Assembly (NCBI GenBank): GCA_016932095.1
Contig: JAFGDN010000072.1
Coordinates: forward strand, 1-64,000
Reading direction: 5' to 3'
Source of the DNA: Sedimentisphaerales bacterium
GTDB lineage: Bacteria; Planctomycetota; Phycisphaerae; Sedimentisphaerales; Anaerobacaceae
DNA: 64,000 bases
This document shows positions 1-64,000 of this stretch, in pieces (the stretch's first letter is position 1; each line of letters opens with the position of its first letter). The notes beneath the pieces are model-generated. The model was not told where the DNA came from. It searched no databases and saw only the letters and a program-made list of their open reading frames with translations. Position numbers and translations under genes: made by a program.

Positions 1-1920
1 GAATTCTGCGTCGCCCGGCCCCACGTAAAGCCCGTCGGCGTTCTTAATCGCCGCCGTAAAGATGCATTTATCGAGGTCGATTTTGGCCGTTACCAGGCCT
101 GCATTGCAGTCACCGGTATCCATAACGATTTTGCGGCATTTATAAATATGCCCTTTCTTGGATTTCGTAAAGCTGCCGTCCGGAATTATGAATGTCTGTG
201 TGTCAGCCCCGTTCGCATCGCCCCAGGTGAGGGTAACTTCCTGCGCTATTAAATTGGGCTCAGGAGAGTCGGCGTCGAGGTCCATATCCGCAACAGCTAT
301 CTCACCCTTGACAGACAGCGAATCAGCCAAGGTTCTGGTGCTGCTCCTGGCCTTGACCTTGGTGGCGATAAGTGTGTCCTGGTATAACCTCATCAGGCGG
401 GTGGGAATACTCCTTGCCTTGTTGATTATCGTCTCATCGACATCACCTACAAGTGTTGTGGCGCCCATCCCTAAATCAATATGAATCGGGCTTTGCAAAC
501 CGGTCAGGTCTATGTTCTTGGCTGTTATAGCAAGGGTATTTTTAACAAAATCAAGTTTCATCGATGTTATGGCGCCTTCGGCGCCCTTGGGAATCTTACA
601 CGAATATTTGTACTTGTTTCTTATGACGTCCGTGGCCGCGTTGAAGTCGTCGATGGATTCCGTGTAAACCAGCTCGTCGTCGTATGCCGAGATAATGTTT
701 ACGTCAATCTGGGTAATATCATTTAGGTCCGACGGGAAGACAACCGTTCCGGCTATAACAATGCGGTCCTTCATTTTAGTAACGTCATTGGCGTCCGGGC
801 CCTGTTCGGCATACTGGGTCTTGCCCGCCTTGACCGTGCACTTGGTGGTTATCAGGGAAGCCGCTGTAAACTCCCACACCTGGCCCTTCCAGTAGCCGGG
901 TGTATTGACATCATTGATTTCATCGACCCTCCAATAGTAGGTTTCGCCGCTTATTAATGCCGTTGAAAGCTGGAAGCTGCTTTCGGTTGGATTTCCTAAA
1001 TAAATATCCGCCGTATCAGTGTCGGCGTCGCTGACTTCGGTGTAGTCGGTTCCAAAATACACGTGGTGAGCATTTGTATCTTGTGCCCAGAAACCGGGCT
1101 CCCAGCTAAGCGTAAGTATTAAATCCACGTTTGTTTCGCCGTCGGAGGGTTCCGGAGTATTTGCGTTCGGGTCTTTTCCTATTGCGAAGCCGTTAAAAGG
1201 CGCATGGGATGAGCCCGTCCAGCTTTCGTTATCGGCCCAGCCGTAGATTGTTGCCTCGCCGCTTCCGTCGGTTTTCACGGTAAAACTGCCTGAGTAGTAA
1301 AACGCGTCGAGAATGTTCGGGTCACAGGGGTCGTCCCCGCTCATAAGGATTCTGGCGAGCTTAGGCGCCTGGCCGCCTCCGCCCACTACCGGTTGATAGC
1401 TCGGATAGTCAGCCGGGCATTCAATTCCCCAGGCCATATGTTTAGGTGGCTCGTCGCCGGTGGTGTAAAACGCATCCCAGTTAAAGACAGTAAACTCGTA
1501 GGGTTTATTGGGCTCAAGACCACTGAAGTCGAACTGTAAGTAGTCCCATCCCCAGCCAACGCTTGAACTATGGGCGACATATATAAAATCTCGATACAGG
1601 TTGCTAAGATATTCGTCATTGCCGCCGTTCGGATCACTGCGGTTGCGCGTCTGCGGATAAACGCCGTCATAGTTTTCGATAGTGAGGATTACCGATATTG
1701 AGCCGAATGTATTGCTGAACGTAAAGGTCATGGGCTGATAATCAATGCTCCAGCCCTCCCATGCCGGCCAGCCGGTTGGATAAGTCGTTTGAAGAGGACC
1801 TCCGCTGCCGTTGATGTCCACGGCCAGGAAAGGCGTATTCCCGGGAGCGGCCCACGCCGGCACGCTCGAAATGGATACGCAAAGTATAATTGCCGCGACT
1901 GTAAGTATTTTTTTGCACAT
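1..1920 (-). CDS. Secreted beta-sandwich protein with Fn3-like and duplicated C-terminal module (3' end cut by window)
   Basis: The frame is open from an ATG at 1920 to the window edge: 640 residues with no stop, so the C-terminus is missing. A clear signal peptide (M1-A24, hydrophobic core, PAWA cleavage site) sends it out of the cytoplasm. An AGGAG sits about 8 bases before the ATG. Residues ~25-240 look like a beta-rich lectin or jelly-roll region. Residues ~245-350 hold the planctomycete Fn3-like module (LSWEPGFWA, VYFGTDY, GETYYWRVDEIND). From ~358 on, it matches the C-terminal 270 residues of the neighbouring 1796-residue protein (KCTVKAGKTQ, IDVNIIS, KNIDLTGL, EVTLTWGD, IDLDKC). No enzymatic motif is visible; a surface or adhesion role is inference. 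The two genes share strand and probably a paralogous module rather than one operon, since a large hairpin lies between them. Confidence 0.8.
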   Translation of the reverse strand, partial: MCKKILTVAAIILCVSISSVPAWAAPGNTPFLAVDINGSGGPLQTTYPTGWPAWEGWSIDYQPMTFTFSNTFGSISVILTIENYDGVYPQTRNRSDPNGGNDEYLSNLYRDFIYVAHSSSVGWGWDYLQFDFSGLEPNKPYEFTVFNWDAFYTTGDEPPKHMAWGIECPADYPSYQPVVGGGGQAPKLARILMSGDDPCDPNILDAFYYSGSFTVKTDGSGEATIYGWADNESWTGSSHAPFNGFAIGKDPNANTPEPSDGETNVDLILTLSWEPGFWAQDTNAHHVYFGTDYTEVSDADTDTADIYLGNPTESSFQLSTALISGETYYWRVDEINDVNTPGYWKGQVWEFTAASLITTKCTVKAGKTQYAEQGPDANDVTKMKDRIVIAGTVVFPSDLNDITQIDVNIISAYDDELVYTESIDDFNAATDVIRNKYKYSCKIPKGAEGAITSMKLDFVKNTLAITAKNIDLTGLQSPIHIDLGMGATTLVGDVDETIINKARSIPTRLMRLYQDTLIATKVKARSSTRTLADSLSVKGEIAVADMDLDADSPEPNLIAQEVTLTWGDANGADTQTFIIPDGSFTKSKKGHIYKCRKIVMDTGDCNAGLVTAKIDLDKCIFTAAIKNADGLYVGPGDAEF

Positions 1921-2126
1921 GATTTGAACTCCTGCTTTTATGGGGTTGAACAAGTTTTGTTCCGATTTGGTTTCAAAAGAGCGTTATTTGTTCGCTTTTT
2001 AAATTACCTAATTTAGTTCTCTTATGACGTTCACTGCTGTCTTCACAGTTGGTTTACGAGTATGTTCCTCTACGTATAGTGTAGAATATCGGCAAGGTCG
2101 GCTACTTTACTTAATCACAAATTTTG

Positions 2127-2162
2127 AAGCCGCCACGACGATTTTATACGACGTGGCGGCTT
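2127..2162 (-). terminator. Perfect 11-bp inverted repeat between two exported-protein genes
   Basis: AAGCCGCCACG at 2127-2137 is the exact reverse complement of CGTGGCGGCTT at 2152-2162, with a 14-base AT-rich loop. It lies 32 bases past the stop of the 1796-residue protein gene and fits a transcription stop for it. No strong T-run follows on the minus strand, so termination could be weak or Rho-assisted. Confidence 0.55.
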
Positions 2163-2193
2163 ATTACGCGATAATATGAACGTCGTTGCTCCC

Positions 2194-5100
2194 TCAGGGT
2201 AAATTAAGGCCGGCCGTCTCGTTAAACGTATCGAAGCTTATGCCGAATTCAACCGCCCCTGTAGTAACGTCCAAAGCAGCGTTTTTAACCGTTATATTGA
2301 AGGTGCATTTATCAAGGTCAAACTTGCCGTTAGCGATACCACCCTCGGAAAGGGCAATTTTTGAACATTTATAGGACTTTCTGGCCGCACTTGTCTGAAC
2401 AAAGCTCGCAGCCGGGATTGTGAACGTCTGGTCGCCCCAGGTCAAAGTCATCACCTCGTCGGCCAGGTCGGTGCTATCAACAGTTTCGACGGCAATTTCG
2501 CCTTTGACAGTAAACGAATCGGTGGCGCCGGCTTTGGCCTTTGCGCTTTTGATTCTCAGCGTGTCTTCGTATGTCCGCATCAGTCGAATCGGTATTTGTT
2601 TGTTGGCGCCGTTGACTATTGTCTCGTCCGCCACGCCGGACAACATATAGTCGCCGATTGTAACATTCAATTGGAGATTACAGGCCAAACCGGTCAGGTC
2701 GATGTTCTTTGACTTTATCGTGAAGGTCTTGTTTGTGAAATCTATTGTGAGGGCGGTTATAGCTCCCGGCGCACCCCTGACAAGTTTGTATGTGTATTTG
2801 AACCTGCCGTTGACTACGTTGGATTCATCGAAGGCAATCGACTCCGTGTAAATTTCATTGCCGTCGGTCAGCGATATAATATTAACGTCTATTGAGGTTA
2901 TGCCGATAAAGTCCGGCGGGGATTCGGCAAATGTGCCGGATGCGTCTAAAGAGTCCTGACCCTGCGTCTTGCCCGCCTTGACCTTGCACTTTGTAATCGT
3001 CATTTCAATTTCTTGTGTGTCTGTGTCGGCCTGAACATCTGTTTTGCCGGTCAGCGCCCAGGTCGAAAAGTGGTTGACCTGCACGGTTACGGTATTGGCG
3101 TCCTTATCGACTGTGAAGCTCTCGACCTTCGTCCAGGAGTCAGTGGTTGTCGAATAGTAAGCCGGCGAGATATCGTCCTCGGTCAGGTTGGCGTCTGCGA
3201 GGTCCTGGTCTCTGTAAGAGAAGGTAATGAGCACGTTTGTATTGAAGTTGCCCGTTATCGGGTCGCCGGTGGCCTGTTCGGTAATCGAAATCGCGTAGCC
3301 CCAGCCGACCGGTTTGTCTGTGGCGGTTCGTTGCAGCTCATCGACCATAGGCGTAAACGATATACAAACATTGCCGTCGGCCGGTATTGCCCCGCCAGGA
3401 ATCTCGATGCGGGTGCCGTCCTCGAGGGTATTGGTCCAGCCGACGTTCGGGTCAAACATCGCTGAAATCGCCGGCGGCATATCCCTGTCGGATTGCTCTA
3501 CCTCGATATTGGCTGTATTCGAAGAAGAGCTGACGGTAACGTTCACGGGCGTCTGCGATTTGTAGAAGGTCCGTTCCTCTCTCGGGTGATAAAAGGCCTC
3601 CAGATGCCAGGTCGTGCCTCTGGTGACGTTCATCTGGAAGTTTCCGTCTTCGTCTGCACCGGCGCCGGCGTGCTGGCCGTTGTCCGACCAGGCGTTGACC
3701 CACGCCCATTCGCAGGGCACATTAGTCCCGCCGTCGTTATAATAGACGTTTCCTGTAATCGAGGCGTCGCTTTGTTTATATTGCAGAGTAACTGTAACCG
3801 TCTGGCCCGTCGAAGGTGTAACGCTTATAAAGTCCGGCTGTATATATCCCCAGTTGCTGGGGGCGTTGGAGCCGACCTCGTATGTCCTGCCCGATGGTAC
3901 GCTGATTGAGAATTGGCCGTTGGGTTCCATTGCCTCGCTGCCGTTGTCGATTCTCGAACCCGGTGTGCCGTCGCCCTCGCTGTGCGCCCATACCCAGGCG
4001 TGATTAAGTGCGCTGCCGCTCGGTTCCGGGGCTAAGACCCTTCCCTGAATCGTTGCGTCTGCGCCTATCAGGACAAAGTCGTATTGTTCGGTTTCGCCTG
4101 ATTCGACTGTGACCCTCGAATCGGGCGGCGGGTTGTTTATATAGCCGGAAGTTCTTATGTTGTAGCCAAGGTTCCATTCGCCCGGGGCTACTCGCAATTG
4201 ATAAGAGCCGTCCGACGAATTAATTTGCGTTGATTGCCATACGCCGCCCATTTTCTGCATAGCGAACACCTCACCCTGGATTCCCGTTGCCGGGCTGGTT
4301 TTGGCGGCGTCGGTATAGAATGTTCCCGCTATAGCCGAGTTATTAGTGAGCAGTGTGATACTGAATTCGACCCTCGATTGTTCCACTGTTACGCTTTGTT
4401 CTCCCGGCATAGTGTAACCGGTGTTGGGCGGCAGGCAGACGCCGATAATGAATGTGCCTGCGGGTAATTTTATAGTGGCTTGTCCGTTACTTACGGGGCT
4501 TCCCCCGATTGGCTGCATTGAAAATTCACCCTCGCGAGCGTATGCCCAGCCGTTGTCGATATCCGTCAGCAAAGCGCCGTCGCTGTCTTTCAGCGACAAT
4601 GCAATGCTGCCGCCGGCCGGCACGAGCTGGAAGTTGACGTCTGTAACAATCTGGCTGTCGGCCACGACAATTGTTCGGGGCGGCTGCCCTGAAACGTAGT
4701 CGGAATCATAAGGCACTTCAGCGCTGACATCCCAGGTTCCCGCCAGTAACGAAAGCTGGTAATTGCCCTGCTCGTTGGTAGTGGTATCGGTCCAGCCGCC
4801 CTGTTGCTGCCAGGCGTTGACACGGACGCCCGATATGGGGGCGCCATCGGTTGCTCTTGTTACCTGGCCTTGGATGCCTGAGTTTTTCGTAACAAGCTGA
4901 ATATCGCCGAGGTTAACAGTTTGGTCGTCGGCAACCGTGACCGGATTGAGACGCGGGCTTGACCAGTATGGATAGGTTTGTTTGTCAACATTGACCCAGA
5001 CGTTATAGGTTCCCGCCGTTACAGCGATGTTAAATTGACCGCCTTCGCCTATAGGCATACCATTGCCCATGCCGGAATCGTTCCTGATATCTATGCAGCC

Positions 5101-7584
5101 GGCTCCCTGGCGCAGAATCTCATCTGCAGGGCCTATAACTCGTCCGGTAATCCGGGAAAATGCCGATTGAACCGAAAACGTTATTGTTTTCGTTTCTTCA
5201 CTGGAGTCATCTGCGAAAACGACTACTTCAGGATAGCCGGTATAAACCCAGTCCGCACCCTGTTCCTCCTGCTGTTGCGAGGGATGTATCATCACCTCCC
5301 ATGTGCCCGAGGCGACATCGAGGGTAAACTGTCCGTTCGAATCGGTCTGGGTATTTGCCCAGCCCTCTGCGCCGCGACGCCAGCAATTTACCTGGACGCC
5401 GCCGACCGGCTCACCGCCTAAAAGCTGAACACTGCCGGTTATATGCTTGGCGGCCGTGGCGTAGGTAAGGATGCCGACGTCCAGCACAACATTCGTATCG
5501 GTAATCTCGATTGTGCACGGGTCAGGACGAACTATCCCTGATGTTCCCCACGGAACTTCCAGCCGAATTCTGTATGTGCCGACTGTCAAGCCGCCTTTTC
5601 GGAAGTAGCCGCTCTGGTCGGTATTCGTGAACGCGAAGAACGACATATCGGTCTTCTCGATATTCACCGGCGCCCAGGTTGCGGCCTGGCCATCCGGCAG
5701 CTTTACCTGGCCGATGAGATTTACCGCGGGCAAAATCACGTGGATATCGTTGACCTCCGATACCCCCTCTGGCAGAGTTATAATCGTTTCATCTGATTCG
5801 CTTAGGTTGATAAATTCCTCGCCAAAAGGCGGCTGCACCCGCAATCGCCAGTTGCCTGTGTTAATTCCTGTAAGCGTAAAGGCGCCGTCATTGTCCGTCT
5901 GGCACCATTTGTTCTTCATATGCTCCATACTGTTGGCGTTCACGTTGGCGTTACCAATGGGCGTTCCGTCGGCCATTGTTACCAGGCCGACAATCCTGCC
6001 GCCGGCCTCTTTTTTGAGCGTGAGGTTAATTCCGCTCGTTGTCTGACCTACTTCTACATCAACCAGCTCGGCCATCATCCAGTCGCTTGTCTCATTGTAA
6101 AATTCCTGGTCGTAACCATCGGCGTCGGCACAGATTTTATAAGAGCCGGACGGCAGACCTGTGATGACGAAGCTGCCGTTGGCTTCTATTTCGTTTGTGC
6201 CTGTGCCCCAGGGTTCGCCCGTTGCCGGCTGTGCATTAATCCAGACGTTATCAGTAATTGGCAGGCCTGTATCCTCGTCGAGGATTGTTCCGGCAATCTG
6301 ACCGCCCAAATCAAGCTGAAAATCAATCCCGGTGGCAGGCGCATCAACGGTCGCCAGGACCGCCTGTGCCCCGCCCCAGTCGATTGAATCAGGATAAAAT
6401 TCCTGTGAATATGTGTCAGCGCTCGCACGGACCCTGTATGAGCCGGGCGATATTCCGCTCATCGTATAAGTGCCGTCCGACTCGGTTCGTGCCCATCCGC
6501 AGCAGGAGCCCGTTGTTAAATTTTCTCCTGAAACTTCCGCCCCTGATATCGGCAGGTAGCTGCCGCTGTCATCATCCCATCCGCAAACAGTTCCGCTTAT
6601 CGATGTCCCCTGTGAGAGAACAAAATCGATTCCGGTGGTTGTTTCTCCGATGACAACCGGCACGGGGTCGGCGTCATCCCAGTTGGCGTTATCGTAAAAT
6701 ATATCAACATAAGGCATACCTGCACAGCTTGCACAGGCGCGTATGCGATACGTTCCACTTGATAATCCACGTAGAGTATAACTGCCGTCGGCGTCTGTTT
6801 CCGCCTCGCCAAACCAGTTTTCGTTGCTGTAATCCATCGCTTCGATTTCGACTCCTTCTATCGGCTGGCCTATTGAATCGGTCACGGTTCCGCTTACCGC
6901 GCCGCCCGGGCTTAGAACAAAATCGATTCCCGTTACAGTCGCAGTTCCGGTCAGAGGAACCCTGTCGGCATCGGCCTCGCTTGTCGCATTGTTATAATAT
7001 TGTCTTGCGTAATTCAATTCGGTATCTTCACAATCAGTATCGAGCCGGTAGTCAGCCGGAGGCAGACCAGTCATCCGATAGACGCCGTCAGCGTCCGTCA
7101 GCGCATCTGAAAACATTGCCTCCTCGTCATCGTAGTTGTCCGCATAAATCCAGATGCCCTCAATCGGCAGACCCGTTGTTGAATCCGTTACAGTTCCAGT
7201 AATTACGCCGCTGGGCGCAAGCTGAAAGTTGATGCCGCTCATTGTTCCGGACGTTGTTACAGTTACCGGCGTGGCCTCCATATACATCAGCGTATCATTA
7301 TATATCTCGTTGATGTAATACAAGCTCGTCAGGCCGGGAAAGGCCGCTACCATATATTGCCCGGCGGGCAGGTCTGATATGGTGTAATTGCCGCTTGAAT
7401 CGGTTAACACCGAAGTCAATTCGTCGTCATCCTCAGGCGGATATTCATATACCTGGACAGTAAGTTCCGGTATTCCTGCGCCGTTGCTGTCTGTAACCGT
7501 TCCTGTGATTGAACCGCCATAAGCCGCTCCTGCTATGGCCAAAATAATGGCCAGTATCAAACAGATTGTAAAGTGACGTTGCAT
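2194..7584 (-). CDS. Giant exported protein with about 14 carboxypeptidase-regulatory-like repeats
   Basis: 1796 residues from the ATG at 7584, chosen because AAGGAGAG lies just before it and a signal peptide (MQRHFTICLILAIILAIAGA) follows directly. The frame is open 20 codons further upstream, but that part lacks these signals. The body is a string of about 14 beta-sandwich repeats of the CarboxypepD_reg type. Each opens with a G-x-V-T-D type strand (SITGTVTDSNG, VITGTVTDSTTG, GIQGQVTRATDG) and carries a D-G-x-Y/F-x-I/L-x-G-L-x-x-G-x-Y/W pattern. Around residues 1390-1520 comes a single region with IEIPGGAI and VNHFSTWAL that recalls ZU5-like domains. The last 270 residues are two related modules also found in the gene at 1-1920. 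It is probably a long surface or matrix filament; no catalytic residues or anchoring motif are visible. Confidence 0.85.
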   Translation of the reverse strand: MQRHFTICLILAIILAIAGAAYGGSITGTVTDSNGAGIPELTVQVYEYPPEDDDELTSVLTDSSGNYTISDLPAGQYMVAAFPGLTSLYYINEIYNDTLMYMEATPVTVTTSGTMSGINFQLAPSGVITGTVTDSTTGLPIEGIWIYADNYDDEEAMFSDALTDADGVYRMTGLPPADYRLDTDCEDTELNYARQYYNNATSEADADRVPLTGTATVTGIDFVLSPGGAVSGTVTDSIGQPIEGVEIEAMDYSNENWFGEAETDADGSYTLRGLSSGTYRIRACASCAGMPYVDIFYDNANWDDADPVPVVIGETTTGIDFVLSQGTSISGTVCGWDDDSGSYLPISGAEVSGENLTTGSCCGWARTESDGTYTMSGISPGSYRVRASADTYSQEFYPDSIDWGGAQAVLATVDAPATGIDFQLDLGGQIAGTILDEDTGLPITDNVWINAQPATGEPWGTGTNEIEANGSFVITGLPSGSYKICADADGYDQEFYNETSDWMMAELVDVEVGQTTSGINLTLKKEAGGRIVGLVTMADGTPIGNANVNANSMEHMKNKWCQTDNDGAFTLTGINTGNWRLRVQPPFGEEFINLSESDETIITLPEGVSEVNDIHVILPAVNLIGQVKLPDGQAATWAPVNIEKTDMSFFAFTNTDQSGYFRKGGLTVGTYRIRLEVPWGTSGIVRPDPCTIEITDTNVVLDVGILTYATAAKHITGSVQLLGGEPVGGVQVNCWRRGAEGWANTQTDSNGQFTLDVASGTWEVMIHPSQQQEEQGADWVYTGYPEVVVFADDSSEETKTITFSVQSAFSRITGRVIGPADEILRQGAGCIDIRNDSGMGNGMPIGEGGQFNIAVTAGTYNVWVNVDKQTYPYWSSPRLNPVTVADDQTVNLGDIQLVTKNSGIQGQVTRATDGAPISGVRVNAWQQQGGWTDTTTNEQGNYQLSLLAGTWDVSAEVPYDSDYVSGQPPRTIVVADSQIVTDVNFQLVPAGGSIALSLKDSDGALLTDIDNGWAYAREGEFSMQPIGGSPVSNGQATIKLPAGTFIIGVCLPPNTGYTMPGEQSVTVEQSRVEFSITLLTNNSAIAGTFYTDAAKTSPATGIQGEVFAMQKMGGVWQSTQINSSDGSYQLRVAPGEWNLGYNIRTSGYINNPPPDSRVTVESGETEQYDFVLIGADATIQGRVLAPEPSGSALNHAWVWAHSEGDGTPGSRIDNGSEAMEPNGQFSISVPSGRTYEVGSNAPSNWGYIQPDFISVTPSTGQTVTVTLQYKQSDASITGNVYYNDGGTNVPCEWAWVNAWSDNGQHAGAGADEDGNFQMNVTRGTTWHLEAFYHPREERTFYKSQTPVNVTVSSSSNTANIEVEQSDRDMPPAISAMFDPNVGWTNTLEDGTRIEIPGGAIPADGNVCISFTPMVDELQRTATDKPVGWGYAISITEQATGDPITGNFNTNVLITFSYRDQDLADANLTEDDISPAYYSTTTDSWTKVESFTVDKDANTVTVQVNHFSTWALTGKTDVQADTDTQEIEMTITKCKVKAGKTQGQDSLDASGTFAESPPDFIGITSIDVNIISLTDGNEIYTESIAFDESNVVNGRFKYTYKLVRGAPGAITALTIDFTNKTFTIKSKNIDLTGLACNLQLNVTIGDYMLSGVADETIVNGANKQIPIRLMRTYEDTLRIKSAKAKAGATDSFTVKGEIAVETVDSTDLADEVMTLTWGDQTFTIPAASFVQTSAARKSYKCSKIALSEGGIANGKFDLDKCTFNITVKNAALDVTTGAVEFGISFDTFNETAGLNLP

Positions 7585-7858
7585 TGGACTCTCTCCTTTC
7601 AAGGTTGTCGGGCGATATTGGAAACCCGGCGAAAAAGTGGTCAATTTGATATGTTTAAGCTTCCCCTAATTATGAAATGAAAAGATACCGGCAGTTCTTC
7701 GCTCTGCCGATTAAAGTATAGAAAATATTAGATGGAAAGGGGGTAAAAAACTGCTGATGCCGGCCGGTGCTGAAAAAGGCCGATAAAACGGGGATAAACT
7801 AAATGGCTTACATAGTTTCGCCCTTCCTGTGATAAAAAAAATTTCAAAAATAATTTGC

Positions 7859-7887
7859 TTGCCGCGTAGAAGTCATTGTAGTATAGT
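7859..7887 (+). promoter_or_regulatory. Candidate sigma-70 promoter for the HU gene, in the 527-base gap 7585-8111
   Basis: TTGCCG (7859-7864) and TATAGT (7882-7887) are separated by 17 bases. This would start the transcript near 7894 and leave a leader of about 215 bases before the HU start at 8112. I see no gene in the rest of the gap 7585-8111. Consensus match only. Confidence 0.45.
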
Positions 7888-8111
7888 AACTTGCGGCTGC
7901 TTTCTTGTTGAGTACATTGTTGTTTTAACGGGATTTGCAGAGGTGTAAAATGGAAACCCCGATGGGGAAAAGGCGGGTTTTTCCGTCCCGCCCTGTTTTG
8001 AGAATCCGGCGATGGTTAGGTTCGAGGATGTATCTGGTCGAAAAACCTCACAGCAGCATAGAAAGCCGGTTGCTCAAAATAGGGCCGGATTGCAAAGCGA
8101 GGATATAATAT

Positions 8112-8423
8112 ATGTCAACCGTCACGAAGAAAGAGCTTATCGACCGTATCGCTAAAATCACTCAGGCAAAACGGGTTACCGTTAAACAGATAATTCAGGC
8201 GTTCCTCGACGAGATGGCCGCGGAATTAACGAAAGACAACCGCCTTGAGTTCCGTGATTTCGGGGTTTTCGAGACGAGGACCCGCGCGTCCCGTGTCGCT
8301 CAGAATCCAAAGACACTGCAGCGTGTCGAAGTTCCCGCCAAGAAGACCGTCAAGTTCAAGATTGGCCGGATGTTGAAGAGCCGGCTTTGCGCAGGGGCAA
8401 GGGAATCGGCAGGAGCGAAATAA
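8112..8423 (+). CDS. HU/IHF-family DNA-binding protein
   Basis: 103 residues, close to the usual 90-100 of the family. The N-terminal helix pair (STVTKKELIDRIAKIT) is followed by the beta-arm region with RDFGVFETRTRASRVAQNP and the PAKKTVKFKIGRML tail, the standard HU/IHF layout. It acts as a dimer that bends and compacts chromosomal DNA. The PNTG tip of the arm is replaced by an AQNPKT-type sequence, as in many HU proteins. A GAGGA lies about 10 bases before the ATG. The gene stands alone after a long leader; the cold-shock gene follows 87 bases later. Whether it is HU-like or IHF-like cannot be decided here. Confidence 0.93.
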   Translation: MSTVTKKELIDRIAKITQAKRVTVKQIIQAFLDEMAAELTKDNRLEFRDFGVFETRTRASRVAQNPKTLQRVEVPAKKTVKFKIGRMLKSRLCAGARESAGAK

Positions 8424-8442
8424 TTGTTGTTGTATGATTGAT

Positions 8443-8487
8443 AATTGATTATTGAGCGAGGAAAGGAACTTGATATCATAATCAATT
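8443..8487. repeat. AT-rich inverted repeat in the hup-csp gap
   Basis: AATTGATTAT (8443-8452) pairs exactly with ATAATCAATT (8478-8487) around a 25-base loop. It lies just upstream of the cold-shock gene start. It could be a hairpin in the csp leader, or a member of the TGATTGATAATTGATTATTGA type of dispersed simple repeat. There is no T-run to make it a clear terminator. Confidence 0.5.
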
Positions 8488-8510
8488 AGTAAAGTCAGCG
8501 GAGTCAGTAT

Positions 8511-8750
8511 ATGGCAGAGGGAACGGTCAAGTGGTTTAACTCAAAAAAGGGTTATGGCTTCATCGCCAGCGCTGAGGGTACAGACGTCTTCGTCCATTAC
8601 TCCAGCATAGCAGTCGAGGGTTACAAGAACCTCCAGGAGGGAGACCCTGTAACATTCGATATCGTACAGGGCGAAAAAGGTCCGCGGGCCGAAAATGTAA
8701 TCCCGCAAGCCGCCGCCAAAGACAAAAGACAGAAGACGGAAGCCGAATAA
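8511..8750 (+). CDS. Cold-shock domain RNA chaperone (CspA family)
   Basis: 79 residues forming one cold-shock OB-fold. RNP1 is KGYGFI (13-18) and RNP2 is VFVHY (26-30); W8 and F9 complete the nucleic-acid face. Such proteins bind single-stranded RNA/DNA and melt secondary structure in the cytoplasm. GGAG lies about 10 bases before the ATG. The domain proper ends near residue 66. The last ~13 residues ([12 protein letters not shown]) are encoded by a GACAGAAGACGG-type repeat seen elsewhere in the window, so this tail is probably acquired. The upstream hairpin may matter for cold regulation (inference). Confidence 0.95.
8721..8742. repeat. GACAGAAGACGG-type simple repeat at the 3' end of the csp gene
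   Basis: The last codons of the cold-shock gene are made of GACA/GACG-AAGA units. A related sequence in the opposite sense (TTTCCGCCGTCTGCCTTC) follows after the stop around 8768-8786. The same wording occurs inside mutL (19635-19675) and the BtuF-like gene (20478-20521). Confidence 0.55.
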
Positions 8751-8881
8751 TTGTTGTCTTTCCGCTGTTTTCCGCCGTCTGCCTTCAGTCATTCGCCTTC
8801 CTTTTTTTGCTTGCAAATCCGCTTGTTCTTTGCTATGTCAATACCAGATGTGATGAAAGTAAAGTATGGTGGTTTCGTGTT

Positions 8882-9517
8882 ATGTTGACCGCAGAATTCA
8901 AATCCGGCCTTGACTGTAATGTGCTTGTCCTCAACAAGCATTATATGGCTATCCGCATTATCGGCGCCAGAAGGGCGTTTTCCCTGCTTTGCCGCCGGTT
9001 GGCTGAGGTCGTCTCGCTTGAGGAGGGCAACTACGCCAATTACGATTTTCAAAGCTGGTGCGAGGTCAGCGAGCTAAAACGCAATTTCGAGCCGGCAAGC
9101 CACGACTGGGTCTCGACAGTAAATTTCTACGTGGCCGTTCCCAGGATTATCCGGCTGCTTTTCTACGACCGCCTGCCTCGAAGCGAGGTCAAATTTAACC
9201 GCAGAAACATCTTTGCCCGCGACAAAAATCGCTGCCAGTACTGCGGAAAAAAACAGCCCACCAGCGAACTGTCCTTGGACCACGTCATACCGCGAAGCGC
9301 AGGAGGAAAAGCCGTCTGGACAAATATCGTCTGCGCCTGCACCGACTGCAACGTGAAAAAAGGCGGCAGAACCCCTGCCCAGGCGGGTATGACACTAATC
9401 CAGAAGCCGGCAAAGCCAAAACATAATCCCCTTGTCCACATTCATTTAGGCCACGAGCGTTACAGCAGTTGGAAGCAATTCCTGGACAACGCCTACTGGT
9501 CGGTCGAATTAAAGTAG
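8882..9517 (+). CDS. HNH endonuclease-family protein
   Basis: 211 residues from the ATG at 8882. The frame is open 25 codons further back, but family members begin with a short lead into the VLVLNKHY strand, so 8882 is preferred; the ribosome site is weak. The C-terminal half is a treble-clef HNH nuclease: C118-x2-C121 (CQYCGKKQ), catalytic H134 in LDHVIPRSAGG, and C153-x2-C156 (CTDCNVKKGG). Residues 1-100 form the N-terminal part typical of this free-standing, widely conserved bacterial HNH family whose cellular target is not established. It is not beside a methylase or restriction gene, so a restriction role is unlikely. It lies downstream of csp on the same strand. Confidence 0.88.
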   Translation: MLTAEFKSGLDCNVLVLNKHYMAIRIIGARRAFSLLCRRLAEVVSLEEGNYANYDFQSWCEVSELKRNFEPASHDWVSTVNFYVAVPRIIRLLFYDRLPRSEVKFNRRNIFARDKNRCQYCGKKQPTSELSLDHVIPRSAGGKAVWTNIVCACTDCNVKKGGRTPAQAGMTLIQKPAKPKHNPLVHIHLGHERYSSWKQFLDNAYWSVELK

Positions 9518-9654
9518 CGAGATGGCGGATTAATTGAGGTTGCGGAACGGAGTATTGCGATTCACGTCTTCGGCCAATTAAGGAACCAGCGTGTGATTCA
9601 AATAAACGGAACGCATCTTGACTGAGGTAAACGTTTCTGAATAATTTCTCTGTT

Positions 9655-10272
9655 ATGGGTAAGGCAGGTAAAAAAACGGTTATTGGCATCGTGGGCGGGG
9701 TGTGCTCGGGGAAGAGCACGGCGGCAAGGGAGCTGGCGAAGTTCGGCTGCGCGGTTATTGACGCCGATGAAATTGCACATAAGCTGCTGGACCAGAAAGA
9801 CATCCGGGAGAGGATTGTGCGGGTATTTGGCATGGATATTCTTGATAGCGCCGGCAGGATAGACAGAGGACAACTGGCAAATGAGGTATTCAGCGACCCG
9901 GTGAAGCTAAAGAAGCTGACGGATATACTGCACTCCCCCGTTATGGCCGAGGTCGAACAATTGATTGACAGATACGGTAAAGATAAAATGAGCAAAGCGA
10001 TAGTCCTGGACGTTCCCTTATTGGTCGAAATTGGCTGGGAAAAACGGTGCGACCGTATAATTTTTGTCGATTGCAAACCCCCCGTTCGGCTCGAAAGGGC
10101 CCAAAAAACAGGTTTTTTTGACGCCGACCAGTTAAAAAGTCGAGAAAATTTACAAATTTCTCTGGACAAGAAGAAACACATAGCCGATAATATCGTCGAT
10201 AACAATTCCGACTTATCGGGCTTGTCCAGACAAATCGCTGATATCTTTTCAAGCATATTTGAGAAAGAATAA
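9655..10272 (+). CDS. coaE: Dephospho-CoA kinase
   Basis: 205 residues, normal family length. It catalyses the last step of coenzyme A synthesis, ATP-dependent phosphorylation of the 3'-hydroxyl of dephospho-CoA. The Walker A loop is GGVCSGKST (14-22), followed by the CoaE-typical VIDADEIAH, then VLDVPLLVEIGW and the lid region beginning at RLERAQKT. The second residue of the usual GLTGGIGSGKS motif is changed to VCSGKS but keeps G, K and S/T. No good Shine-Dalgarno precedes the ATG. It is followed after 145 bases by rho, which appears to have its own promoter. Confidence 0.93.
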   Translation: MGKAGKKTVIGIVGGVCSGKSTAARELAKFGCAVIDADEIAHKLLDQKDIRERIVRVFGMDILDSAGRIDRGQLANEVFSDPVKLKKLTDILHSPVMAEVEQLIDRYGKDKMSKAIVLDVPLLVEIGWEKRCDRIIFVDCKPPVRLERAQKTGFFDADQLKSRENLQISLDKKKHIADNIVDNNSDLSGLSRQIADIFSSIFEKE

Positions 10273-10290
10273 GCGGGGTTTTGATACAAC

Positions 10291-10319
10291 TTGACTGAAA
10301 TCGGCCCGTTTTTGAGAAT
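10291..10319 (+). promoter_or_regulatory. Candidate sigma-70 promoter for rho
   Basis: TTGACT (10291-10296), a 17-base spacer and GAGAAT (10314-10319) lie just after coaE and about 100 bases before the rho start. The -35 is good and the -10 matches four of six positions. Confidence 0.4.
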
Positions 10320-10417
10320 CGAAAATTCTGAAAGAATCAATCGGTTGCACATACCGCAATGTAAAAGCGGGATAATTTATCACCAATAGAAAGCTGTAAA
10401 CAAGCATAGGAGCAACT

Positions 10418-11896
10418 ATGGCCAAGGTTAGCGGAAAAACCAGAAGAAAAAGAAAAGATTCTGATGAGCCGGAGTCAACCGGGCAGATTTCGCAGCCGGT
10501 GACGCAGCCGCAGGATGAGGCGGCAACAGCTGCCGGGCAACAGCAGGCCAACGGGCAGGCAGCAGAAGCGGTCGCGACGGCGCCGAAAACAGAGGAGGAA
10601 TCCACTCATGAGAAATATGAGCGGATAAAGAAGGGACAGCTTTACCTGACCGACCTTCAAAAGTTGAGCGTCTCAGAGCTGCACGAGATGGCCAAGAAGG
10701 AGAATATCATCGAATACACCGCGCTGAAGAAGCAGGAACTGATATTCCGTATTTTGAAGGAGCGTATCAGGCAAAACGGCCTGATGTATGGCGAGGGGGT
10801 GCTGGAGGTGCTGCCCGACGGTTACGGCTTCCTGCGAAACCCCGATTACAATTACCTGTCAAGCCCCGATGATATATACGTGTCGCCTTCGCAGATAAGG
10901 CGGTTTGGGCTGCGCACGGGCAACGTCGTATCGGGTCAGATTCGTCCGCCGAAGGAATCGGAGAAGTATTTTGCGCTGCTGCGGGTCGAGGCGATTAACT
11001 TCGAGGACCCCGACAAGCTTGCGGAAAAAACGGTCTTCAGCGATTTAACGCCGCTGCATCCGCTGGAACGGATAATATTAGAAACAAACCCCGAAGAACT
11101 GAATATGCGTATCATCGACCTGATAACGCCCGTCGGCAAGGGGCAAAGAGGACTTATTGTGGCGCCGCCGAGGACGGGTAAAACGGTTTTGCTCCAGAAA
11201 ATGGCCAACGCAATCACAACCAACCACCCCCAGGTAAAGCTGATAGTATTGCTAATCGACGAACGGCCTGAGGAAGTTACCGAAATGGAGCGTAAGACCG
11301 GGCCGGACGTTGAGGTGATAAGCTCGACATTCGATGAGCCGGCGGCTCGACACTGCCAGGTCGCGGAAATCGTAATCGAAAAGGCCAAACGCCTCGTCGA
11401 GTACGGACACGACGTGGTAATCCTGCTGGATTCAATCACGCGGCTGGCCCGCGCCTACAATTCTGAAATGCCGCATTCGGGCAAAATCCTGACCGGCGGC
11501 GTTGACGCAAGCGCGATGCAGATGCCCAAGAAATTCTTCGGGGCCGCCAGAAAAATCGAGGAAGGCGGGTCGCTGACGATATTCGCCACCGCCCTTATCG
11601 ACACCGGCTCAAAGATGGATGAGGTCATTTTCGAGGAATTCAAGGCCACGGGCAATATGGAGCTGCATCTGGACCGAAAGCTGGTTGACAGGCGCGTCTG
11701 GCCGGCAATCGACATCAGCAGAAGCGGAACCAGAAGAGAAGAACTGCTGCTGGCGCCCAAAGAGCTTGAATTGACCTATCGGCTGCGAAGAGTGCTTAGC
11801 GAAATGAACCAGGTCGAGGCATTAGAGCTATTGAAAGGCCGACTGGGCAAGTGCCGCACCAACGCCGAATTCCTGATGACGATGAACATCGACTAA
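10418..11896 (+). CDS. rho: Transcription termination factor Rho
   Basis: 492 residues; E. coli Rho has 419, and the difference is an N-terminal low-complexity extension (~1-60, rich in Q, A, K and E). Then come the Rho_N helical domain ([16 protein letters not shown]), the cold-shock-like RNA-binding domain ([14 protein letters not shown]) and the RecA-type motor. The motor shows Walker A APPRTGKT (249-256), the [15 protein letters not shown] segment, Walker [17 protein letters not shown] and the MNID C-terminus. It is a hexameric RNA-dependent ATPase that ends transcripts and enforces transcription-translation coupling. Planctomycete-type N-terminal insertions in Rho are known to be common. 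It is followed by a strong intrinsic terminator, which isolates it from valS. Confidence 0.98.
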
Positions 11897-11943
11897 TGTC
11901 TTAAAACGGGCTGCTTTACATTAAGCAGCTACTTGATTAAGAT

Positions 11944-11985
11944 AAGATTCCGGCAGGTAAGCGCCTGCCGGAATCTTTTATTTTA
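11944..11985 (+). terminator. Strong intrinsic terminator after rho
   Basis: AAGATTCCGGCAGG (11944-11957) and CCTGCCGGAATCTT (11964-11977) form a perfect 14-bp stem with a 6-base loop, followed by TTATTTT. It lies 48 bases after the rho stop and just before valS. Confidence 0.92.
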
Positions 11986-12006
11986 CAGATATTTTTTGGA
12001 AACCGT

Positions 12007-14889
12007 ATGACTGAACAGCTTGGCAAGATTTATGAGCCGAAGATAACGGAAGAGCAGGCGAACCGGATTTGGCTTGAGAATAACAGCTTTCATGCCGAAG
12101 CGGATGGCGTTAATCGCAAGCCCTATACAATCGTAATACCGCCGCCGAACGTTACGGCTGCGCTTCATCTGGGGCACGCCTTAAACAATACCCTTCAGGA
12201 TATTCTAATTCGCTATCACAGGATGAAGGGCTTGAATACGCTTTGGATGCCCGGCACAGACCACGCCGGCATCGCCACGCAGACGGTCGTTGAGAAAAGG
12301 ATACTGACTGAGGAGGGTAAACGCCGGACGGATTTTGCGCGGGAGGAATTTATCGGCCGCGTTCAGGCGTGGAAGGATGAATACGAACAAAAAATCATTG
12401 ACCAGCTAAAGGCGATGGGCTGCTCCTGCGACTGGCAGCGGACGCGGTTTACAATGGACGAGGTCTGCGCAAGGGCGGTCAGGGCGGCGTTTTTCAAACT
12501 CTTCAAGGATGGTTTGATTTACCGAGGTAAACGCCTTGTAAACTGGGACCCCGCCACGCAAACGGTGCTGGCAGACGATGAGGTCGAGCACGAGACGATT
12601 CAGGGATTTTTCTGGTATTTGCGTTACCCGCTTAATGAGCCGGTTGTTATTGAAGGCAAACGCGTTGAGTTCGTTACGGTCGCCACGACCCGGCCCGAGA
12701 CGATGCTGGGCGATACGGCTGTCGCGATGAACCCCGGCGACCCGCGGGCGAAATATCTCGTCGGTAAAATTGTGAAGCTGCCTATCGTAGGCAGGAAGAT
12801 TCCCATTATAGCCGATGAGCACGTTGTTTTGCCGAATACAACAAGCGAAGACGAAAAAGCAAAATTCTCGACGGGCTTTTTGAAAGTTACTCCCGCACAC
12901 GATCCCGACGACTGGGCAATCGGGCAAAGGCAGGGGCTTGAAGTCATAAACGTAATGGCGCCGGACGGCTCAATCAGCGATAAATTCGGCTGGACGGATT
13001 GGGAAAAAATCAAAAATCCCGACGTTGAAAACCTGATTGGTATGGACCGTTTCGAGGCCAGAGAGGCCGTCGTCGAGTGGTTCAGGGAAGAAGGATTGCT
13101 TGAGGAAATCAGACCATACAGCCACGAGGTCGGCCACAGCTATCGAAGCCACGTTCCAATTGAGCCGTATCTGTCGGACCAGTGGTATATTGCGGTGAAA
13201 AAACCGATTCCGTCGCTCGTCGCTCGTCGCTCGTCGCTCGCAGAAGAACTTATCGAGGGCACTGATGTTCCGGTGAACTCATTGGCGGGATTGGCGTTGA
13301 AGCCGTTATTGGATGGCCGATTGCGATTCATTCCTGAACGTTACGCCAGGACATATCAGGCCTGGCTCGAAAACCTCCGCGACTGGCCGATAAGCAGACA
13401 ACTATGGTGGGGACACAGAATACCAATCTGGTATTGTCAAAAGTGCGGACAATTCAATTCAGGGCTTGAAGACCCGATGCGATGCGAGAAATGCAGCAGT
13501 GATGAAATGGTGCAGGATACAGATGTTCTCGATACCTGGTTTAGCTCGGCGTTGTGGCCTTTCAGCACACTGGGCTGGCCGCAGGTGTCGCCGGTATTGA
13601 AGACGTTTTACCCGGGAGATGTGCTTTGCACGGCGCGTGAAATCATCACTCTTTGGGTTACGCGAATGGTTATGATGGGCCAGTATTGCGTCGGCGATAT
13701 ACCGTTCAAAGACGTGTATATCCACGCGATGATACAGGACGGCGAAGGCCGAAAGATGAGCAAGAGCTTGGGTAACGGCATTGACCCGCTTGTCGCCATA
13801 AACAGCCACGGGGCGGACGCGATGCGGTTTACCCTTGCCAGTATGACAACTGACACGCAGGATATTAGAATGCCGGTTGCGACGATGACGCTGCCTGACG
13901 GCAGGGTCGAAAATACCTCGCCGAAATTCGACGTCGGGCGGAATTTCTGCAACAAGCTGTGGAACGCATCGCGGTTTGCAATGATGAACCTCGAAGGTGT
14001 TAATCCTGACGATTTTGACAAATCCAAAATGACCATAACGGATAAGTGGATTTTGTCTCGTCTTGCTCGAACCATCAATGAAGTTACAGCCGCACTTGAC
14101 GCGTTTAAATACAATGAACCGTTAAACGCTCTTTATAAATTCTTCTGGAACGATTTCTGCGATTGGTATCTCGAATGGGCCAAGCCGAGGATGCAGGACG
14201 CCGGGCAAAAGCCCGTCGCACAAAACGTCCTTGCGTTCGTTCTCGACCAGGTTTTGCGGTTGCTGCACCCCTTTGTGCCGTTTATCACGGAGGGTATCTT
14301 TCAGAAATTAAATGAAATATCACCGGTTCGCGGATTAAAGGGGATAGCGGATTTAAGCAGCGCAAAGGCGCTGGTAAAAGCCGACTGGCCGAAGCGGCTC
14401 GAAACGCTGATTGACAACGAGGCCGAAAGGCAGATTGCGATTGTGCAGTCGGTCGTCAAGGCAATCAGGGACATCAGGACCAAATACAATCGCCCGCCAA
14501 AGGAAATGCTATTTGTTTCAGCCAGACCAGCGAGAGAACATATTGATATAATGAAACAAAATGCAGATCTCATTAAGCAATTAGCGGGCGTAAAAGAGTT
14601 TGAAGCCGGAATAGCGATTGTTAAACCACCCAATGCTGCGGTTGCAATTGCTGATGCAAGTGAAGTTTATGTGCATAATGTAGTCGACATTGAGGCGGAA
14701 CGAAACCGGCTGACAAAACAAAAAGAGCAGATTGAGGGGGCATTGAAGAGCATAGAAGCGAAGCTGGCCAATGAAAATTTCGTATCGAGGGCAAAACCGC
14801 AGGTCGTTGAACAGGCAAAGAACAAACTGGCTGAGCTGACCGAACAATTAAAAGTTATCGAAAAACACCTGGCTGAGCTGGGCAACTAA
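12007..14889 (+). CDS. valS: Valyl-tRNA synthetase
   Basis: 960 residues, class Ia synthetase that charges tRNA-Val and edits mischarged Thr. The HIGH-type motif is HLGH (54-57), KMSKS is at 583-587, and the editing domain (VTVATTRPETMLGDTAV) lies between them. SDQWY and RQLWWGHRIPIWY flank the return to the catalytic core. The C-terminal ~65 residues form the usual coiled coil (EAERNRLTKQKEQIEGALK). Residues ~402-412 (SLVARRSSLAE) are encoded by four perfect copies of a 7-base unit and look like an acquired piece in a variable loop after SDQWYIAVKK. The start lies 22 bases past the rho terminator stem. An 80-base inverted repeat follows the stop. Confidence 0.98.
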   Translation: MTEQLGKIYEPKITEEQANRIWLENNSFHAEADGVNRKPYTIVIPPPNVTAALHLGHALNNTLQDILIRYHRMKGLNTLWMPGTDHAGIATQTVVEKRILTEEGKRRTDFAREEFIGRVQAWKDEYEQKIIDQLKAMGCSCDWQRTRFTMDEVCARAVRAAFFKLFKDGLIYRGKRLVNWDPATQTVLADDEVEHETIQGFFWYLRYPLNEPVVIEGKRVEFVTVATTRPETMLGDTAVAMNPGDPRAKYLVGKIVKLPIVGRKIPIIADEHVVLPNTTSEDEKAKFSTGFLKVTPAHDPDDWAIGQRQGLEVINVMAPDGSISDKFGWTDWEKIKNPDVENLIGMDRFEAREAVVEWFREEGLLEEIRPYSHEVGHSYRSHVPIEPYLSDQWYIAVKKPIPSLVARRSSLAEELIEGTDVPVNSLAGLALKPLLDGRLRFIPERYARTYQAWLENLRDWPISRQLWWGHRIPIWYCQKCGQFNSGLEDPMRCEKCSSDEMVQDTDVLDTWFSSALWPFSTLGWPQVSPVLKTFYPGDVLCTAREIITLWVTRMVMMGQYCVGDIPFKDVYIHAMIQDGEGRKMSKSLGNGIDPLVAINSHGADAMRFTLASMTTDTQDIRMPVATMTLPDGRVENTSPKFDVGRNFCNKLWNASRFAMMNLEGVNPDDFDKSKMTITDKWILSRLARTINEVTAALDAFKYNEPLNALYKFFWNDFCDWYLEWAKPRMQDAGQKPVAQNVLAFVLDQVLRLLHPFVPFITEGIFQKLNEISPVRGLKGIADLSSAKALVKADWPKRLETLIDNEAERQIAIVQSVVKAIRDIRTKYNRPPKEMLFVSARPAREHIDIMKQNADLIKQLAGVKEFEAGIAIVKPPNAAVAIADASEVYVHNVVDIEAERNRLTKQKEQIEGALKSIEAKLANENFVSRAKPQVVEQAKNKLAELTEQLKVIEKHLAELGN
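13211..13240 (+). repeat. Heptanucleotide tandem repeat (CGTCGCT x4) inside valS
   Basis: Four perfect copies of CGTCGCT plus two more bases lie within the valS frame. They encode the RRS-type peptide in SLVARRSSLAE. Seven is not a multiple of three, so gain or loss of one unit would shift the reading frame. Confidence 0.9.
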
Positions 14890-14892
14890 AAG

Positions 14893-14974
14893 ATTCACCG
14901 CCGAGCACGCGGAGACCGCAGAGAAAAAAACAAAAAATTAATCTCTGCGTGCTCTGTGGTCTCTGCGGTGAGGA
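14893..14974. repeat. Imperfect long inverted repeat of the GCAGAGACC type
   Basis: The left arm (TTCACCGCCGAGCACGCGGA and onwards to 14923) pairs imperfectly with the right arm (TCTCTGCGTGCTCTGTGGTC and onwards to 14974) around an A-rich centre. It fills the gap between valS and the next gene. The right arm ends in TGAGGAAAG, which serves as the ribosome binding site of the gene at 14985. A shorter relative occurs at 29161-29212. Confidence 0.8.
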
Positions 14975-14984
14975 AAGTTAAAAA

Positions 14985-15380
14985 ATGGAAATCGAAGTCG
15001 AACTGTCGAAGATAATCATAAACGAAAGCTCTGACCAGCAGATAATAGTCCTCAAGGAGCGGCAGGGCGAGCGCAGCTTCCCGATAGTCATTGGTATCGT
15101 TGAGGTATTCGCGATAGACCGTCGGCTGAAAGGGATTGCTACGCCCCGGCCTATGACCCACGATTTATTGGACGGCGTAATCAAAAGTTTGGGAGCGAAA
15201 GTCGAAAAAATCGTCATCAACGACCTGCGCAACCACACTTTTTATGCCAGGATTGTGTTGAGCATAAACGGCAGAATCTCCGAAGTGGATTCCCGCCCGT
15301 CGGACGCGATAGCGCTTGGCGCGGCTTCGGGAGCGCCTATTTTTGTTGCTGAGCACGTTTTTGACCAAGTCGGCGGCTGA
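14985..15380 (+). CDS. Bifunctional nuclease (BFN/DUF151) family protein
   Basis: 131 residues covering one BFN domain. Conserved features include the opening acidic strand, ERSFPIVIGIVEVFAIDR, RPMTHDLLDGVI, the INDLRNHTFYARIVL strand and VDSRPSDAIALG. Plant members of this domain have been reported to have both DNase and RNase activity; the role in bacteria is not settled. AGGAAAG for ribosome binding comes from the end of the preceding inverted repeat. The 3' end overlaps the convergent lspA gene by 44 bases, so both proteins share that DNA in opposite strands. Family assignment is firm, function is not. Confidence 0.88.
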   Translation: MEIEVELSKIIINESSDQQIIVLKERQGERSFPIVIGIVEVFAIDRRLKGIATPRPMTHDLLDGVIKSLGAKVEKIVINDLRNHTFYARIVLSINGRISEVDSRPSDAIALGAASGAPIFVAEHVFDQVGG

Positions 15381-15849
15381 AAATGCTCGATAAAAAGAGC
15401 AGACCAACGGCGATACACAGCAGGGAATCAGCAACGTTAAATGCAGGCCAGTGTTTGCCCGGCCAATAAACAACGTCGATGAAATCACGGACTAAGCCGT
15501 TGTTGAACAGCCGGTCGTAGAGGTTGCCGCAGATTCCCGCCGCTAACAAAGCTAATGTTATTGTGATAATTTTACGCTGGGCGGTATCGAAAAAGAATAC
15601 CGTGAGCACCACTCCTAACGCCGCGATTGAGACGGCTATTAGCAGCCATCGTTGTCCCTCCGCTATGCCGAATGCGGCGCCGGAGTTGAGGGCAAGCCGA
15701 AAGCTAAGGAAATCCTCAATTATAGTAAAATTATCGCGGCTATTGTTCTCAAACCAGCGGAAGACCGCGGCTTTGCTCCATAAATCCAAAAGCAGACCGG
15801 CCGTGAAAATCGGCCAGAAAAGCAGGTGAGAGTGAATCGAACGATTCAT
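15337..15849 (-). CDS. lspA: Lipoprotein signal peptidase (signal peptidase II)
   Basis: 170 residues with four membrane helices. The catalytic aspartates lie in GNLYDRLFNNGLVRDFIDV and in FNVADSLL, matching the family's GN-x-x-DR and FN-x-AD motifs; the LALNSGAAFGI segment is also typical. It cleaves prolipoproteins before the lipidated Cys in the inner membrane. Its start overlaps the stop of the upstream TPR lipoprotein gene by four bases (ATGA), so the two are co-transcribed and probably translationally coupled. The last ~10 residues are a basic tail (RRLGQKRAQQQK). It overlaps the convergent BFN gene at its 3' end. Confidence 0.95.
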   Translation of the reverse strand: MNRSIHSHLLFWPIFTAGLLLDLWSKAAVFRWFENNSRDNFTIIEDFLSFRLALNSGAAFGIAEGQRWLLIAVSIAALGVVLTVFFFDTAQRKIITITLALLAAGICGNLYDRLFNNGLVRDFIDVVYWPGKHWPAFNVADSLLCIAVGLLFLSSIFSRRLGQKRAQQQK

Positions 15850-16802
15850 TTCGAGTACTTCTCAATGAGTTTAATCAAACGGTCTCGTCGCGGCTGGTCG
15901 GGCTTGATGCTGAGCGATTTTCGCCAAAGTTCGACTGCCTTTTCCTTAAGCCGGACGTCCTCATTGTTAAGGGCGTTTAGCATATACGCGACGCCAAGCC
16001 CCCGATACGCCTCCCAGTCGAGATTGTTTATTTCGATTGCCTTGTCATAACTTTCGATGGCCTGGTTGACGTCTTCGAGGCGAAGATAACAAAAGCCCAG
16101 GTATTGATACGCGGAGCCGTTATCAGGGTGTGAATTTGTTACCGTTGTAAGCAGCTCCCTGGCCGGTTCGTAACGGCCGGTCCGCAGATATGCCGCCGCC
16201 AGAGATAACATAGCTGTGGGATTATCACTGTCTATCTCCAGCGCCCGCTTGAACGTTCGAATCGAACGCTCATAATCATTCTGCGCTTCGTAAATGTTGC
16301 CCAGCATCATTTGCAGCTCGAAAATGTTGGGGTCGATTTTCTCCGCCCTCTTTCCATAAGCAAGCGCCTGGTCCAGGTCGTTGACCTCGTAAAGGCATTT
16401 GGCGGCGTTGAGATTTGCCTCAAGGTGGTCGGGCTTGAGCTCGACGGCTTTCTGATACGCCTTGACCGCCTGGGCGAAGTCCGACATTATCTGATAGACC
16501 CGCCCCAAACTGAAATAGTCCTTGAACGACCACGGATTCAGCTCAGTCGCCTTTTCATAGGAGCCCGCGGCCCTGGGGTATTCCTTGTTCTGCTCGTAAA
16601 TTTCGCCCAATAGCGAATGTGCCAGCGAAAACCTTCTGTCGGCTCGAATCGCCAGGTTCAGTTTTCTGATTGCCTGCTGGTCCTGGTTTTGCTCTTTGAG
16701 AGTTACCGCGTCAACGTAAAACTCAACCGCCCGCTGTCTTGGGGCGCAGCCGGCGAACAATAAAAACACAAATACCGCTGTGTAAGATATTATCTTCATC
16801 AT
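15846..16802 (-). CDS. TPR-repeat lipoprotein
   Basis: 318 residues. A short signal peptide ends in the lipobox FAGC with C19 as the lipidation site, which places it at the cell envelope. Residues ~28-318 are at least seven tetratricopeptide repeats with the usual A/Y/A/P spacing (YEKATELNPW, YQKAVELKPDH, FKRALEIDSDN, YDKAIEINNLD). These proteins act as scaffolds for complexes; PilF-like and generic TPR lipoproteins look alike, so no partner can be named. Two adjacent ATG codons are available (16802 and 16799). It leads a two-gene operon with lspA and is divergent from gpmI. Confidence 0.85.
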   Translation of the reverse strand: MMKIISYTAVFVFLLFAGCAPRQRAVEFYVDAVTLKEQNQDQQAIRKLNLAIRADRRFSLAHSLLGEIYEQNKEYPRAAGSYEKATELNPWSFKDYFSLGRVYQIMSDFAQAVKAYQKAVELKPDHLEANLNAAKCLYEVNDLDQALAYGKRAEKIDPNIFELQMMLGNIYEAQNDYERSIRTFKRALEIDSDNPTAMLSLAAAYLRTGRYEPARELLTTVTNSHPDNGSAYQYLGFCYLRLEDVNQAIESYDKAIEINNLDWEAYRGLGVAYMLNALNNEDVRLKEKAVELWRKSLSIKPDQPRRDRLIKLIEKYSK

Positions 16803-16903
16803 CGCGTCTTAGGTATATCGTCAAAAGGTATCGTAAGTTCTTAAATTATATCGTGATAGGCATCGCAGTCAATCCGGCGGGGCGCGACGGGGGGTATAAA
16901 CGT

Positions 16904-16932
16904 TTGACACAAAGGCGGTTAGATTCTATCAT
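16904..16932 (+). promoter_or_regulatory. Sigma-70 promoter for gpmI
   Basis: TTGACA (16904-16909), a 17-base spacer and TATCAT (16927-16932) give one of the best promoter matches in the window. Transcription would start near 16939, about 38 bases before the gpmI ATG. The region also separates the divergent TPR lipoprotein gene. Confidence 0.75.
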
Positions 16933-16976
16933 ATCGGGCTGCATGGCATTTCTTTATTTTGAAAGGTATTGTTTAT

Positions 16977-18554
16977 ATGGCAAAAACTGTAAATCTGGAA
17001 CGCAGGCCGTTTGTGCTGATAATCCGCGACGGGTGGGGCTATAATCCCGACCCGGCAGAGGATGCCTATAACGCAGTAAAACGCGCTGATGTTCCTGTTG
17101 ATAATATGCTGATGAGCCGGTATCCGAATACGCTTATTCATACTTACGGCGAATGGGTGGGATTGCCCGACGGCACTATGGGAAACAGCGAAGTGGGCCA
17201 TCAGAATATCGGCGCCGGCAGAATCGTCCCCCAGGAGTCCGTCCGCCTGAGCCACGCCATACGCGACGGGTCGTTTTTCAAAAACGAGCATTTCGGCAAT
17301 TTAATCAAATTCGTAAAGGAGCGCCGCGGCCGACTGCACCTTTTGGGCCTGTGCAGCAACATAGGCGTCCATTCGCTGCTCGACCATTTATACGGCCTGC
17401 TTGAGCTTGCAAAAAGGAATGAAATCAAGGATGTCTTCATTCACGCCTTTACCGATGGCCGCGACTCCCCGCCCGACAGCGGGGCGGGTTATATCGCCCA
17501 AATTGAAAAAAAGGCGGCCAAAATCGGGGTGGGCAAAATCGCTGCGGTAATGGGCAGGTTTTACGCAATGGACCGAGACAGCCGATGGGACCGGGTGCAG
17601 AAGGCGTACGAGTGTATGCGCGTCGGCAAGGGTTTGAAGGCCAAAAGCGCAGCCGAGGCCGTCGCCAACAGCTACGCTAAACAGGTAACAGACGAATTCA
17701 TCGAGCCGACCTGTATAGTCGATAAAGATAACGAGCCGATTGGAAAAATTTGCGACGGCGACGGGGTGATATTTTTCAATTTCAGGGGCGACAGACCCCG
17801 CGAAATAACCCGTGCCTTCGTTTTGCCCGATTTCAAGGAATTCCCCCGCACTACTAAGCCGGATATTTACTATGTCTGTATGACCGAATATGACGCGACG
17901 ATACCTGCGCCGGTGGCGTTTCCCAAACCGCCCAAAATGAAAAATATTCTGGGCGACTACTGGAGCTCGCTGGGCCTCAAACAGTTCCGATGTGCGGAAA
18001 CCGAAAAATACGCCCATGTAACGTTTTTCTTTAATGATTACACCGAAAAGCCCTTCCCTGGCGAGGATAGGCAGATAGTGCCCTCGCCTCGGGTCAGGAC
18101 TTATGATTTGAAACCAGAAATGAGCGCGTATGAGGTGACCGATGTGGTGCTTGAACGGCTTGATTCAAATAAATACGACGTGATGGTCATCAATTTCGCC
18201 AATCCAGATATGGTGGGTCACACGGGTGTATTGGAGGCGGCGATTAAAGCGGCTGAGACGGTCGATGCCTGCGTGGGGAAAATCCTCGATAAGGTAAAAC
18301 AAATGGGCGGGGCGGCGATAGTAACGGCCGACCACGGTAACTTCGAGAAAATGATAGACGCAAGCCCCGACAAGCCCCACACCGCTCACACCATCGGCGA
18401 CGTGCCACTGATAGTGTTCGATGAGAGATACAAAGGCAGGAAATTGCGCGAAGGCGGCGCACTTGCCGATATCGGGCCGACGCTGCTCGAAATGATGGGA
18501 CTGCCCCAGCCGGCGGAAATGACAGGGCGCAGCTTGCTGCAAAAACAAGAGTAA
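16977..18554 (+). CDS. gpmI: 2,3-bisphosphoglycerate-independent phosphoglycerate mutase
   Basis: 525 residues from the ATG at 16977, which has GAAAGG ten bases before it; an in-frame TTG at 16959 is less likely. It interconverts 3- and 2-phosphoglycerate in glycolysis using two Mn2+ ions. The phospho-acceptor serine is S71 in MGNSEVGHQNIGAGR. Other family marks are IIRDGWG at the start, HAFTDGRDSPP, FRGDRPREITRAF and the C-terminal metal site TADHGNFEKM ... HTAHT. Length is normal (E. coli 514). It has a strong promoter of its own and is followed 65 bases later by mutL. Confidence 0.97.
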   Translation: MAKTVNLERRPFVLIIRDGWGYNPDPAEDAYNAVKRADVPVDNMLMSRYPNTLIHTYGEWVGLPDGTMGNSEVGHQNIGAGRIVPQESVRLSHAIRDGSFFKNEHFGNLIKFVKERRGRLHLLGLCSNIGVHSLLDHLYGLLELAKRNEIKDVFIHAFTDGRDSPPDSGAGYIAQIEKKAAKIGVGKIAAVMGRFYAMDRDSRWDRVQKAYECMRVGKGLKAKSAAEAVANSYAKQVTDEFIEPTCIVDKDNEPIGKICDGDGVIFFNFRGDRPREITRAFVLPDFKEFPRTTKPDIYYVCMTEYDATIPAPVAFPKPPKMKNILGDYWSSLGLKQFRCAETEKYAHVTFFFNDYTEKPFPGEDRQIVPSPRVRTYDLKPEMSAYEVTDVVLERLDSNKYDVMVINFANPDMVGHTGVLEAAIKAAETVDACVGKILDKVKQMGGAAIVTADHGNFEKMIDASPDKPHTAHTIGDVPLIVFDERYKGRKLREGGALADIGPTLLEMMGLPQPAEMTGRSLLQKQE

Positions 18555-18619
18555 AGGGGGGCAGTTTCATTTTTTACCCCCTGACATAAATTTGTGGGCT
18601 TACCGGTAAGGGAGAAAAA

Positions 18620-20407
18620 ATGGGCCGGATAGTCGTTCTTGACCAGAATATGGTGAATATGATAGCCGCCGGAGAGGTAATCGAACGGCCCGCCAGCGTG
18701 GTCAAAGAGCTTGTCGAGAACGGTATCGACGCAGGGGCGACAAAAATCACCATAGCCGTCGAAGACGGCGGCAGGAAACTTATATCGGTAACGGACAACG
18801 GCTGTGGTATGGACGCCGAAGATTTGGTTAGCGCGTTCGAGCCGCATACGACGAGTAAAATACATACAAGCGACGACCTGCGGGCGATATCGACGCTGGG
18901 CTTTCGCGGCGAAGCCCTGGCAAGTATTGCCTCGGTTGCCCAGATTAAGGCGGTAAGCAGGATGAAGGAGCAGCTCGCGGGCAACTGTTTCGAAATTGAC
19001 TGCGGCGACAAGAGCGAGGTTATGCCGTGCAGCGCGGACGCCGGCACGACCATACAAGTCCGGGACCTGTTTTATAAGCTGCCCGCGAGACGAAAATTCC
19101 TTAAAACCGCCAATACCGAGTTTACGCACATAGTAGAGCAGTTCATCAGAATTGCACTGGCCAGGACCGATATCGAGCTTTCATTAACACACAACGGCAG
19201 AGAGGTATTCCGACTCTCTGCCGAGCAGGGTATCCGCTCAAGAATCGCTGAATTGTTCAGTCCAGAGGTTGCCGATAACCTTCTCGAGACGCAAAGCGAC
19301 GAAAAGGGGCTTAATATCGTCGCATATCTGGGCAGGCCCGTCATAGCCGCAACGAGCAACCGGCTTCAGTATATCTTTATCAATGGCCGGTTCATCCGCG
19401 ACAAATTCATCTCTCACGCAATCAAGGAGGCATACCGGGGCAGTATCGACCCGAGCCGGTTTCCCGCGGCATTTTTATTTATTCGTATGCCTTACGAGGA
19501 TTACGACGTCAACGTCCACCCGACCAAAATCGAGGTGCGATTCTTCAACGCCAACCTCGTTCACTCACAGATTCTTGCCTGTATGCGTGAAAAACTGCTC
19601 GCTACCGACCTTGATACGCCGGCTAAAGCGCCGCGGACGGAAGACAGAGGACAGATGACGGAGTACAGAGGACGGCAACCGTCGGGTCGCGACAGCCGAA
19701 TCACGGAAGCGATGGAGGATTTTTTCAGGAGGCACAGGCCTACAAGCCAGAGGCGCCTCGACTTCGCCGATGCCCGATTCTCGATGCCCGATTCTCGATG
19801 CCCGATGCCTGTTCGAGTAACGAATGACGAGCATCGAGAATCGAATTTCATCCAGATTCACGACAGCTTCATTATCGCAGAAGATGACGAGGGATTCGTA
19901 ATCGTCGACCAGCACGCCCTGCACGAGCGGATTATGTATGAAAATCTGAAGAAGCGGGTAACAAACAAGCATCTGGAATCGCAAAAACTATTAGTGCCGG
20001 AAAGCTTTCAACTGACCAAAAGCCAATCGGATACCCTCGAAAACAATTCGCAGCTTATTGAGAAACTCGGAATCGAGGTTGTTCCTTTCGGGCCCAGGAC
20101 AATCGCCATACAGAGTTTTCCCGTTCTGCTGGCCGGCGCTCAGCCAACAGAATTTCTACGGGACGTGATTGACCTGATTGCCGAAAAAGGCGAAACGTTA
20201 GACGGCGACACCCTGCTGGATGAGGTTTTGCATATGGCCGCCTGCAAAGCGGCGATTAAAGCGGGAATGAAACTTACCGATGATGAAATAGGACAGCTTC
20301 TGGCAGACAAGGAAATCGTCGAGCACTCAAGCCGTTGCCCGCACGGAAGACCGTCGACAATAAAATTTACAATAGCAGAACTGGAAAAACAGTTTAAGCG
20401 GACCTGA
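18620..20407 (+). CDS. mutL: DNA mismatch repair protein MutL (endonuclease type)
   Basis: 595 residues. The N-terminal GHKL ATPase shows IAAGEVIERPASVVKELVEN, DNGCGM and GFRGEALASI. The C-terminal domain carries the metal-dependent nicking motif DQHALHERIMYE (D430 onward), fitting DQHA-x2-E-x4-E, and CPHGRPS (C573 onward). So this MutL should cut DNA itself, as in bacteria without MutH. The linker at residues ~339-409 is built largely from two kinds of simple repeat and is not conserved family sequence. GGGAG precedes the ATG, next to a 12-base palindrome CTTACCGGTAAG (18599-18610). The next gene starts one base after the stop. Confidence 0.97.
   Translation: MGRIVVLDQNMVNMIAAGEVIERPASVVKELVENGIDAGATKITIAVEDGGRKLISVTDNGCGMDAEDLVSAFEPHTTSKIHTSDDLRAISTLGFRGEALASIASVAQIKAVSRMKEQLAGNCFEIDCGDKSEVMPCSADAGTTIQVRDLFYKLPARRKFLKTANTEFTHIVEQFIRIALARTDIELSLTHNGREVFRLSAEQGIRSRIAELFSPEVADNLLETQSDEKGLNIVAYLGRPVIAATSNRLQYIFINGRFIRDKFISHAIKEAYRGSIDPSRFPAAFLFIRMPYEDYDVNVHPTKIEVRFFNANLVHSQILACMREKLLATDLDTPAKAPRTEDRGQMTEYRGRQPSGRDSRITEAMEDFFRRHRPTSQRRLDFADARFSMPDSRCPMPVRVTNDEHRESNFIQIHDSFIIAEDDEGFVIVDQHALHERIMYENLKKRVTNKHLESQKLLVPESFQLTKSQSDTLENNSQLIEKLGIEVVPFGPRTIAIQSFPVLLAGAQPTEFLRDVIDLIAEKGETLDGDTLLDEVLHMAACKAAIKAGMKLTDDEIGQLLADKEIVEHSSRCPHGRPSTIKFTIAELEKQFKRT
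19635..19675 (+). repeat. GACAGAGGACAGATGACGG-type repeat in the mutL linker
   Basis: GGACGGAAGACAGAGGACAG opens the repeat and related units continue to 19675. It is in frame and encodes a TEDRGQMTEYRGR peptide between the ATPase and endonuclease domains. Confidence 0.75.
19769..19843. repeat. GATGCCCGATTCTC tandem repeat with inverted partner in the mutL linker
   Basis: The unit GATGCCCGATTCTC occurs twice, plus a partial copy, at 19769-19809. GCATCGAGAATCG at 19831-19843 is the exact reverse complement of part of the unit, so the element can fold back on itself. It is translated in frame as DARFSMPDSRCPMPV. Confidence 0.8.
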
Positions 20408-20408
20408 T

Positions 20409-21320
20409 ATGAACCGCAGATTATTGGCCATATTGGTTATCATCTCTGTTTTTGCTGTTATGCTTGTCTTCGTAAATGAGGACGGAAGACAGAAGACAGA
20501 GGACAGCAGTCCTCCGTCCTCAATTGTATCTCTTTCGCCAAATTTGACGGAGATTATCTTTGCGCTTGGGCTGGGCGAAAAGGTCGTCGCGGTATCAAGC
20601 GACTGTGACTGGCCGGCCGAGGCAAAAATTAAGCCGAAGATTGGGTCGTTCTGGCAGCCGAATACAGAGGCCATAATCGCTGTCAAACCAGACCTGGTCG
20701 TTTGCGAGACCTTTCCGCAACAACAGGAAACAGCCCAAACCCTCAAAAGAACGGGATTAAACGTCCTTTCGTTGCGGGTTGAATCGCTCGATGAGCTTTT
20801 GGCAGCAATACAGTCAATAGGTCGGACGGCGGGCTGCGCCGAAAAGGCCGGACAACTGACCGCGGATATTAACGACCAGCTCAATCAAATTCGGGCGAAG
20901 ACCTTTTCTGCCCCTAAGCTCAAAATCCTGTGGGTTGTGCAAATCGAACCCGTACGAGTAGCGGGTGTTAACACCTTCATAAACGAAATCATCGAACTGG
21001 CAGGCGGCCAGAACGCCATAGCGCCGACAGGCGACCAGTATCCTTCAATATCAACGGAGGAAATCATCGGTTGCGCCGCGGACGTGATAGTTCAATCCGC
21101 GATGGGAAAACAGGACATCCTAAAACAGCAGGCAGACGCAAAGCAATTCTGGAGCAGATTCTCAAATCTGCCTGCGGTAAAGAATAAAAGAATTTATGTT
21201 ATCGACCCCGATACGGTGCTTCGTCTTGGCCCTCGCGTTGTCGATGGGGCGTATAAGATGGCGGTATTCCTCCATCCGGAATTATTTACCTGGGAACAAG
21301 AGGCAAAAACGGAAAAATGA
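20409..21320 (+). CDS. Periplasmic/lipid-free substrate-binding protein of a BtuF/FecB-type ABC importer
   Basis: 303 residues. A membrane helix or signal segment (residues ~5-23) is followed by the helical-backbone binding fold: SIVSLSPNLTEIIFALGLGE, the CDWP loop, KPDLVVCETF and the C-terminal lobe with EIIELAGGQNA. Such proteins bind vitamin B12 or ferric siderophores/haem; SPNLTE...CDWP is most like BtuF, so cobalamin is the best guess. Residues ~24-38 are encoded by a repeat with 9-bp inverted ends, placed exactly between signal segment and mature domain. It starts one base after mutL and overlaps the permease gene by four bases. I saw no cobalamin riboswitch ahead of it. Confidence 0.85.
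   Translation: MNRRLLAILVIISVFAVMLVFVNEDGRQKTEDSSPPSSIVSLSPNLTEIIFALGLGEKVVAVSSDCDWPAEAKIKPKIGSFWQPNTEAIIAVKPDLVVCETFPQQQETAQTLKRTGLNVLSLRVESLDELLAAIQSIGRTAGCAEKAGQLTADINDQLNQIRAKTFSAPKLKILWVVQIEPVRVAGVNTFINEIIELAGGQNAIAPTGDQYPSISTEEIIGCAADVIVQSAMGKQDILKQQADAKQFWSRFSNLPAVKNKRIYVIDPDTVLRLGPRVVDGAYKMAVFLHPELFTWEQEAKTEK
20478..20521. repeat. GACAGAAGACAGAGG-type repeat with 9-bp inverted ends in the BtuF-like gene
   Basis: GAGGACGGA (20478-20486) and TCCGTCCTC (20513-20521) are exact reverse complements, with AGACAGAAGACAGAGGACAG in between. It is in frame and encodes the linker after the signal segment (EDGRQKTEDSSPPSS). Confidence 0.8.
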
Positions 21321-22369
21321 ATGACCTGCTGACGCCAAAGCGTTTAATAATTCGGCTGCTGCTGTGTCTGGCGCTGCTTTTCGTTGTAATGTTCGTATGC
21401 TCACTCATCGGGACGCAGAAAGTTTCACTAAGGGCTGTCCTCAGCGGCCCGGGCAGCGAGCCGGGGCAGAACACCGATTATGATATTTTCGTCCGTGTCC
21501 GTATCCCGCGAATCATCCTCGCGGCTCTCGTCGGGGCGGCGCTGGCCGCAAGCGGCGTCGCTCTTCAGGCGATTTTACGCAATCCACTGGCTGAGCCGTA
21601 TATACTCGGCATATCAAGCGGCGCGGCGCTGGGCGTGATAACCTGCGTTATGCTCGGTGCAGGCATAACAACCAGCGTAAAGCTTGGGGTTTTCGAGGCA
21701 AACGTCTCTGTTTCAGTTTTCGCGTTTTTATTTGCGCTGGGAACCGTCTGGCTGGTCTGGCTGATTGGGCATTTGGCGGGCGGCTCGGGCATAACCAGTT
21801 TACTCCTGGCGGGCGTCGTCGTAAACGCCTTTTTCTCGGCTTTGATAATGCTATTAACGTCGCTTCTCGACAGCGAAAAGCTTCGCTCCACGATATTCTG
21901 GCTTATGGGCAATATCACGGAAAAGGATTTCTCGACGCTTATGGTCAGTGCGATTTTTATTGTAGCGGGAATTTTGGGATTATTCACCATTAGCCAAAAA
22001 CTGAACGTCCTGACGTTTGGCGTCCACGAAGCGCAGTCCTTAGGGGTCAATCCGCGGGCGATTACTTTTGCCGCATTTGTAATGGCCTCGTTTATTACTG
22101 CCGTGGCGGTGGGTTTAAGCGGGCTGGTTGGTTTTGTCGGCCTGATTATCCCGCATTGCGTTCGCCTGGTTCTCGGGCCAGACCATCGGCAGTTACTGCC
22201 CGCAAGCGCGATTGTCGGTGCGGCTTTTGTGGTTTTCTGCGACACTATCGCCCGCGTGATAATGGCGCCTGAGCAATTTCCCGTCGGGGTGATAACCGCC
22301 ATTATAGGCGGGCCGGTGTTTTTGTTCCTGCTGGCGAGATATAGTAAAAAAATCGGGTATCAAAGATGA
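21317..22369 (+). CDS. FecCD/BtuC-family ABC transporter permease
   Basis: 350 residues with about nine or ten membrane helices in the inner membrane. Family marks are RIPRIILAALVGAALAASG, LRNPLAEPYILGISSGAALG, and the cytoplasmic coupling segment GLSGLVGFVGLIIPHCVRL. It forms the channel for B12 or ferric-chelate import with its partner ATPase. It overlaps the binding-protein gene by four bases upstream (ATGA) and the ATPase gene by four bases downstream, a compact three-gene importer cassette. Substrate cannot be fixed from the sequence alone. Confidence 0.93.
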   Translation: MNDLLTPKRLIIRLLLCLALLFVVMFVCSLIGTQKVSLRAVLSGPGSEPGQNTDYDIFVRVRIPRIILAALVGAALAASGVALQAILRNPLAEPYILGISSGAALGVITCVMLGAGITTSVKLGVFEANVSVSVFAFLFALGTVWLVWLIGHLAGGSGITSLLLAGVVVNAFFSALIMLLTSLLDSEKLRSTIFWLMGNITEKDFSTLMVSAIFIVAGILGLFTISQKLNVLTFGVHEAQSLGVNPRAITFAAFVMASFITAVAVGLSGLVGFVGLIIPHCVRLVLGPDHRQLLPASAIVGAAFVVFCDTIARVIMAPEQFPVGVITAIIGGPVFLFLLARYSKKIGYQR

Positions 22370-23160
22370 GCATTGAGGTTAAAAATCTTTGTTTCGCTTA
22401 TAAAACGCAGGCCGATATACTGAAAAATATCAGCTTCCGACTTAAACCGGGTTTTTTTCTTTCGATAGCAGGCCCAAACGGCGCCGGCAAAACGACGCTG
22501 CTTAATCTGCTTTCAGGATTGCTAAAGCCGACAGCCGGGACAATAACTATCGACGGCTCCGATTTGCGAACATATTCAGTAAAAGAACTGGCAAAGAGAA
22601 TCGCGGTTGTGCGTCAGGAGTTTATTCCCGTCTTTGAATTTTCGGCGCTGCAGGTCGTCTCAATGGCCAGAACCCCGTATGTAGGCGTCTTTGCCTTTGA
22701 AAGCGTTGCCGACCAAAGAGCAATAACCGAGGCCCTCGAAATGACCGATACCGCCCGGTTCGCCGGTCGCACGCTAAATCAACTCAGCGGCGGCGAGCGT
22801 CAGCGTGTTTTTATCGCCCGGGCGCTGGCACAGCAGACGCCTATACTGCTTCTCGATGAGCCGACGAGCTTCCTCGATATGAAACACCAGGTAGGTATTT
22901 ACGACCTGCTCAAAAAATTACAACTGGAAAAGCAAAAGACAATCGTGGCCGTAACGCACGACATTAACCTCGCCGCGCAATATAGCGATACGATGCTGTT
23001 ACTTGCAGCCAGCGGCGGTTATAACTTTGGCCGTACACAGGAAATACTTTCAGCCGAGCGAATCGAAAAATTATTCGACGTAAAAACTTTCGCGGTCCAA
23101 ATGGGACCAAAACGGTTTTTCTTCCCTATTGGGAAATACGCCCGGGATAATCTTTCCTGA
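22366..23160 (+). CDS. ABC transporter ATPase, BtuD/FecE type
   Basis: 264 residues. Walker A is GPNGAGKTT (36-44), the signature LSGGERQRVFIARALAQ and Walker B LLLDEPTSFLD follow in order, with switch His in VTHDINLA. It powers the permease encoded just upstream. The FecE/BtuD/HmuV subgroup shares the LKPTAGTITIDG and QEFIPVFEFSALQVV region. Gene overlap with the permease (ATGA) indicates coupled translation. The cluster ends here; the next gene is convergent, 26 bases away. Confidence 0.93.
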   Translation: MSIEVKNLCFAYKTQADILKNISFRLKPGFFLSIAGPNGAGKTTLLNLLSGLLKPTAGTITIDGSDLRTYSVKELAKRIAVVRQEFIPVFEFSALQVVSMARTPYVGVFAFESVADQRAITEALEMTDTARFAGRTLNQLSGGERQRVFIARALAQQTPILLLDEPTSFLDMKHQVGIYDLLKKLQLEKQKTIVAVTHDINLAAQYSDTMLLLAASGGYNFGRTQEILSAERIEKLFDVKTFAVQMGPKRFFFPIGKYARDNLS

Positions 23161-23185
23161 CTACCTGCCTGCCCGGCTCCGGGGT

Positions 23186-23899
23186 TTATGTAAATTCCTT
23201 TCTTATGTTCTCCAGTTTCCCGAAGCATATCAGCTCGTCGCCTTTGTGTATCTTTCTGCCGGCCTCAGGATTGGCTATCGTCTCGTTTTTACGCACTATC
23301 GCCAGGACGTTAATATCTTCCTTTCGGAGTCCCGACTCCGACAGTAATTTTTCTAAAATCCTGTGGTTTTCGGGGACCCGCACCGTGGCGACTCCATAGC
23401 CGCCCGTGGCTACTGAAAGCTCCTCGATAGATATCGGCTTGAGCTTATGTCTCCTGATAACCCGTTGTCGCAGGATGTCCGTCAGTTTCCTGGCGATAAT
23501 GGTATTGGTGAAAAACTTATAGATGAGATAAACGCCGGCGATGATGATTAACAGGTTTATCAACTGCACAATGTAAGGAGGTAAATCAATCGGCAGGATG
23601 GGTTTTGACAGACCTTCCTCGATTACCTCCTGAGCCCTGAGCGTGTTTGCGAGAGTCGCTATCATTGTTACAAGGCCCGCGTGCCCGAGGACCATAAGGG
23701 TCGAGGCGATACGCCGTCTTTGAGGATTGCTAGTAATATGCTCGGCTTCCCGGGTTGTGAATCCGGTCGAGGTAAAACAGGACAACGCCTGAAACTTCGC
23801 CATCGACCACTCAAGACCGGTCAACTGAAACGCAATAGCCCCGATTCGCACGATGATAAAAGACACGAAAAGCACTACCAAAAACAACGCCAAGTTCAT
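23186..23899 (-). CDS. Small membrane protein with TrkA_C (RCK-C) domain
   Basis: 237 residues. Three membrane segments (~1-23, ~66-88, ~105-128) are followed by a cytoplasmic TrkA_C domain (~150-237: YGVATVRVPENHRILEKLL, DINVLAIVRKNETIANPEA, GDELICFGKLENI). TrkA_C modules bind small ligands such as c-di-AMP and gate cation transporters. Between the first two helices lies ALSCFTSTGFTTREAE, which recalls the STTGF selectivity loop of TrkH/KtrB, so it may be a reduced K+ channel subunit; that is inference. It is on the same strand as lepB, 57 bases downstream of it, separated by a short palindrome. Confidence 0.72.
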   Translation of the reverse strand: MNLALFLVVLFVSFIIVRIGAIAFQLTGLEWSMAKFQALSCFTSTGFTTREAEHITSNPQRRRIASTLMVLGHAGLVTMIATLANTLRAQEVIEEGLSKPILPIDLPPYIVQLINLLIIIAGVYLIYKFFTNTIIARKLTDILRQRVIRRHKLKPISIEELSVATGGYGVATVRVPENHRILEKLLSESGLRKEDINVLAIVRKNETIANPEAGRKIHKGDELICFGKLENIRKEFT

Positions 23900-23933
23900 A
23901 TTCGCCCCCTTATTTCAAGTTTGTGCCGGTCAG

Positions 23934-23949
23934 TCCCGATTTATCGGGA
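23934..23949. repeat. TCCCGATTTATCGGGA palindrome
   Basis: A 7-bp perfect stem with a two-base loop in the 57-base gap between lepB and the TrkA_C gene. No T-run follows on either strand, so it is more like a small dispersed palindrome than an intrinsic terminator. Confidence 0.6.
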
Positions 23950-23956
23950 AGCCGTT

Positions 23957-25480
23957 TCAGTCAGCGTAATCCGAGCCGCCGTAAATGAAACGAAGCTGGC
24001 CGACGTTGGGAATCACCGCCAGCGGGAACCGGTTAAAAGGCCTGAATCCCGCCGGCCAATAAACGAGCAGCGCCTTGCCGACAAGGTACTCCCGCGGAAC
24101 AATGCCTTCCGGATAGGTCTTCCCGTCGTTGCCCATGCCGGGTTTTCTCCACCACCTGCTGTCTTCGCTTCTGGGGCTGTTGTCGCCTAACATAAAGAAC
24201 TGGTCGGTATCGAGCTTGAGGGATTTACCTTCACTGGCCCTGCCAGGGTCGTTGGTGTTAGGATTATGGGCGGTATAGTGAATATCCCGAAATATCGCCA
24301 GGTGCGAAATCGCGATTTTGCCCGAGCCGAAAATCTTAGCTTCCGGTTCAATATCGGTTTTTCTGACGCCGGCGTCATTTGGTTCAAGACCCAGGTCGTA
24401 AATCAGGGGTTTCTCTTCCCCGAACTCCAGCACCAATTTGTGGTCAACGTTCGCAAAGCGAAACCGGATTGGCTTGTCAGTTGTGGTTTTTGTGATGGTT
24501 CTTGTTGTCAGTGCCGGCTCATTTGCGTTTCCGACACGCTTGATGCTCATCTGGCCGTTAAAATCCACCCGACCCTCGTATGATATTCCATATTTACTCA
24601 GTGTTACACCCACTTCGCCCTCCGGCTGGTTCGCATCGACCCAGAAACGAACCATAAGGTCGCTGCAATAAGGCATAAACCGGTAATCGTGTATCTCATC
24701 GTATGCGTAAGTCGCCCTGAAATCGTTGCCTGCGGTTGTATCGTATTCCATTGAATTTCTCTCTTCAGGGGGGCAGTCCAGGCGGAAAATTGTCGGACTT
24801 TGCTCGTCTATAGACCAGCTGGAGTCCTTTTTGTTCCAGGGGTGCCGCCAGGGATGGCCGTTGAACATCAATTCCTCCGGCCTTGCCGGCTGGTAATCGT
24901 TGTCATACACAGGCCTCCATAATTCTTTCTGGACTTTGGCCGGTTTTCTGCTGATTTTGCCGTTAATGTAAACGTCTCCGTCGATTATCTCGACCGTTTC
25001 GCCCGGTCTGCCGACCAGCCGCTTTATATAGTTTTCCGTCGGGTCCAGCGGGTTCTTGAACACAATCACGTCCCATTGCTTGGGCTCTTCAAACTGGTAA
25101 ATGCACTTCAAAACAAGTATTCTGTCGCCGTTGGAGAGAGGGCTTTCATCAATCGACTGTAAATAGCCGCAGCTCGGGCAGCGTGAATACTCCCGTTGCG
25201 TAAATCCACTGCGTCTGTGTGTTTTTGACGGCTGAAAGGCGCTTTGCCCATAGTTGTATTTATATCCACATTCGGTGCATCGCAGGCGGTAGTGGGCGCC
25301 AAGCAGCGTGTCGGCCATACTGCCGGTCGGGATACGAAACGCCTCCATTACAAACGCCCGAAACACAAACGCCAGCGCCAACGCCGTTATTATCCATTCG
25401 AAGGTATTGGCAATTTCGGTGAATCGATCCGTTACCTTGTCTGCTGTAATCCTCGTCTTTGCTTCGTCGCTTTTTGCCAT
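23957..25480 (-). CDS. lepB: Signal peptidase I with zinc ribbon and large insertion
   Basis: 507 residues from the ATG at 25480 (AGGAA about 11 bases ahead); usual bacterial SPase I is 180-325. One N-terminal membrane helix (~28-48) anchors it; it removes signal peptides from exported proteins. The catalytic dyad is S54 in PTGSMADT and K153 in ENYIKRLVGRPGE; box E is GDNSPRSEDSRWW near the end. Between boxes B and C sits a zinc ribbon (C68-x2-C71, C101-x2-C104). Between D and E, ~200 extra residues (~190-430) look like a beta-sandwich with LVLEFGEEKP-type strands. These inserts would lie in the periplasmic non-catalytic part. It may be co-transcribed with the sigma gene upstream and the TrkA_C gene downstream. 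Confidence 0.92.
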   Translation of the reverse strand: MAKSDEAKTRITADKVTDRFTEIANTFEWIITALALAFVFRAFVMEAFRIPTGSMADTLLGAHYRLRCTECGYKYNYGQSAFQPSKTHRRSGFTQREYSRCPSCGYLQSIDESPLSNGDRILVLKCIYQFEEPKQWDVIVFKNPLDPTENYIKRLVGRPGETVEIIDGDVYINGKISRKPAKVQKELWRPVYDNDYQPARPEELMFNGHPWRHPWNKKDSSWSIDEQSPTIFRLDCPPEERNSMEYDTTAGNDFRATYAYDEIHDYRFMPYCSDLMVRFWVDANQPEGEVGVTLSKYGISYEGRVDFNGQMSIKRVGNANEPALTTRTITKTTTDKPIRFRFANVDHKLVLEFGEEKPLIYDLGLEPNDAGVRKTDIEPEAKIFGSGKIAISHLAIFRDIHYTAHNPNTNDPGRASEGKSLKLDTDQFFMLGDNSPRSEDSRWWRKPGMGNDGKTYPEGIVPREYLVGKALLVYWPAGFRPFNRFPLAVIPNVGQLRFIYGGSDYAD

Positions 25481-25657
25481 AAGTTTATCGTTCCTAAATA
25501 ACGCTTGAATTTGATACGGCCATGACAAGTCATTATGACGACAATTCGTCTGACGGTCAACAAGCTTGGGAGGAAAAAAGAAGCCGGGTATATTTTTGCG
25601 TCAAAGACCAAAAGTCCTTTTAAGTGTGATTTTTTTGTGTCCTGGATATTGCGGAAA

Positions 25658-26560
25658 CTACGCCGAGAATTCGCGTTTTCGGCTGTTGACCTGGGCCTTG
25701 AGGCGTGCAAGTATTGATGAGTGCATTTGCGAGACCCGTGACTCGGACAAATCGAGAGTCGCCCCGATTTCCTTCATCGTCATCTCTTCATAATAATACA
25801 AAACCACAATCAGCCGTTCCGCACGGGTCAGGCCTTTTGTCAGCAAATCCTTCAGGTCTCGCTTTTGCGCCTCGATGGTGGGGTCTTCGCTCTTTTTATC
25901 CCTTATTATATCTATCTCGCGGACGTCTTTTTCCCCTTCTTCATCGCCGTACTGGCTGTTGAGCGACACCATTCCGACGGCGTCGGCGTCCTGCTGCAGG
26001 CGGGCAAACTCCTCGATATCCATATCCAGCTCCTCGGCCAGCTCTTCCTTGCTGGGTCTTCGTCCGAGGTATGCTTCAAGAGATTGCTTGGCGCGTGAAA
26101 GCTGGTGCGCCCTGGCCCTGACTAATCGCGGCACCCAGTCCATGCTGCGAAGCTCATCCAGGATCGAGCCGCGTATGCGGGGTGAGCAATACGTCTCGAA
26201 TTTAACGCCCCTGGAGGGGTCATAGGCGTCGATGGCGTCCATCAGTCCAAAGTTGCCCGCACTGACAAGGTCGTCGAGCTCGACCTTTTCAGGCAGCTTG
26301 CTGTGCAACCGTTCCGCTGTGTATCGAACGAGGTAACGGTAGTGCTCCATTAGCGAGTTGCGGTGCTGTTCTTCTCTGGTTTTATGGAAATGCTGCCATA
26401 CCTTGTCGATGTCGATTTTCCCGTGATGGGCCGGCTCGAGCCGCTGGTTGGTTTTTACGGATTTACCCGCCGTAAGCGCTGAGGACTTGCCGGTTTGTGT
26501 CGAGTTTTGGCGAACCACCGCCGTGGATTTCTTCCTCGTATGTTGGCCGGGATTAGACAT
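25658..26560 (-). CDS. FliA/WhiG-type RNA polymerase sigma factor
   Basis: 300 residues from the ATG at 26560; an in-frame TTG at 26569 is the alternative. After a ~50-residue basic linker, region 2 (EHYRYLVRYTAERLHSKL, DLVSAGNFGLMDAIDAYD, GVKFETYCSPRIRGSILDEL), region 3 (RRPSKEELAEELDM) and region 4 (LTRAERLIVVLYYYEEMT, EIGATLDLSESRVSQMHS) follow. The RIRGSILDELRS stretch is characteristic of the flagellar/motility sigma-28 group. It would direct polymerase to a special promoter class. A FlgB-like gene lies upstream on the same strand, which supports a flagellar link; no other flagellar gene is visible. Confidence 0.93.
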   Translation of the reverse strand: MSNPGQHTRKKSTAVVRQNSTQTGKSSALTAGKSVKTNQRLEPAHHGKIDIDKVWQHFHKTREEQHRNSLMEHYRYLVRYTAERLHSKLPEKVELDDLVSAGNFGLMDAIDAYDPSRGVKFETYCSPRIRGSILDELRSMDWVPRLVRARAHQLSRAKQSLEAYLGRRPSKEELAEELDMDIEEFARLQQDADAVGMVSLNSQYGDEEGEKDVREIDIIRDKKSEDPTIEAQKRDLKDLLTKGLTRAERLIVVLYYYEEMTMKEIGATLDLSESRVSQMHSSILARLKAQVNSRKREFSA

Positions 26561-26660
26561 ATTTTTCAAAGTTCCCTCTTTTTCCTTATTTCAATCCTTT
26601 GCTGAGTCCCAAAATCATTCGTTTTGCCAAACGCTTTCGACAATATCTTGTTGTCTGGAC

Positions 26661-26687
26661 ATAAGAGGACGTATTCGAATCTCTTAT
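26661..26687. promoter_or_regulatory. 7-bp inverted repeat upstream of the sigma factor gene
   Basis: ATAAGAG (26661-26667) and CTCTTAT (26681-26687) flank 13 bases in the 196-base gap between the FlgB-like gene and the sigma gene. It could be an operator or a leader hairpin; no consensus was recognised. Confidence 0.3.
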
Positions 26688-26756
26688 CGGCCATTCCAAC
26701 GACGACTTTAGTAAAACCTGACTATAAATTGCCCATCTTATCATAGTGTGGCTCCG

Positions 26757-27185
26757 TTAGTTCAGACGTCGCCCCAGACGAGTATTTTGTGATTGTTTCT
26801 GCCTGAGCATTTCCGTCGCTATCTTTTGATTAAGCGTATTTTCCATTAATTTGGTTATCTGTGCCCGAAGGAATCCGTTGCGGTCTTTTTCGAGCAGTAG
26901 TTTGCCCTGCGCATCGATTACAGGAGTTATTTCGATGGTTCCATTTGCACCGAACTTGATGTGCCGGCCGTCACACAGCAATAAACGCTGATTTAGCGCG
27001 TGCTCAAAAAGGGCTATGTTCATCAGGTTTGAAAATTCCTCTACCGGCATGTCTTTTGGAACGAAATTGCAGTTGTGGGCGGATTTTATGTTTTGAATGA
27101 TGATTTCTTGCCGGTTTTGCGTGAATTCGATTATCTTAAGCAGAAGTTCAGTGATGTTGTCCGTTGCAAGCGTTTGCAGATTCAT
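26757..27185 (-). CDS. FlgB-like protein (remote resemblance)
   Basis: 142 residues from the ATG at 27185, preceded by GGAAGGA at good spacing. The N-terminus LLLKIIEFTQNRQEIIIQNI ... KDMPVEEF lines up with the FlgB rod-protein start (helix, RQ, NIANA-x-TPGY-x-x-KD-x-x-FE). But the ANADTPGY core is changed to KSAHNCNFVP. The C-terminal part (KLLLEKDRNGFLR...LMENTLNQKIATEML) resembles the closing helix of rod proteins (V-D-L-E-x-E-M...EN...YQ). A FliA-type sigma gene lies just downstream. If correct, it is a diverged proximal-rod subunit; otherwise a hypothetical protein. Confidence 0.45.
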   Translation of the reverse strand: MNLQTLATDNITELLLKIIEFTQNRQEIIIQNIKSAHNCNFVPKDMPVEEFSNLMNIALFEHALNQRLLLCDGRHIKFGANGTIEITPVIDAQGKLLLEKDRNGFLRAQITKLMENTLNQKIATEMLRQKQSQNTRLGRRLN

Positions 27186-27330
27186 AATTGTTCCTTCCTG
27201 GAACCTGTTGTTTCCCACAGGTATCCGTTCCTTTTTGTCGATGACCTGTTTTTCATCCCTGTTCTCATCCCTGAGTCACATCAGATGTTTAGTCGCCCTG
27301 TGTCGCGGCGGGTGGCTTGCCATATATCTG

Positions 27331-27648
27331 TTAGTTTCTCTCAATGCGGCTTTGCCCCCGGCTGACGGACCCGGGCCGCACCACAAGCTCTTTTTTCCTG
27401 AGTATGTTTCTTATCTCAAAGAGCGACTTGTGTTTCTTAAGTTCGATAATCTTTGACAACCTCTCAAAAACGCTTTCGTCATAGAGTCGGTGCCCGCCCT
27501 CGGTCCATTGCGACTCCCGTATAAGCCCCATCGTTGTATAGTTATGGATTGTTTGCCTCGAAAATGGAGTATATCTGACTAAATCCCCGATTCGATACAG
27601 CTTCGCGGGTATCTGCAGCTTTGTGGTTGTCGTCCTTGTTCGCATCAC
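27331..27648 (-). CDS. MerR-like helix-turn-helix regulator
   Basis: 105 residues; the start is a GTG at 27648 directly followed by an ATG at 27645, and AAGGA lies upstream. The single domain is a winged helix of the MerR type: YRIGDLVRYTPFSRQTIHNY as the helix-turn-helix, then GLIRESQWTEGGHRLYDES as the wing, then a short helix ending near residue 90. No effector domain or metal-binding cysteines follow. A 26-bp near-palindrome overlaps the likely promoter 98-125 bases upstream, which suggests self-regulation. It lies 145 bases upstream of the FlgB-like gene and divergent from a diguanylate cyclase gene. Confidence 0.75.
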   Translation of the reverse strand: MMRTRTTTTKLQIPAKLYRIGDLVRYTPFSRQTIHNYTTMGLIRESQWTEGGHRLYDESVFERLSKIIELKKHKSLFEIRNILRKKELVVRPGSVSRGQSRIERN

Positions 27649-27745
27649 CAGTGCTTATTCCTTCAAATCTCGTCGTCGTCCGGCTTCCGGTCGCGGTTTC
27701 TGAAATTCCCGGGACCGGCGTTTCCCGAACAACGTTTTGATTTAT

Positions 27746-27790
27746 ATTTTACATTTTGTAAAATGTAAAATACATTATCAATCCCGTCAA
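27746..27790 (-). promoter_or_regulatory. Promoter with overlapping 26-bp palindromic operator for the MerR-like gene
   Basis: On the minus strand TTGACG (27790-27785), 17 bases and TACATT (27767-27762) form a promoter. A near-perfect palindrome at 27746-27771 (ATTTTACATTTTG followed by its complement, 12 of 13 pairs) covers the -10. This is the position expected of an autoregulatory operator. It lies in the 334-base gap 27649-27982; the rest of that gap is AT-rich and holds no gene I can support. Confidence 0.55.
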
Positions 27791-27982
27791 GGAATTTTTG
27801 AGAATTTTTTAAAAATTTTTGGCGCACAAATTCACGCCATTTCGAGTGCACACTGCCCCGGGTCGATTTATCGAAGCTTTTTTACGAAATCCACCCCCAC
27901 GAAAAACCGATAGAGCATAAAGATGTATGTGCCCGATTATTGCCTCGAATCGTATATGTTATTCAAGAAAGGCATATAAGAA

Positions 27983-29071
27983 ATGTCGAATAAAAAGGTT
28001 ATGGGACGCAGTTCTGCGAATTCAGGAAAAGGTATAGGAATATGCAGCGTGGATGTTTCGCTGCTTGAAGAGGTTACGCCGCTGGCCCACCAGATAAATT
28101 GCCTTGATATTCATCGTATCGCGACCGTTTGCGTCCGAAAAATACCTCGTCTTCTAAACACCCGGCTCGCTTCCCTGTATATTCTCGATGAAACCAATGA
28201 TATGCTTCACCTTCAGAAATCCAACCACCCATATCTTATTAACAAAATCGTCTCGCTGAATCAAAATCCTCCGACGGTTATGGCCCTTGCCGCCAAAATC
28301 AAGAAACTCATTCACATCAACAATATCGAAACCCATAATCAGCCCCCCGTCAAAAAGTCGCAAAGGCCATACGCCGGCAACTATCAGACCAAAAACTGTG
28401 TCATTGTGCCATTATTGTGCCAGGACAAGGTCGTTGGGGTTTTGAACCTCGCCGACAAGGTTGGCCAAGCGGGCTTTACCCGCGAGGATATCGCCTTGGT
28501 CGAGCTGCTTGGCCAGATTGTCGGCGCGTCCATCGGCAATATCACGATGTTCGAACGCATCCAGCACCAGGCCAAAACCGATGGACTCACGGGCCTGGTC
28601 AATCACAAGGCCTTTTATGAAATTCTCGAAAAAGAGCTGTGGCGCTCAAAGCGATACGGTGAGCAGATTTCCCTTATTATGGTTGACGTCGATAACCTAA
28701 AACACGTTAACGACAATTTCGGGCACAGGGCAGGCGACAAGGTAATCGTCGAAATAAGCAGTCGGATTCGTGAATCAATCCGTCAGATTGACACCGCCGC
28801 CAGATACGGCGGTGATGAATTTGCCGTCATCCTGCCAAATACATCCCTTACCGACGCCGTCGTCGTGGCTGAGCGTATGGTCTCGATTGTTGCCGCCACG
28901 CCGGTTGTCTGGCGCAAGGACGAGATTCCCATCTCAATCAGCGTCGGCCTGGGCCAATACGGCCCCGAAGATACCCCCGACGACATCGCCAGCAAATCCG
29001 ACAAGGCCCTCTACACCGCCAAACAATCAGGCAAAAACACATTTAAGGTCTTCCAGCCCAATCAAAAATAA
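27983..29071 (+). CDS. Diguanylate cyclase with GAF sensor domain
   Basis: 362 residues, no membrane segment, so cytoplasmic. Residues ~40-190 form a GAF domain (LASLYILDETNDMLHL, VPLLCQDKVVGVLNLADK). A GGDEF domain follows (~205-355). The active-site GGDEF is intact (276-280), NDNFGHRAGDKVI is present, and RQID five residues before GGDEF matches the product-inhibition I-site RxxD. It should make cyclic di-GMP from GTP under control of an unknown ligand and be feedback-inhibited. It is divergent from the MerR-like regulator, and the motility-related genes lie on the other side. Confidence 0.95.
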   Translation: MSNKKVMGRSSANSGKGIGICSVDVSLLEEVTPLAHQINCLDIHRIATVCVRKIPRLLNTRLASLYILDETNDMLHLQKSNHPYLINKIVSLNQNPPTVMALAAKIKKLIHINNIETHNQPPVKKSQRPYAGNYQTKNCVIVPLLCQDKVVGVLNLADKVGQAGFTREDIALVELLGQIVGASIGNITMFERIQHQAKTDGLTGLVNHKAFYEILEKELWRSKRYGEQISLIMVDVDNLKHVNDNFGHRAGDKVIVEISSRIRESIRQIDTAARYGGDEFAVILPNTSLTDAVVVAERMVSIVAATPVVWRKDEIPISISVGLGQYGPEDTPDDIASKSDKALYTAKQSGKNTFKVFQPNQK

Positions 29072-29160
29072 CGCCTGCCTCGATTGCCTCGTGTTTTATA
29101 TGAACTGCTGAAAGTAACTTTACCCTTCGGGCATCCAATGTTATAATCACGCGTAAAACT

Positions 29161-29212
29161 TAACCACAAAGGAACTAAATTCTCTTTGTTCTCTGTAACC
29201 TCTGTGGCTGAA
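29161..29212. repeat. ACCACAAAGG...CCTCTGTGGCTGA inverted repeat before the GH10-like gene
   Basis: TAACCACAAAGG at the left and CCTCTGTGGCTGA at the right are partial reverse complements. The wording (CTCTTTGTTCTCTGTAACCT) matches the family of the 14893-14974 element. The right end AAGGAAAACC runs directly into the GTG start at 29221 and supplies its ribosome binding site. Confidence 0.65.
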
Positions 29213-29220
29213 GGAAAACC

Positions 29221-30696
29221 GTGAAATTTCAGATTTTTAACAATGGTTCGTTAGTAAAGGATTTACCCCTGCACGGGGCATACCTGTTCGGCTCCGATGG
29301 TATGGCCGTTCGAAAAAGTCGAATCGCCTTCGCAAACGGCCTGCTGGAATGCTATAAGCCCAATCAGGAGACCTCGGGGCTTGCGCTCTTGTGGCCGGTC
29401 GAGGGCTTTGGCAGAATTCTTTTATCGACTACCTGCCTGCCCGAAAGAGACCAGCCGTATATTCTCAATCTCGAGCTGGCTCGCGGACGACTGATGCAAA
29501 TCATAAACAAACGCGAGGACTGGACCATTTTTGAAGATAACGATGAATCGGCCGCCCTTTATGAGCAGTCGCAGGATTTGTTTATTAAATCCATTCAGAG
29601 TGCTTCTGATGGTCCGGCTGCGTCCCGGCTTGCCGACCAGTCGCTTCAAAGAGCTATGATGTTTTCGGAAGGGCTTTCGGCAAAATACGCAAAGGCGATG
29701 TTCGCCGCACGCGGCAAAAACCGCAGTTTTGGCCGCGGCTGCCTCGGCTGCTGGGTTGACCCAAAACAAACAGCCAATCCGCTTTACCTCGAACGTTTTG
29801 CCGGCGTATTCGGCCTGGCAATGGTTCCTTTGAACTGGGGCCAGATTGAACAGACAAGGGGAGCTTACGATTTCTCAAAAATCGACGGCTGCGTCACCGC
29901 CCTGAGCAAAAGAAAACTGGCGATAGGCGCAGGCCCCCTGCTGTGTTTCACAAAAGAATCTTTGCCGAAATGGCTGATGGAAAAAGACGTTACTTTTGAA
30001 AAAATCCGTGAATGCGCTTATGAGTTTATCTCGGCTGCCGCCTCCCGCTACTCCGGTATGGTTCGCACCTGGATTGTCGTCAGCGGATTGAACGCCTTCA
30101 ATTACTTTGGCTTCGGCTTCGAGCAGGTCCTTGAGATTACCAGGGCAGCCGCTATGGCCGTAAAGGCCGCCGCCGAACGGGCATTGAGAATAATCGAAGT
30201 CGCCAATCCCTGGGGCGAATATTACGGCGTCAAACCGGAAACCATCCCGCCGATTGTGTATATGGATATGGTCATTCAAAGCGGCATAAATTTCGACGCT
30301 TTTGGTTTGTCTATGCGGTTCGGAAGAGATGAATCCGGTATGCATATACGCGATATGATGCAGGTTTCTGCCGTCCTCGATACATACGCCCCAATAGCGA
30401 GGCCATTCTATATTACTAACGTCGAAATCCCGGGCGTTAACGCCCCCGGGTCCTGTGCCCAAAACGCCGCCGGCTTATGGCATAATGAATGGAATCCGGC
30501 CACCCAAGCCGAATGGCTCGACCAGTTCTACAGGATTGCCCTGGCCAAGTCCTTATTCGATGGTGTAATCTACTCGAGCTTCACCGATTCCAAAGAAAGC
30601 CCCATACCCGACAGCGGCCTGTTGACCCCCGCTCTCGAACCCAAGGACTCGTACGCGACGTTAAAGAAATACCACGACCGCATCTTCGGTCGATAA
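29221..30696 (+). CDS. GH10-like barrel protein without catalytic glutamates
   Basis: 491 residues from a GTG with AAGGAAA ahead of it; no signal peptide. Residues ~165-470 follow the glycoside hydrolase family 10 order: LNWGQIEQTRGAYDFSKID, LPKWL, a RYSGMVRTWIVV strand, FDAFGLSMRFG and FYITNVEIPG. In active xylanases the acid/base Glu lies in WDVVNE and the nucleophile Glu in ITELD. Here these read WIVVSG and ITNVE, so both appear lost. The first ~150 residues form a separate domain of unknown kind. A carbohydrate-binding or structural role is possible; hydrolysis is unlikely. The ComEA-like gene begins six bases after its stop. Confidence 0.7.
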   Translation: MKFQIFNNGSLVKDLPLHGAYLFGSDGMAVRKSRIAFANGLLECYKPNQETSGLALLWPVEGFGRILLSTTCLPERDQPYILNLELARGRLMQIINKREDWTIFEDNDESAALYEQSQDLFIKSIQSASDGPAASRLADQSLQRAMMFSEGLSAKYAKAMFAARGKNRSFGRGCLGCWVDPKQTANPLYLERFAGVFGLAMVPLNWGQIEQTRGAYDFSKIDGCVTALSKRKLAIGAGPLLCFTKESLPKWLMEKDVTFEKIRECAYEFISAAASRYSGMVRTWIVVSGLNAFNYFGFGFEQVLEITRAAAMAVKAAAERALRIIEVANPWGEYYGVKPETIPPIVYMDMVIQSGINFDAFGLSMRFGRDESGMHIRDMMQVSAVLDTYAPIARPFYITNVEIPGVNAPGSCAQNAAGLWHNEWNPATQAEWLDQFYRIALAKSLFDGVIYSSFTDSKESPIPDSGLLTPALEPKDSYATLKKYHDRIFGR

Positions 30697-30701
30697 AAGA
30701 T

Positions 30702-31073
30702 ATGGAAGATACCGGCATATATGGTTCGAACGACCGTCTCAAATGGGTTCGGTCAAGCAGTTTCATTGTGGCAGCCGGGTTGGCGGTCGTCTTTTGTGTG
30801 TGCTTTGTGCTCTTCGGTTTCTCCGCGGCAAAGCCCGAAAAGACGTTAATTTTGGAATACAGGATAAATCCTAACAACGCCTCACCGGCATCCTTAATGA
30901 GATTGCCGGGCCTCGGTCTCGGCAGAGCAAACGCGATTATTGAATATCGAATCCGGTTTCAGCAGGATAACCAGGGCGATGTTGCGTTCCGTGATTGCGA
31001 TGACCTGCAGAAAGTCAAAGGCATCGGCCCGATAACGGCAGGAAATATGTGTGAATTTCTAAAGTTTGAATGA
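30702..31073 (+). CDS. Membrane-anchored helix-hairpin-helix protein (ComEA-like)
   Basis: 123 residues from the ATG at 30702, six bases past the GH10-like stop. One membrane helix (~22-46) is followed by two HhH motifs: LMRLPGLGLGRANAIIEYR and DDLQKVKGIGPITAGNMCEF. ComEA-type proteins bind double-stranded DNA without sequence preference on the outer face of the inner membrane during DNA uptake. The arrangement INPNNAS...L-x-x-LPG...I-x-x-YR is the standard ComEA pattern. The two upstream frames open further but the ATG fits best between the genes. Competence function is inferred from the family only. Confidence 0.78.
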   Translation: MEDTGIYGSNDRLKWVRSSSFIVAAGLAVVFCVCFVLFGFSAAKPEKTLILEYRINPNNASPASLMRLPGLGLGRANAIIEYRIRFQQDNQGDVAFRDCDDLQKVKGIGPITAGNMCEFLKFE

Positions 31074-31100
31074 CGTATCGACAAGGATTGAAATACTACG

Positions 31101-31601
31101 ATGGACGAATGGGTTATAGATAAACCGTTGGGAAAGTGCGCCGCGACCGGAAAACAAATTGAGCCGGGAGAAGAATACTACGCCACGCTCGTTGAAACCG
31201 AGCAGGGTTTTGCCAGGCGTGATTTTTGCACTGATTACTGGAATCAGAACAAGCCCAGGGTTTTTTGTTACTGGAAGACCCGCCTCCCAAGTCCCGACCA
31301 GAAAAAGCATCTTTTTATCGATGATGATATGCTAATGGCCTTTTTCGAGCGGCTGGCGACTGAGACCGAGCAGGAAAAAGTCAATTTTCGCTTCGTACTG
31401 GCCCTTGTCCTGATGCGAAGACGCCGCCTTAAATACGATTCATCGAAAAACGAAGAAGGCAAAGACATCTGGCGATTGAGGAAAACCAGTACGCATGATT
31501 TCGTCGAAGTGGTCAATCCGAATCTCGACGAGTCCCAGGTCGCGCAACTGACCAGCCAGATAGGCCAAATTCTCCAGGTTGAATTAGAAGAGGCGAAATA
31601 A
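31101..31601 (+). CDS. Uncharacterised protein with N-terminal cysteine cluster
   Basis: 166 residues; AAGGA precedes the ATG. I do not recognise a named family. Cys13, Cys43 and Cys56, with the GKQIEPGEEYYATL and RRDFCTDYW surroundings, suggest a small metal-binding or beta-barrel fold in the first 60 residues. The rest is helical with a basic stretch (LMRRRRLKYD) and an acidic C-terminus. No signal peptide or membrane helix, so probably cytoplasmic. Its stop overlaps the next start by one base (TAATG), indicating coupled translation with a lipoprotein gene. Confidence 0.7.
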   Translation: MDEWVIDKPLGKCAATGKQIEPGEEYYATLVETEQGFARRDFCTDYWNQNKPRVFCYWKTRLPSPDQKKHLFIDDDMLMAFFERLATETEQEKVNFRFVLALVLMRRRRLKYDSSKNEEGKDIWRLRKTSTHDFVEVVNPNLDESQVAQLTSQIGQILQVELEEAK

Positions 31602-32461
31602 TGTGTTTCATTCTGAGCGCGGCGAAGAATCTTTTTGCATTGCTGGCTTGTGTATTGCTTCTCGCCGGCTGCGCCGCCCCGGTTCAAAAGCAGGCATTGC
31701 CATCCCTCCCTCAAAAGACCCTCGAAGAAGCGATTGCCTCCTTAAAATCACAGCGTGAAAATATCAGGCCGATTCGCGCAGCAGGCCACTGCCTTTTGCG
31801 GTATCGCCTCAACGACAAAGACCATAAGGAAAATTTTCCCGTTAAAATCTGGACCAGTCCACCGGCTGAAATTTATCTTCAGGGCGATGTTGCCTTCGAT
31901 GCGACAGGCCTCGTCCTCGGCTCAAATGCCGCCGAGTTCTGGTTCTGGCTAAAACCTAAGGAAATCAGCTCGTTCTGGTGGGGCAAATGGTCCCAGGCCG
32001 GACTTTGGCAGGGGCTTGTCATCAGTCCGATTGTCCTGCTCGAAGCGTTCGGCGCCGTTGATGTTTCCGCCGGCGACTGGTCATTGACTCACGGCCAATA
32101 CGACATCCTCTGGCTGCATAATGAAAATGGCGAGCTGCTCAAACGTGTTTTTATTGAGCCCGATGATTACGTCGTTGTAAAAATCGAATATTTTGACTCC
32201 TATGAAATAATAGCCGCCGTGGCTGAGTTTTCAGGCCGTAAAAAAACAAATGACGGCTCTTTCATCCCCTCACGGATAAAAATAAACGCCCCCGCTTTAG
32301 ACGGAAGCGTAAATTCAGCGGAAATTTCGCTTTCCTCTGTGAGAACTGTGCAATTAAACGACCAGCAGCGAAAACGTCTCTTTGTAAGGCCGAAACCTGA
32401 GGGTTTTGACCATATTTTCAAAATTGTCAATGGCAGGCAGGTCGAACAGGTGAACGAATAA
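31601..32461 (+). CDS. Putative outer-membrane lipoprotein (LolB/DUF4292-like fold possible)
   Basis: 286 residues. The signal peptide ends in the lipobox LAGC with Cys24. The mature part is predicted to be beta-rich with alternating strands (AAGHCLLRYRLN, EIYLQGDVAFDATGLVLG, FWFWLKP) in the manner of LolA/LolB-type barrels, but I see no diagnostic residue, so this is a guess. The first ten residues (MCFILSAAKN) come from a CATTCTGAGCGCGGCGAAGA sequence, wording found as a dispersed repeat in many bacterial genomes. The start codon overlaps the preceding stop. A homocysteine methyltransferase gene follows after 42 bases. Confidence 0.65.
   Translation: MCFILSAAKNLFALLACVLLLAGCAAPVQKQALPSLPQKTLEEAIASLKSQRENIRPIRAAGHCLLRYRLNDKDHKENFPVKIWTSPPAEIYLQGDVAFDATGLVLGSNAAEFWFWLKPKEISSFWWGKWSQAGLWQGLVISPIVLLEAFGAVDVSAGDWSLTHGQYDILWLHNENGELLKRVFIEPDDYVVVKIEYFDSYEIIAAVAEFSGRKKTNDGSFIPSRIKINAPALDGSVNSAEISLSSVRTVQLNDQQRKRLFVRPKPEGFDHIFKIVNGRQVEQVNE
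31609..31633 (+). repeat. CATTCTGAGCGCGGCGAAGA repeat-like sequence in a signal peptide
   Basis: It encodes FILSAAKNL at the start of the lipoprotein. Only one copy is visible in the window, so calling it a repeat relies on recognising the wording from other genomes. Confidence 0.4.
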
Positions 32462-32503
32462 ACCGTAAATAACCGAAATAATATTTGGAAAGGACGTATT
32501 TGC

Positions 32504-33406
32504 ATGAGTAGAGTGCGTTTGAAAGACCGGCTAAAAAAGGGACTGTTACTGCTCGATGGCGCAATGGGAACAGAGCTAATCGCCCGCCGCGCCGAACCCG
32601 GCAAATGCAACGAGATGCTCAACCTCGAATCCCCCGGGATAATCTCGCAAATCCATAACTCCTATCTCCAGGCAGGCGCAGACGCCGTCCTCACCAACAC
32701 CTTCGGCGGCAACTCCTTCGCCCTCGCGCGTCACGGCCTGATGAGCCGCGCCGCCGAATTAAACGCCGCCGCCGCACGCCTCGCACGCAAGGCCGCCGGC
32801 CAGTCACATTACGTCCTTGCAGACATCGGCCCCAGCGGCGACTTCCTCGAACCCGTCGGAAGCTTGAAACCGCACCAGCTCCGCGGCGCCTTCGCCGACC
32901 AGGTTAAGGTCCTCCTGGCTGAAGGCATCGATGGCTTCATCATCGAGACAATGACCGCCATCGAGGAAATAATCCTCGCCATTGAAGCTATAAAGTCGGC
33001 CTCTTCCGATTTGCCGGTCCTCGCCTCAATGGCATTCGACAAACGAGGGCCGGACTTCAGGACTATGATGGGCGTTGACGTCAAAACCGCAGTCTTCTCG
33101 CTGGTCTCCGCCGGCGCAGACGCCGTCGGCTTCAACTGCGGTGATTGCACCCTCGACGACTATATCGACCTGGCCAAAAGATTCCTCGACGCCGTCAGGG
33201 CAAAGGGTAAAAACGTCCTCGTCCTTGCCGAGCCGAACGCCGGCAGACCCGAGCTGGTTGAGGGCATTGCCGTTTATAAAGTCACCCCCGACGAATTTGC
33301 CTCTGCGGGCCAAAAAATTTATGAAGCAGGCGTTACAATCATTGGCGGCTGCTGCGGTTCCGGCCCCGACCACATCCAGACCCTCGCCCAAAAATTACGT
33401 GCCTAA
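32504..33406 (+). CDS. Homocysteine S-methyltransferase-family protein
   Basis: 300 residues covering one zinc-dependent Hcy-methyltransferase barrel, as in the N-terminal module of MetH or in BHMT. DGAMGTELIARR and NTFGGN near the start, the first zinc Cys in GFNCGD, and the paired Cys in GGCCGSGPDHI near the end are all present. It activates homocysteine thiolate for methylation. No cobalamin- or folate-binding domain is attached, so it acts alone with an unknown methyl donor or as a separate MetH subunit; a B12-type importer lies 9 kb away. The 3' end overlaps waaA by four bases on the opposite strand. Confidence 0.9.
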   Translation: MSRVRLKDRLKKGLLLLDGAMGTELIARRAEPGKCNEMLNLESPGIISQIHNSYLQAGADAVLTNTFGGNSFALARHGLMSRAAELNAAAARLARKAAGQSHYVLADIGPSGDFLEPVGSLKPHQLRGAFADQVKVLLAEGIDGFIIETMTAIEEIILAIEAIKSASSDLPVLASMAFDKRGPDFRTMMGVDVKTAVFSLVSAGADAVGFNCGDCTLDDYIDLAKRFLDAVRAKGKNVLVLAEPNAGRPELVEGIAVYKVTPDEFASAGQKIYEAGVTIIGGCCGSGPDHIQTLAQKLRA

Positions 33407-34713
33407 TCAATAGCGATTAAAATTTTTACGACTTGCTCTACGGTTCTTGCCGTTGCCCCCTGATTTTTCCGGATTATCTCTCGGCCGTTGCGGGCGATTT
33501 CGGTCGCGTAATCCGGCTCGCTCAGACACTTTTGCATAATCTCGAATAATTCCTGTCCGTCTTTAACCTCTATCGCGCCTTTGTTTTTAAGAAGGTCATC
33601 AACCGTCTGTTTGAAATTGAACGTGTGCGGGCCGAAAATAGTGCATTTGCCAAGCGCAGCCGGCTCCATCATATCCGACCCCCCCATCGGAACTAACGAC
33701 CTGCCAACAAATACAATTGCCGACAGCGAATAAAACTTCCGCAAATCCCCCATCGTATCGCCGAGAACGACATTAATTTTCAATTTTCTATTTTCAATTT
33801 TCAATTTTTGACTGGCTTTCTTGATTTCGCTATACCTTATAAACTCGAATCCTTTTTCTCTTATCAGTTTTACGACTTCTTCAAAACGTTCGGGTTTGCG
33901 TGGAATAATCGCAAGGCGTAAATCCGAGAATTGCTTTTGCTCAATCAGTCGCCGGTAAACGTCTAAAATAATCTCCTCTTCACCGTCGCCCGTCGCGCCG
34001 GCAACCCATAGTCGCTCATTTTTAAGTCCGAGTTGTGCCGCCAGCTCATCCGCACCCTCGACCTTCTCGACGACCTGTGCCGTATCGTATTTCAATGAGC
34101 CGGTTACGATTGTCTTTTCAGGCACGGCGCCGAGTTCTCGGAACTTCGTCGCATATTCGTCTGTTTGCGCAAGAACCAGCGTAACGTTCTCAAACGTCTT
34201 TTTCACTATCGGCTTTACTAATTTATATCTCGCAAATCCCCTGCCGCTTATCCTGCCGTTGACCACCACAACCGGTATGCCCGACTCGCGGGCGATTCGC
34301 ACTAAGTTAGGCCAGACCTCAAGCTCCATCAACAGGATAATCGTTGGCCGGATGTTCTCGAACGCTCGCCTCATTGTCCTTGAGAAATCCATCGGAAAAT
34401 AAAAAACGCTCAATCGCTCCCCAAATAGCGCACTTGCCCTCGCAAAACCGGTATCGGTCGTGGTGCTGATGACGATTTCATAATCAGGGTATCGTTTTTC
34501 TAATTCCTTTATAAGCGTCGTTGTGGCGTTGACCTCCCCCACGCTTACCGCGTGAATCCATATACATTTTTCCCCCGGTTTCTTCCTGCTGATTTTCCCG
34601 AATCGGTTCGCCCACCCCGCTCGATAGCGCTTATGCCTCAGCATCCGGTAAATCGCCGCTGGACTTATCGCTGCTAGCGCAAGCAAATACGCAGTATCTA
34701 TGAGAAAATTCAT
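33403..34713 (-). CDS. waaA: 3-deoxy-D-manno-octulosonic acid transferase (KDO transferase)
   Basis: 436 residues from the ATG at 34713, chosen because the family begins with a short hydrophobic helix (MNFLIDTAYLLALAAISPA); the longer frame would run into the upstream gene. It adds KDO to lipid A precursor at the inner face of the inner membrane. KdtA marks are WIHAVSVGEVNA with the catalytic Glu, MELEVWPNL, VNGRISGRGFARY, and GGSDMMEPAALGKCTIFGPH. Residues ~302-313 (QKLKIENRKLKI) are encoded by an AAAATTGAAAATT repeat. Its presence argues for a lipopolysaccharide-bearing outer membrane. Confidence 0.95.
   Translation of the reverse strand: MNFLIDTAYLLALAAISPAAIYRMLRHKRYRAGWANRFGKISRKKPGEKCIWIHAVSVGEVNATTTLIKELEKRYPDYEIVISTTTDTGFARASALFGERLSVFYFPMDFSRTMRRAFENIRPTIILLMELEVWPNLVRIARESGIPVVVVNGRISGRGFARYKLVKPIVKKTFENVTLVLAQTDEYATKFRELGAVPEKTIVTGSLKYDTAQVVEKVEGADELAAQLGLKNERLWVAGATGDGEEEIILDVYRRLIEQKQFSDLRLAIIPRKPERFEEVVKLIREKGFEFIRYSEIKKASQKLKIENRKLKINVVLGDTMGDLRKFYSLSAIVFVGRSLVPMGGSDMMEPAALGKCTIFGPHTFNFKQTVDDLLKNKGAIEVKDGQELFEIMQKCLSEPDYATEIARNGREIIRKNQGATARTVEQVVKILIAID
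33775..33810 (-). repeat. AAAATTGAAAATT-type tandem repeat in waaA
   Basis: On the + strand the unit CAATTTT(C) with variants recurs five times (CAATTTTCTATTTTCAATTT and neighbours). In waaA it codes for QKLKIENRKLKI between two Rossmann strands of the C-terminal domain, and it keeps the frame. Confidence 0.7.
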
Positions 34714-34792
34714 CGGGATAATGTAATCGCTGACGTGTAACCTGTCAAATCGCGGAATTGTAATGGCGGGGGCGGCGTCCCTGCCCATTATT

Positions 34793-36421
34793 TTATTGCA
34801 TCCAGTTTTGTGCCAGTATTGAGAAATCTTTGAAGTCAATTATCGAATCCGCTTCTAAATCAGCCCTCGCGTTCCAGTTCCCCGACCCAGGCGTAGTTAG
34901 CCACGCCTCGGCAAACGCGCCCAAATCAAGCCAGTTCACCATCCCGTCTCCCTCGCCCGGCGCCAAATCGCCCGCCATAGGTATCGGCTGGTATTCTACC
35001 GACGGGTCATCCTGCAAAAATAAGCCCCCGCCCCTTAAAACAAAATTCAAATCCGCGAACAAATTCATCCCGATAATCCCGTCAACCGTTCCCCCCTCAG
35101 GCGACGGCACGTCTAACAGCACCACCGGCACATTCGTAAACGACAGCCACTCCCCCAATGCCGGTATATCAATCGCGTCAATGTAAAAACCAGGTGCCAT
35201 TATCGTATCCCCCGTAACCCCCTGTATCTCAACCTCGAATTCCGCCTGGGCAGGATTGATGCCCAGCCGCGCACCTATCCGCGAACCGATGACCGTTATC
35301 TGCGCCCCCGTATCGAACATAAATCGCGTCTTGTCTATCGCCGAATGGCTGCCATCGTACATATCAACGCTTGACACGAAAAATATGCTCTGCGCGGGAT
35401 TTAAGATACTACCGAATATCACCGATGGGCTTATCGGCGTTGTATTGAAAGGGTCCTCAAGGTCGAAATAGAGATATTGAACCGAAGCCCCGCCCAATGG
35501 CCGTAATTCAAGCGGTATCTTGTTGGCATAAACCGGTATGTCCGGGTCGTCTTGGGGGTAAATCCGTATGTCAGGCGCGTTAAAATCGTTGCCGTCGCGT
35601 GTTATTGTGATTTGTGTTCCGTTATCGAATGCCGCCGTAAAATAAACCGATAACGGCGACCCAATGGCCGTCGGCAAATCAACCTCCTCGAACCCCTGCC
35701 CCACCGCAATCGCCACGTTCGATTGGCCCATCATACCTGACCTGTCTAATAATAGTCCGTTTGGCTCTATCGCCCCTAACCCGTCAATAAAAATACCTAT
35801 CGGCTGGCTTATCCGCACCTCCGTATCGCCCGTTACACCGCTGACTATCGACGTATTGGTCGTAACCAGTCCTGCGGTAAACAAGCCCGCCTGCGAAGCA
35901 GGGCCGTTGCCCATTAAATGAGCGCTTGCCCCCGTATCATAAATCCCTATTGCGTAATCCGATTCCGGCGTGCCCGTCAGGTAATTGCCCGTTATCGAGT
36001 ATTGCGTGACCGCCTCCGACTCGCCCTCGTCAAGACGTGCGTTGGTGGCCGTTACCGCTATCCACGGCACAAAACCGTCAATCGGCGGCGAATCTATTAA
36101 ATTAGCAAATACCGAAAATGGGCCGCCTGTCTCGTTAAACGTGATTCTGTTCAATGCTTCCAGTGTTAGCACGGCTTTTTTTACCTTCTGCGGTCCTCGC
36201 CTGCTCGCCGTCATCGCCGGCCTGTTCTCAGGATATGTTATCGCCTTAATCCGTGCCCCTCCTAACCGCCAGTCCGCCTCCTCTTTTCGCCACCCAGGCC
36301 GCCCGTGGTGAGCACTTTTGAACCCGCTGTCCGCAAAGACCTGCGCCTGCAAAACCGCTGTTACCAGCAGACAAATTGCGACCCGTAGTCCTGTTCGTCT
36401 GTGTATCTTTTCTCTTTTCAT
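34793..36421 (-). CDS. Secreted two-lobed retropepsin-like aspartic protease with dockerin-like tail
   Basis: 542 residues from the ATG at 36421 (a GTG three bases earlier is possible). A signal peptide covers ~1-31. Two aspartic-protease motifs are visible: D162-TGA in GIYDTGASAHLMG and D370-TGA in FMFDTGAQITVIG. The second is followed by the retropepsin flap-like GVTGDT and the hydrophobic-Gly motif DGIIGMNLF; the first also has GVTGDT. So one chain seems to hold both halves of an active site, as in pepsins. The C-terminus (~484-540) is a dockerin-like pair (GDGMVNWLDLGAFAEAW, IIDFKDFSILAQNW) typical of planctomycete secreted proteins. It probably acts outside the cytoplasm on proteins; the target is unknown. 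Confidence 0.8.
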   Translation of the reverse strand: MKREKIHRRTGLRVAICLLVTAVLQAQVFADSGFKSAHHGRPGWRKEEADWRLGGARIKAITYPENRPAMTASRRGPQKVKKAVLTLEALNRITFNETGGPFSVFANLIDSPPIDGFVPWIAVTATNARLDEGESEAVTQYSITGNYLTGTPESDYAIGIYDTGASAHLMGNGPASQAGLFTAGLVTTNTSIVSGVTGDTEVRISQPIGIFIDGLGAIEPNGLLLDRSGMMGQSNVAIAVGQGFEEVDLPTAIGSPLSVYFTAAFDNGTQITITRDGNDFNAPDIRIYPQDDPDIPVYANKIPLELRPLGGASVQYLYFDLEDPFNTTPISPSVIFGSILNPAQSIFFVSSVDMYDGSHSAIDKTRFMFDTGAQITVIGSRIGARLGINPAQAEFEVEIQGVTGDTIMAPGFYIDAIDIPALGEWLSFTNVPVVLLDVPSPEGGTVDGIIGMNLFADLNFVLRGGGLFLQDDPSVEYQPIPMAGDLAPGEGDGMVNWLDLGAFAEAWLTTPGSGNWNARADLEADSIIDFKDFSILAQNWMQ

Positions 36422-37049
36422 CACCTTTCTTCTATTATACCAAACCCGCCCCTCATTTTTCGCAAAAATTCGCAGTCCGCCCTTTGCTCGCCAAATTTGC
36501 TTGCTTACAATTGAAAATAATAAATAATCACTACTGTCTCATTAACTTTTGAGTGAACTGTTGTAAAGCTGATAAATATAATGAGTTGCAATAAAAATCG
36601 TTTTATGCCTGTCGCTGTTTCCGCGGGCGAAATTTCGCAAACACAAAGCTGCCGTCAAGATACACACGCTGATGCACTTAAAAGGGTCAATACCCGCTTT
36701 TATCCGCATAATAGACGGAAAAGTTCACGATGTAAAAACCACGGTCTAAAAAGTGTAATCGCATCTTCATAGAAAAAACCTTCCCACAAAACTATACCAG
36801 TTACAATACGAAGACACTTGATACTGTCTCCATTACCAACCGGCGCGTGGTAAAGCCAAGCTCGCCTATATCCACAGAAAGACCGGTAGCAAGCCACCAG
36901 AACGCACATCACATCGAGGTTGGGCTTCGGGGGCAGGCACGTATGAACGTATGCGATTACGGTCAAAAATGGGGGCTGAATTGACATCACCGACACGCCA
37001 AAACAAGTCTCCGGCACGCCTAACTCAAAAATCGGCTACTTTTTGGCAT
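36422..37049. other. Gene-poor stretch of about 630 bases
   Basis: Short open frames exist on both strands (for example 36700-37017 minus), but none has a ribosome binding site, a recognisable domain or a plausible composition. The stretch separates the protease gene from the tRNA terminator. I see no tRNA, insertion sequence end or clear promoter in it. Confidence 0.6.
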
Positions 37050-37077
37050 AAAAAAACCAGCCATAAGTAGCTGGTTT
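37050..37077 (-). terminator. Intrinsic terminator after tRNA-fMet
   Basis: On the minus strand AAACCAGC (37077-37070), an 8-base loop and GCTGGTTT (37061-37054) form a stem followed by TTTTAT. It lies 17 bases past the tRNA 3' end and closes the long minus-strand ribosomal block. Confidence 0.85.
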
Positions 37078-37094
37078 CTGCGTTATTTACGCAA

Positions 37095-37168
37095 TAGCGG
37101 GGGCAGGATTCGAACCTGCGACCTCCGGGTTATGGGCCCGACGAGCTACCAGACTGCTCTACCCCGCG
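37095..37168 (-). tRNA. Initiator tRNA-fMet (CAT anticodon)
   Basis: A 74-base cloverleaf can be folded on the minus strand. The acceptor CGCGGGG pairs with CCCCGCT, leaving a C1-U72 mismatch; the D-arm is GAGCAGTCTGGTAGCTC; the anticodon loop CCCATAA carries CAT; the T-arm is GCAGGTTCGAATCCTGC. The C1-U72 mismatch and the GGG/CCC base of the anticodon stem are the two identity marks of an initiator, not an elongator. CCA is not encoded. It follows the HIT gene and ends in an intrinsic terminator, so it may be expressed with the ribosomal cluster. Confidence 0.95.
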
Positions 37169-37219
37169 GTCATATACAAAAAATATCACGAAACCTTTAT
37201 CCTATCAACAATAAAAAGG

Positions 37220-37636
37220 CTACAACTTGCTACGAATCCTCTCGGCAATCGCTTCGGCCTTGCCCTGTCCGTATTTATGTGAAGGCCACTGCGTGAAAAC
37301 CCCATCGCCGGCTTTTCGCGGTATTATATGAAAATGTAAATGGTCAACAACCTGTCCGGCCGCCCGGCCGTTATTACACAAGACATTGTAACCATCGGCA
37401 CCGACTGCTGAGATAATCGCGCCTGCAATCTTCGGCAAACGCGACCAGACCTGCTCCAAAAGCTCAGCAGGGCAATTATGAACCTTTTCAACGTGCTTGC
37501 AAGGCATCACCAGGGTATGGCCGTCGCTCACAGGCCCGATATCGAGAAAAGCTACTACAACTTCGTCTTCGTAGATTTTCACTGCGGGTATCTGCCCCGA
37601 CGCTATTTTGCAAAAAATGCAGTCCTTCGAGCTCAT
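37220..37636 (-). CDS. HIT-family nucleotide-binding hydrolase
   Basis: 138 residues, one HIT domain. The histidine triad is VDHLHFHIIPR. The CIFCKIASGQIPAVKIYED start is typical of the HinT branch, and C7/C10 recall its zinc pair. These enzymes remove AMP from lysine or phosphoramidate adducts. It lies between rplQ and tRNA-fMet on the same strand, 33 bases after rplQ, so it is probably the last protein gene of the ribosomal block. Confidence 0.93.
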   Translation of the reverse strand: MSSKDCIFCKIASGQIPAVKIYEDEVVVAFLDIGPVSDGHTLVMPCKHVEKVHNCPAELLEQVWSRLPKIAGAIISAVGADGYNVLCNNGRAAGQVVDHLHFHIIPRKAGDGVFTQWPSHKYGQGKAEAIAERIRSKL

Positions 37637-37669
37637 TATTCAGTTCTTCTCCGGACACTTAATAACTTT

Positions 37670-38161
37670 TTATTGCGCCGCGGCGGCGGTTTTGACCGGC
37701 TGTTCCTTTTTGGTTTTCGAATGTTTGCCTTTTTCGCCTTTTGGCTTTTTCTCTATATGTTCCGAACCGACTAATTGGAACAAAACCACCTCGCCGTTAT
37801 CACCAAGCCGTCTCTTGGCAAGGTGTATTATCCTCGTATATCCGCCTTTCCTTTCAAGAAAACGAGGGCCAAGCTCACTGAACAGCTTGCCGATTATCGT
37901 TCCCTTCTTTACGGGCTGCCCATCTTCCTCTTTGAATATATCATGGTCACCAAGCATCGCAATCGCCTGTCGTCTTGCGGCCAGCGTGCCCTTTTTGGCC
38001 AGTGTAATCAATTTCTCAGCAAAACCCTTTACTTCTTTTGCCTTTCGAATTGTCGTCGAAATTGTCTCATGCTCAAATAGCGATACAGCAAGATTGCGGC
38101 GTAACGCCAGCCGGTGCTCGCTTGTTCGACTCAACTGTCTGCCTGCGACTCTGTGACGCAT
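37670..38161 (-). CDS. rplQ: 50S ribosomal protein L17
   Basis: 163 residues. RTSEHRLALRRNLAVSLFEHETI and the KEVKGFAEKLITLAKKG region are the L17 core; it sits near the exit of the peptide tunnel. A C-terminal Lys- and Ala-rich extension of ~35 residues (KGEKGKHSKTKKEQPV) goes beyond the ~120 residues of most L17 proteins. It follows rpoA by 27 bases, as in most bacteria. Confidence 0.97.
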   Translation of the reverse strand: MRHRVAGRQLSRTSEHRLALRRNLAVSLFEHETISTTIRKAKEVKGFAEKLITLAKKGTLAARRQAIAMLGDHDIFKEEDGQPVKKGTIIGKLFSELGPRFLERKGGYTRIIHLAKRRLGDNGEVVLFQLVGSEHIEKKPKGEKGKHSKTKKEQPVKTAAAAQ

Positions 38162-38188
38162 ATACTAAAAATCCCCTTTCCGCAAAAA

Positions 38189-39187
38189 TCACTCAATACC
38201 GGTCATGCCCAGCGACAAGCCGATGTCGGCCAGCTTTCTTTTGACCTCTCTCAAGCTGGTCTTGCCGAAGCTTCGAATCTCCAGCAGGTCCGCCTCGCTC
38301 ATTTTTACAAGGTGTTTGACGGTCTCGACCTTTTCCGATTCGAGGCAGTTGCTTGCCCTTACGGAAAGCTCAAGCTCCTGTATGGGCATATTCAGCTTGG
38401 CTTCAAGCTCTTTGTCAACCTTGGGCTGGGCTTCGACGGCCACGGCCTCCGTCGTTATCGTTTCGGTCCCCAGCTCGCTATACTGCACGAACGGGTTAAT
38501 ATGCTTACGGAGTATTTTGGCCGCCTCGACCATCGCCATTTCGGGCGTTATCGTCCCATTGGTCCATATCTCAAGTATCAGCCGGTCATAATTTGTCTTT
38601 TGTCCGACGCGGGTGTCCTCAGTTAAGTACCTGACCCTCGTTACCGGCGAATACACGGCATCAACAACTATCCTGCCGATTTCCTGCTCATACCTGTCGG
38701 CGGCGGCAAGCCGTTCGGCGGCGGGAACATAGCCCCGGCCGTTCTCAACCACCATTTCCATCTCGAAATTCACGTCTTTGGTCAGTGTGGCTATCACCTT
38801 GTCCTTGTTGACTATTTCTATCGCAGGATCGGCCACAATATCAGCCGCCGTTACCGTGCCCGCCTTATTGGCGGTTACCTTCATCACCTTCGGGCCCGGC
38901 CCCTGAAGGTAAACCGTCAGGTTCTTGACGTTTAGAACGATATCCGTAACGTCTTCCATCACGCCGTTTATCGAGGTGAACTCGTGATTGACCCCTGCTA
39001 TCTTGACGGATGTGACGGCGCTGCCCTCCAGCGAGCTGAGCAGAACCCTTCGTAAACTGTTGCCGATGGTCGTGCCGAACCCTCGCTCGAACGGCTCAAT
39101 ATAAAATTTACCATACCTGTCGCTCGCTACTTTTGTGTCTCGCTCGACACGCGTCGGCAACTCAAGACCACGCCATGTAATTCGCAT
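38189..39187 (-). CDS. rpoA: RNA polymerase alpha subunit
   Basis: 332 residues from the ATG at 39187, which has GAGGAG seven bases ahead; the frame is open 11 codons further but without a site. The N-terminal dimerisation domain shows [28 protein letters not shown]. The C-terminal DNA/activator-binding domain has [11 protein letters not shown] and [20 protein letters not shown]. Normal length. It assembles the core enzyme with the rpoB and rpoC products encoded at the start of the same block. Confidence 0.98.
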
Positions 39188-39265
39188 ACAAAAACTCCTC
39201 TGACCATTCACTACCAGCACATTTTCATTTACCGACGAACCGTTAAATCCTTCATTCGGCCCGTT

Positions 39266-39898
39266 TTATCTTGAGCAGAACTCAATAACCAGTTGTTCTT
39301 CAACGGGAATCTGAATATCTTCCCTGGTCGGCAACGCAACAACCGTCGCCTCCGGCTTTTCGCGGTCAAGCTGTAACCAGCCCTGAGTTGAGAAACTGGG
39401 GTTCTGTTCGAGCTGACTCTTGACTCTCTTGACGCTTTTTTCTGAACCCTTAACAGAAATCCTGGCGCCCACGTTCACGCTGTAATCCGGCAAATCGACT
39501 TTTTTGCCGTTGACGTAAATGTGACCGTGCGTAATAAGCTGTCTGGCTGCTTTTCGCGACGGTGCGAAATTCAGCTTGTAAACGACGTTATCCAGCCGAC
39601 GCTCCAGCAGCAGCAGCAGCGTCTCGCCGGTATTGCCCTTGAGGCGCTCCGCCTGGTGAAAATACCGCATAAACTGACGGTCGAAAATCCCGTAAAACCA
39701 CTTAATTTTCTGTTTTTCGCGAAGCCGGACCCCGTATTCGCTCGACCGGCCCTTTCGCCAGCCGTGCATACCGGGCGCCAGGTTCTTCTGTTTCTTCTCT
39801 ATCGGGCATTTGGCCGTCTCGCATCGGGCACCCTTTAAGAACAGCTTCATACCTTCGCGCCGGCAATGCTTACAAGATGAGCCGAGATAACGTCCCAT
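39266..39898 (-). CDS. rpsD: 30S ribosomal protein S4 (zinc-binding form)
   Basis: 210 residues. The N-terminus keeps the four-cysteine zinc site (C9, C12, C26, C31: CKHC ... CETAKC) lost in many lineages. The S4 RNA-binding domain follows ([33 protein letters not shown]). It starts 30S assembly by binding 16S rRNA; in E. coli it also represses the alpha operon. It lies between rpsK and rpoA, the conserved place. Confidence 0.97.
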
Positions 39899-39962
39899 TG
39901 AAACTCCTGCTCTTTCCTAAAAACCTAATTATCTTTTTCACTTACAAAATTCCGGTTAAAAA

Positions 39963-40349
39963 CTATATCCTTCTTCGTTTTGGAGGTCGGCACCCGTTAT
40001 GCGGCAGCGGTGTTACGTCTTCTATCGACGCTATGCGCAATCCCGCCTGCTGTAACGCCGCAATCGCCGATTCCCTTCCGGGGCCGGGTCCTTTTACTTT
40101 TATCTCAACCTCGCGAACGCCGTTTCGCATAGCGGCCCCTGCGGCACGCGACGCCGCCTGTGAAGCCGCGAACGGCGTGCTCTTGCGGGCGCCCTTGAAG
40201 CCGACACAGCCGGCGGAGCTTGTGCATATCGTATCGCCTTCAATGTCGGTCACCGTAATCAGCGTGTTATTAAACGACGCCTTTATATGGATGACCGCCT
40301 TTGCCACGTTCTTTCTGACTTTTCGTTTTGCTGTTGCGACTTTTGCCAT
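39963..40349 (-). CDS. rpsK: 30S ribosomal protein S11
   Basis: 128 residues. Core motifs are [36 protein letters not shown] and [20 protein letters not shown], ending in THLPHNGC-like [14 protein letters not shown]. It forms part of the 30S platform near the E site. Normal length and normal neighbours (rpsM, rpsD). Confidence 0.98.
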
Positions 40350-40394
40350 TTTTCAAATTACCTCAAGTGCCGATATAAAAATCGTTACAAACTG

Positions 40395-40778
40395 TTAATG
40401 CAGGTCTTTCACGCCTTTCTTCCCGGCCACTGTCTTCCTGGGGCCTTTGCGGGTCCGGGCGTTACTGCGGGTTCGCTGGCCCCGGACGGGCAGACCCTTT
40501 CTGTGCCGAAAGCCCCTGTAACAGCCGATATCACGCAGACGGGCGATATTCTGGGTTATCTGCCTGCGAAGCTGTCCGCCGATTACGTAATCACGCTCGA
40601 TAATCTGTGTGATTCGACTCAGTTCATCCTCAGTAAGCTTGCCCGCCTTGGTATCTTTATTAACTTTTGACTCGTTCAGAATATCTATGGCGTTATGCCT
40701 GCCTATGCCATAAATATAGGTCAGCGCAATCCATATCGCCTTTTGATTGGGAATATCAACACCAACAATACGCGGCAT
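40395..40778 (-). CDS. rpsM: 30S ribosomal protein S13
   Basis: 127 residues. [25 protein letters not shown], the helix-two-turn-helix and [20 protein letters not shown] are diagnostic; the basic tail reaches toward P-site tRNA. It lies between rpmJ and rpsK as in most bacteria. Confidence 0.98.
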
Positions 40779-40826
40779 ATCTGCTCCTTATAATTTCTTC
40801 GGCCTCTACCGCCGCCGGCGGCCAAA

Positions 40827-40940
40827 TCAGCCCTGTCGCTGCTTGTGACGAGGATTGCTGCAAATAACGCGAACCACGCCCCTGCGGCGAACTATCCTGC
40901 AATTTTCACAAATCCTTCTGACTGAGCTTCTTACTTTCAT
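40827..40940 (-). CDS. rpmJ: 50S ribosomal protein L36
   Basis: 37 residues, ATG at 40940 and TGA at 40827. The sequence [14 protein letters not shown] is followed by [20 protein letters not shown]. The zinc ligands Cys11, Cys14, Cys27 and His32 are all present (C+ form). Too short for most gene finders, but the place between infA and rpsM is the conserved one. Confidence 0.97.
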
Positions 40941-40999
40941 TTTTATTCCGTTTCGATAAACATTCGCCCGTCCGTCGCGGATACGCTTCAGCGGGACGA

Positions 41000-41215
41000 C
41001 TAACTGCGTAAAATTATCCGGCCTCTGTTAAGGTCGTAAGGCGACATCTCAACTGTGACCGTATCGCCGGGCAGAATCCTGATAAAATGCATTCTCATCT
41101 TACCCGAAACGTGCGCCAGAATCTGATGCCCGCTTTCAAGCCTGACCCTGAACATCGCATTCGGCAGCGCCTCAACAACCTCCGCCTGCACTCTTATCGC
41201 GTCTTTTTTGGCCAT
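41000..41215 (-). CDS. infA: Translation initiation factor IF-1
   Basis: 71 residues, a single S1-like OB fold: [39 protein letters not shown] and [11 protein letters not shown] match the family almost throughout. IF-1 blocks the ribosomal A site during initiation. Its start lies three bases after the map stop. Confidence 0.98.
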
Positions 41216-41218
41216 ATT

Positions 41219-41998
41219 CTAGTTTGCCGTTAACACCTCACATCCATCTTTCGTTATCGCTATAGTATGCTCAAAATGAGCCGAACATTTGCCGTCTTTG
41301 GTCACTACCGTCCACCCGTCTTTAAGTGTCCGCACTTCGCAGTTTCCCGCGTTAATCATCGGCTCAACCGCCAGGACCATACCTTCAGCCAGAACAATAT
41401 CGTCGGCCAAAAGCTCGCCGCTGACGTAATTCGGCACCCTCGGCTCTTCGTGCATCGCGACACCGATACCGTGCCCGACGAACTCTTTTACCACCGAAAA
41501 ACCCGCCGATTCCGCCAGCCGCTGCATTTCACCTGCGATTTCGCTCCAGCGAATCCCGGGACGCGCCTTTGCTACGGCTGTCTCAAGTGCCTGGCGAGTC
41601 ACGTCTATCAGCAGGCGTTTTTCTTCAGTTACCTCGCCTACGGCAAAGGTTACCGCCGCGTCGCCGCAATAACCGCTAAGCCGTGCCCCGAAATCTACGC
41701 TTAAAATGTCTCCTTCCCTGAGCTTGACGTTGTCCGAAGGTATCCCGTGAACAACCTGCTCATTCAGCGACGCGCAAATCACGCCAGGAAACGGCATTTT
41801 CGCCTGCGGGTTTCTCACACCCTTAAACAGGGGCTGCGCCTTTGCCTGCGAAGTCACCTCCGCCGCCACTGCATTTAACTGCGCCGTGCTCATCCCGGGC
41901 CTGGAAATCTCCTGCAATTTTGAAAGAACATCGGCTACAACCGCGCCTGCGTTACGCATCAGCTCAATTTCACGTCGGCTGCGAAGCGTTATAGCCAT
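41219..41998 (-). CDS. map: Methionine aminopeptidase, type I
   Basis: 259 residues. It removes the initiator Met from new proteins. All five metal ligands can be seen: Asp in SVDFGAR, Asp in GDAAVTF, His in FVGHGIGV, Glu in AVEPMI and Glu in HFEHTIAI. Its ATG directly adjoins the adk stop. A short start without the N-terminal zinc extension makes it the standard type Ia. Confidence 0.98.
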   Translation of the reverse strand: MAITLRSRREIELMRNAGAVVADVLSKLQEISRPGMSTAQLNAVAAEVTSQAKAQPLFKGVRNPQAKMPFPGVICASLNEQVVHGIPSDNVKLREGDILSVDFGARLSGYCGDAAVTFAVGEVTEEKRLLIDVTRQALETAVAKARPGIRWSEIAGEMQRLAESAGFSVVKEFVGHGIGVAMHEEPRVPNYVSGELLADDIVLAEGMVLAVEPMINAGNCEVRTLKDGWTVVTKDGKCSAHFEHTIAITKDGCEVLTAN

Positions 41999-42661
41999 TT
42001 ACAAAACCACACGTTCAACCAAAGGGTCTAACTTGCTGAAAACGAGCTCTTTTACAATTTCTGCCTCTTCGTTAGCGTCAATGTTGAACACCGTATTTTT
42101 ACGATTATAATAATCCACCAAAGGCGCCGTCATCTCGTTATAATTTTTCAGCCGGGTTTTCACGACCTCGGCTGTATCATCTGGTCGCTGGATAAGTTTG
42201 CTTCCATCCTTGTCGCATATTCCGTCTTTGCGGGGTTTTAGATTCTCGACGTGATACACTGCGGCGCATTTCGGACAAATCCGTCTTCCCGTTATCCGAC
42301 GGATAATTACGTCATCATTCACGTTTAAGTTCAAAACCGCGTCTATCTTCTCTTTCCTCTCGGCAAGCGCCTTGTCGAGGTCGGTCGCCTGCCTGGCCGT
42401 CCGGGGGAAACCATCGAGCACGTATCCGCCGTCAGGAGCGTTGCTTATTTCATCAATCATCATTTCTATAATAACATTATCCGGCACAAGCGCCCCGGAA
42501 TCCATATACTCTTTCGCCTTTTTTCCCAAATCTGTTCCATTTGCCCTGTGGCGTCTGAGGATATCGCCGCTCGAAAGATGCAGCAAATGATACCTGTCAA
42601 CTATATATTTGCATTGCGTGCCTTTACCGGCGCCGGGAGCCCCGAGCAGGACTATTCTCAT
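41999..42661 (-). CDS. adk: Adenylate kinase
   Basis: 220 residues. The P-loop is GAPGAGKGTQ (7-16); DGFPRTARQ and RRICPKCAAVYHVEN follow. The LID domain has a zinc-site pattern C-x2-C ... C-x2-D (CPKC, CDKD), the long form. It converts ATP plus AMP to two ADP. It overlaps secY by four bases (ATGA), so translation is coupled. Confidence 0.97.
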   Translation of the reverse strand: MRIVLLGAPGAGKGTQCKYIVDRYHLLHLSSGDILRRHRANGTDLGKKAKEYMDSGALVPDNVIIEMMIDEISNAPDGGYVLDGFPRTARQATDLDKALAERKEKIDAVLNLNVNDDVIIRRITGRRICPKCAAVYHVENLKPRKDGICDKDGSKLIQRPDDTAEVVKTRLKNYNEMTAPLVDYYNRKNTVFNIDANEEAEIVKELVFSKLDPLVERVVL

Positions 42662-44019
42662 GCGTAAGCCCCCTTAATTCTTCCGGTCTCACTGAAACCC
42701 TCGTAGCTGTGCATCAGCAAGCTTGCCTCTATCCGCTGAACAAGGTCAAGCGAAACACTGACGACAATCAGCAGGCCCGTGCCGCCCAAAAACGTCGCCA
42801 CGCGCCAGTCAACCCCGAGCAATCCCATTATGACCGAGGGCACAACAGCTATTATCGCCAAAAAAGCCGCACCGTAATAAGTAACCCTTGTCATCACCGT
42901 CTCAAGGTAATCCGAGGTCCTGCGGCCGGGGCGAAGCCCCGGTATAAAACTGCCTGAATCACGAAGGTTCTTGGCAAGCTCCTTCGGCTGAAACTGAACG
43001 GCCACCCAGAAGTACGCAAACAGGAAAATAAGCACCATATAAATGACATTGTATGTAAAAGAGCTGTGCCCCATCGCGCTTTGAATTGTCAGGAAAATTC
43101 CTGAATCCGCTATCATCCTGATACGTCCAAGCTGAGCTATAATCACCGGCAAAAAACTCATAAACGCCGATGCGAAGATAATCGGCATAACGCCGCCGTG
43201 ATTGACGCGAAGCGGCAGATAATGCCTTTGGCCGCCGTACATCCGCCGGCCCCGCATCATCTTTGCCTGCTGAACAGGTATGCGCCTTTGACCCTGGGTT
43301 ATCAGGATGGCGCCAGCCACAACGAAAATAAACGCGCCGATAAGTATAATTATTTTCGTGGGGCCTATGCTGCCGGGCGGCGCCGCCACGTTGAACGAAA
43401 CGTTCTTCCACAGCGTTTGCAGCGCCCAGGGCATCCTCGCGATGATACCCCCCATAATTATCAAGCTTATTCCGTTGCCGATTCCGTATTCGTCAATCTG
43501 CTCGCCAAGCCACATCAGAAAAATCGTCCCCGCCGTCATACTGGCGATGCCCATCAGCGTCGCCTCGAAGCGCATCCCGGGATACATAAATCCCTGCATT
43601 CCCAGTATCCGCATATACATAACACCCTGAATCACGCATATAGGCACGGTCAGATACCGGGTATATTCATTAATCTTTTTGTAGCCGGTCTGCCCTTCGA
43701 GCCGAAGCTTCCGTAAACTCGGAACAATCTCCTGCATCAGCATTAAAATAATCGAAGCGGTTATATAGGGCATAATGCCAAGCCCGAAAAGCGAGCTGTT
43801 ATCAAGGTTTCCGCCCGTGAAAATCTGCATCATATCCGCGGCCCGGCCAAATGGGCTTGAGCTGTCGCGGGCACCGGCGGCCCTGCTTATTGCCTCGGGG
43901 TCAAAGCCGGGTATCGTAATATGATAGCCCAGCCGATAGATTAGCAATAGCGCCAGCGTGAAAAGCAGCTTCTTGCGTAAATCTTCAATCTTGAATATGT
44001 TTACTACTGTTTTTAGCAT
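42658..44019 (-). CDS. secY: SecY, channel subunit of the protein translocon
   Basis: 453 residues with ten membrane helices. FTLALLLIYRLGYHITIPG, the plug region, LGIMPYITASIILMLMQ, and the cytoplasmic loop ending in GLRPGRRTSDYLE are typical. It forms the pore through which Sec proteins cross or enter the inner membrane. It follows rplO by 46 bases, the conserved place. Confidence 0.98.
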   Translation of the reverse strand: MLKTVVNIFKIEDLRKKLLFTLALLLIYRLGYHITIPGFDPEAISRAAGARDSSSPFGRAADMMQIFTGGNLDNSSLFGLGIMPYITASIILMLMQEIVPSLRKLRLEGQTGYKKINEYTRYLTVPICVIQGVMYMRILGMQGFMYPGMRFEATLMGIASMTAGTIFLMWLGEQIDEYGIGNGISLIIMGGIIARMPWALQTLWKNVSFNVAAPPGSIGPTKIIILIGAFIFVVAGAILITQGQRRIPVQQAKMMRGRRMYGGQRHYLPLRVNHGGVMPIIFASAFMSFLPVIIAQLGRIRMIADSGIFLTIQSAMGHSSFTYNVIYMVLIFLFAYFWVAVQFQPKELAKNLRDSGSFIPGLRPGRRTSDYLETVMTRVTYYGAAFLAIIAVVPSVIMGLLGVDWRVATFLGGTGLLIVVSVSLDLVQRIEASLLMHSYEGFSETGRIKGAYA

Positions 44020-44065
44020 TTTCGCCTTCTCGGCCTAATACCTTGCCTGTAAAACTAATCCGTCG

Positions 44066-44509
44066 CTATAAAATCTGAACCGTTCCGCCGCAGCCGGTGA
44101 TTTTCTGTTCGGCTGATTTGCTGAACCTGTGCGCTGCCACCTGAAGCCGTTTGGTCAGAGCACCTGCCCCGAGAATTTTCACCATGCTGGAGGCGCTGTC
44201 AATCAAACCGACCTCACAAAGCGTCTCCAAACCGATAACACTGCCTTCGTCGAATCTTTCAAGCTGCGAAACGTTGACAATCTCGTAACACCGGGCAAAC
44301 CGGACGTTGCTGAAGCCCCTTTTGGGCATCCGGCGAAAAACCGGAATCTGCCCGCCCTCGTGAAGCGATTCCCGCATTGCGCCGGACCTGCTTCGGCTGC
44401 CTTTATTACCCCTGCCGCAGGTTTTCCCGTGTCCGCTGCCGGTGCCCCTGCCGATGCGCTTGCGCGATTTATATTTTCCTGCCTGAGATGTTATCTGCCA
44501 TTCATACAT
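44066..44509 (-). CDS. rplO: 50S ribosomal protein L15
   Basis: 147 residues. The Gly-rich basic N-terminus (KRIGRGTGSGHGKTCGRGNKG) and GGQIPVFRRMPKRGF are diagnostic; the tail (HRFSKSAEQKITGCGGTVQIL) is normal. It follows rpsE by nine bases: the rpmD gene (L30) that often lies between them is missing. Confidence 0.97.
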   Translation of the reverse strand: MYEWQITSQAGKYKSRKRIGRGTGSGHGKTCGRGNKGSRSRSGAMRESLHEGGQIPVFRRMPKRGFSNVRFARCYEIVNVSQLERFDEGSVIGLETLCEVGLIDSASSMVKILGAGALTKRLQVAAHRFSKSAEQKITGCGGTVQIL

Positions 44510-44518
44510 CTTTGGTCA

Positions 44519-45037
44519 TCACCACCTTTTTACCGGCTGCACCTCTACGCCTCGAAGCGCTTCAATGTCTTCTTTGCTGCGCAGCTGCATTAACCCGTCC
44601 ATAGCGGCCTTTACGACGTTCTTGGCCGATGTGCTGCCGAACACTTTTGTAAGCACGTCCTGCACGCCCGCAAATTCGAGAACTGCACGCGCGCATGAAC
44701 CGGCGATTACGCCCGTTCCGGGGCTTGCCGGCACCATTGCTATTCGCGTCGAGCCGAACTTTCCGGTTACCTGGTGCGGAAGCGTCCGGCCGACAAGATG
44801 AACTCTTCTGAGCTCCTTTTTGGCCTCTTTTATTCCTTTTTCGACCGCCGCGGGCACCTCGTTGGCCCTGCCGTAGCCGATGCCTACCGTTCCAGCGCGG
44901 TCGCCAACCACAACCAACGCGCCAAAGCCGAACCTGCGCCCGCCTTTGACCACCTTGGCCGTCCGATATACTTTCACCACTGTATCTTCCAGCGGCGATT
45001 CCTCCTGTTCCATCGTTTTAACAAAATCTTGTGCCAA
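44519..45037 (-). CDS. rpsE: 30S ribosomal protein S5
   Basis: 172 residues. The double-stranded RNA-binding part has YRTAKVVKGGRRFGFGALVVVGD and GRANEVPAAVEKGIKEAKK; the C-terminal half has PASPGTGVIAGSCARAVLEFAGV. It helps decoding accuracy and mRNA unwinding at the entry channel. Normal length. Confidence 0.97.
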   Translation of the reverse strand: MAQDFVKTMEQEESPLEDTVVKVYRTAKVVKGGRRFGFGALVVVGDRAGTVGIGYGRANEVPAAVEKGIKEAKKELRRVHLVGRTLPHQVTGKFGSTRIAMVPASPGTGVIAGSCARAVLEFAGVQDVLTKVFGSTSAKNVVKAAMDGLMQLRSKEDIEALRGVEVQPVKRW

Positions 45038-45066
45038 TTTTTTTCTCCTGGCTTGCTAAGTTTCCT

Positions 45067-45432
45067 TCAAAATACGAGTCCGGCTTTTCTGGCCGCTTCG
45101 GCAAGGGCCTTTACCCTGCCGTGAAACTTATACGGCCCCCTGTCAAAACACACGCATTTTATACCGACGCCCAGCGCCTGCTTGGCAACCGCTTCCCCGA
45201 TAATCTCCGCCGCCTTTTTGTTGCCGGTTTTTACAATCTTATCCCGTAGCAACTTCATTTTGGTGCTGGCCGACGCAAGCGTCAAACCGGCGACGTCGTC
45301 TACCAGCTGCGCGTATATGTGCTTGTTCGAACGGAATACCGATAATCTCGGCCGCTCGGGCAAGCCGTGAACCTTATTGCGCACATGATACTTGCGCCTT
45401 CTGGCTGCTCTTCGATTATCTTTTCTGCTCAT
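45067..45432 (-). CDS. rplR: 50S ribosomal protein L18
   Basis: 121 residues. [20 protein letters not shown], the ASAS-x-K segment and [20 protein letters not shown] are the family marks. It binds 5S rRNA in the central protuberance. Place between rplF and rpsE is normal. Confidence 0.97.
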
Positions 45433-45471
45433 TGTTTATCACCAAGTCCTGTTCGCCATCGCCCGTTCTAA

Positions 45472-46053
45472 TTATGCAGTGCCTGAAGTAAATGTCTTGC
45501 CGACCTTGCGCTTTACAACCTCGCCGGAAAAACGAATACCTTTGCCCTTATACGGTTCCGGGGGTCTTACTTTTCGCACGTCTGCAGCAAAACGCCCCAG
45601 CTCGCGCTTGTCCGCCGATACAAGTGTAAATTTCGCCGGCGTATCGTCGCCCCTCGTGGCCGCTACATCAATTCTTACCTTTATGCTTTTCGGAACCGCC
45701 ATCTCAGTTGCGTTGGTGTATCCAACCTGCAAGGTCAGCTTCCCGCCCTGCTCCTTGACGGTATAGCCCGTTCCGTATATCTCAAGCTTTTTCTCGAAGC
45801 CCTTGCTGACGCCCTCGACCATATTTGCAAGTAACGCCCTGGTCGTTCCGTGCATCTGGCTGCTTTCTCTAACTTCCGGGTGCTTGTTTTCAATCATTAG
45901 ACAGTTCTTTGCGCTATCGAGCCGGACCTGCATATCCGGATGACAATCAAGCGCAAGCGCCCCCAGAGGCCCTGAAACCTTGACATTCGGGCCTGCCTGC
46001 TCAATTTTCACCCCCGCCGGGATGATAATTGTTTTTTTCCCTATACGACTCAT
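45472..46053 (-). CDS. rplF: 50S ribosomal protein L6
   Basis: 193 residues from the ATG at 46053, which overlaps the rpsH stop (TGATG); five upstream codons in frame belong to rpsH sequence. MSRIGKKTIIIPAGV, the double L6 fold and the C-terminal PEPYKGKGIRFSGE ... GKTF are diagnostic. It lies near the factor-binding site of the 50S. Confidence 0.97.
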   Translation of the reverse strand: MSRIGKKTIIIPAGVKIEQAGPNVKVSGPLGALALDCHPDMQVRLDSAKNCLMIENKHPEVRESSQMHGTTRALLANMVEGVSKGFEKKLEIYGTGYTVKEQGGKLTLQVGYTNATEMAVPKSIKVRIDVAATRGDDTPAKFTLVSADKRELGRFAADVRKVRPPEPYKGKGIRFSGEVVKRKVGKTFTSGTA

Positions 46054-46451
46054 CAGCACACCGTACAAATTATTTCGCCGCCGATTTTTGCCTGTCGGCA
46101 GCTTTTATCGCTAATTATTCCTTTGCTCGTTGAAACAATCGCTATACCCATCCCGTTCATAACAACCGGCATATCCTCGAATCCGCAATATTCGCGCTTT
46201 CCGGGCCTGCTGACCCTTTTTATTTCCTCTATCGCGGCCCGGCCCGTCTGGTCGTACTTCAGCGTTATCCGTATCAGCCCCTGAACGCCTTCCTCGATTC
46301 GCTCGAAATCCGAGATATACCCCTCGGACTTCAAAACATCGGCGACCGCAGCGCACAACTTCGAAGCCCTGATGTTTACGTGCCTGCTCCTTATCCGCAC
46401 CGCGTTGCGAATCCTTGTCAACATATCAGCTATTGGGTCACTCAAGCTCAT
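46053..46451 (-). CDS. rpsH: 30S ribosomal protein S8
   Basis: 132 residues from the ATG at 46451; the frame is open 38 codons further but that part overlaps rpsN. MSLSDPIADMLTRIRNAVRI and the C-terminal GMGIAIVSTSKGIISDKSCR are the family marks. It binds the central domain of 16S rRNA; in E. coli it also represses the spc operon. Confidence 0.97.
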   Translation of the reverse strand: MSLSDPIADMLTRIRNAVRIRSRHVNIRASKLCAAVADVLKSEGYISDFERIEEGVQGLIRITLKYDQTGRAAIEEIKRVSRPGKREYCGFEDMPVVMNGMGIAIVSTSKGIISDKSCRQAKIGGEIICTVC

Positions 46452-46495
46452 ATTTCTTTCTTGCCTCTTGCCCCGGCGATTCCGGCCGGATTCCG

Positions 46496-46681
46496 CTACC
46501 AGCTTGCCTTCTGTATGCCGGGTATCTTGCCTTCGTTGGCAAGCTTTCTGAAACACAGCCGGCACAGTTTGAACTTACGATAAACTGCCCTGGCCCTTCC
46601 GCAAAGCTCACAGCGAGTATATTGCCTGACCTTAAACCTGGGTTTGCTCTTCGCTTTGTTCTTCAGGGCCTTCGTTGTCAT
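46496..46681 (-). CDS. rpsN: 30S ribosomal protein S14, zinc-binding type Z
   Basis: 61 residues, the short C+ form. The zinc knuckles are CELC and CRLC (Cys24, 27, 40, 43), followed by [18 protein letters not shown], the universal C-terminus. It lies between rplE and rpsH as usual. Confidence 0.97.
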
Positions 46682-46721
46682 AATTATTCTCTGTCTTTTC
46701 CTGTATATTCCTTTATTCCGC

Positions 46722-47288
46722 TTAATCCTTTTCGGCCTGTTCGGTTCTCATCGCCCGAAACGGCATCCCGAACAAAGCCAGCATACGTCTCGCTTCCTCG
46801 TCGCTTTTGGCCGTGGTCACGAACGTTATATTCATACCCTGTTGAAACTCGACCTTGGCCATATTGATTTCCGGAAAAACCGTCTGCTCGCTCAGCCCCA
46901 TCGAGTAGCTGCTTCTGCCGTCGAAGCCGGTGGGGCTTAAACCGCGAAAATCGCGAACCCGCGGTATCGCCAAACTTATCAGCCGGTCCATAAACTCGAA
47001 CATCCGCTCGCCGCGTATGGTCACCTTCAGGCCGGTTTCCTGCCCCTGGCGAACCTTGAAATTCGATACGCTCTTCTTGGCCTTGCAAACCAGCGGCATT
47101 TGTCCCGTTATCGCCGTAAGGTCGGCCTTGGCAAGCTCAATAAACTTCTTGTCCTGCACGGCCTTGCCAACGCCCATCGATACCACTATCTTCTCCAGCC
47201 GGGGCACAGCCATACGGTTCTTGTATCCGAACTCTTTTATCAGCTCCGGAACCACTTTCGATTTATATATGTCTCTCAAACGCGCCAT
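46722..47288 (-). CDS. rplE: 50S ribosomal protein L5
   Basis: 188 residues. [42 protein letters not shown], and [20 protein letters not shown] are diagnostic. It contacts 5S rRNA and the P-site tRNA elbow. The last ~10 residues (MRTEQAEKD) form a small acidic tail. Confidence 0.97.
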
Positions 47289-47304
47289 TGTCTGTTTCTG
47301 CTTT

Positions 47305-47652
47305 CTATTTCTTCGCCCGCCTTACGTCGCTCAGCTTTGTGCCGTCTTTGGCGATTCTCTGCTTTGATCCGTCGTCGCCAAGCTTGTAATGAACACGGCT
47401 TCCCTTGTTGGTTTTGGGATTGACCGGCAGAACGTTACTTATGTGAATCGGCTGCTCGATATTTATCCGCCCGCCCGAAGGGTTCCTTTGCGACGGCCGA
47501 ACGTGCTTCTTGGCCAGGTTCACGCCCTGCACCACGACCTTGTTCTCGTCGGTCAGCACGCGAAGAACCTTGCCCGTCATGCCCTTGTAATCACCGGCTA
47601 TCATCTCGACCATATCATCTTTTTTCACGTGCATCGTCATTTGTTTGCTCAT
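47305..47652 (-). CDS. rplX: 50S ribosomal protein L24
   Basis: 115 residues. The KOW motif is DDMVEMIAGDYKGMTGKVLRV, followed by VVQGVNLAKKHVRPSQRNPSGG. L24 starts 50S assembly by binding the 5' part of 23S rRNA. It lies between rplN and rplE. Confidence 0.97.
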   Translation of the reverse strand: MSKQMTMHVKKDDMVEMIAGDYKGMTGKVLRVLTDENKVVVQGVNLAKKHVRPSQRNPSGGRINIEQPIHISNVLPVNPKTNKGSRVHYKLGDDGSKQRIAKDGTKLSDVRRAKK

Positions 47653-47659
47653 CTCTCCG

Positions 47660-48046
47660 TCAAACGACCTCGCTTGCCAGCGAGATAATCTTCATATAGT
47701 TTTTTTCGCGAAGCTCGCGGGCAACCGCGCCGAAAATACGCGTCCCAATGGGGTTGCCTTCGGCGTCAATCATAACGGCGGCGTTCGTATCAAACCTGAC
47801 GTAGCTGCCGTCGGGCCTCCTTATCGGATGTTTGGTGCGGACAACTACGCACTTGTGAACCTTTTTCCTGTCGAGCTGACAGGTAGGCAGCCATTTCTTT
47901 ATCGCGACGCATATTATGTCCCCGACGCCGGCCATGGCGCGGGTATATTTGCCCCGCGCGCCGGACCTGCCCAGCACCCTGATGCACTGCGCCGACTTTG
48001 CGCCGGAGTTGTCGGCTATGGTCAACATCGTCTCTTGCTGTATCAT
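47660..48046 (-). CDS. rplN: 50S ribosomal protein L14
   Basis: 128 residues, slightly longer than the usual 122 by a few N-terminal residues. [37 protein letters not shown]-like [13 protein letters not shown] and [14 protein letters not shown] are diagnostic. It forms an inter-subunit bridge and binds silencing factor RsfS. Place is normal. Confidence 0.97.
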
Positions 48047-48061
48047 CGTTCGCTCATCCTG

Positions 48062-48334
48062 CTATTGCCGCGGCTGTTCCTGCTCCGCCTTTTTCATAAC
48101 CTTCACAAAACGCCAGCTTTTGGTCCTGCTGTACGGCCTGCACTCGGCAATTTCAATCATGTCGCCGACGCCGGCCTCGTTGCGTTCGTCGTGAACGATT
48201 AGCTTGGTTTGCCTTCTGAGAATCTTGCCGTACTTTGGATGCCTGTAAATATAATCTACAGCGACCTTTATGCTCCGGTTGCCGGACTTGCCCACTACCA
48301 ACGCCTGCGTTGTTTTGACTTTGCCCTGCCGCAT
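48062..48334 (-). CDS. rpsQ: 30S ribosomal protein S17
   Basis: 90 residues, an OB fold. TTQALVVGKSGNRSIKVAVDY, RHPKYGKILRRQTKLIVHDE and GDMIEIAECRPYSRTKSWR match the family. It starts two bases after the rpmC stop. Confidence 0.97.
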   Translation of the reverse strand: MRQGKVKTTQALVVGKSGNRSIKVAVDYIYRHPKYGKILRRQTKLIVHDERNEAGVGDMIEIAECRPYSRTKSWRFVKVMKKAEQEQPRQ

Positions 48335-48336
48335 CC

Positions 48337-48561
48337 TTATTTTCCTTTTACCGCCGGCTCCTGCCGCTCGGCTTCAATCTGCCTTTGTCGCAATACGGTT
48401 TTAATTCTCGCTATCTCACGACGCGTATTTATTACCGATTTGCAGTCCTGCAGCTTTTCAGTTGCTGCCTGTGAACGCAAATCGAACAAATGCTTTTCAA
48501 GCTCCTGAATCTTCAGCTCAAGCTCGTCTGTGCTCATTTCACGGTATTCGCTTGCCTTCAT
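48337..48561 (-). CDS. rpmC: 50S ribosomal protein L29
   Basis: 74 residues, two long helices: YREMSTDELELKIQELEKHL and CKSVINTRREIARIKTVLRQ. It sits by the peptide exit and helps dock trigger factor. The short C-terminal extension (EAERQEPAVKGK) is unremarkable. Confidence 0.95.
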   Translation of the reverse strand: MKASEYREMSTDELELKIQELEKHLFDLRSQAATEKLQDCKSVINTRREIARIKTVLRQRQIEAERQEPAVKGK

Positions 48562-48571
48562 TGCTTAATCC

Positions 48572-48994
48572 TTACGCTATTGCGTGTCTGCGTCTGACCA
48601 ATCTGCACTTTACTGGCATCTTGTGAGCCACACGCAGCAGCGCCTGCTTGGCTACTTCCTCGTCAACGCCGCTTATCTCGAACATAATCATACCGGGTCT
48701 AACACGCGCCACCCAGAACGCCGGCTCGCCCTTGCCCTTGCCCATACGGGTTTCCAGCGGCTTTGAACTGACCGGCTTGTGCGGAAATATCCTGAGGTAA
48801 ACCTTGCCTTCACGATGCAGGTAATGCGTCGCCGCGACACGGCCGGCCTCAATGTTTCGCGCCGTTACCCAGCTCATTTCAAGCGATTGCAAACCGTATT
48901 CGCCGAACGCGACGTAATTCGTCCTCTGGGCGTTGCCCTTCATTTTGCCCCGCTGGCTCTTACGGTACTTCACTCTTTTCGGCATCATTGCCAT
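48572..48994 (-). CDS. rplP: 50S ribosomal protein L16
   Basis: 140 residues. [42 protein letters not shown] and [20 protein letters not shown] are universal. It organises the A-site region. ATG codons at residues 1, 3 and 4 make the exact start uncertain by three codons; MPKRV is the common family start. Confidence 0.97.
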
Positions 48995-49050
48995 ATTGCA
49001 AACCCTAAAACAAACTTTTGTCTGTTCCTATGAATCCTTGTTAAAAAATT

Positions 49051-49878
49051 TCAACTACCCTGCGGATTACCTATTTCAGGCCCCTGTGCCGTCTGCCCAG
49101 TGGCTCCGACAGGCGGTGCACCGGCTGAAGCGTCCGGCTTTTGTCGAACCCGCTTTGTTTCCTGCGTTACCTCGCCGCCCGCAACGTCTGCCCGTCTAAA
49201 GGGCCTGCGCCTTCGCGGCTGTTGCCTCGCTTCTATCTGCTCACCGAAATGACCCTTGTATATCCATACCTTTATGCCAATCGTCCCGTACGTCGTCTCC
49301 GCGCGGGCCGTGTCGTAATCGACGTCGGCGTCGAGAGTATGCAGCGGGATACTTCCCATTTTCTGCATTTCACGCCTCGCTATCTCAGCGCCGGCCAATC
49401 GGCCGGAACACATAATCTTCACGCCTTTGGCGCCGGCGTTCATCGCCTGCTCACAGAACTGCTTCATTGTTCGCCTGAATGACGCCCGTTTGACAAGCTG
49501 TTCGGCTATCGATTCGGCCACTAAAAAGGCGTTCAAATCCGGCTCTTTTATCTCGACGACGTTTACGGTCACTTTTCGACCGGTGAACGCCTCAAGCTCT
49601 TCGCGAAGCTTTTCGACCTCGCCGCCCCTCGGGCCAATCACAATGCCCGGTCTTGCGCAATGCAGCGTTACGGTAACGTCGTTTCTCGTCCGGACCACTT
49701 CTGTCCTCGCAACTCCGCCCTTGGGCATCTGCCGGTTGTATTTCTTGTCGATGAAGTCCCGGATTTTCTGGTCCTCGATGAGGAACGTCCCGTAGTCCTG
49801 CTTCGACGCAAACCACGTGCTTTGCCAGCCCCGCGTTATACCCGTCCTGAAACCTATTGGCGATACCTTCTGACCCAT
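49051..49878 (-). CDS. rpsC: 30S ribosomal protein S3
   Basis: 275 residues; E. coli has 233. MGQKVSPIGFRTGITRGWQS, the KH domain (RPGIVIGPRGGEVEKLREEL) and the C-terminal GVKIMCSGRLAGAEIARRE are diagnostic. It forms the mRNA entry channel with S4 and S5. The extra ~45 residues are a disordered tail rich in R, Q, P and G. Confidence 0.97.
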   Translation of the reverse strand: MGQKVSPIGFRTGITRGWQSTWFASKQDYGTFLIEDQKIRDFIDKKYNRQMPKGGVARTEVVRTRNDVTVTLHCARPGIVIGPRGGEVEKLREELEAFTGRKVTVNVVEIKEPDLNAFLVAESIAEQLVKRASFRRTMKQFCEQAMNAGAKGVKIMCSGRLAGAEIARREMQKMGSIPLHTLDADVDYDTARAETTYGTIGIKVWIYKGHFGEQIEARQQPRRRRPFRRADVAGGEVTQETKRVRQKPDASAGAPPVGATGQTAQGPEIGNPQGS

Positions 49879-49911
49879 AATCTTTTTGGCCTCTTTGTGC
49901 CTTCGCGGCCT

Positions 49912-50460
49912 TTACGGCTGCGTTACCGTTATATGAATATGACAGCCCTTTTTGTGTATAGGGTGGGCCCTGCCCCTGTCCTTGGCTATAAATTGTTTCG
50001 TGCCGATTCTTGTGCCCGCGTCATCCACTCGCGCCTCGCTGACATAAAGCGCTTCCACGTCGGCTTCCTGCTCGTCGGCGTCGGCAATCGCCGCCCGCAG
50101 GGTCTTGGAAACCATTTCCGCCGCTCGCTTATGTGTGAATTTCAATACATCCAGCGCATCCTGCACCGGCCTGCCTGCTATCAACTGCGTTACGAGCCGG
50201 GCCTTGCGGGGCGACATAGCCGCATATCGATACGATGATTGCCAGTCCATCATCTCGGCAACTTCGACTCCAAACGCCGTCGCCAGTCGCTGAATGTCTT
50301 CCTTGCGGGGTATCGGCCTCATTAACCCTTTTTGCCAGTTCCTGACCGCGGAAACCGCGGCGGGCTTGTCCAGCCCCGTCCTTGCGAGCTGCTCGGCCAG
50401 CTGCTCAACGCTGACCTTGCGTTCTTTACTAAGCTGTTTTAGCTTGCTGCTGCTTAACAT
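49912..50460 (-). CDS. rplV: 50S ribosomal protein L22 with N-terminal XRE-like helix-turn-helix
   Basis: 182 residues; usual L22 is about 110. Residues ~73-182 are complete L22 (YAAMSPRKARLVTQLIAG, LKFTHKRAAEMVSKTLRAAI, and the tunnel-hairpin and C-terminal part KDRGRAHPIHKKGCHIHI). Residues ~4-70 read like a Cro/C1 repressor-type domain: KLKQLSKERKVSVEQLAEQL, then VSAVRNWQKGLMRPIPRKED, then IQRLATAFGVEVAEMM. The frame is continuous with no stop, and the only clear start is the ATG at 50460, 17 bases after rpsS. The extra domain could bind rRNA, mRNA or DNA; self-regulation of the operon is an inference. Confidence 0.93.
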   Translation of the reverse strand: MLSSSKLKQLSKERKVSVEQLAEQLARTGLDKPAAVSAVRNWQKGLMRPIPRKEDIQRLATAFGVEVAEMMDWQSSYRYAAMSPRKARLVTQLIAGRPVQDALDVLKFTHKRAAEMVSKTLRAAIADADEQEADVEALYVSEARVDDAGTRIGTKQFIAKDRGRAHPIHKKGCHIHITVTQP

Positions 50461-50477
50461 AAAACCTTTTCGCCTTA

Positions 50478-50771
50478 TTACGCCGGCGGCGCTGTCGTCG
50501 CCTCTTCGACCTTCCTCGTCGAATGTCCTCTGAATATTCTTGTCAGGGAAAACTCGCCCAGTTTATGCCCTACCATATCCTCGGTAACGTAAACCTTGTT
50601 AAAATTCTTTCCGTTATGCACCATAAACGTATGTCCGACAAACTCCGGTATAACCGTGCATCTTCTCGCCCAGGTCTTTATTGGGTCCCGTATTCCCATT
50701 TGTATCTGCTTATTGACCTTCGCGAACAGCTTTTCGTCAACGAACGGCCCTTTTTTCAGCGATCTTCCCAT
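50478..50771 (-). CDS. rpsS: 30S ribosomal protein S19
   Basis: 97 residues. [39 protein letters not shown] and [16 protein letters not shown] are universal. It lies in the 30S head near the A site. It follows rplB by 16 bases. Confidence 0.98.
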
Positions 50772-50787
50772 TATCTTTCCTCAGCCA

Positions 50788-51639
50788 TTACACTTTCTGC
50801 TGTCCCTGTATGGTGCCCCTGCGTCTTCGAATAATCCGCTTGTTGCTAATCTTTCGCGGGCGCCTCGTTTTACCGCCCTTTGCCAATACACCGGTAGGCG
50901 AGCAGGGATGTCGTCCGCCGTTGCTTCTGCCTTCGCCCCCGCCCAATGGGTGCGAAACCGGGTTCTGGGCCTTGCCTCTTACGTGGCCTCTTCGACCCTT
51001 ATGCCTGGTCCTGCCGGCTTTTCCCCATACGATATTCTGGTAATCGGCGTTGCTCAGCCGGCCAACCGTCGCCCGGCATTCCTTGCGGACCATTCGCATT
51101 TCACCGCTCGGCAGAGCCACCGTTACCCAGTTGCCTTCTTTGGCGACAATCCTGGCTGCTGAGCCGGCCACGCGAACCAATACGCCGCCCTGGCCCGCCG
51201 TCATTTCTATATTGTGAACCTCAAGGCCGCCCGGTATTGCCTCTAACGGCATCGCGTTGCCCACCCTCGGCTCGCAGCTCTGGCCGCTTTCCACGTGGTC
51301 GCCCTGTCTTATGCCCTCGGGCGCCAATATATATCTTTTCTCGCCGTCGCTGTAGTGCAGCAGCGATATATAGCAATTGCGGTTCGGGTCATACTCGACC
51401 GAGGCAACTTTAGCGGGGATTCCGTCCTTGTCGCGTTTGAAGTCGATTAGGCGATAAATCCTGTTCGCCCCGCCGCCCCTGAAACGCACCATTGTCATCC
51501 CGGAATGATTCCTGCCGCCCGACTTTTTGATGCGATAACAAAGCGACTTTTCCCTGCGGTCGGTGGTTAAATCCGCAAAATCATTGACCGAGCTGTTTCT
51601 TCGTCCCGCGCTTGTCGGCTTGTAAATTTTTATACCCAT
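50788..51639 (-). CDS. rplB: 50S ribosomal protein L2
   Basis: 283 residues. KSGGRNHSGMTMVRFRGGG, the OB and SH3-like folds, and the C-terminal HPLGGGEGRSNGGRHPCSPTG with the conserved catalytic-region His are all present. It is one of the largest and most conserved 50S proteins, needed for peptidyl transfer and subunit joining. Confidence 0.98.
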   Translation of the reverse strand: MGIKIYKPTSAGRRNSSVNDFADLTTDRREKSLCYRIKKSGGRNHSGMTMVRFRGGGANRIYRLIDFKRDKDGIPAKVASVEYDPNRNCYISLLHYSDGEKRYILAPEGIRQGDHVESGQSCEPRVGNAMPLEAIPGGLEVHNIEMTAGQGGVLVRVAGSAARIVAKEGNWVTVALPSGEMRMVRKECRATVGRLSNADYQNIVWGKAGRTRHKGRRGHVRGKAQNPVSHPLGGGEGRSNGGRHPCSPTGVLAKGGKTRRPRKISNKRIIRRRRGTIQGQQKV

Positions 51640-51661
51640 AAAACACCTCTTACCCCGTTCC

Positions 51662-51940
51662 TTAGAACAGGTCTATGTGATAATCCTTCTCAAGATACAC
51701 CACGGCCTTTTTCCAGTTGGCCGTATATCCGAATACCCTGCCCTTGCGCCTGAGCTTGCCTTTCCTGTTGGCCGTGCGGACCGAGTTTACCCTCACGCTG
51801 TACAGCCGTTCGACGGCCCCTTTAATTTGCTGCTTGTTGGCGTGCTTGTTCACCTCGAACGAATACGCCCCGATTTTGCCCGCAAGGTGCGTTCCCTGCT
51901 CCGTTATCAATGGCCGAATTATAATATTATGGTCATCCAT
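51662..51940 (-). CDS. rplW: 50S ribosomal protein L23
   Basis: 92 residues from the ATG at 51940; the frame is open 53 codons upstream but overlaps rplD and lacks family sequence. IIRPLITEQGTHLAGKIGAY, FEVNKHANKQQIKGAVERLY and the GKLRRKGRVFGYTANWKKAV arm are the marks. It lies at the exit tunnel and docks trigger factor and SRP. Confidence 0.96.
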   Translation of the reverse strand: MDDHNIIIRPLITEQGTHLAGKIGAYSFEVNKHANKQQIKGAVERLYSVRVNSVRTANRKGKLRRKGRVFGYTANWKKAVVYLEKDYHIDLF

Positions 51941-51951
51941 TATGCCGTATT

Positions 51952-52587
51952 CTAATTTTCGCTTTCCTTTTCCCTGTTCATAAGCGCAACAAGCGCCTCT
52001 TTGGTAAACAACAGCTTGGCGTGCCTGCAAATGTCGCCCGCGTTCGATTCCGCCGCCGACAGCACGGCTATCTTGGGTATATTCCTCGCCGAGCGCCAAA
52101 GCATATCATCGTGCTCGTTTATCACCACAAGACAGCTTCTGTCAATCTTCAGGTTATCCAGTATGGCCGCGAAATCCTTTGTCTTTGGCCTCTCGAACTT
52201 CAATTCGTCGATGACGACCACGTTATTACTCAAAATCTTCGATAATATCGCCGAATCTCTCGCCAGGTGTCTTTGCTTTTTCGGCATCCTCCGGCTGAAA
52301 TCCCTCGGTATCTTCGCGAAAGTTACGCCGCCGCCGACTCGTTTGGCCGTCCTTATTGTGCCTGCTCTGGCGTTACCGGTATGCTTTTGAGCGTAGAGCT
52401 TGCGCGTTGAACCCTCGATCATCGACCTGTTTTTCGTCGCCGCTGTCCCGACGCGCTTGTTGGCGTGATACATTACTATCGCCTGCTTTAACAAAGCGAA
52501 CCTGACCCGCCCGCCGAACGCCGAAGTATCGACCTTCAAGGCCTCGATTTCCTTACCTTCCTTGTTGTAAACAGGCAAGCTAATCAT
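51952..52587 (-). CDS. rplD: 50S ribosomal protein L4
   Basis: 211 residues. The loop reaching into the tunnel is GSTRKLYAQKHTGNARAGTI; LSKILSNNVVVIDELKFERP and SAAESNAGDICRHAKLL are the C-terminal marks. In E. coli it binds the S10 leader to repress its own operon; the long leader before rpsJ here makes a similar loop possible. Confidence 0.97.
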   Translation of the reverse strand: MISLPVYNKEGKEIEALKVDTSAFGGRVRFALLKQAIVMYHANKRVGTAATKNRSMIEGSTRKLYAQKHTGNARAGTIRTAKRVGGGVTFAKIPRDFSRRMPKKQRHLARDSAILSKILSNNVVVIDELKFERPKTKDFAAILDNLKIDRSCLVVINEHDDMLWRSARNIPKIAVLSAAESNAGDICRHAKLLFTKEALVALMNREKESEN

Positions 52588-52600
52588 TTTTTATCCCTGC

Positions 52601-53248
52601 TTATCCTTTCAGCGAGCTGCGAACTATAACGTAACCGCCGGCGGCGCCGGGAACCGACCCTTTTACCACCAGCAGATTATTTTCAGTATCTATTGAAATG
52701 ATTTGATGTGTTTTTGCTGTTACCCTCTCCGCTCCCATATGCCCCCCCATTTTCTTGCCCTTCTTTATGTCGCCGCCGTGACCGCGGTCGGTTCCATAAC
52801 CCGCCTGTGAGCCCGGGGCGCGATGCTTGCGCTCTGTTCCGTGCGAGCCGGGCATTCCTCCGAAGTGGTATCGCTTCATCGGGCCGGCAAAGCCCTTGCC
52901 CTTGCTTGTCCCGATTACATCGACAACCTTCGTGTCCGCGAACACCGAGACGTTCAGTAAATCGCCCACATTGAACGCCGCCTCTGCGTCTTTGGTCAAA
53001 CGCATCTCCCTTATGAACTTCTTGGGCGTTGTTTTCGCCTTTTTTGCGTGCCCAACAGCGGCCCTGGTTCTGTGTGATTCCTTTACGTCGTCAAAACCGA
53101 GCTGCACCGCGTTATAGCCGTCGGCTTCTGCGCTCTTGACCTGCATAACGACGCAGGGACCGGCCTGTATGACCGTCACGGGCAACAGCCGTTCCTTGTC
53201 ATCGTAAACCTGCGTCATTCCAACTTTTCGACCTAAAAGCATCGCCAC
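52601..53248 (-). CDS. rplC: 50S ribosomal protein L3
   Basis: 215 residues. LLGRKVGMTQVYDDKERLLP, the GTSKGKGFAGPMKRYHFGG loop and GRKMGGHMG-like GKKMGGHMGAERVT are diagnostic. The Gln that HemK/PrmB methylates lies in the central loop region. It starts 50S assembly and lines the peptidyl-transferase region. Confidence 0.97.
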   Translation of the reverse strand: MAMLLGRKVGMTQVYDDKERLLPVTVIQAGPCVVMQVKSAEADGYNAVQLGFDDVKESHRTRAAVGHAKKAKTTPKKFIREMRLTKDAEAAFNVGDLLNVSVFADTKVVDVIGTSKGKGFAGPMKRYHFGGMPGSHGTERKHRAPGSQAGYGTDRGHGGDIKKGKKMGGHMGAERVTAKTHQIISIDTENNLLVVKGSVPGAAGGYVIVRSSLKG

Positions 53249-53288
53249 TTGTATATTCCTCTTGATTAGCCGGCTGACCTTACGCCGT

Positions 53289-53603
53289 TTATGCCTTAAT
53301 CTTTACAAAAACGCCCGCGGGCACCACTAACCTGTTCAAAACCTCTACGGTCCTCGCGTTGGCCTCGTGAATATCAATCAGCCGCTTATGCGTCCTAAGC
53401 TCGAACTGCTCGCGCGACTTTTTGTCAACATGCGGGCTTCGCAGCACTGTGTATCTTTCAATCCTGGTCGGCAACGGTATCGGCCCGCTGACACGGGCAT
53501 TCGTCCGCCTGGCATGTTCGACTATCTCTTTCGCCGAGGCGTCGAGAATCCTGTGGTCGTAGGCCTCCATTCTTATCTTTATTCTTTCCGTGTCACCTGC
53601 CAT
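53289..53603 (-). CDS. rpsJ: 30S ribosomal protein S10
   Basis: 104 residues. [40 protein letters not shown] and [15 protein letters not shown] are universal. It is part of the 30S head and, as NusE, of antitermination complexes. It opens the S10 operon, preceded by a ~415-base leader and a strong promoter. Confidence 0.98.
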
Positions 53604-54020
53604 ACTCTCACACCCAACTTCTTTATTTTGCCTGTTTTACCAAACCAAGAGCCGCAATCTGTAAATAACAAACAATCCCTGTCTCCTGCCCGGCGACAAA
53701 AACTCCCTTCTCGTCGTCGCACACAACCTTATCTTTTTTGGCAGGACAGGTATTGACCGGTTCCCGAATGTTATGCGCTAAGAACACCCGTTGACCAGTC
53801 GCCTTCCTTCAAGAATCGGGTCTTCAGTCGTGCAGTCAACGCCGTATAAACCTGCGCTGATTTTACGACCTTGCAGGGCTTATTGGCAGCACCTGCTTAC
53901 AACCCCATTATCACAACAAACCATCAATCAAACCGTCCCTGATGACCACGATTCAGACGTGCTACAGCCCAACTCGTCTATCGCAAAGCCAACCCTGGCG
54001 ATGCTCGCTACGGCTGAAAA
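53604..54020 (-). ncRNA. Long leader of the S10 operon with two closable stems
   Basis: From the likely start near 54020 to the rpsJ ATG, 417 bases carry no gene. Two hairpins can be drawn on the minus-strand RNA. Near the 5' end, CAGCC (54016-54012) pairs with GGCTG (53969-53965), with inner ATCGC/GCGAT. In the middle, CGTTGAC (53841-53835) pairs with GTCAACG (53795-53789). This fits a regulatory leader, but no known motif class was recognised and pairing was judged by eye. Confidence 0.45.
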
Positions 54021-54026
54021 ACCAGT

Positions 54027-54055
54027 AATCTAACAGACAATTTCCCTTCAGTCAA
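54027..54055 (-). promoter_or_regulatory. Strong sigma-70 promoter with UP-like element before rpsJ
   Basis: On the minus strand TTGACT (54055-54050), 17 bases and TAGATT (54032-54027). The bases upstream of the -35 (54056-54085) are runs of A and T on both strands, as in UP elements that bind alpha CTDs. It restarts transcription between fusA and rpsJ, where tuf is usually found. Confidence 0.75.
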
Positions 54056-54094
54056 CAAATTACAAAAAAATTTTAAAATTATTTCAAATTTTTT

Positions 54095-56173
54095 TCAAAC
54101 AATTATTTGCCCCGCTATCTGCTCAGGCACCCGTTCGTAGCTGCAGGGCTCCATCGTAAACGTGCCCCTGCCGGCCGTCGCGCTCCTTATTTCGCTCGAA
54201 TAGCCGAACATCTCCGATAGCGGCACTTTTGCGTCTATTACGCGGATTTTACCGTGAATACTGCTGCCGGTAATAAAACCCCTCTTTGCCAGCAAGCTGG
54301 CCTGGACCACCCCGAAACTCGCTTCCGGAACCTCAACCTGAATCCGCATCACCGGCTCTAACAGCACCGGCCCCGCCTTTTCGAGGACGTTTTTTATCGC
54401 AAGCCCCGCCGCCTGCTCGAACGCAATATCCGATGAATCCACGCTATGAAACGAGCCGCCGATTAACGTAACCTTGACCCCCATAACGGGGAAACCGGCC
54501 AGCACACCCGTGCAAAGCGAGTCCTTTACGCCCTTTTCAACCCCGCCGACGTATTCCCTCGGAACCTCGTCGCCGCCTGCCTCATTTACAAATTCAATTT
54601 CCCGGCTCCAGTTTCCATCCGTCGTCAACAACGGCTCAACCCGCAAAATAACATCCCCGTACTGCCCCCTGCCGCCGGTTTGTCTTATGAATTTTCCTTC
54701 TCCCTCCGCCGGCTTTGTTATCGCTTCTTTATAAGCAACGCGGGGCTTACCAACCCTGATATCCAGCCCTTTTTCTCGTATCAGCTTGTGCTGAAGGATT
54801 TCCAGGTGAAGCTCGCCCATACCGCTGATAACCAGCTGCCCGGTTTCATGGTCAACCTTCGATTCGAACGTCGGGTCTTCCCGCCTAAGGGCCGCAAGGG
54901 CGTCCGCCAGCTTGTTTTTCTCCGCCGCCGTCTTTGGCTCTATTGACATACTGATGACCGTCTGCGGGAAAGTTATCCTCTCAAGAAGCACCGGCTTCCT
55001 CGTGTCGCAAAGCGTATCACCCGTATAGGTATTTTTGGGCCCGACCACCGCGACAATATCGCCCGCCTTTGCCTCATCCAGAAGCTTGCGGTCGCTGGCG
55101 TGCATCTCGAATATCCGGGTAATGTTCTCTCGCTTGTCCTGCCTGGTGTTCAGGACCCTCGTTCCCGATTTCAATGTTCCCTGGTATATCCGTATGAAAT
55201 TCAGGTCGCCGTGCGATTCGCTGACAATCTTAAACGCCAGCGCAACGAAACCGGCGTCCGGGTCGCACTTGACGGTCACGTACTTATCCGGCTCGTCGGG
55301 CTTATGGGCCTCTATCGGGGGCCTGTCCAAAGGCGAAGGCAGATACGCCACAACCCCATCGAGAAGCTTCTGAATCCCGATATATTTCAGCGCCGAGCCG
55401 CAAAATACGGGATTAACCCTGTTGGCCAGCGTCCCTTTACGTATCGCCCTTTCGATGACCGCGATTTCAATCGGCTTATCGTGGACGTAATTGTCCATCA
55501 TTTCATCATCGAATTCGGCTGCGATTTCCAGCAAACTGTGCCTCGCCTGCCAGGCCGCCATTCGATGCTCGGCGGGTATCTCGACCTCGTCGAAACTTGC
55601 TCCCAGTTTTTCCTCGTCGAAGAATATCGCGTTCATTTTTATCAAATCTATCATCCCGGCGAAACTGTCTCCCGCGCCTATCGGAAGCTGCAAAACAAGC
55701 GGGTGAGCGGCAAGCTTCTCGCGGATACTTTCGACGCTCATTTCAAAATCGCCGCCGACCTTGTCCATCTTGTTTATAAAGCACAGGCACGGCACCCCGT
55801 ATTTCTGCCCCTGCCGCCATACCGTCTCGCTTTGCGCCTGCACGCCTTCGCTCCCGTCGAAAACAACTACCGCCCCATCCAGCACGCGAAGCGACCTTTC
55901 GACTTCCGCCGTAAAATCGATATGCCCCGGCGTGTCTATCAGGTTGATTTCGGCCTCCCGCCAGAAGAACTTGGTCGCCGCCGAGGTTATGGTAATGCCA
56001 CGTTTTTGCTCCTCTTCGAGATAGTCCATCACCGCGGTGCCGTCGTGAACTTCGCCCATTTTGTAGGTCTTTCCGGCATAGTAAAGTATCCGCTCCGACA
56101 CCGTCGTCTTGCCGGCGTCGATATGGGCGATTACCCCGATATTGCGTATTTTCTTCAAACCTTCGAGCGTCAT
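54095..56173 (-). CDS. fusA: Elongation factor G
   Basis: 692 residues, full length. G1 is AHIDAGKTT (16-24), G2 region RGITITSAATKFFW, G3 DTPGHIDF, G4 NKMDKVGGDF. Domains II-V follow, with the translocation loop in the VSGMGELHLEIL / GRGQYGDV part. It moves tRNAs and mRNA after peptide bond formation. Planctomycetes often carry a divergent (spd-type) EF-G; which subtype this is cannot be settled by eye. It lies after rpsG, the normal place, but no tuf follows. Only a weak ribosome site precedes the ATG. Confidence 0.95.
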   Translation of the reverse strand: MTLEGLKKIRNIGVIAHIDAGKTTVSERILYYAGKTYKMGEVHDGTAVMDYLEEEQKRGITITSAATKFFWREAEINLIDTPGHIDFTAEVERSLRVLDGAVVVFDGSEGVQAQSETVWRQGQKYGVPCLCFINKMDKVGGDFEMSVESIREKLAAHPLVLQLPIGAGDSFAGMIDLIKMNAIFFDEEKLGASFDEVEIPAEHRMAAWQARHSLLEIAAEFDDEMMDNYVHDKPIEIAVIERAIRKGTLANRVNPVFCGSALKYIGIQKLLDGVVAYLPSPLDRPPIEAHKPDEPDKYVTVKCDPDAGFVALAFKIVSESHGDLNFIRIYQGTLKSGTRVLNTRQDKRENITRIFEMHASDRKLLDEAKAGDIVAVVGPKNTYTGDTLCDTRKPVLLERITFPQTVISMSIEPKTAAEKNKLADALAALRREDPTFESKVDHETGQLVISGMGELHLEILQHKLIREKGLDIRVGKPRVAYKEAITKPAEGEGKFIRQTGGRGQYGDVILRVEPLLTTDGNWSREIEFVNEAGGDEVPREYVGGVEKGVKDSLCTGVLAGFPVMGVKVTLIGGSFHSVDSSDIAFEQAAGLAIKNVLEKAGPVLLEPVMRIQVEVPEASFGVVQASLLAKRGFITGSSIHGKIRVIDAKVPLSEMFGYSSEIRSATAGRGTFTMEPCSYERVPEQIAGQIIV

Positions 56174-56254
56174 AACACTGCTTCAATAAAAACAGGTATA
56201 AAAAAACTGCCGCGGTTTTGCCGGTTGGCGCCGCGGCAGTTAAATATCTTCTTT

Positions 56255-56728
56255 TTACCACGCAAAATGCGCGAATGCCTTGTTGGCTTCGGCCATTTTG
56301 TGCACGTTCTCCCTGGTCATCATAGCTCCGCCTTTGCCGTGATACGCCTCCATAAGCTCGGCCGCTAACCGTTCGGCCATCGACTTGCCCTTCACTTTCC
56401 TCGACGCCTCAAGAATCCACCGTATCGCAAGCGACTGCTGACGCTTTGAGTTTACCTGCATAGGCACCTGGTAGCTTGCCCCGCCGACGCGCTTGCTGCG
56501 GACTTCTATCATCGGCTTGACGTTGTTCAGGGCCGTCTCGAAAACCTCAATCGGCGGCGCTGCTTTTTCCTTGTCGGCTACTATGTCCATCGCCCCGTAA
56601 AATATCCCCTCTGCCACGCTTTTCTTGCCCTTAAGCATAATGCAGTTGATGAACTTGCTGGCCAGCTTACTGCTATATCTCGGGTCGGGCTTTAATTGCT
56701 GCTGCGATGCCGTTGTTTTTTTTGCCAT
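56255..56728 (-). CDS. rpsG: 30S ribosomal protein S7
   Basis: 157 residues. [46 protein letters not shown] and [25 protein letters not shown] are universal. It starts assembly of the 30S head and sits at the E site. It lies 82 bases before fusA. Confidence 0.98.
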
Positions 56729-56751
56729 TCTTTTATTTCCCGTTTACTCTT

Positions 56752-57123
56752 TTATTTTCCCATTTTTGCGCCGTATTTGCTTCTGCCGCGCTTGCGGTTG
56801 GCGACGCCCGCACAATCGAGAACGCCCCGAATAATGTGATAGCGAACGCCGGGCAAATCCCGGACCCTGCCGCCCCTTATCATCACCGTGCTGTGCTCCT
56901 GCAGATTATGGTCGATTCCGGGAATATAGGCCGTCACTTCCGTGCCGTTGGTAAGGCGCACACGGGCAATCTTGCGCAACGCTGAGTTGGGTTTCTTAGG
57001 CGTCATTGTCCTGACAATCAGGCACACGCCTCGTTTCTGCGGCGAGCCGCTGATATCGGAACGCCTCTTTCGCCCTTTCGACTTGGCCCTCGGTCTTCTT
57101 ACCAACTGATTAATTGTCGCCAT
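56752..57123 (-). CDS. rpsL: 30S ribosomal protein S12
   Basis: 123 residues. [39 protein letters not shown] with the decoding-site Lys, and [18 protein letters not shown] are all present. It monitors codon-anticodon pairing. The residues where streptomycin-resistance changes are known look wild type (KKPNS). It follows rpoC by 37 bases. Confidence 0.98.
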
Positions 57124-57160
57124 TCTAATTTTGCTCCAACGTTCTGTAAATCCATCCGGG

Positions 57161-61468
<4,308 letters not shown>

Positions 61469-61497
61469 TTATTTTTGCTCCTATATCGACTCGCTAC

Positions 61498-64000
61498 TTA
61501 TAAAACAGTTGTTCCCAATCGTTTCTTTTCGAGCTGGATGTTCAGACCAAGCCCTCGTATCTCATTGCAAAGCACGTCAAACGAAAGCGGCGTTCCCGCC
61601 TCCAGCGAGTTCAGGCCCTTGACCATCGATTCGTATATCTTTGTCCGGCCCTCAACGTCGTCGCTTTTTACCGTCAGCATTTCCTGCAGCGTATAAGCCG
61701 CACCGTAGCCCTCCAGCGCCCAGACCTCCATTTCGCCGAACCTCTGTCCGCCGGTCCTCGCCTTGCCGCCAAGGGGCTGCTGCGTTATCAAACTGTACGG
61801 CCCCGTTGAACGGGCGTGAATCTTGTCGTCAACCAGATGATGAAGCTTCATTATGTAGATATAGCCAATCGTCGCCTGCTGGTCGAACGGTTCTCCCGTC
61901 CTGCCGTCATACATCTGCGTCTTGAGCGACTCAGGAACACACACAAACAGCTCGTCTGCCTGCGGCGGCTCATTGTTCTTTGATAACTCTTCCTTTCGAC
62001 GCATCAACTGCTTATTGGCCTCTTCGGTCAGTTTCAAAATGTCTTCTTCCTTGGCGCCGTCGAATACCGGCGTAATTGCGGTAAAGCCGAGCACTTTTGC
62101 CACCCATCCGAGGTGCGTCTCCAGAATCTGCCCGACGTTCATTCTGCTCGGAACGCCCAGCGGATTCAGCAGGATGTCAATCGGCGTGCCGTCCTCCAAA
62201 AACGGCATATCCTCTTCAGGCAATATTTTCGCAATGACCCCCTTGTTGCCGTGGCGGCCGGCGATTTTATCGCCAATCGACAGCGTCCGCTTGGTCGCCA
62301 CGTAAACTTTTACCATTTCTATCACGCCGCTGGGAAGCTCGTCGCCGTGTTTGAGCCGCTCGACTCGCCTTTTCTTTTCATCCTCAATCGCCCCTATTTT
62401 CTCAGTGAATTTCTCGACGAGCTTTTCGACCTTTTCACGCATCGCCGCGGGCTTGACCCACTTGATATCCCAGTTCTCGACCTGCTCTGAGATAACCTCG
62501 TCGTCTTCGCTGACGCCGGCCTTCTGTTTCGTTGAAGGGTCAACAATGTCAACCTCGAATTTCTCGGTTATAGCCGTAATCATCTGTTTGAATATCGCGC
62601 ACTGCTTTGCACGCATCTCTTTTTCGTATTCTTTTATCTGGGCGGCAAGCGCCTTTTTGCCTTCCTCGCCGCCTGTGCCCCGCCGCACAAACCGTTCGGT
62701 TTTTATCACAAACCCCTCGTAGCCGTTGGGCAACTCCAGAGAATCATTCTTTACGTCTTCCCCGGCCCTTCCGAATATGGCGTGCAGCAGCTTTTCCTCG
62801 GGGGTAAGCTCGGTCTTGCCCTTTGGCACGACCTTTCCGACGAGAATATCGCCCGGCTGGACCCGCGTGCCTTCCCTTACGATGCCATGCTCATCAAGGT
62901 TACGAAGCGCCTTTTCGCTGACGTTGGGGATATCACACGTAAATTCTTCCTTCCCCAAGGGCGTTTCGCGTATCTCGGCGTCAAATTCATTTATATGCAA
63001 GCTCGTAAAGCTGTCTTTCCTGACTAAGCGTTCGCTGACGATTATCGCGTCCTCAAAATTGAATCCCTCGTATGACATAAACGCCACAAGAAGGTTCCTG
63101 CCCAGCGCCAGCACGCCTTCATTGGTCCCGCCGCCGTCTGCCAGAACCTGTCCCTTTTCAACCTTCTGGTCCAGTTTGACAACCGGCTTCTGGTTGAGGC
63201 AGGTCCTCTCGTTCAATCCGAAATACTTCTCAAGCTTGTATTCATCCGTATGATTTATCACGATTCTTGTCGCGTCAACGTCGGTAACGACCCCCGCTTT
63301 CTGTGCACGGACAGTCATACTCGAATATCTTCCTGCCACCTCTTCCATTCCCGTCTGCACCACCGGCGCCTCGCTGGTCAACAGCGGCACCGCCTGCCTC
63401 TGCATATTCGAGCCCATAAGCGCCCTGTTGGCGTCGTCGTGTTCGAGGAACGGTATCAACGCCGCCGACAATCCCACGATTTGCTTTGGTGAGACGTCCA
63501 CGTAGGTAACTTCATCGGAGTTAACCTGGGCAAGCTCCCCGTGCTGCCTTGCCAATACCATTCCCTCCTTTATCTTGTCGGTCTCCGGATGAACGGTGCT
63601 CGGCGGGGCGAATATCGCCCTCATTTCCTCGTCGGCCCGAAGATATGCAACCTCGCCGGTTACCTTGCCCTTTTCGACTATGTAATATGGAGTCAATAAA
63701 AAGCCGTATTCATCAACCGTCGCGAATATAGCAAGCGAGCTTATAAGACCGATGTTGGTGCCTTCAGGCGTTTCCACCGGGCAAATCCGCCCGTAGTGGC
63801 TGATATGCACGTCGCGGACCTCGAAGCCCGCTCGCCTCCGGTTCAGCCCGCCGGGTCCCAGCGCCGACAATCGCCTTTCGTGCGTTAACTGGCTTAACGT
63901 ATTGGTCTGGTCAACTATCTGGCTCAGCTCACCTCGCCCGAAGAAAAAGTTTATGCTGCTCGATACGCTTTTTGAGTTGACCAAATCGGCTATCCTAAGC
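61498..64000 (-). CDS. rpoB: RNA polymerase beta subunit (5' end beyond window)
   Basis: The frame is open through the window edge (reading [20 protein letters not shown] at the edge), so the first ~490 residues of E. coli numbering are missing and 833 remain. The rifampicin region reads [19 protein letters not shown] then LSALGPGGL. Later marks are [45 protein letters not shown] and the C-terminal [20 protein letters not shown]. It forms half of the active cleft with RpoC. By gene order rplJ/rplL should lie just outside the window. Confidence 0.97.

Follow-up and report, generated by a model that had tools for sequence, protein, structure and literature searches.

Ribosomal protein L22 carries a repressor-like helix-turn-helix (HTH) domain at its N-terminus in one order of planctomycetes and in two further families of the same class. 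The window, i.e., the whole stretch of 64,000 nucleotides that was analyzed, contains this fusion as the rplV gene of a Sedimentisphaerales bacterium (Table 1). The reading frame of 182 codons starts with ATG, is uninterrupted as originally predicted and lies between rpsS (50478-50771) and rpsC (49051-49878), in the usual S10-operon order rpsS-rplV-rpsC and with a gap of 17 nt between rpsS and the rplV start codon. The predicted completeness of the L22 core is confirmed by Pfam Ribosomal_L22 (PF00237), which matches residues 77-179 (E 4e-28, 98.1 bits vs. a cut-off of 28), and by TIGR01044, which scores above its cut-off (86.9 vs. 73.65). The HTH domain is joined to the first strand of L22 without a linker. 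Compared with uL22 (RplV), the core at residues 73-182 and the gene context are alike, while the 72-residue HTH in front and, within the order, about three extra hairpin residues are not. The gene is the single L22 match in the whole genome (2.95 Mb, 96% complete), in which no second, normal L22 gene was found, and as the sole L22 the fusion protein is presumably incorporated in the 50S subunit. We propose that its HTH may well be a permanent module of the ribosome surface for nucleic-acid binding or docking, and not a sequence-specific DNA repressor.

Table 1. Coordinates of the features of the HTH-L22 locus and of the S10 leader in the window.
Feature	Position	Strand	Basis and remarks
rplV, HTH-L22 fusion ORF, 182 aa, sole L22 of the genome	49912..50460	-	
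N-terminal Cro/C1-type HTH domain, residues 1-72	50245..50460	-	Pfam on 74 relatives, AF2, Foldseek, purifying selection
Helix 3 (recognition-helix equivalent), residues 32-43	50332..50367	-	AF2, alignment A1, column counts
L22 core, residues 73-182, and stop codon	49912..50244	-	Ribosomal_L22, TIGR01044
Insertion of about 3 residues in the L22 hairpin (AGxRxGTK)	about 50002..50010	-	Alignments; exact position alignment-dependent
Structured leader RNA between fusA and rpsJ, candidate target	53730..54023	-	Also L190-L209, L150-L159

Whole genomes were sampled within the Planctomycetota, and most of them are metagenome-assembled. An rplV match was obtained in 91 of 99 genomes, comprising the window genome and its relatives from seven families (f1-f7), and 90 of these 91 align from residue 1 or 2, the sole exception being G054, which aligns from residue 68. 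The seven families form an order that we take to be the Sedimentisphaerales, an order of the Phycisphaerae in the NCBI taxonomy. In the class sample of 198 genomes the extension was also aligned in 10 of 10 genomes of family f10 and 2 of 2 of family f25 (12/12 for both). For the remaining families, the matches listed align from about residue 34-73, mostly from 60-73, and those with the shorter starts often cross stop codons. The domain profile was scored in all 392 genomes from across the phylum, and among the matches listed full-length ones occur only in f1-f7, f10 and f25. The original prediction of an L22 fused to an XRE-type HTH, which was made from one genome, is borne out by this recurrence in relatives, by the single-copy ORF and by the selection on the domain described below. 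In the literature, as far as papers under an open licence are concerned, no report of an HTH-L22 fusion was found.

It was considered that the extension may be an artefact of annotation or assembly, being either untranslated or preceding a true L22 start at M70 or M71. This is suggested by the marginal HTH score of the single sequence and by the window genome itself, where, contrary to the prediction that no alternative start fits, in-frame ATGs are present at M47, M70 and M71 and thus provide a start adjoining the core; these are not conserved. The ATG 72 codons ahead of the core, however, is kept across the order, with a distance of 70 codons in two genomes and of 78-86 in three f5 members that have small insertions. 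An ATG at 72 codons is also found in f25, and most f10 genomes start with GTG at about 75. Frame, length and start are shared by dozens of independent genomes, some of them complete single-contig chromosomes, and several relatives (e.g., L002, L003, L019) do not have a start codon near the core, so that L22 could not be produced there without the domain. In fused loci 217-320 nt separate the rpsS stop codon from the L22 core, whereas in non-fused loci the distance is at most 166 nt and mostly 22-60 (with two miscalled negative values), showing that the non-fused lineages truly have no room for the domain. The domain is under frame-specific purifying selection: for residues 2-72 pN/pS is 0.38 in pairs with pS <0.6 and 0.43 in all pairs, which is about twice the values of the L22 core (0.17 and 0.25), and in the other two frames of the region it amounts to 1.06 and 1.41. 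By conserved start, selection and gene spacing, an artefact or a wrong start is effectively refuted and its probability negligible.

Residues 1-72 are assigned to the Cro/C1 (XRE) fold by the agreement of sequence profiles with AlphaFold2 and Foldseek, in line with what had been predicted for the first ~70 residues. The full window protein gave only a marginal HTH match against Pfam (HTH_26, E 0.009, below the Pfam cut-off); as such a score of a single sequence is no proof, the claim was tested on the family. With 74 N-terminal domains and E<=1, 48 matched HTH_31 (best E 2.7e-7), 46 HTH_26 (6.2e-6), 33 HTH_3 (3.8e-8) and 29 HTH_19 (1.1e-8), and at least one member, L063, passed a curated cut-off (HTH_3, 25.5 vs. 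23 bits), below which the window sequence stays. The AlphaFold2 model of the full-length protein (12 sequences in the alignment, mean pLDDT 84, built without rRNA) shows four domain helices at residues 4-14, 18-25, 32-43 and 53-63 with a pLDDT of about 82-90, the inter-domain confidence being modest (pTM 0.61). With Foldseek against viral models, mainly annotated HTH cro/C1 phage proteins were retrieved with a probability of 0.99-1.00; the compact matches superimpose with an rmsd of 1.6-3 Å over about 67 residues, with a best E of 0.005 and none <0.001. A model of the isolated domain is of low confidence and its PDB fold search was not significant, Cro/C1 proteins (TP901-1 CI, DdrO, CylR2, SinR) being frequent among these non-significant matches.

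Apart from the Pfam and Foldseek matches, the domain has in common with Cro/C1 domains, such as those of phage repressors, the order of the helices and the motifs W-x-x-G-x-x-x-P and LA-x-x-L-x-V. It differs from them in its fusion to a ribosomal protein, in base-contact positions that are not conserved and in a stretch from helix 2 to helix 3 that is longer by about seven residues. The distance from LA to W is about 22 residues vs. 15 in the 434 repressor (alignment A1), and the turn ahead of helix 3 is longer than in the classical helix-turn-helix, whose spacing the domain does not have. A long turn ahead of helix 3 is likewise found in TniQ of CRISPR-associated transposons, the proteins of solved structure that best match the N-domain profile A1 in sequence (E 0.002 for residues 22-72); the similarity is weak, and TniQ is a transposon target-selection protein without an L22 core. 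Other L22 proteins with additional parts are different: the match to NF008917 (PRK12279), a fusion of L22 with an unknown domain, is below the cut-off and its domain is unrelated and no HTH, and chloroplast uL22c, which also has extra terminal sequence, contains no HTH but extensions that are mostly extended in conformation.

In alignment A1, M1, A38, N41, W42, P49, D55 and A60 are invariant or nearly invariant, and helix 3 ends in a K/R-N-W stretch in which N41 and W42 are invariant. A basic residue (K or R) occupies position 6 in 70 of 74 domains and position 40 in 68 of 74, and the mean net charge of the domain is +3.5 (range -3 to +9). The phage-repressor fold, together with the conserved K/R40 and N41, would be compatible with a classical autoregulator, i.e., free HTH-L22 that represses transcription by binding to an operator, either at the S10 promoter or at another site. 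However, positions 36-37, equivalent to the base-contacting Gln28/Gln29 of the 434 repressor, are variable and among the least conserved columns, the turn is non-canonical, and the dimerisation of a repressor is not explained by a linker-free monomeric fusion. In the rpsJ promoters of 21 genomes of the same family no operator-like site was found, only -35/-10 elements and A/T tracts, and the top palindrome, AAAAA-N7-TTTTT, reflects base composition. The original prediction suggested that free L22 might regulate the S10 operon; at the DNA level, such regulation received no support from promoters, base-contact columns or spacing, and we consider it very unlikely.

The conservation was also considered under the assumption that a co-opted fold has lost nucleic-acid binding and merely stabilizes the L22 surface or its assembly. 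The strongest conservation indeed falls largely on presumably buried positions (A35, A38, W42, L59, A60, L63) plus P49, and the elevated pN/pS of the domain relative to the core is in agreement with such a passive extension. The conservation of K6, K/R40 and N41 has no obvious packing reason, though, and a contact is suggested by the fact that the order and both other families have retained the full HTH, so that a purely structural role appears rather unlikely.

L22 lines the exit tunnel and is part of the ring on which chaperones, SRP and modifying enzymes dock. L22 being a core protein encoded in one copy, the domain should be present on every 50S subunit, where it would be placed on the solvent side beside the exit tunnel. 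There it may grip nearby rRNA and/or dock a ribosome-associated factor, using its basic helix 1 and the K/R-N-W stretch that closes helix 3 for these contacts. Counting against this proposal, basic residues occur in DNA-binding HTHs too, and the position equivalent to N41, Gln33, contacts DNA in the 434 repressor. It was shown that uL22 is among the proteins that surround the tunnel exit (PMC5071890), and that on the ribosome the Cro/C1-type HTH of Mbf1 binds helix h33 of the rRNA, loss-of-function changes being located in helix alpha3 of this HTH (PMC8040806). Mbf1/EDF1 is an analogy only: its Cro/C1-type HTH functions on the ribosome, where it makes contact with rRNA (PMC8040806), but it is a separate archaeal/eukaryotic protein on the small subunit. 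The reading as a ribosome-surface module follows from the position of L22 at the exit, the Mbf1 precedent, the conserved basic positions and the missing signs of operator reading; it is from this reading that we infer what the domain contacts and whether translation, targeting or ribosome assembly would be affected. Binding to rRNA, which had been predicted as one option, or to a factor on the ribosome appears to fit the data best.

Each of the seven families f1-f7 has a structured leader between a promoter-like site and rpsJ. The promoter-like TTGACA/TATAAT is followed by a stem P1 (AGCC/GGCU), an invariant AGCGAG strand, a hairpin P2, GCG and AGU. Among 29 sequences of f1-f7, P2 is maintained by varied combinations of base pairs, and in L153 and L154 both sides of P1 are changed, the covariation being counted on an anchored layout that ignores phylogeny. 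The fold of one member alone was not better than that of shuffles (z -0.83). A leader model built from f1 detected the leader in 23 of 198 genomes, each with a single copy and each a member of the order, and the divergent copies of f4 and f5 were recognized by pattern only. GGA-containing hairpin loops recur in the leader. In Rfam, 10 leader loci gave no match at the gathering threshold and the window none of note, and in the open-licence literature the sole find was an rpsJ motif from Peptostreptococcaceae (PMC11109978). Simple mimicry of a 23S motif by the leader core was rejected, as a pattern search in four 23S loci gave no match. The order-wide S10 leader appears to be a candidate for a new, undescribed class of structured RNA.

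This leader opens the possibility of autoregulation at the RNA level, in which an excess of L22 over rRNA would cause the HTH, with or without the core, to bind the S10 leader and to repress the S10 operon. Its compensatory changes upstream of rpsJ in seven families and its occurrence once per genome where detected speak for such a function, which we nevertheless consider unlikely. In f10 and f25, which have the fusion as well, no leader was found, and it is therefore neither a general nor an obligate partner of the fusion; moreover, both traits are order-wide, which leaves their co-occurrence with little weight, and the ligand could be another protein of the operon, L4 first. In E. coli, the counterpart role in S10 control is exerted by L4. 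For uL4 autogenous S10 control via a long structured 5'UTR was described (PMC10931766). Quite doubtful, too, is a dual L22 that serves both the ribosome and gene expression, where HTH-L22 off the ribosome would bind the S10 leader or another nucleic acid and set ribosomal protein synthesis. If true, this would be, to our knowledge, the first ribosomal protein that regulates through a fused repressor-type domain.

Further observations concern the ribosomal components of these genomes. The hairpin insertion (L22 residues about 149-154) was seen in every f1-f7 member that was examined but is absent from the other families, and it adjoins the stretch that is deleted in erythromycin-resistant L22 of E. 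coli. Two 23S rRNA gene copies of G062 (L211, L214) span about 3.17 kb vs. 2.8-2.9 kb elsewhere, possibly due to an insertion. In the window, no rpmD (L30) ORF is present between rpsE and rplO (44509-44519), where the gap is only about 10 nt, and S3 (49051-49878, minus strand) is extended at its C-terminus by about 65 residues, the first of which form an Arg-rich stretch (RQQPRRRRPFRR).

With regard to origin, a profile built from f1-f7 without f10/f25 (A4) finds the L22 heads of f10/f25 at E 1e-12 to 1e-18, whereas no other protein in the 198 class genomes scored better than 0.014. Together with an hhalign comparison of the domains of the order with those of f10/f25 (E 4e-26), this specificity rules out that unrelated XRE domains were fused to L22 twice independently. 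By these sequence comparisons, both groups share one L22-specific domain family of one origin, although the lineages are not sisters. In the tree of concatenated S10-operon proteins, f10/f25 group with f24, f22 and f20, apart from the order, and the tree of the L22 core agrees in placing f10/f25 (loci L086-L095) with f24/f22/f20 (trees by FastTree, with modest support at some deep nodes). As the f10/f25 core follows the operon tree, a transfer of the whole rplV between the lineages is not supported. One domain family in non-sister lineages whose cores follow the operon tree suggests either repeated losses of an old fusion or a transfer of the rplV 5' part from one lineage to another. Nowhere else in the window genome was a related domain found that could have been the source of the HTH.

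Since families without the domain live well, its function is dispensable outside the fused lineages. The fusion is a marker for several lineages within a phylum about which little is known, and a DNA-binding-type fold that is fixed at the tunnel exit and common to a bacterial order constitutes a natural experiment in ribosome evolution. It could reveal a new docking site, a second Cro/C1 domain that, like that of Mbf1, was redirected to rRNA, or an autoregulator of a new kind.
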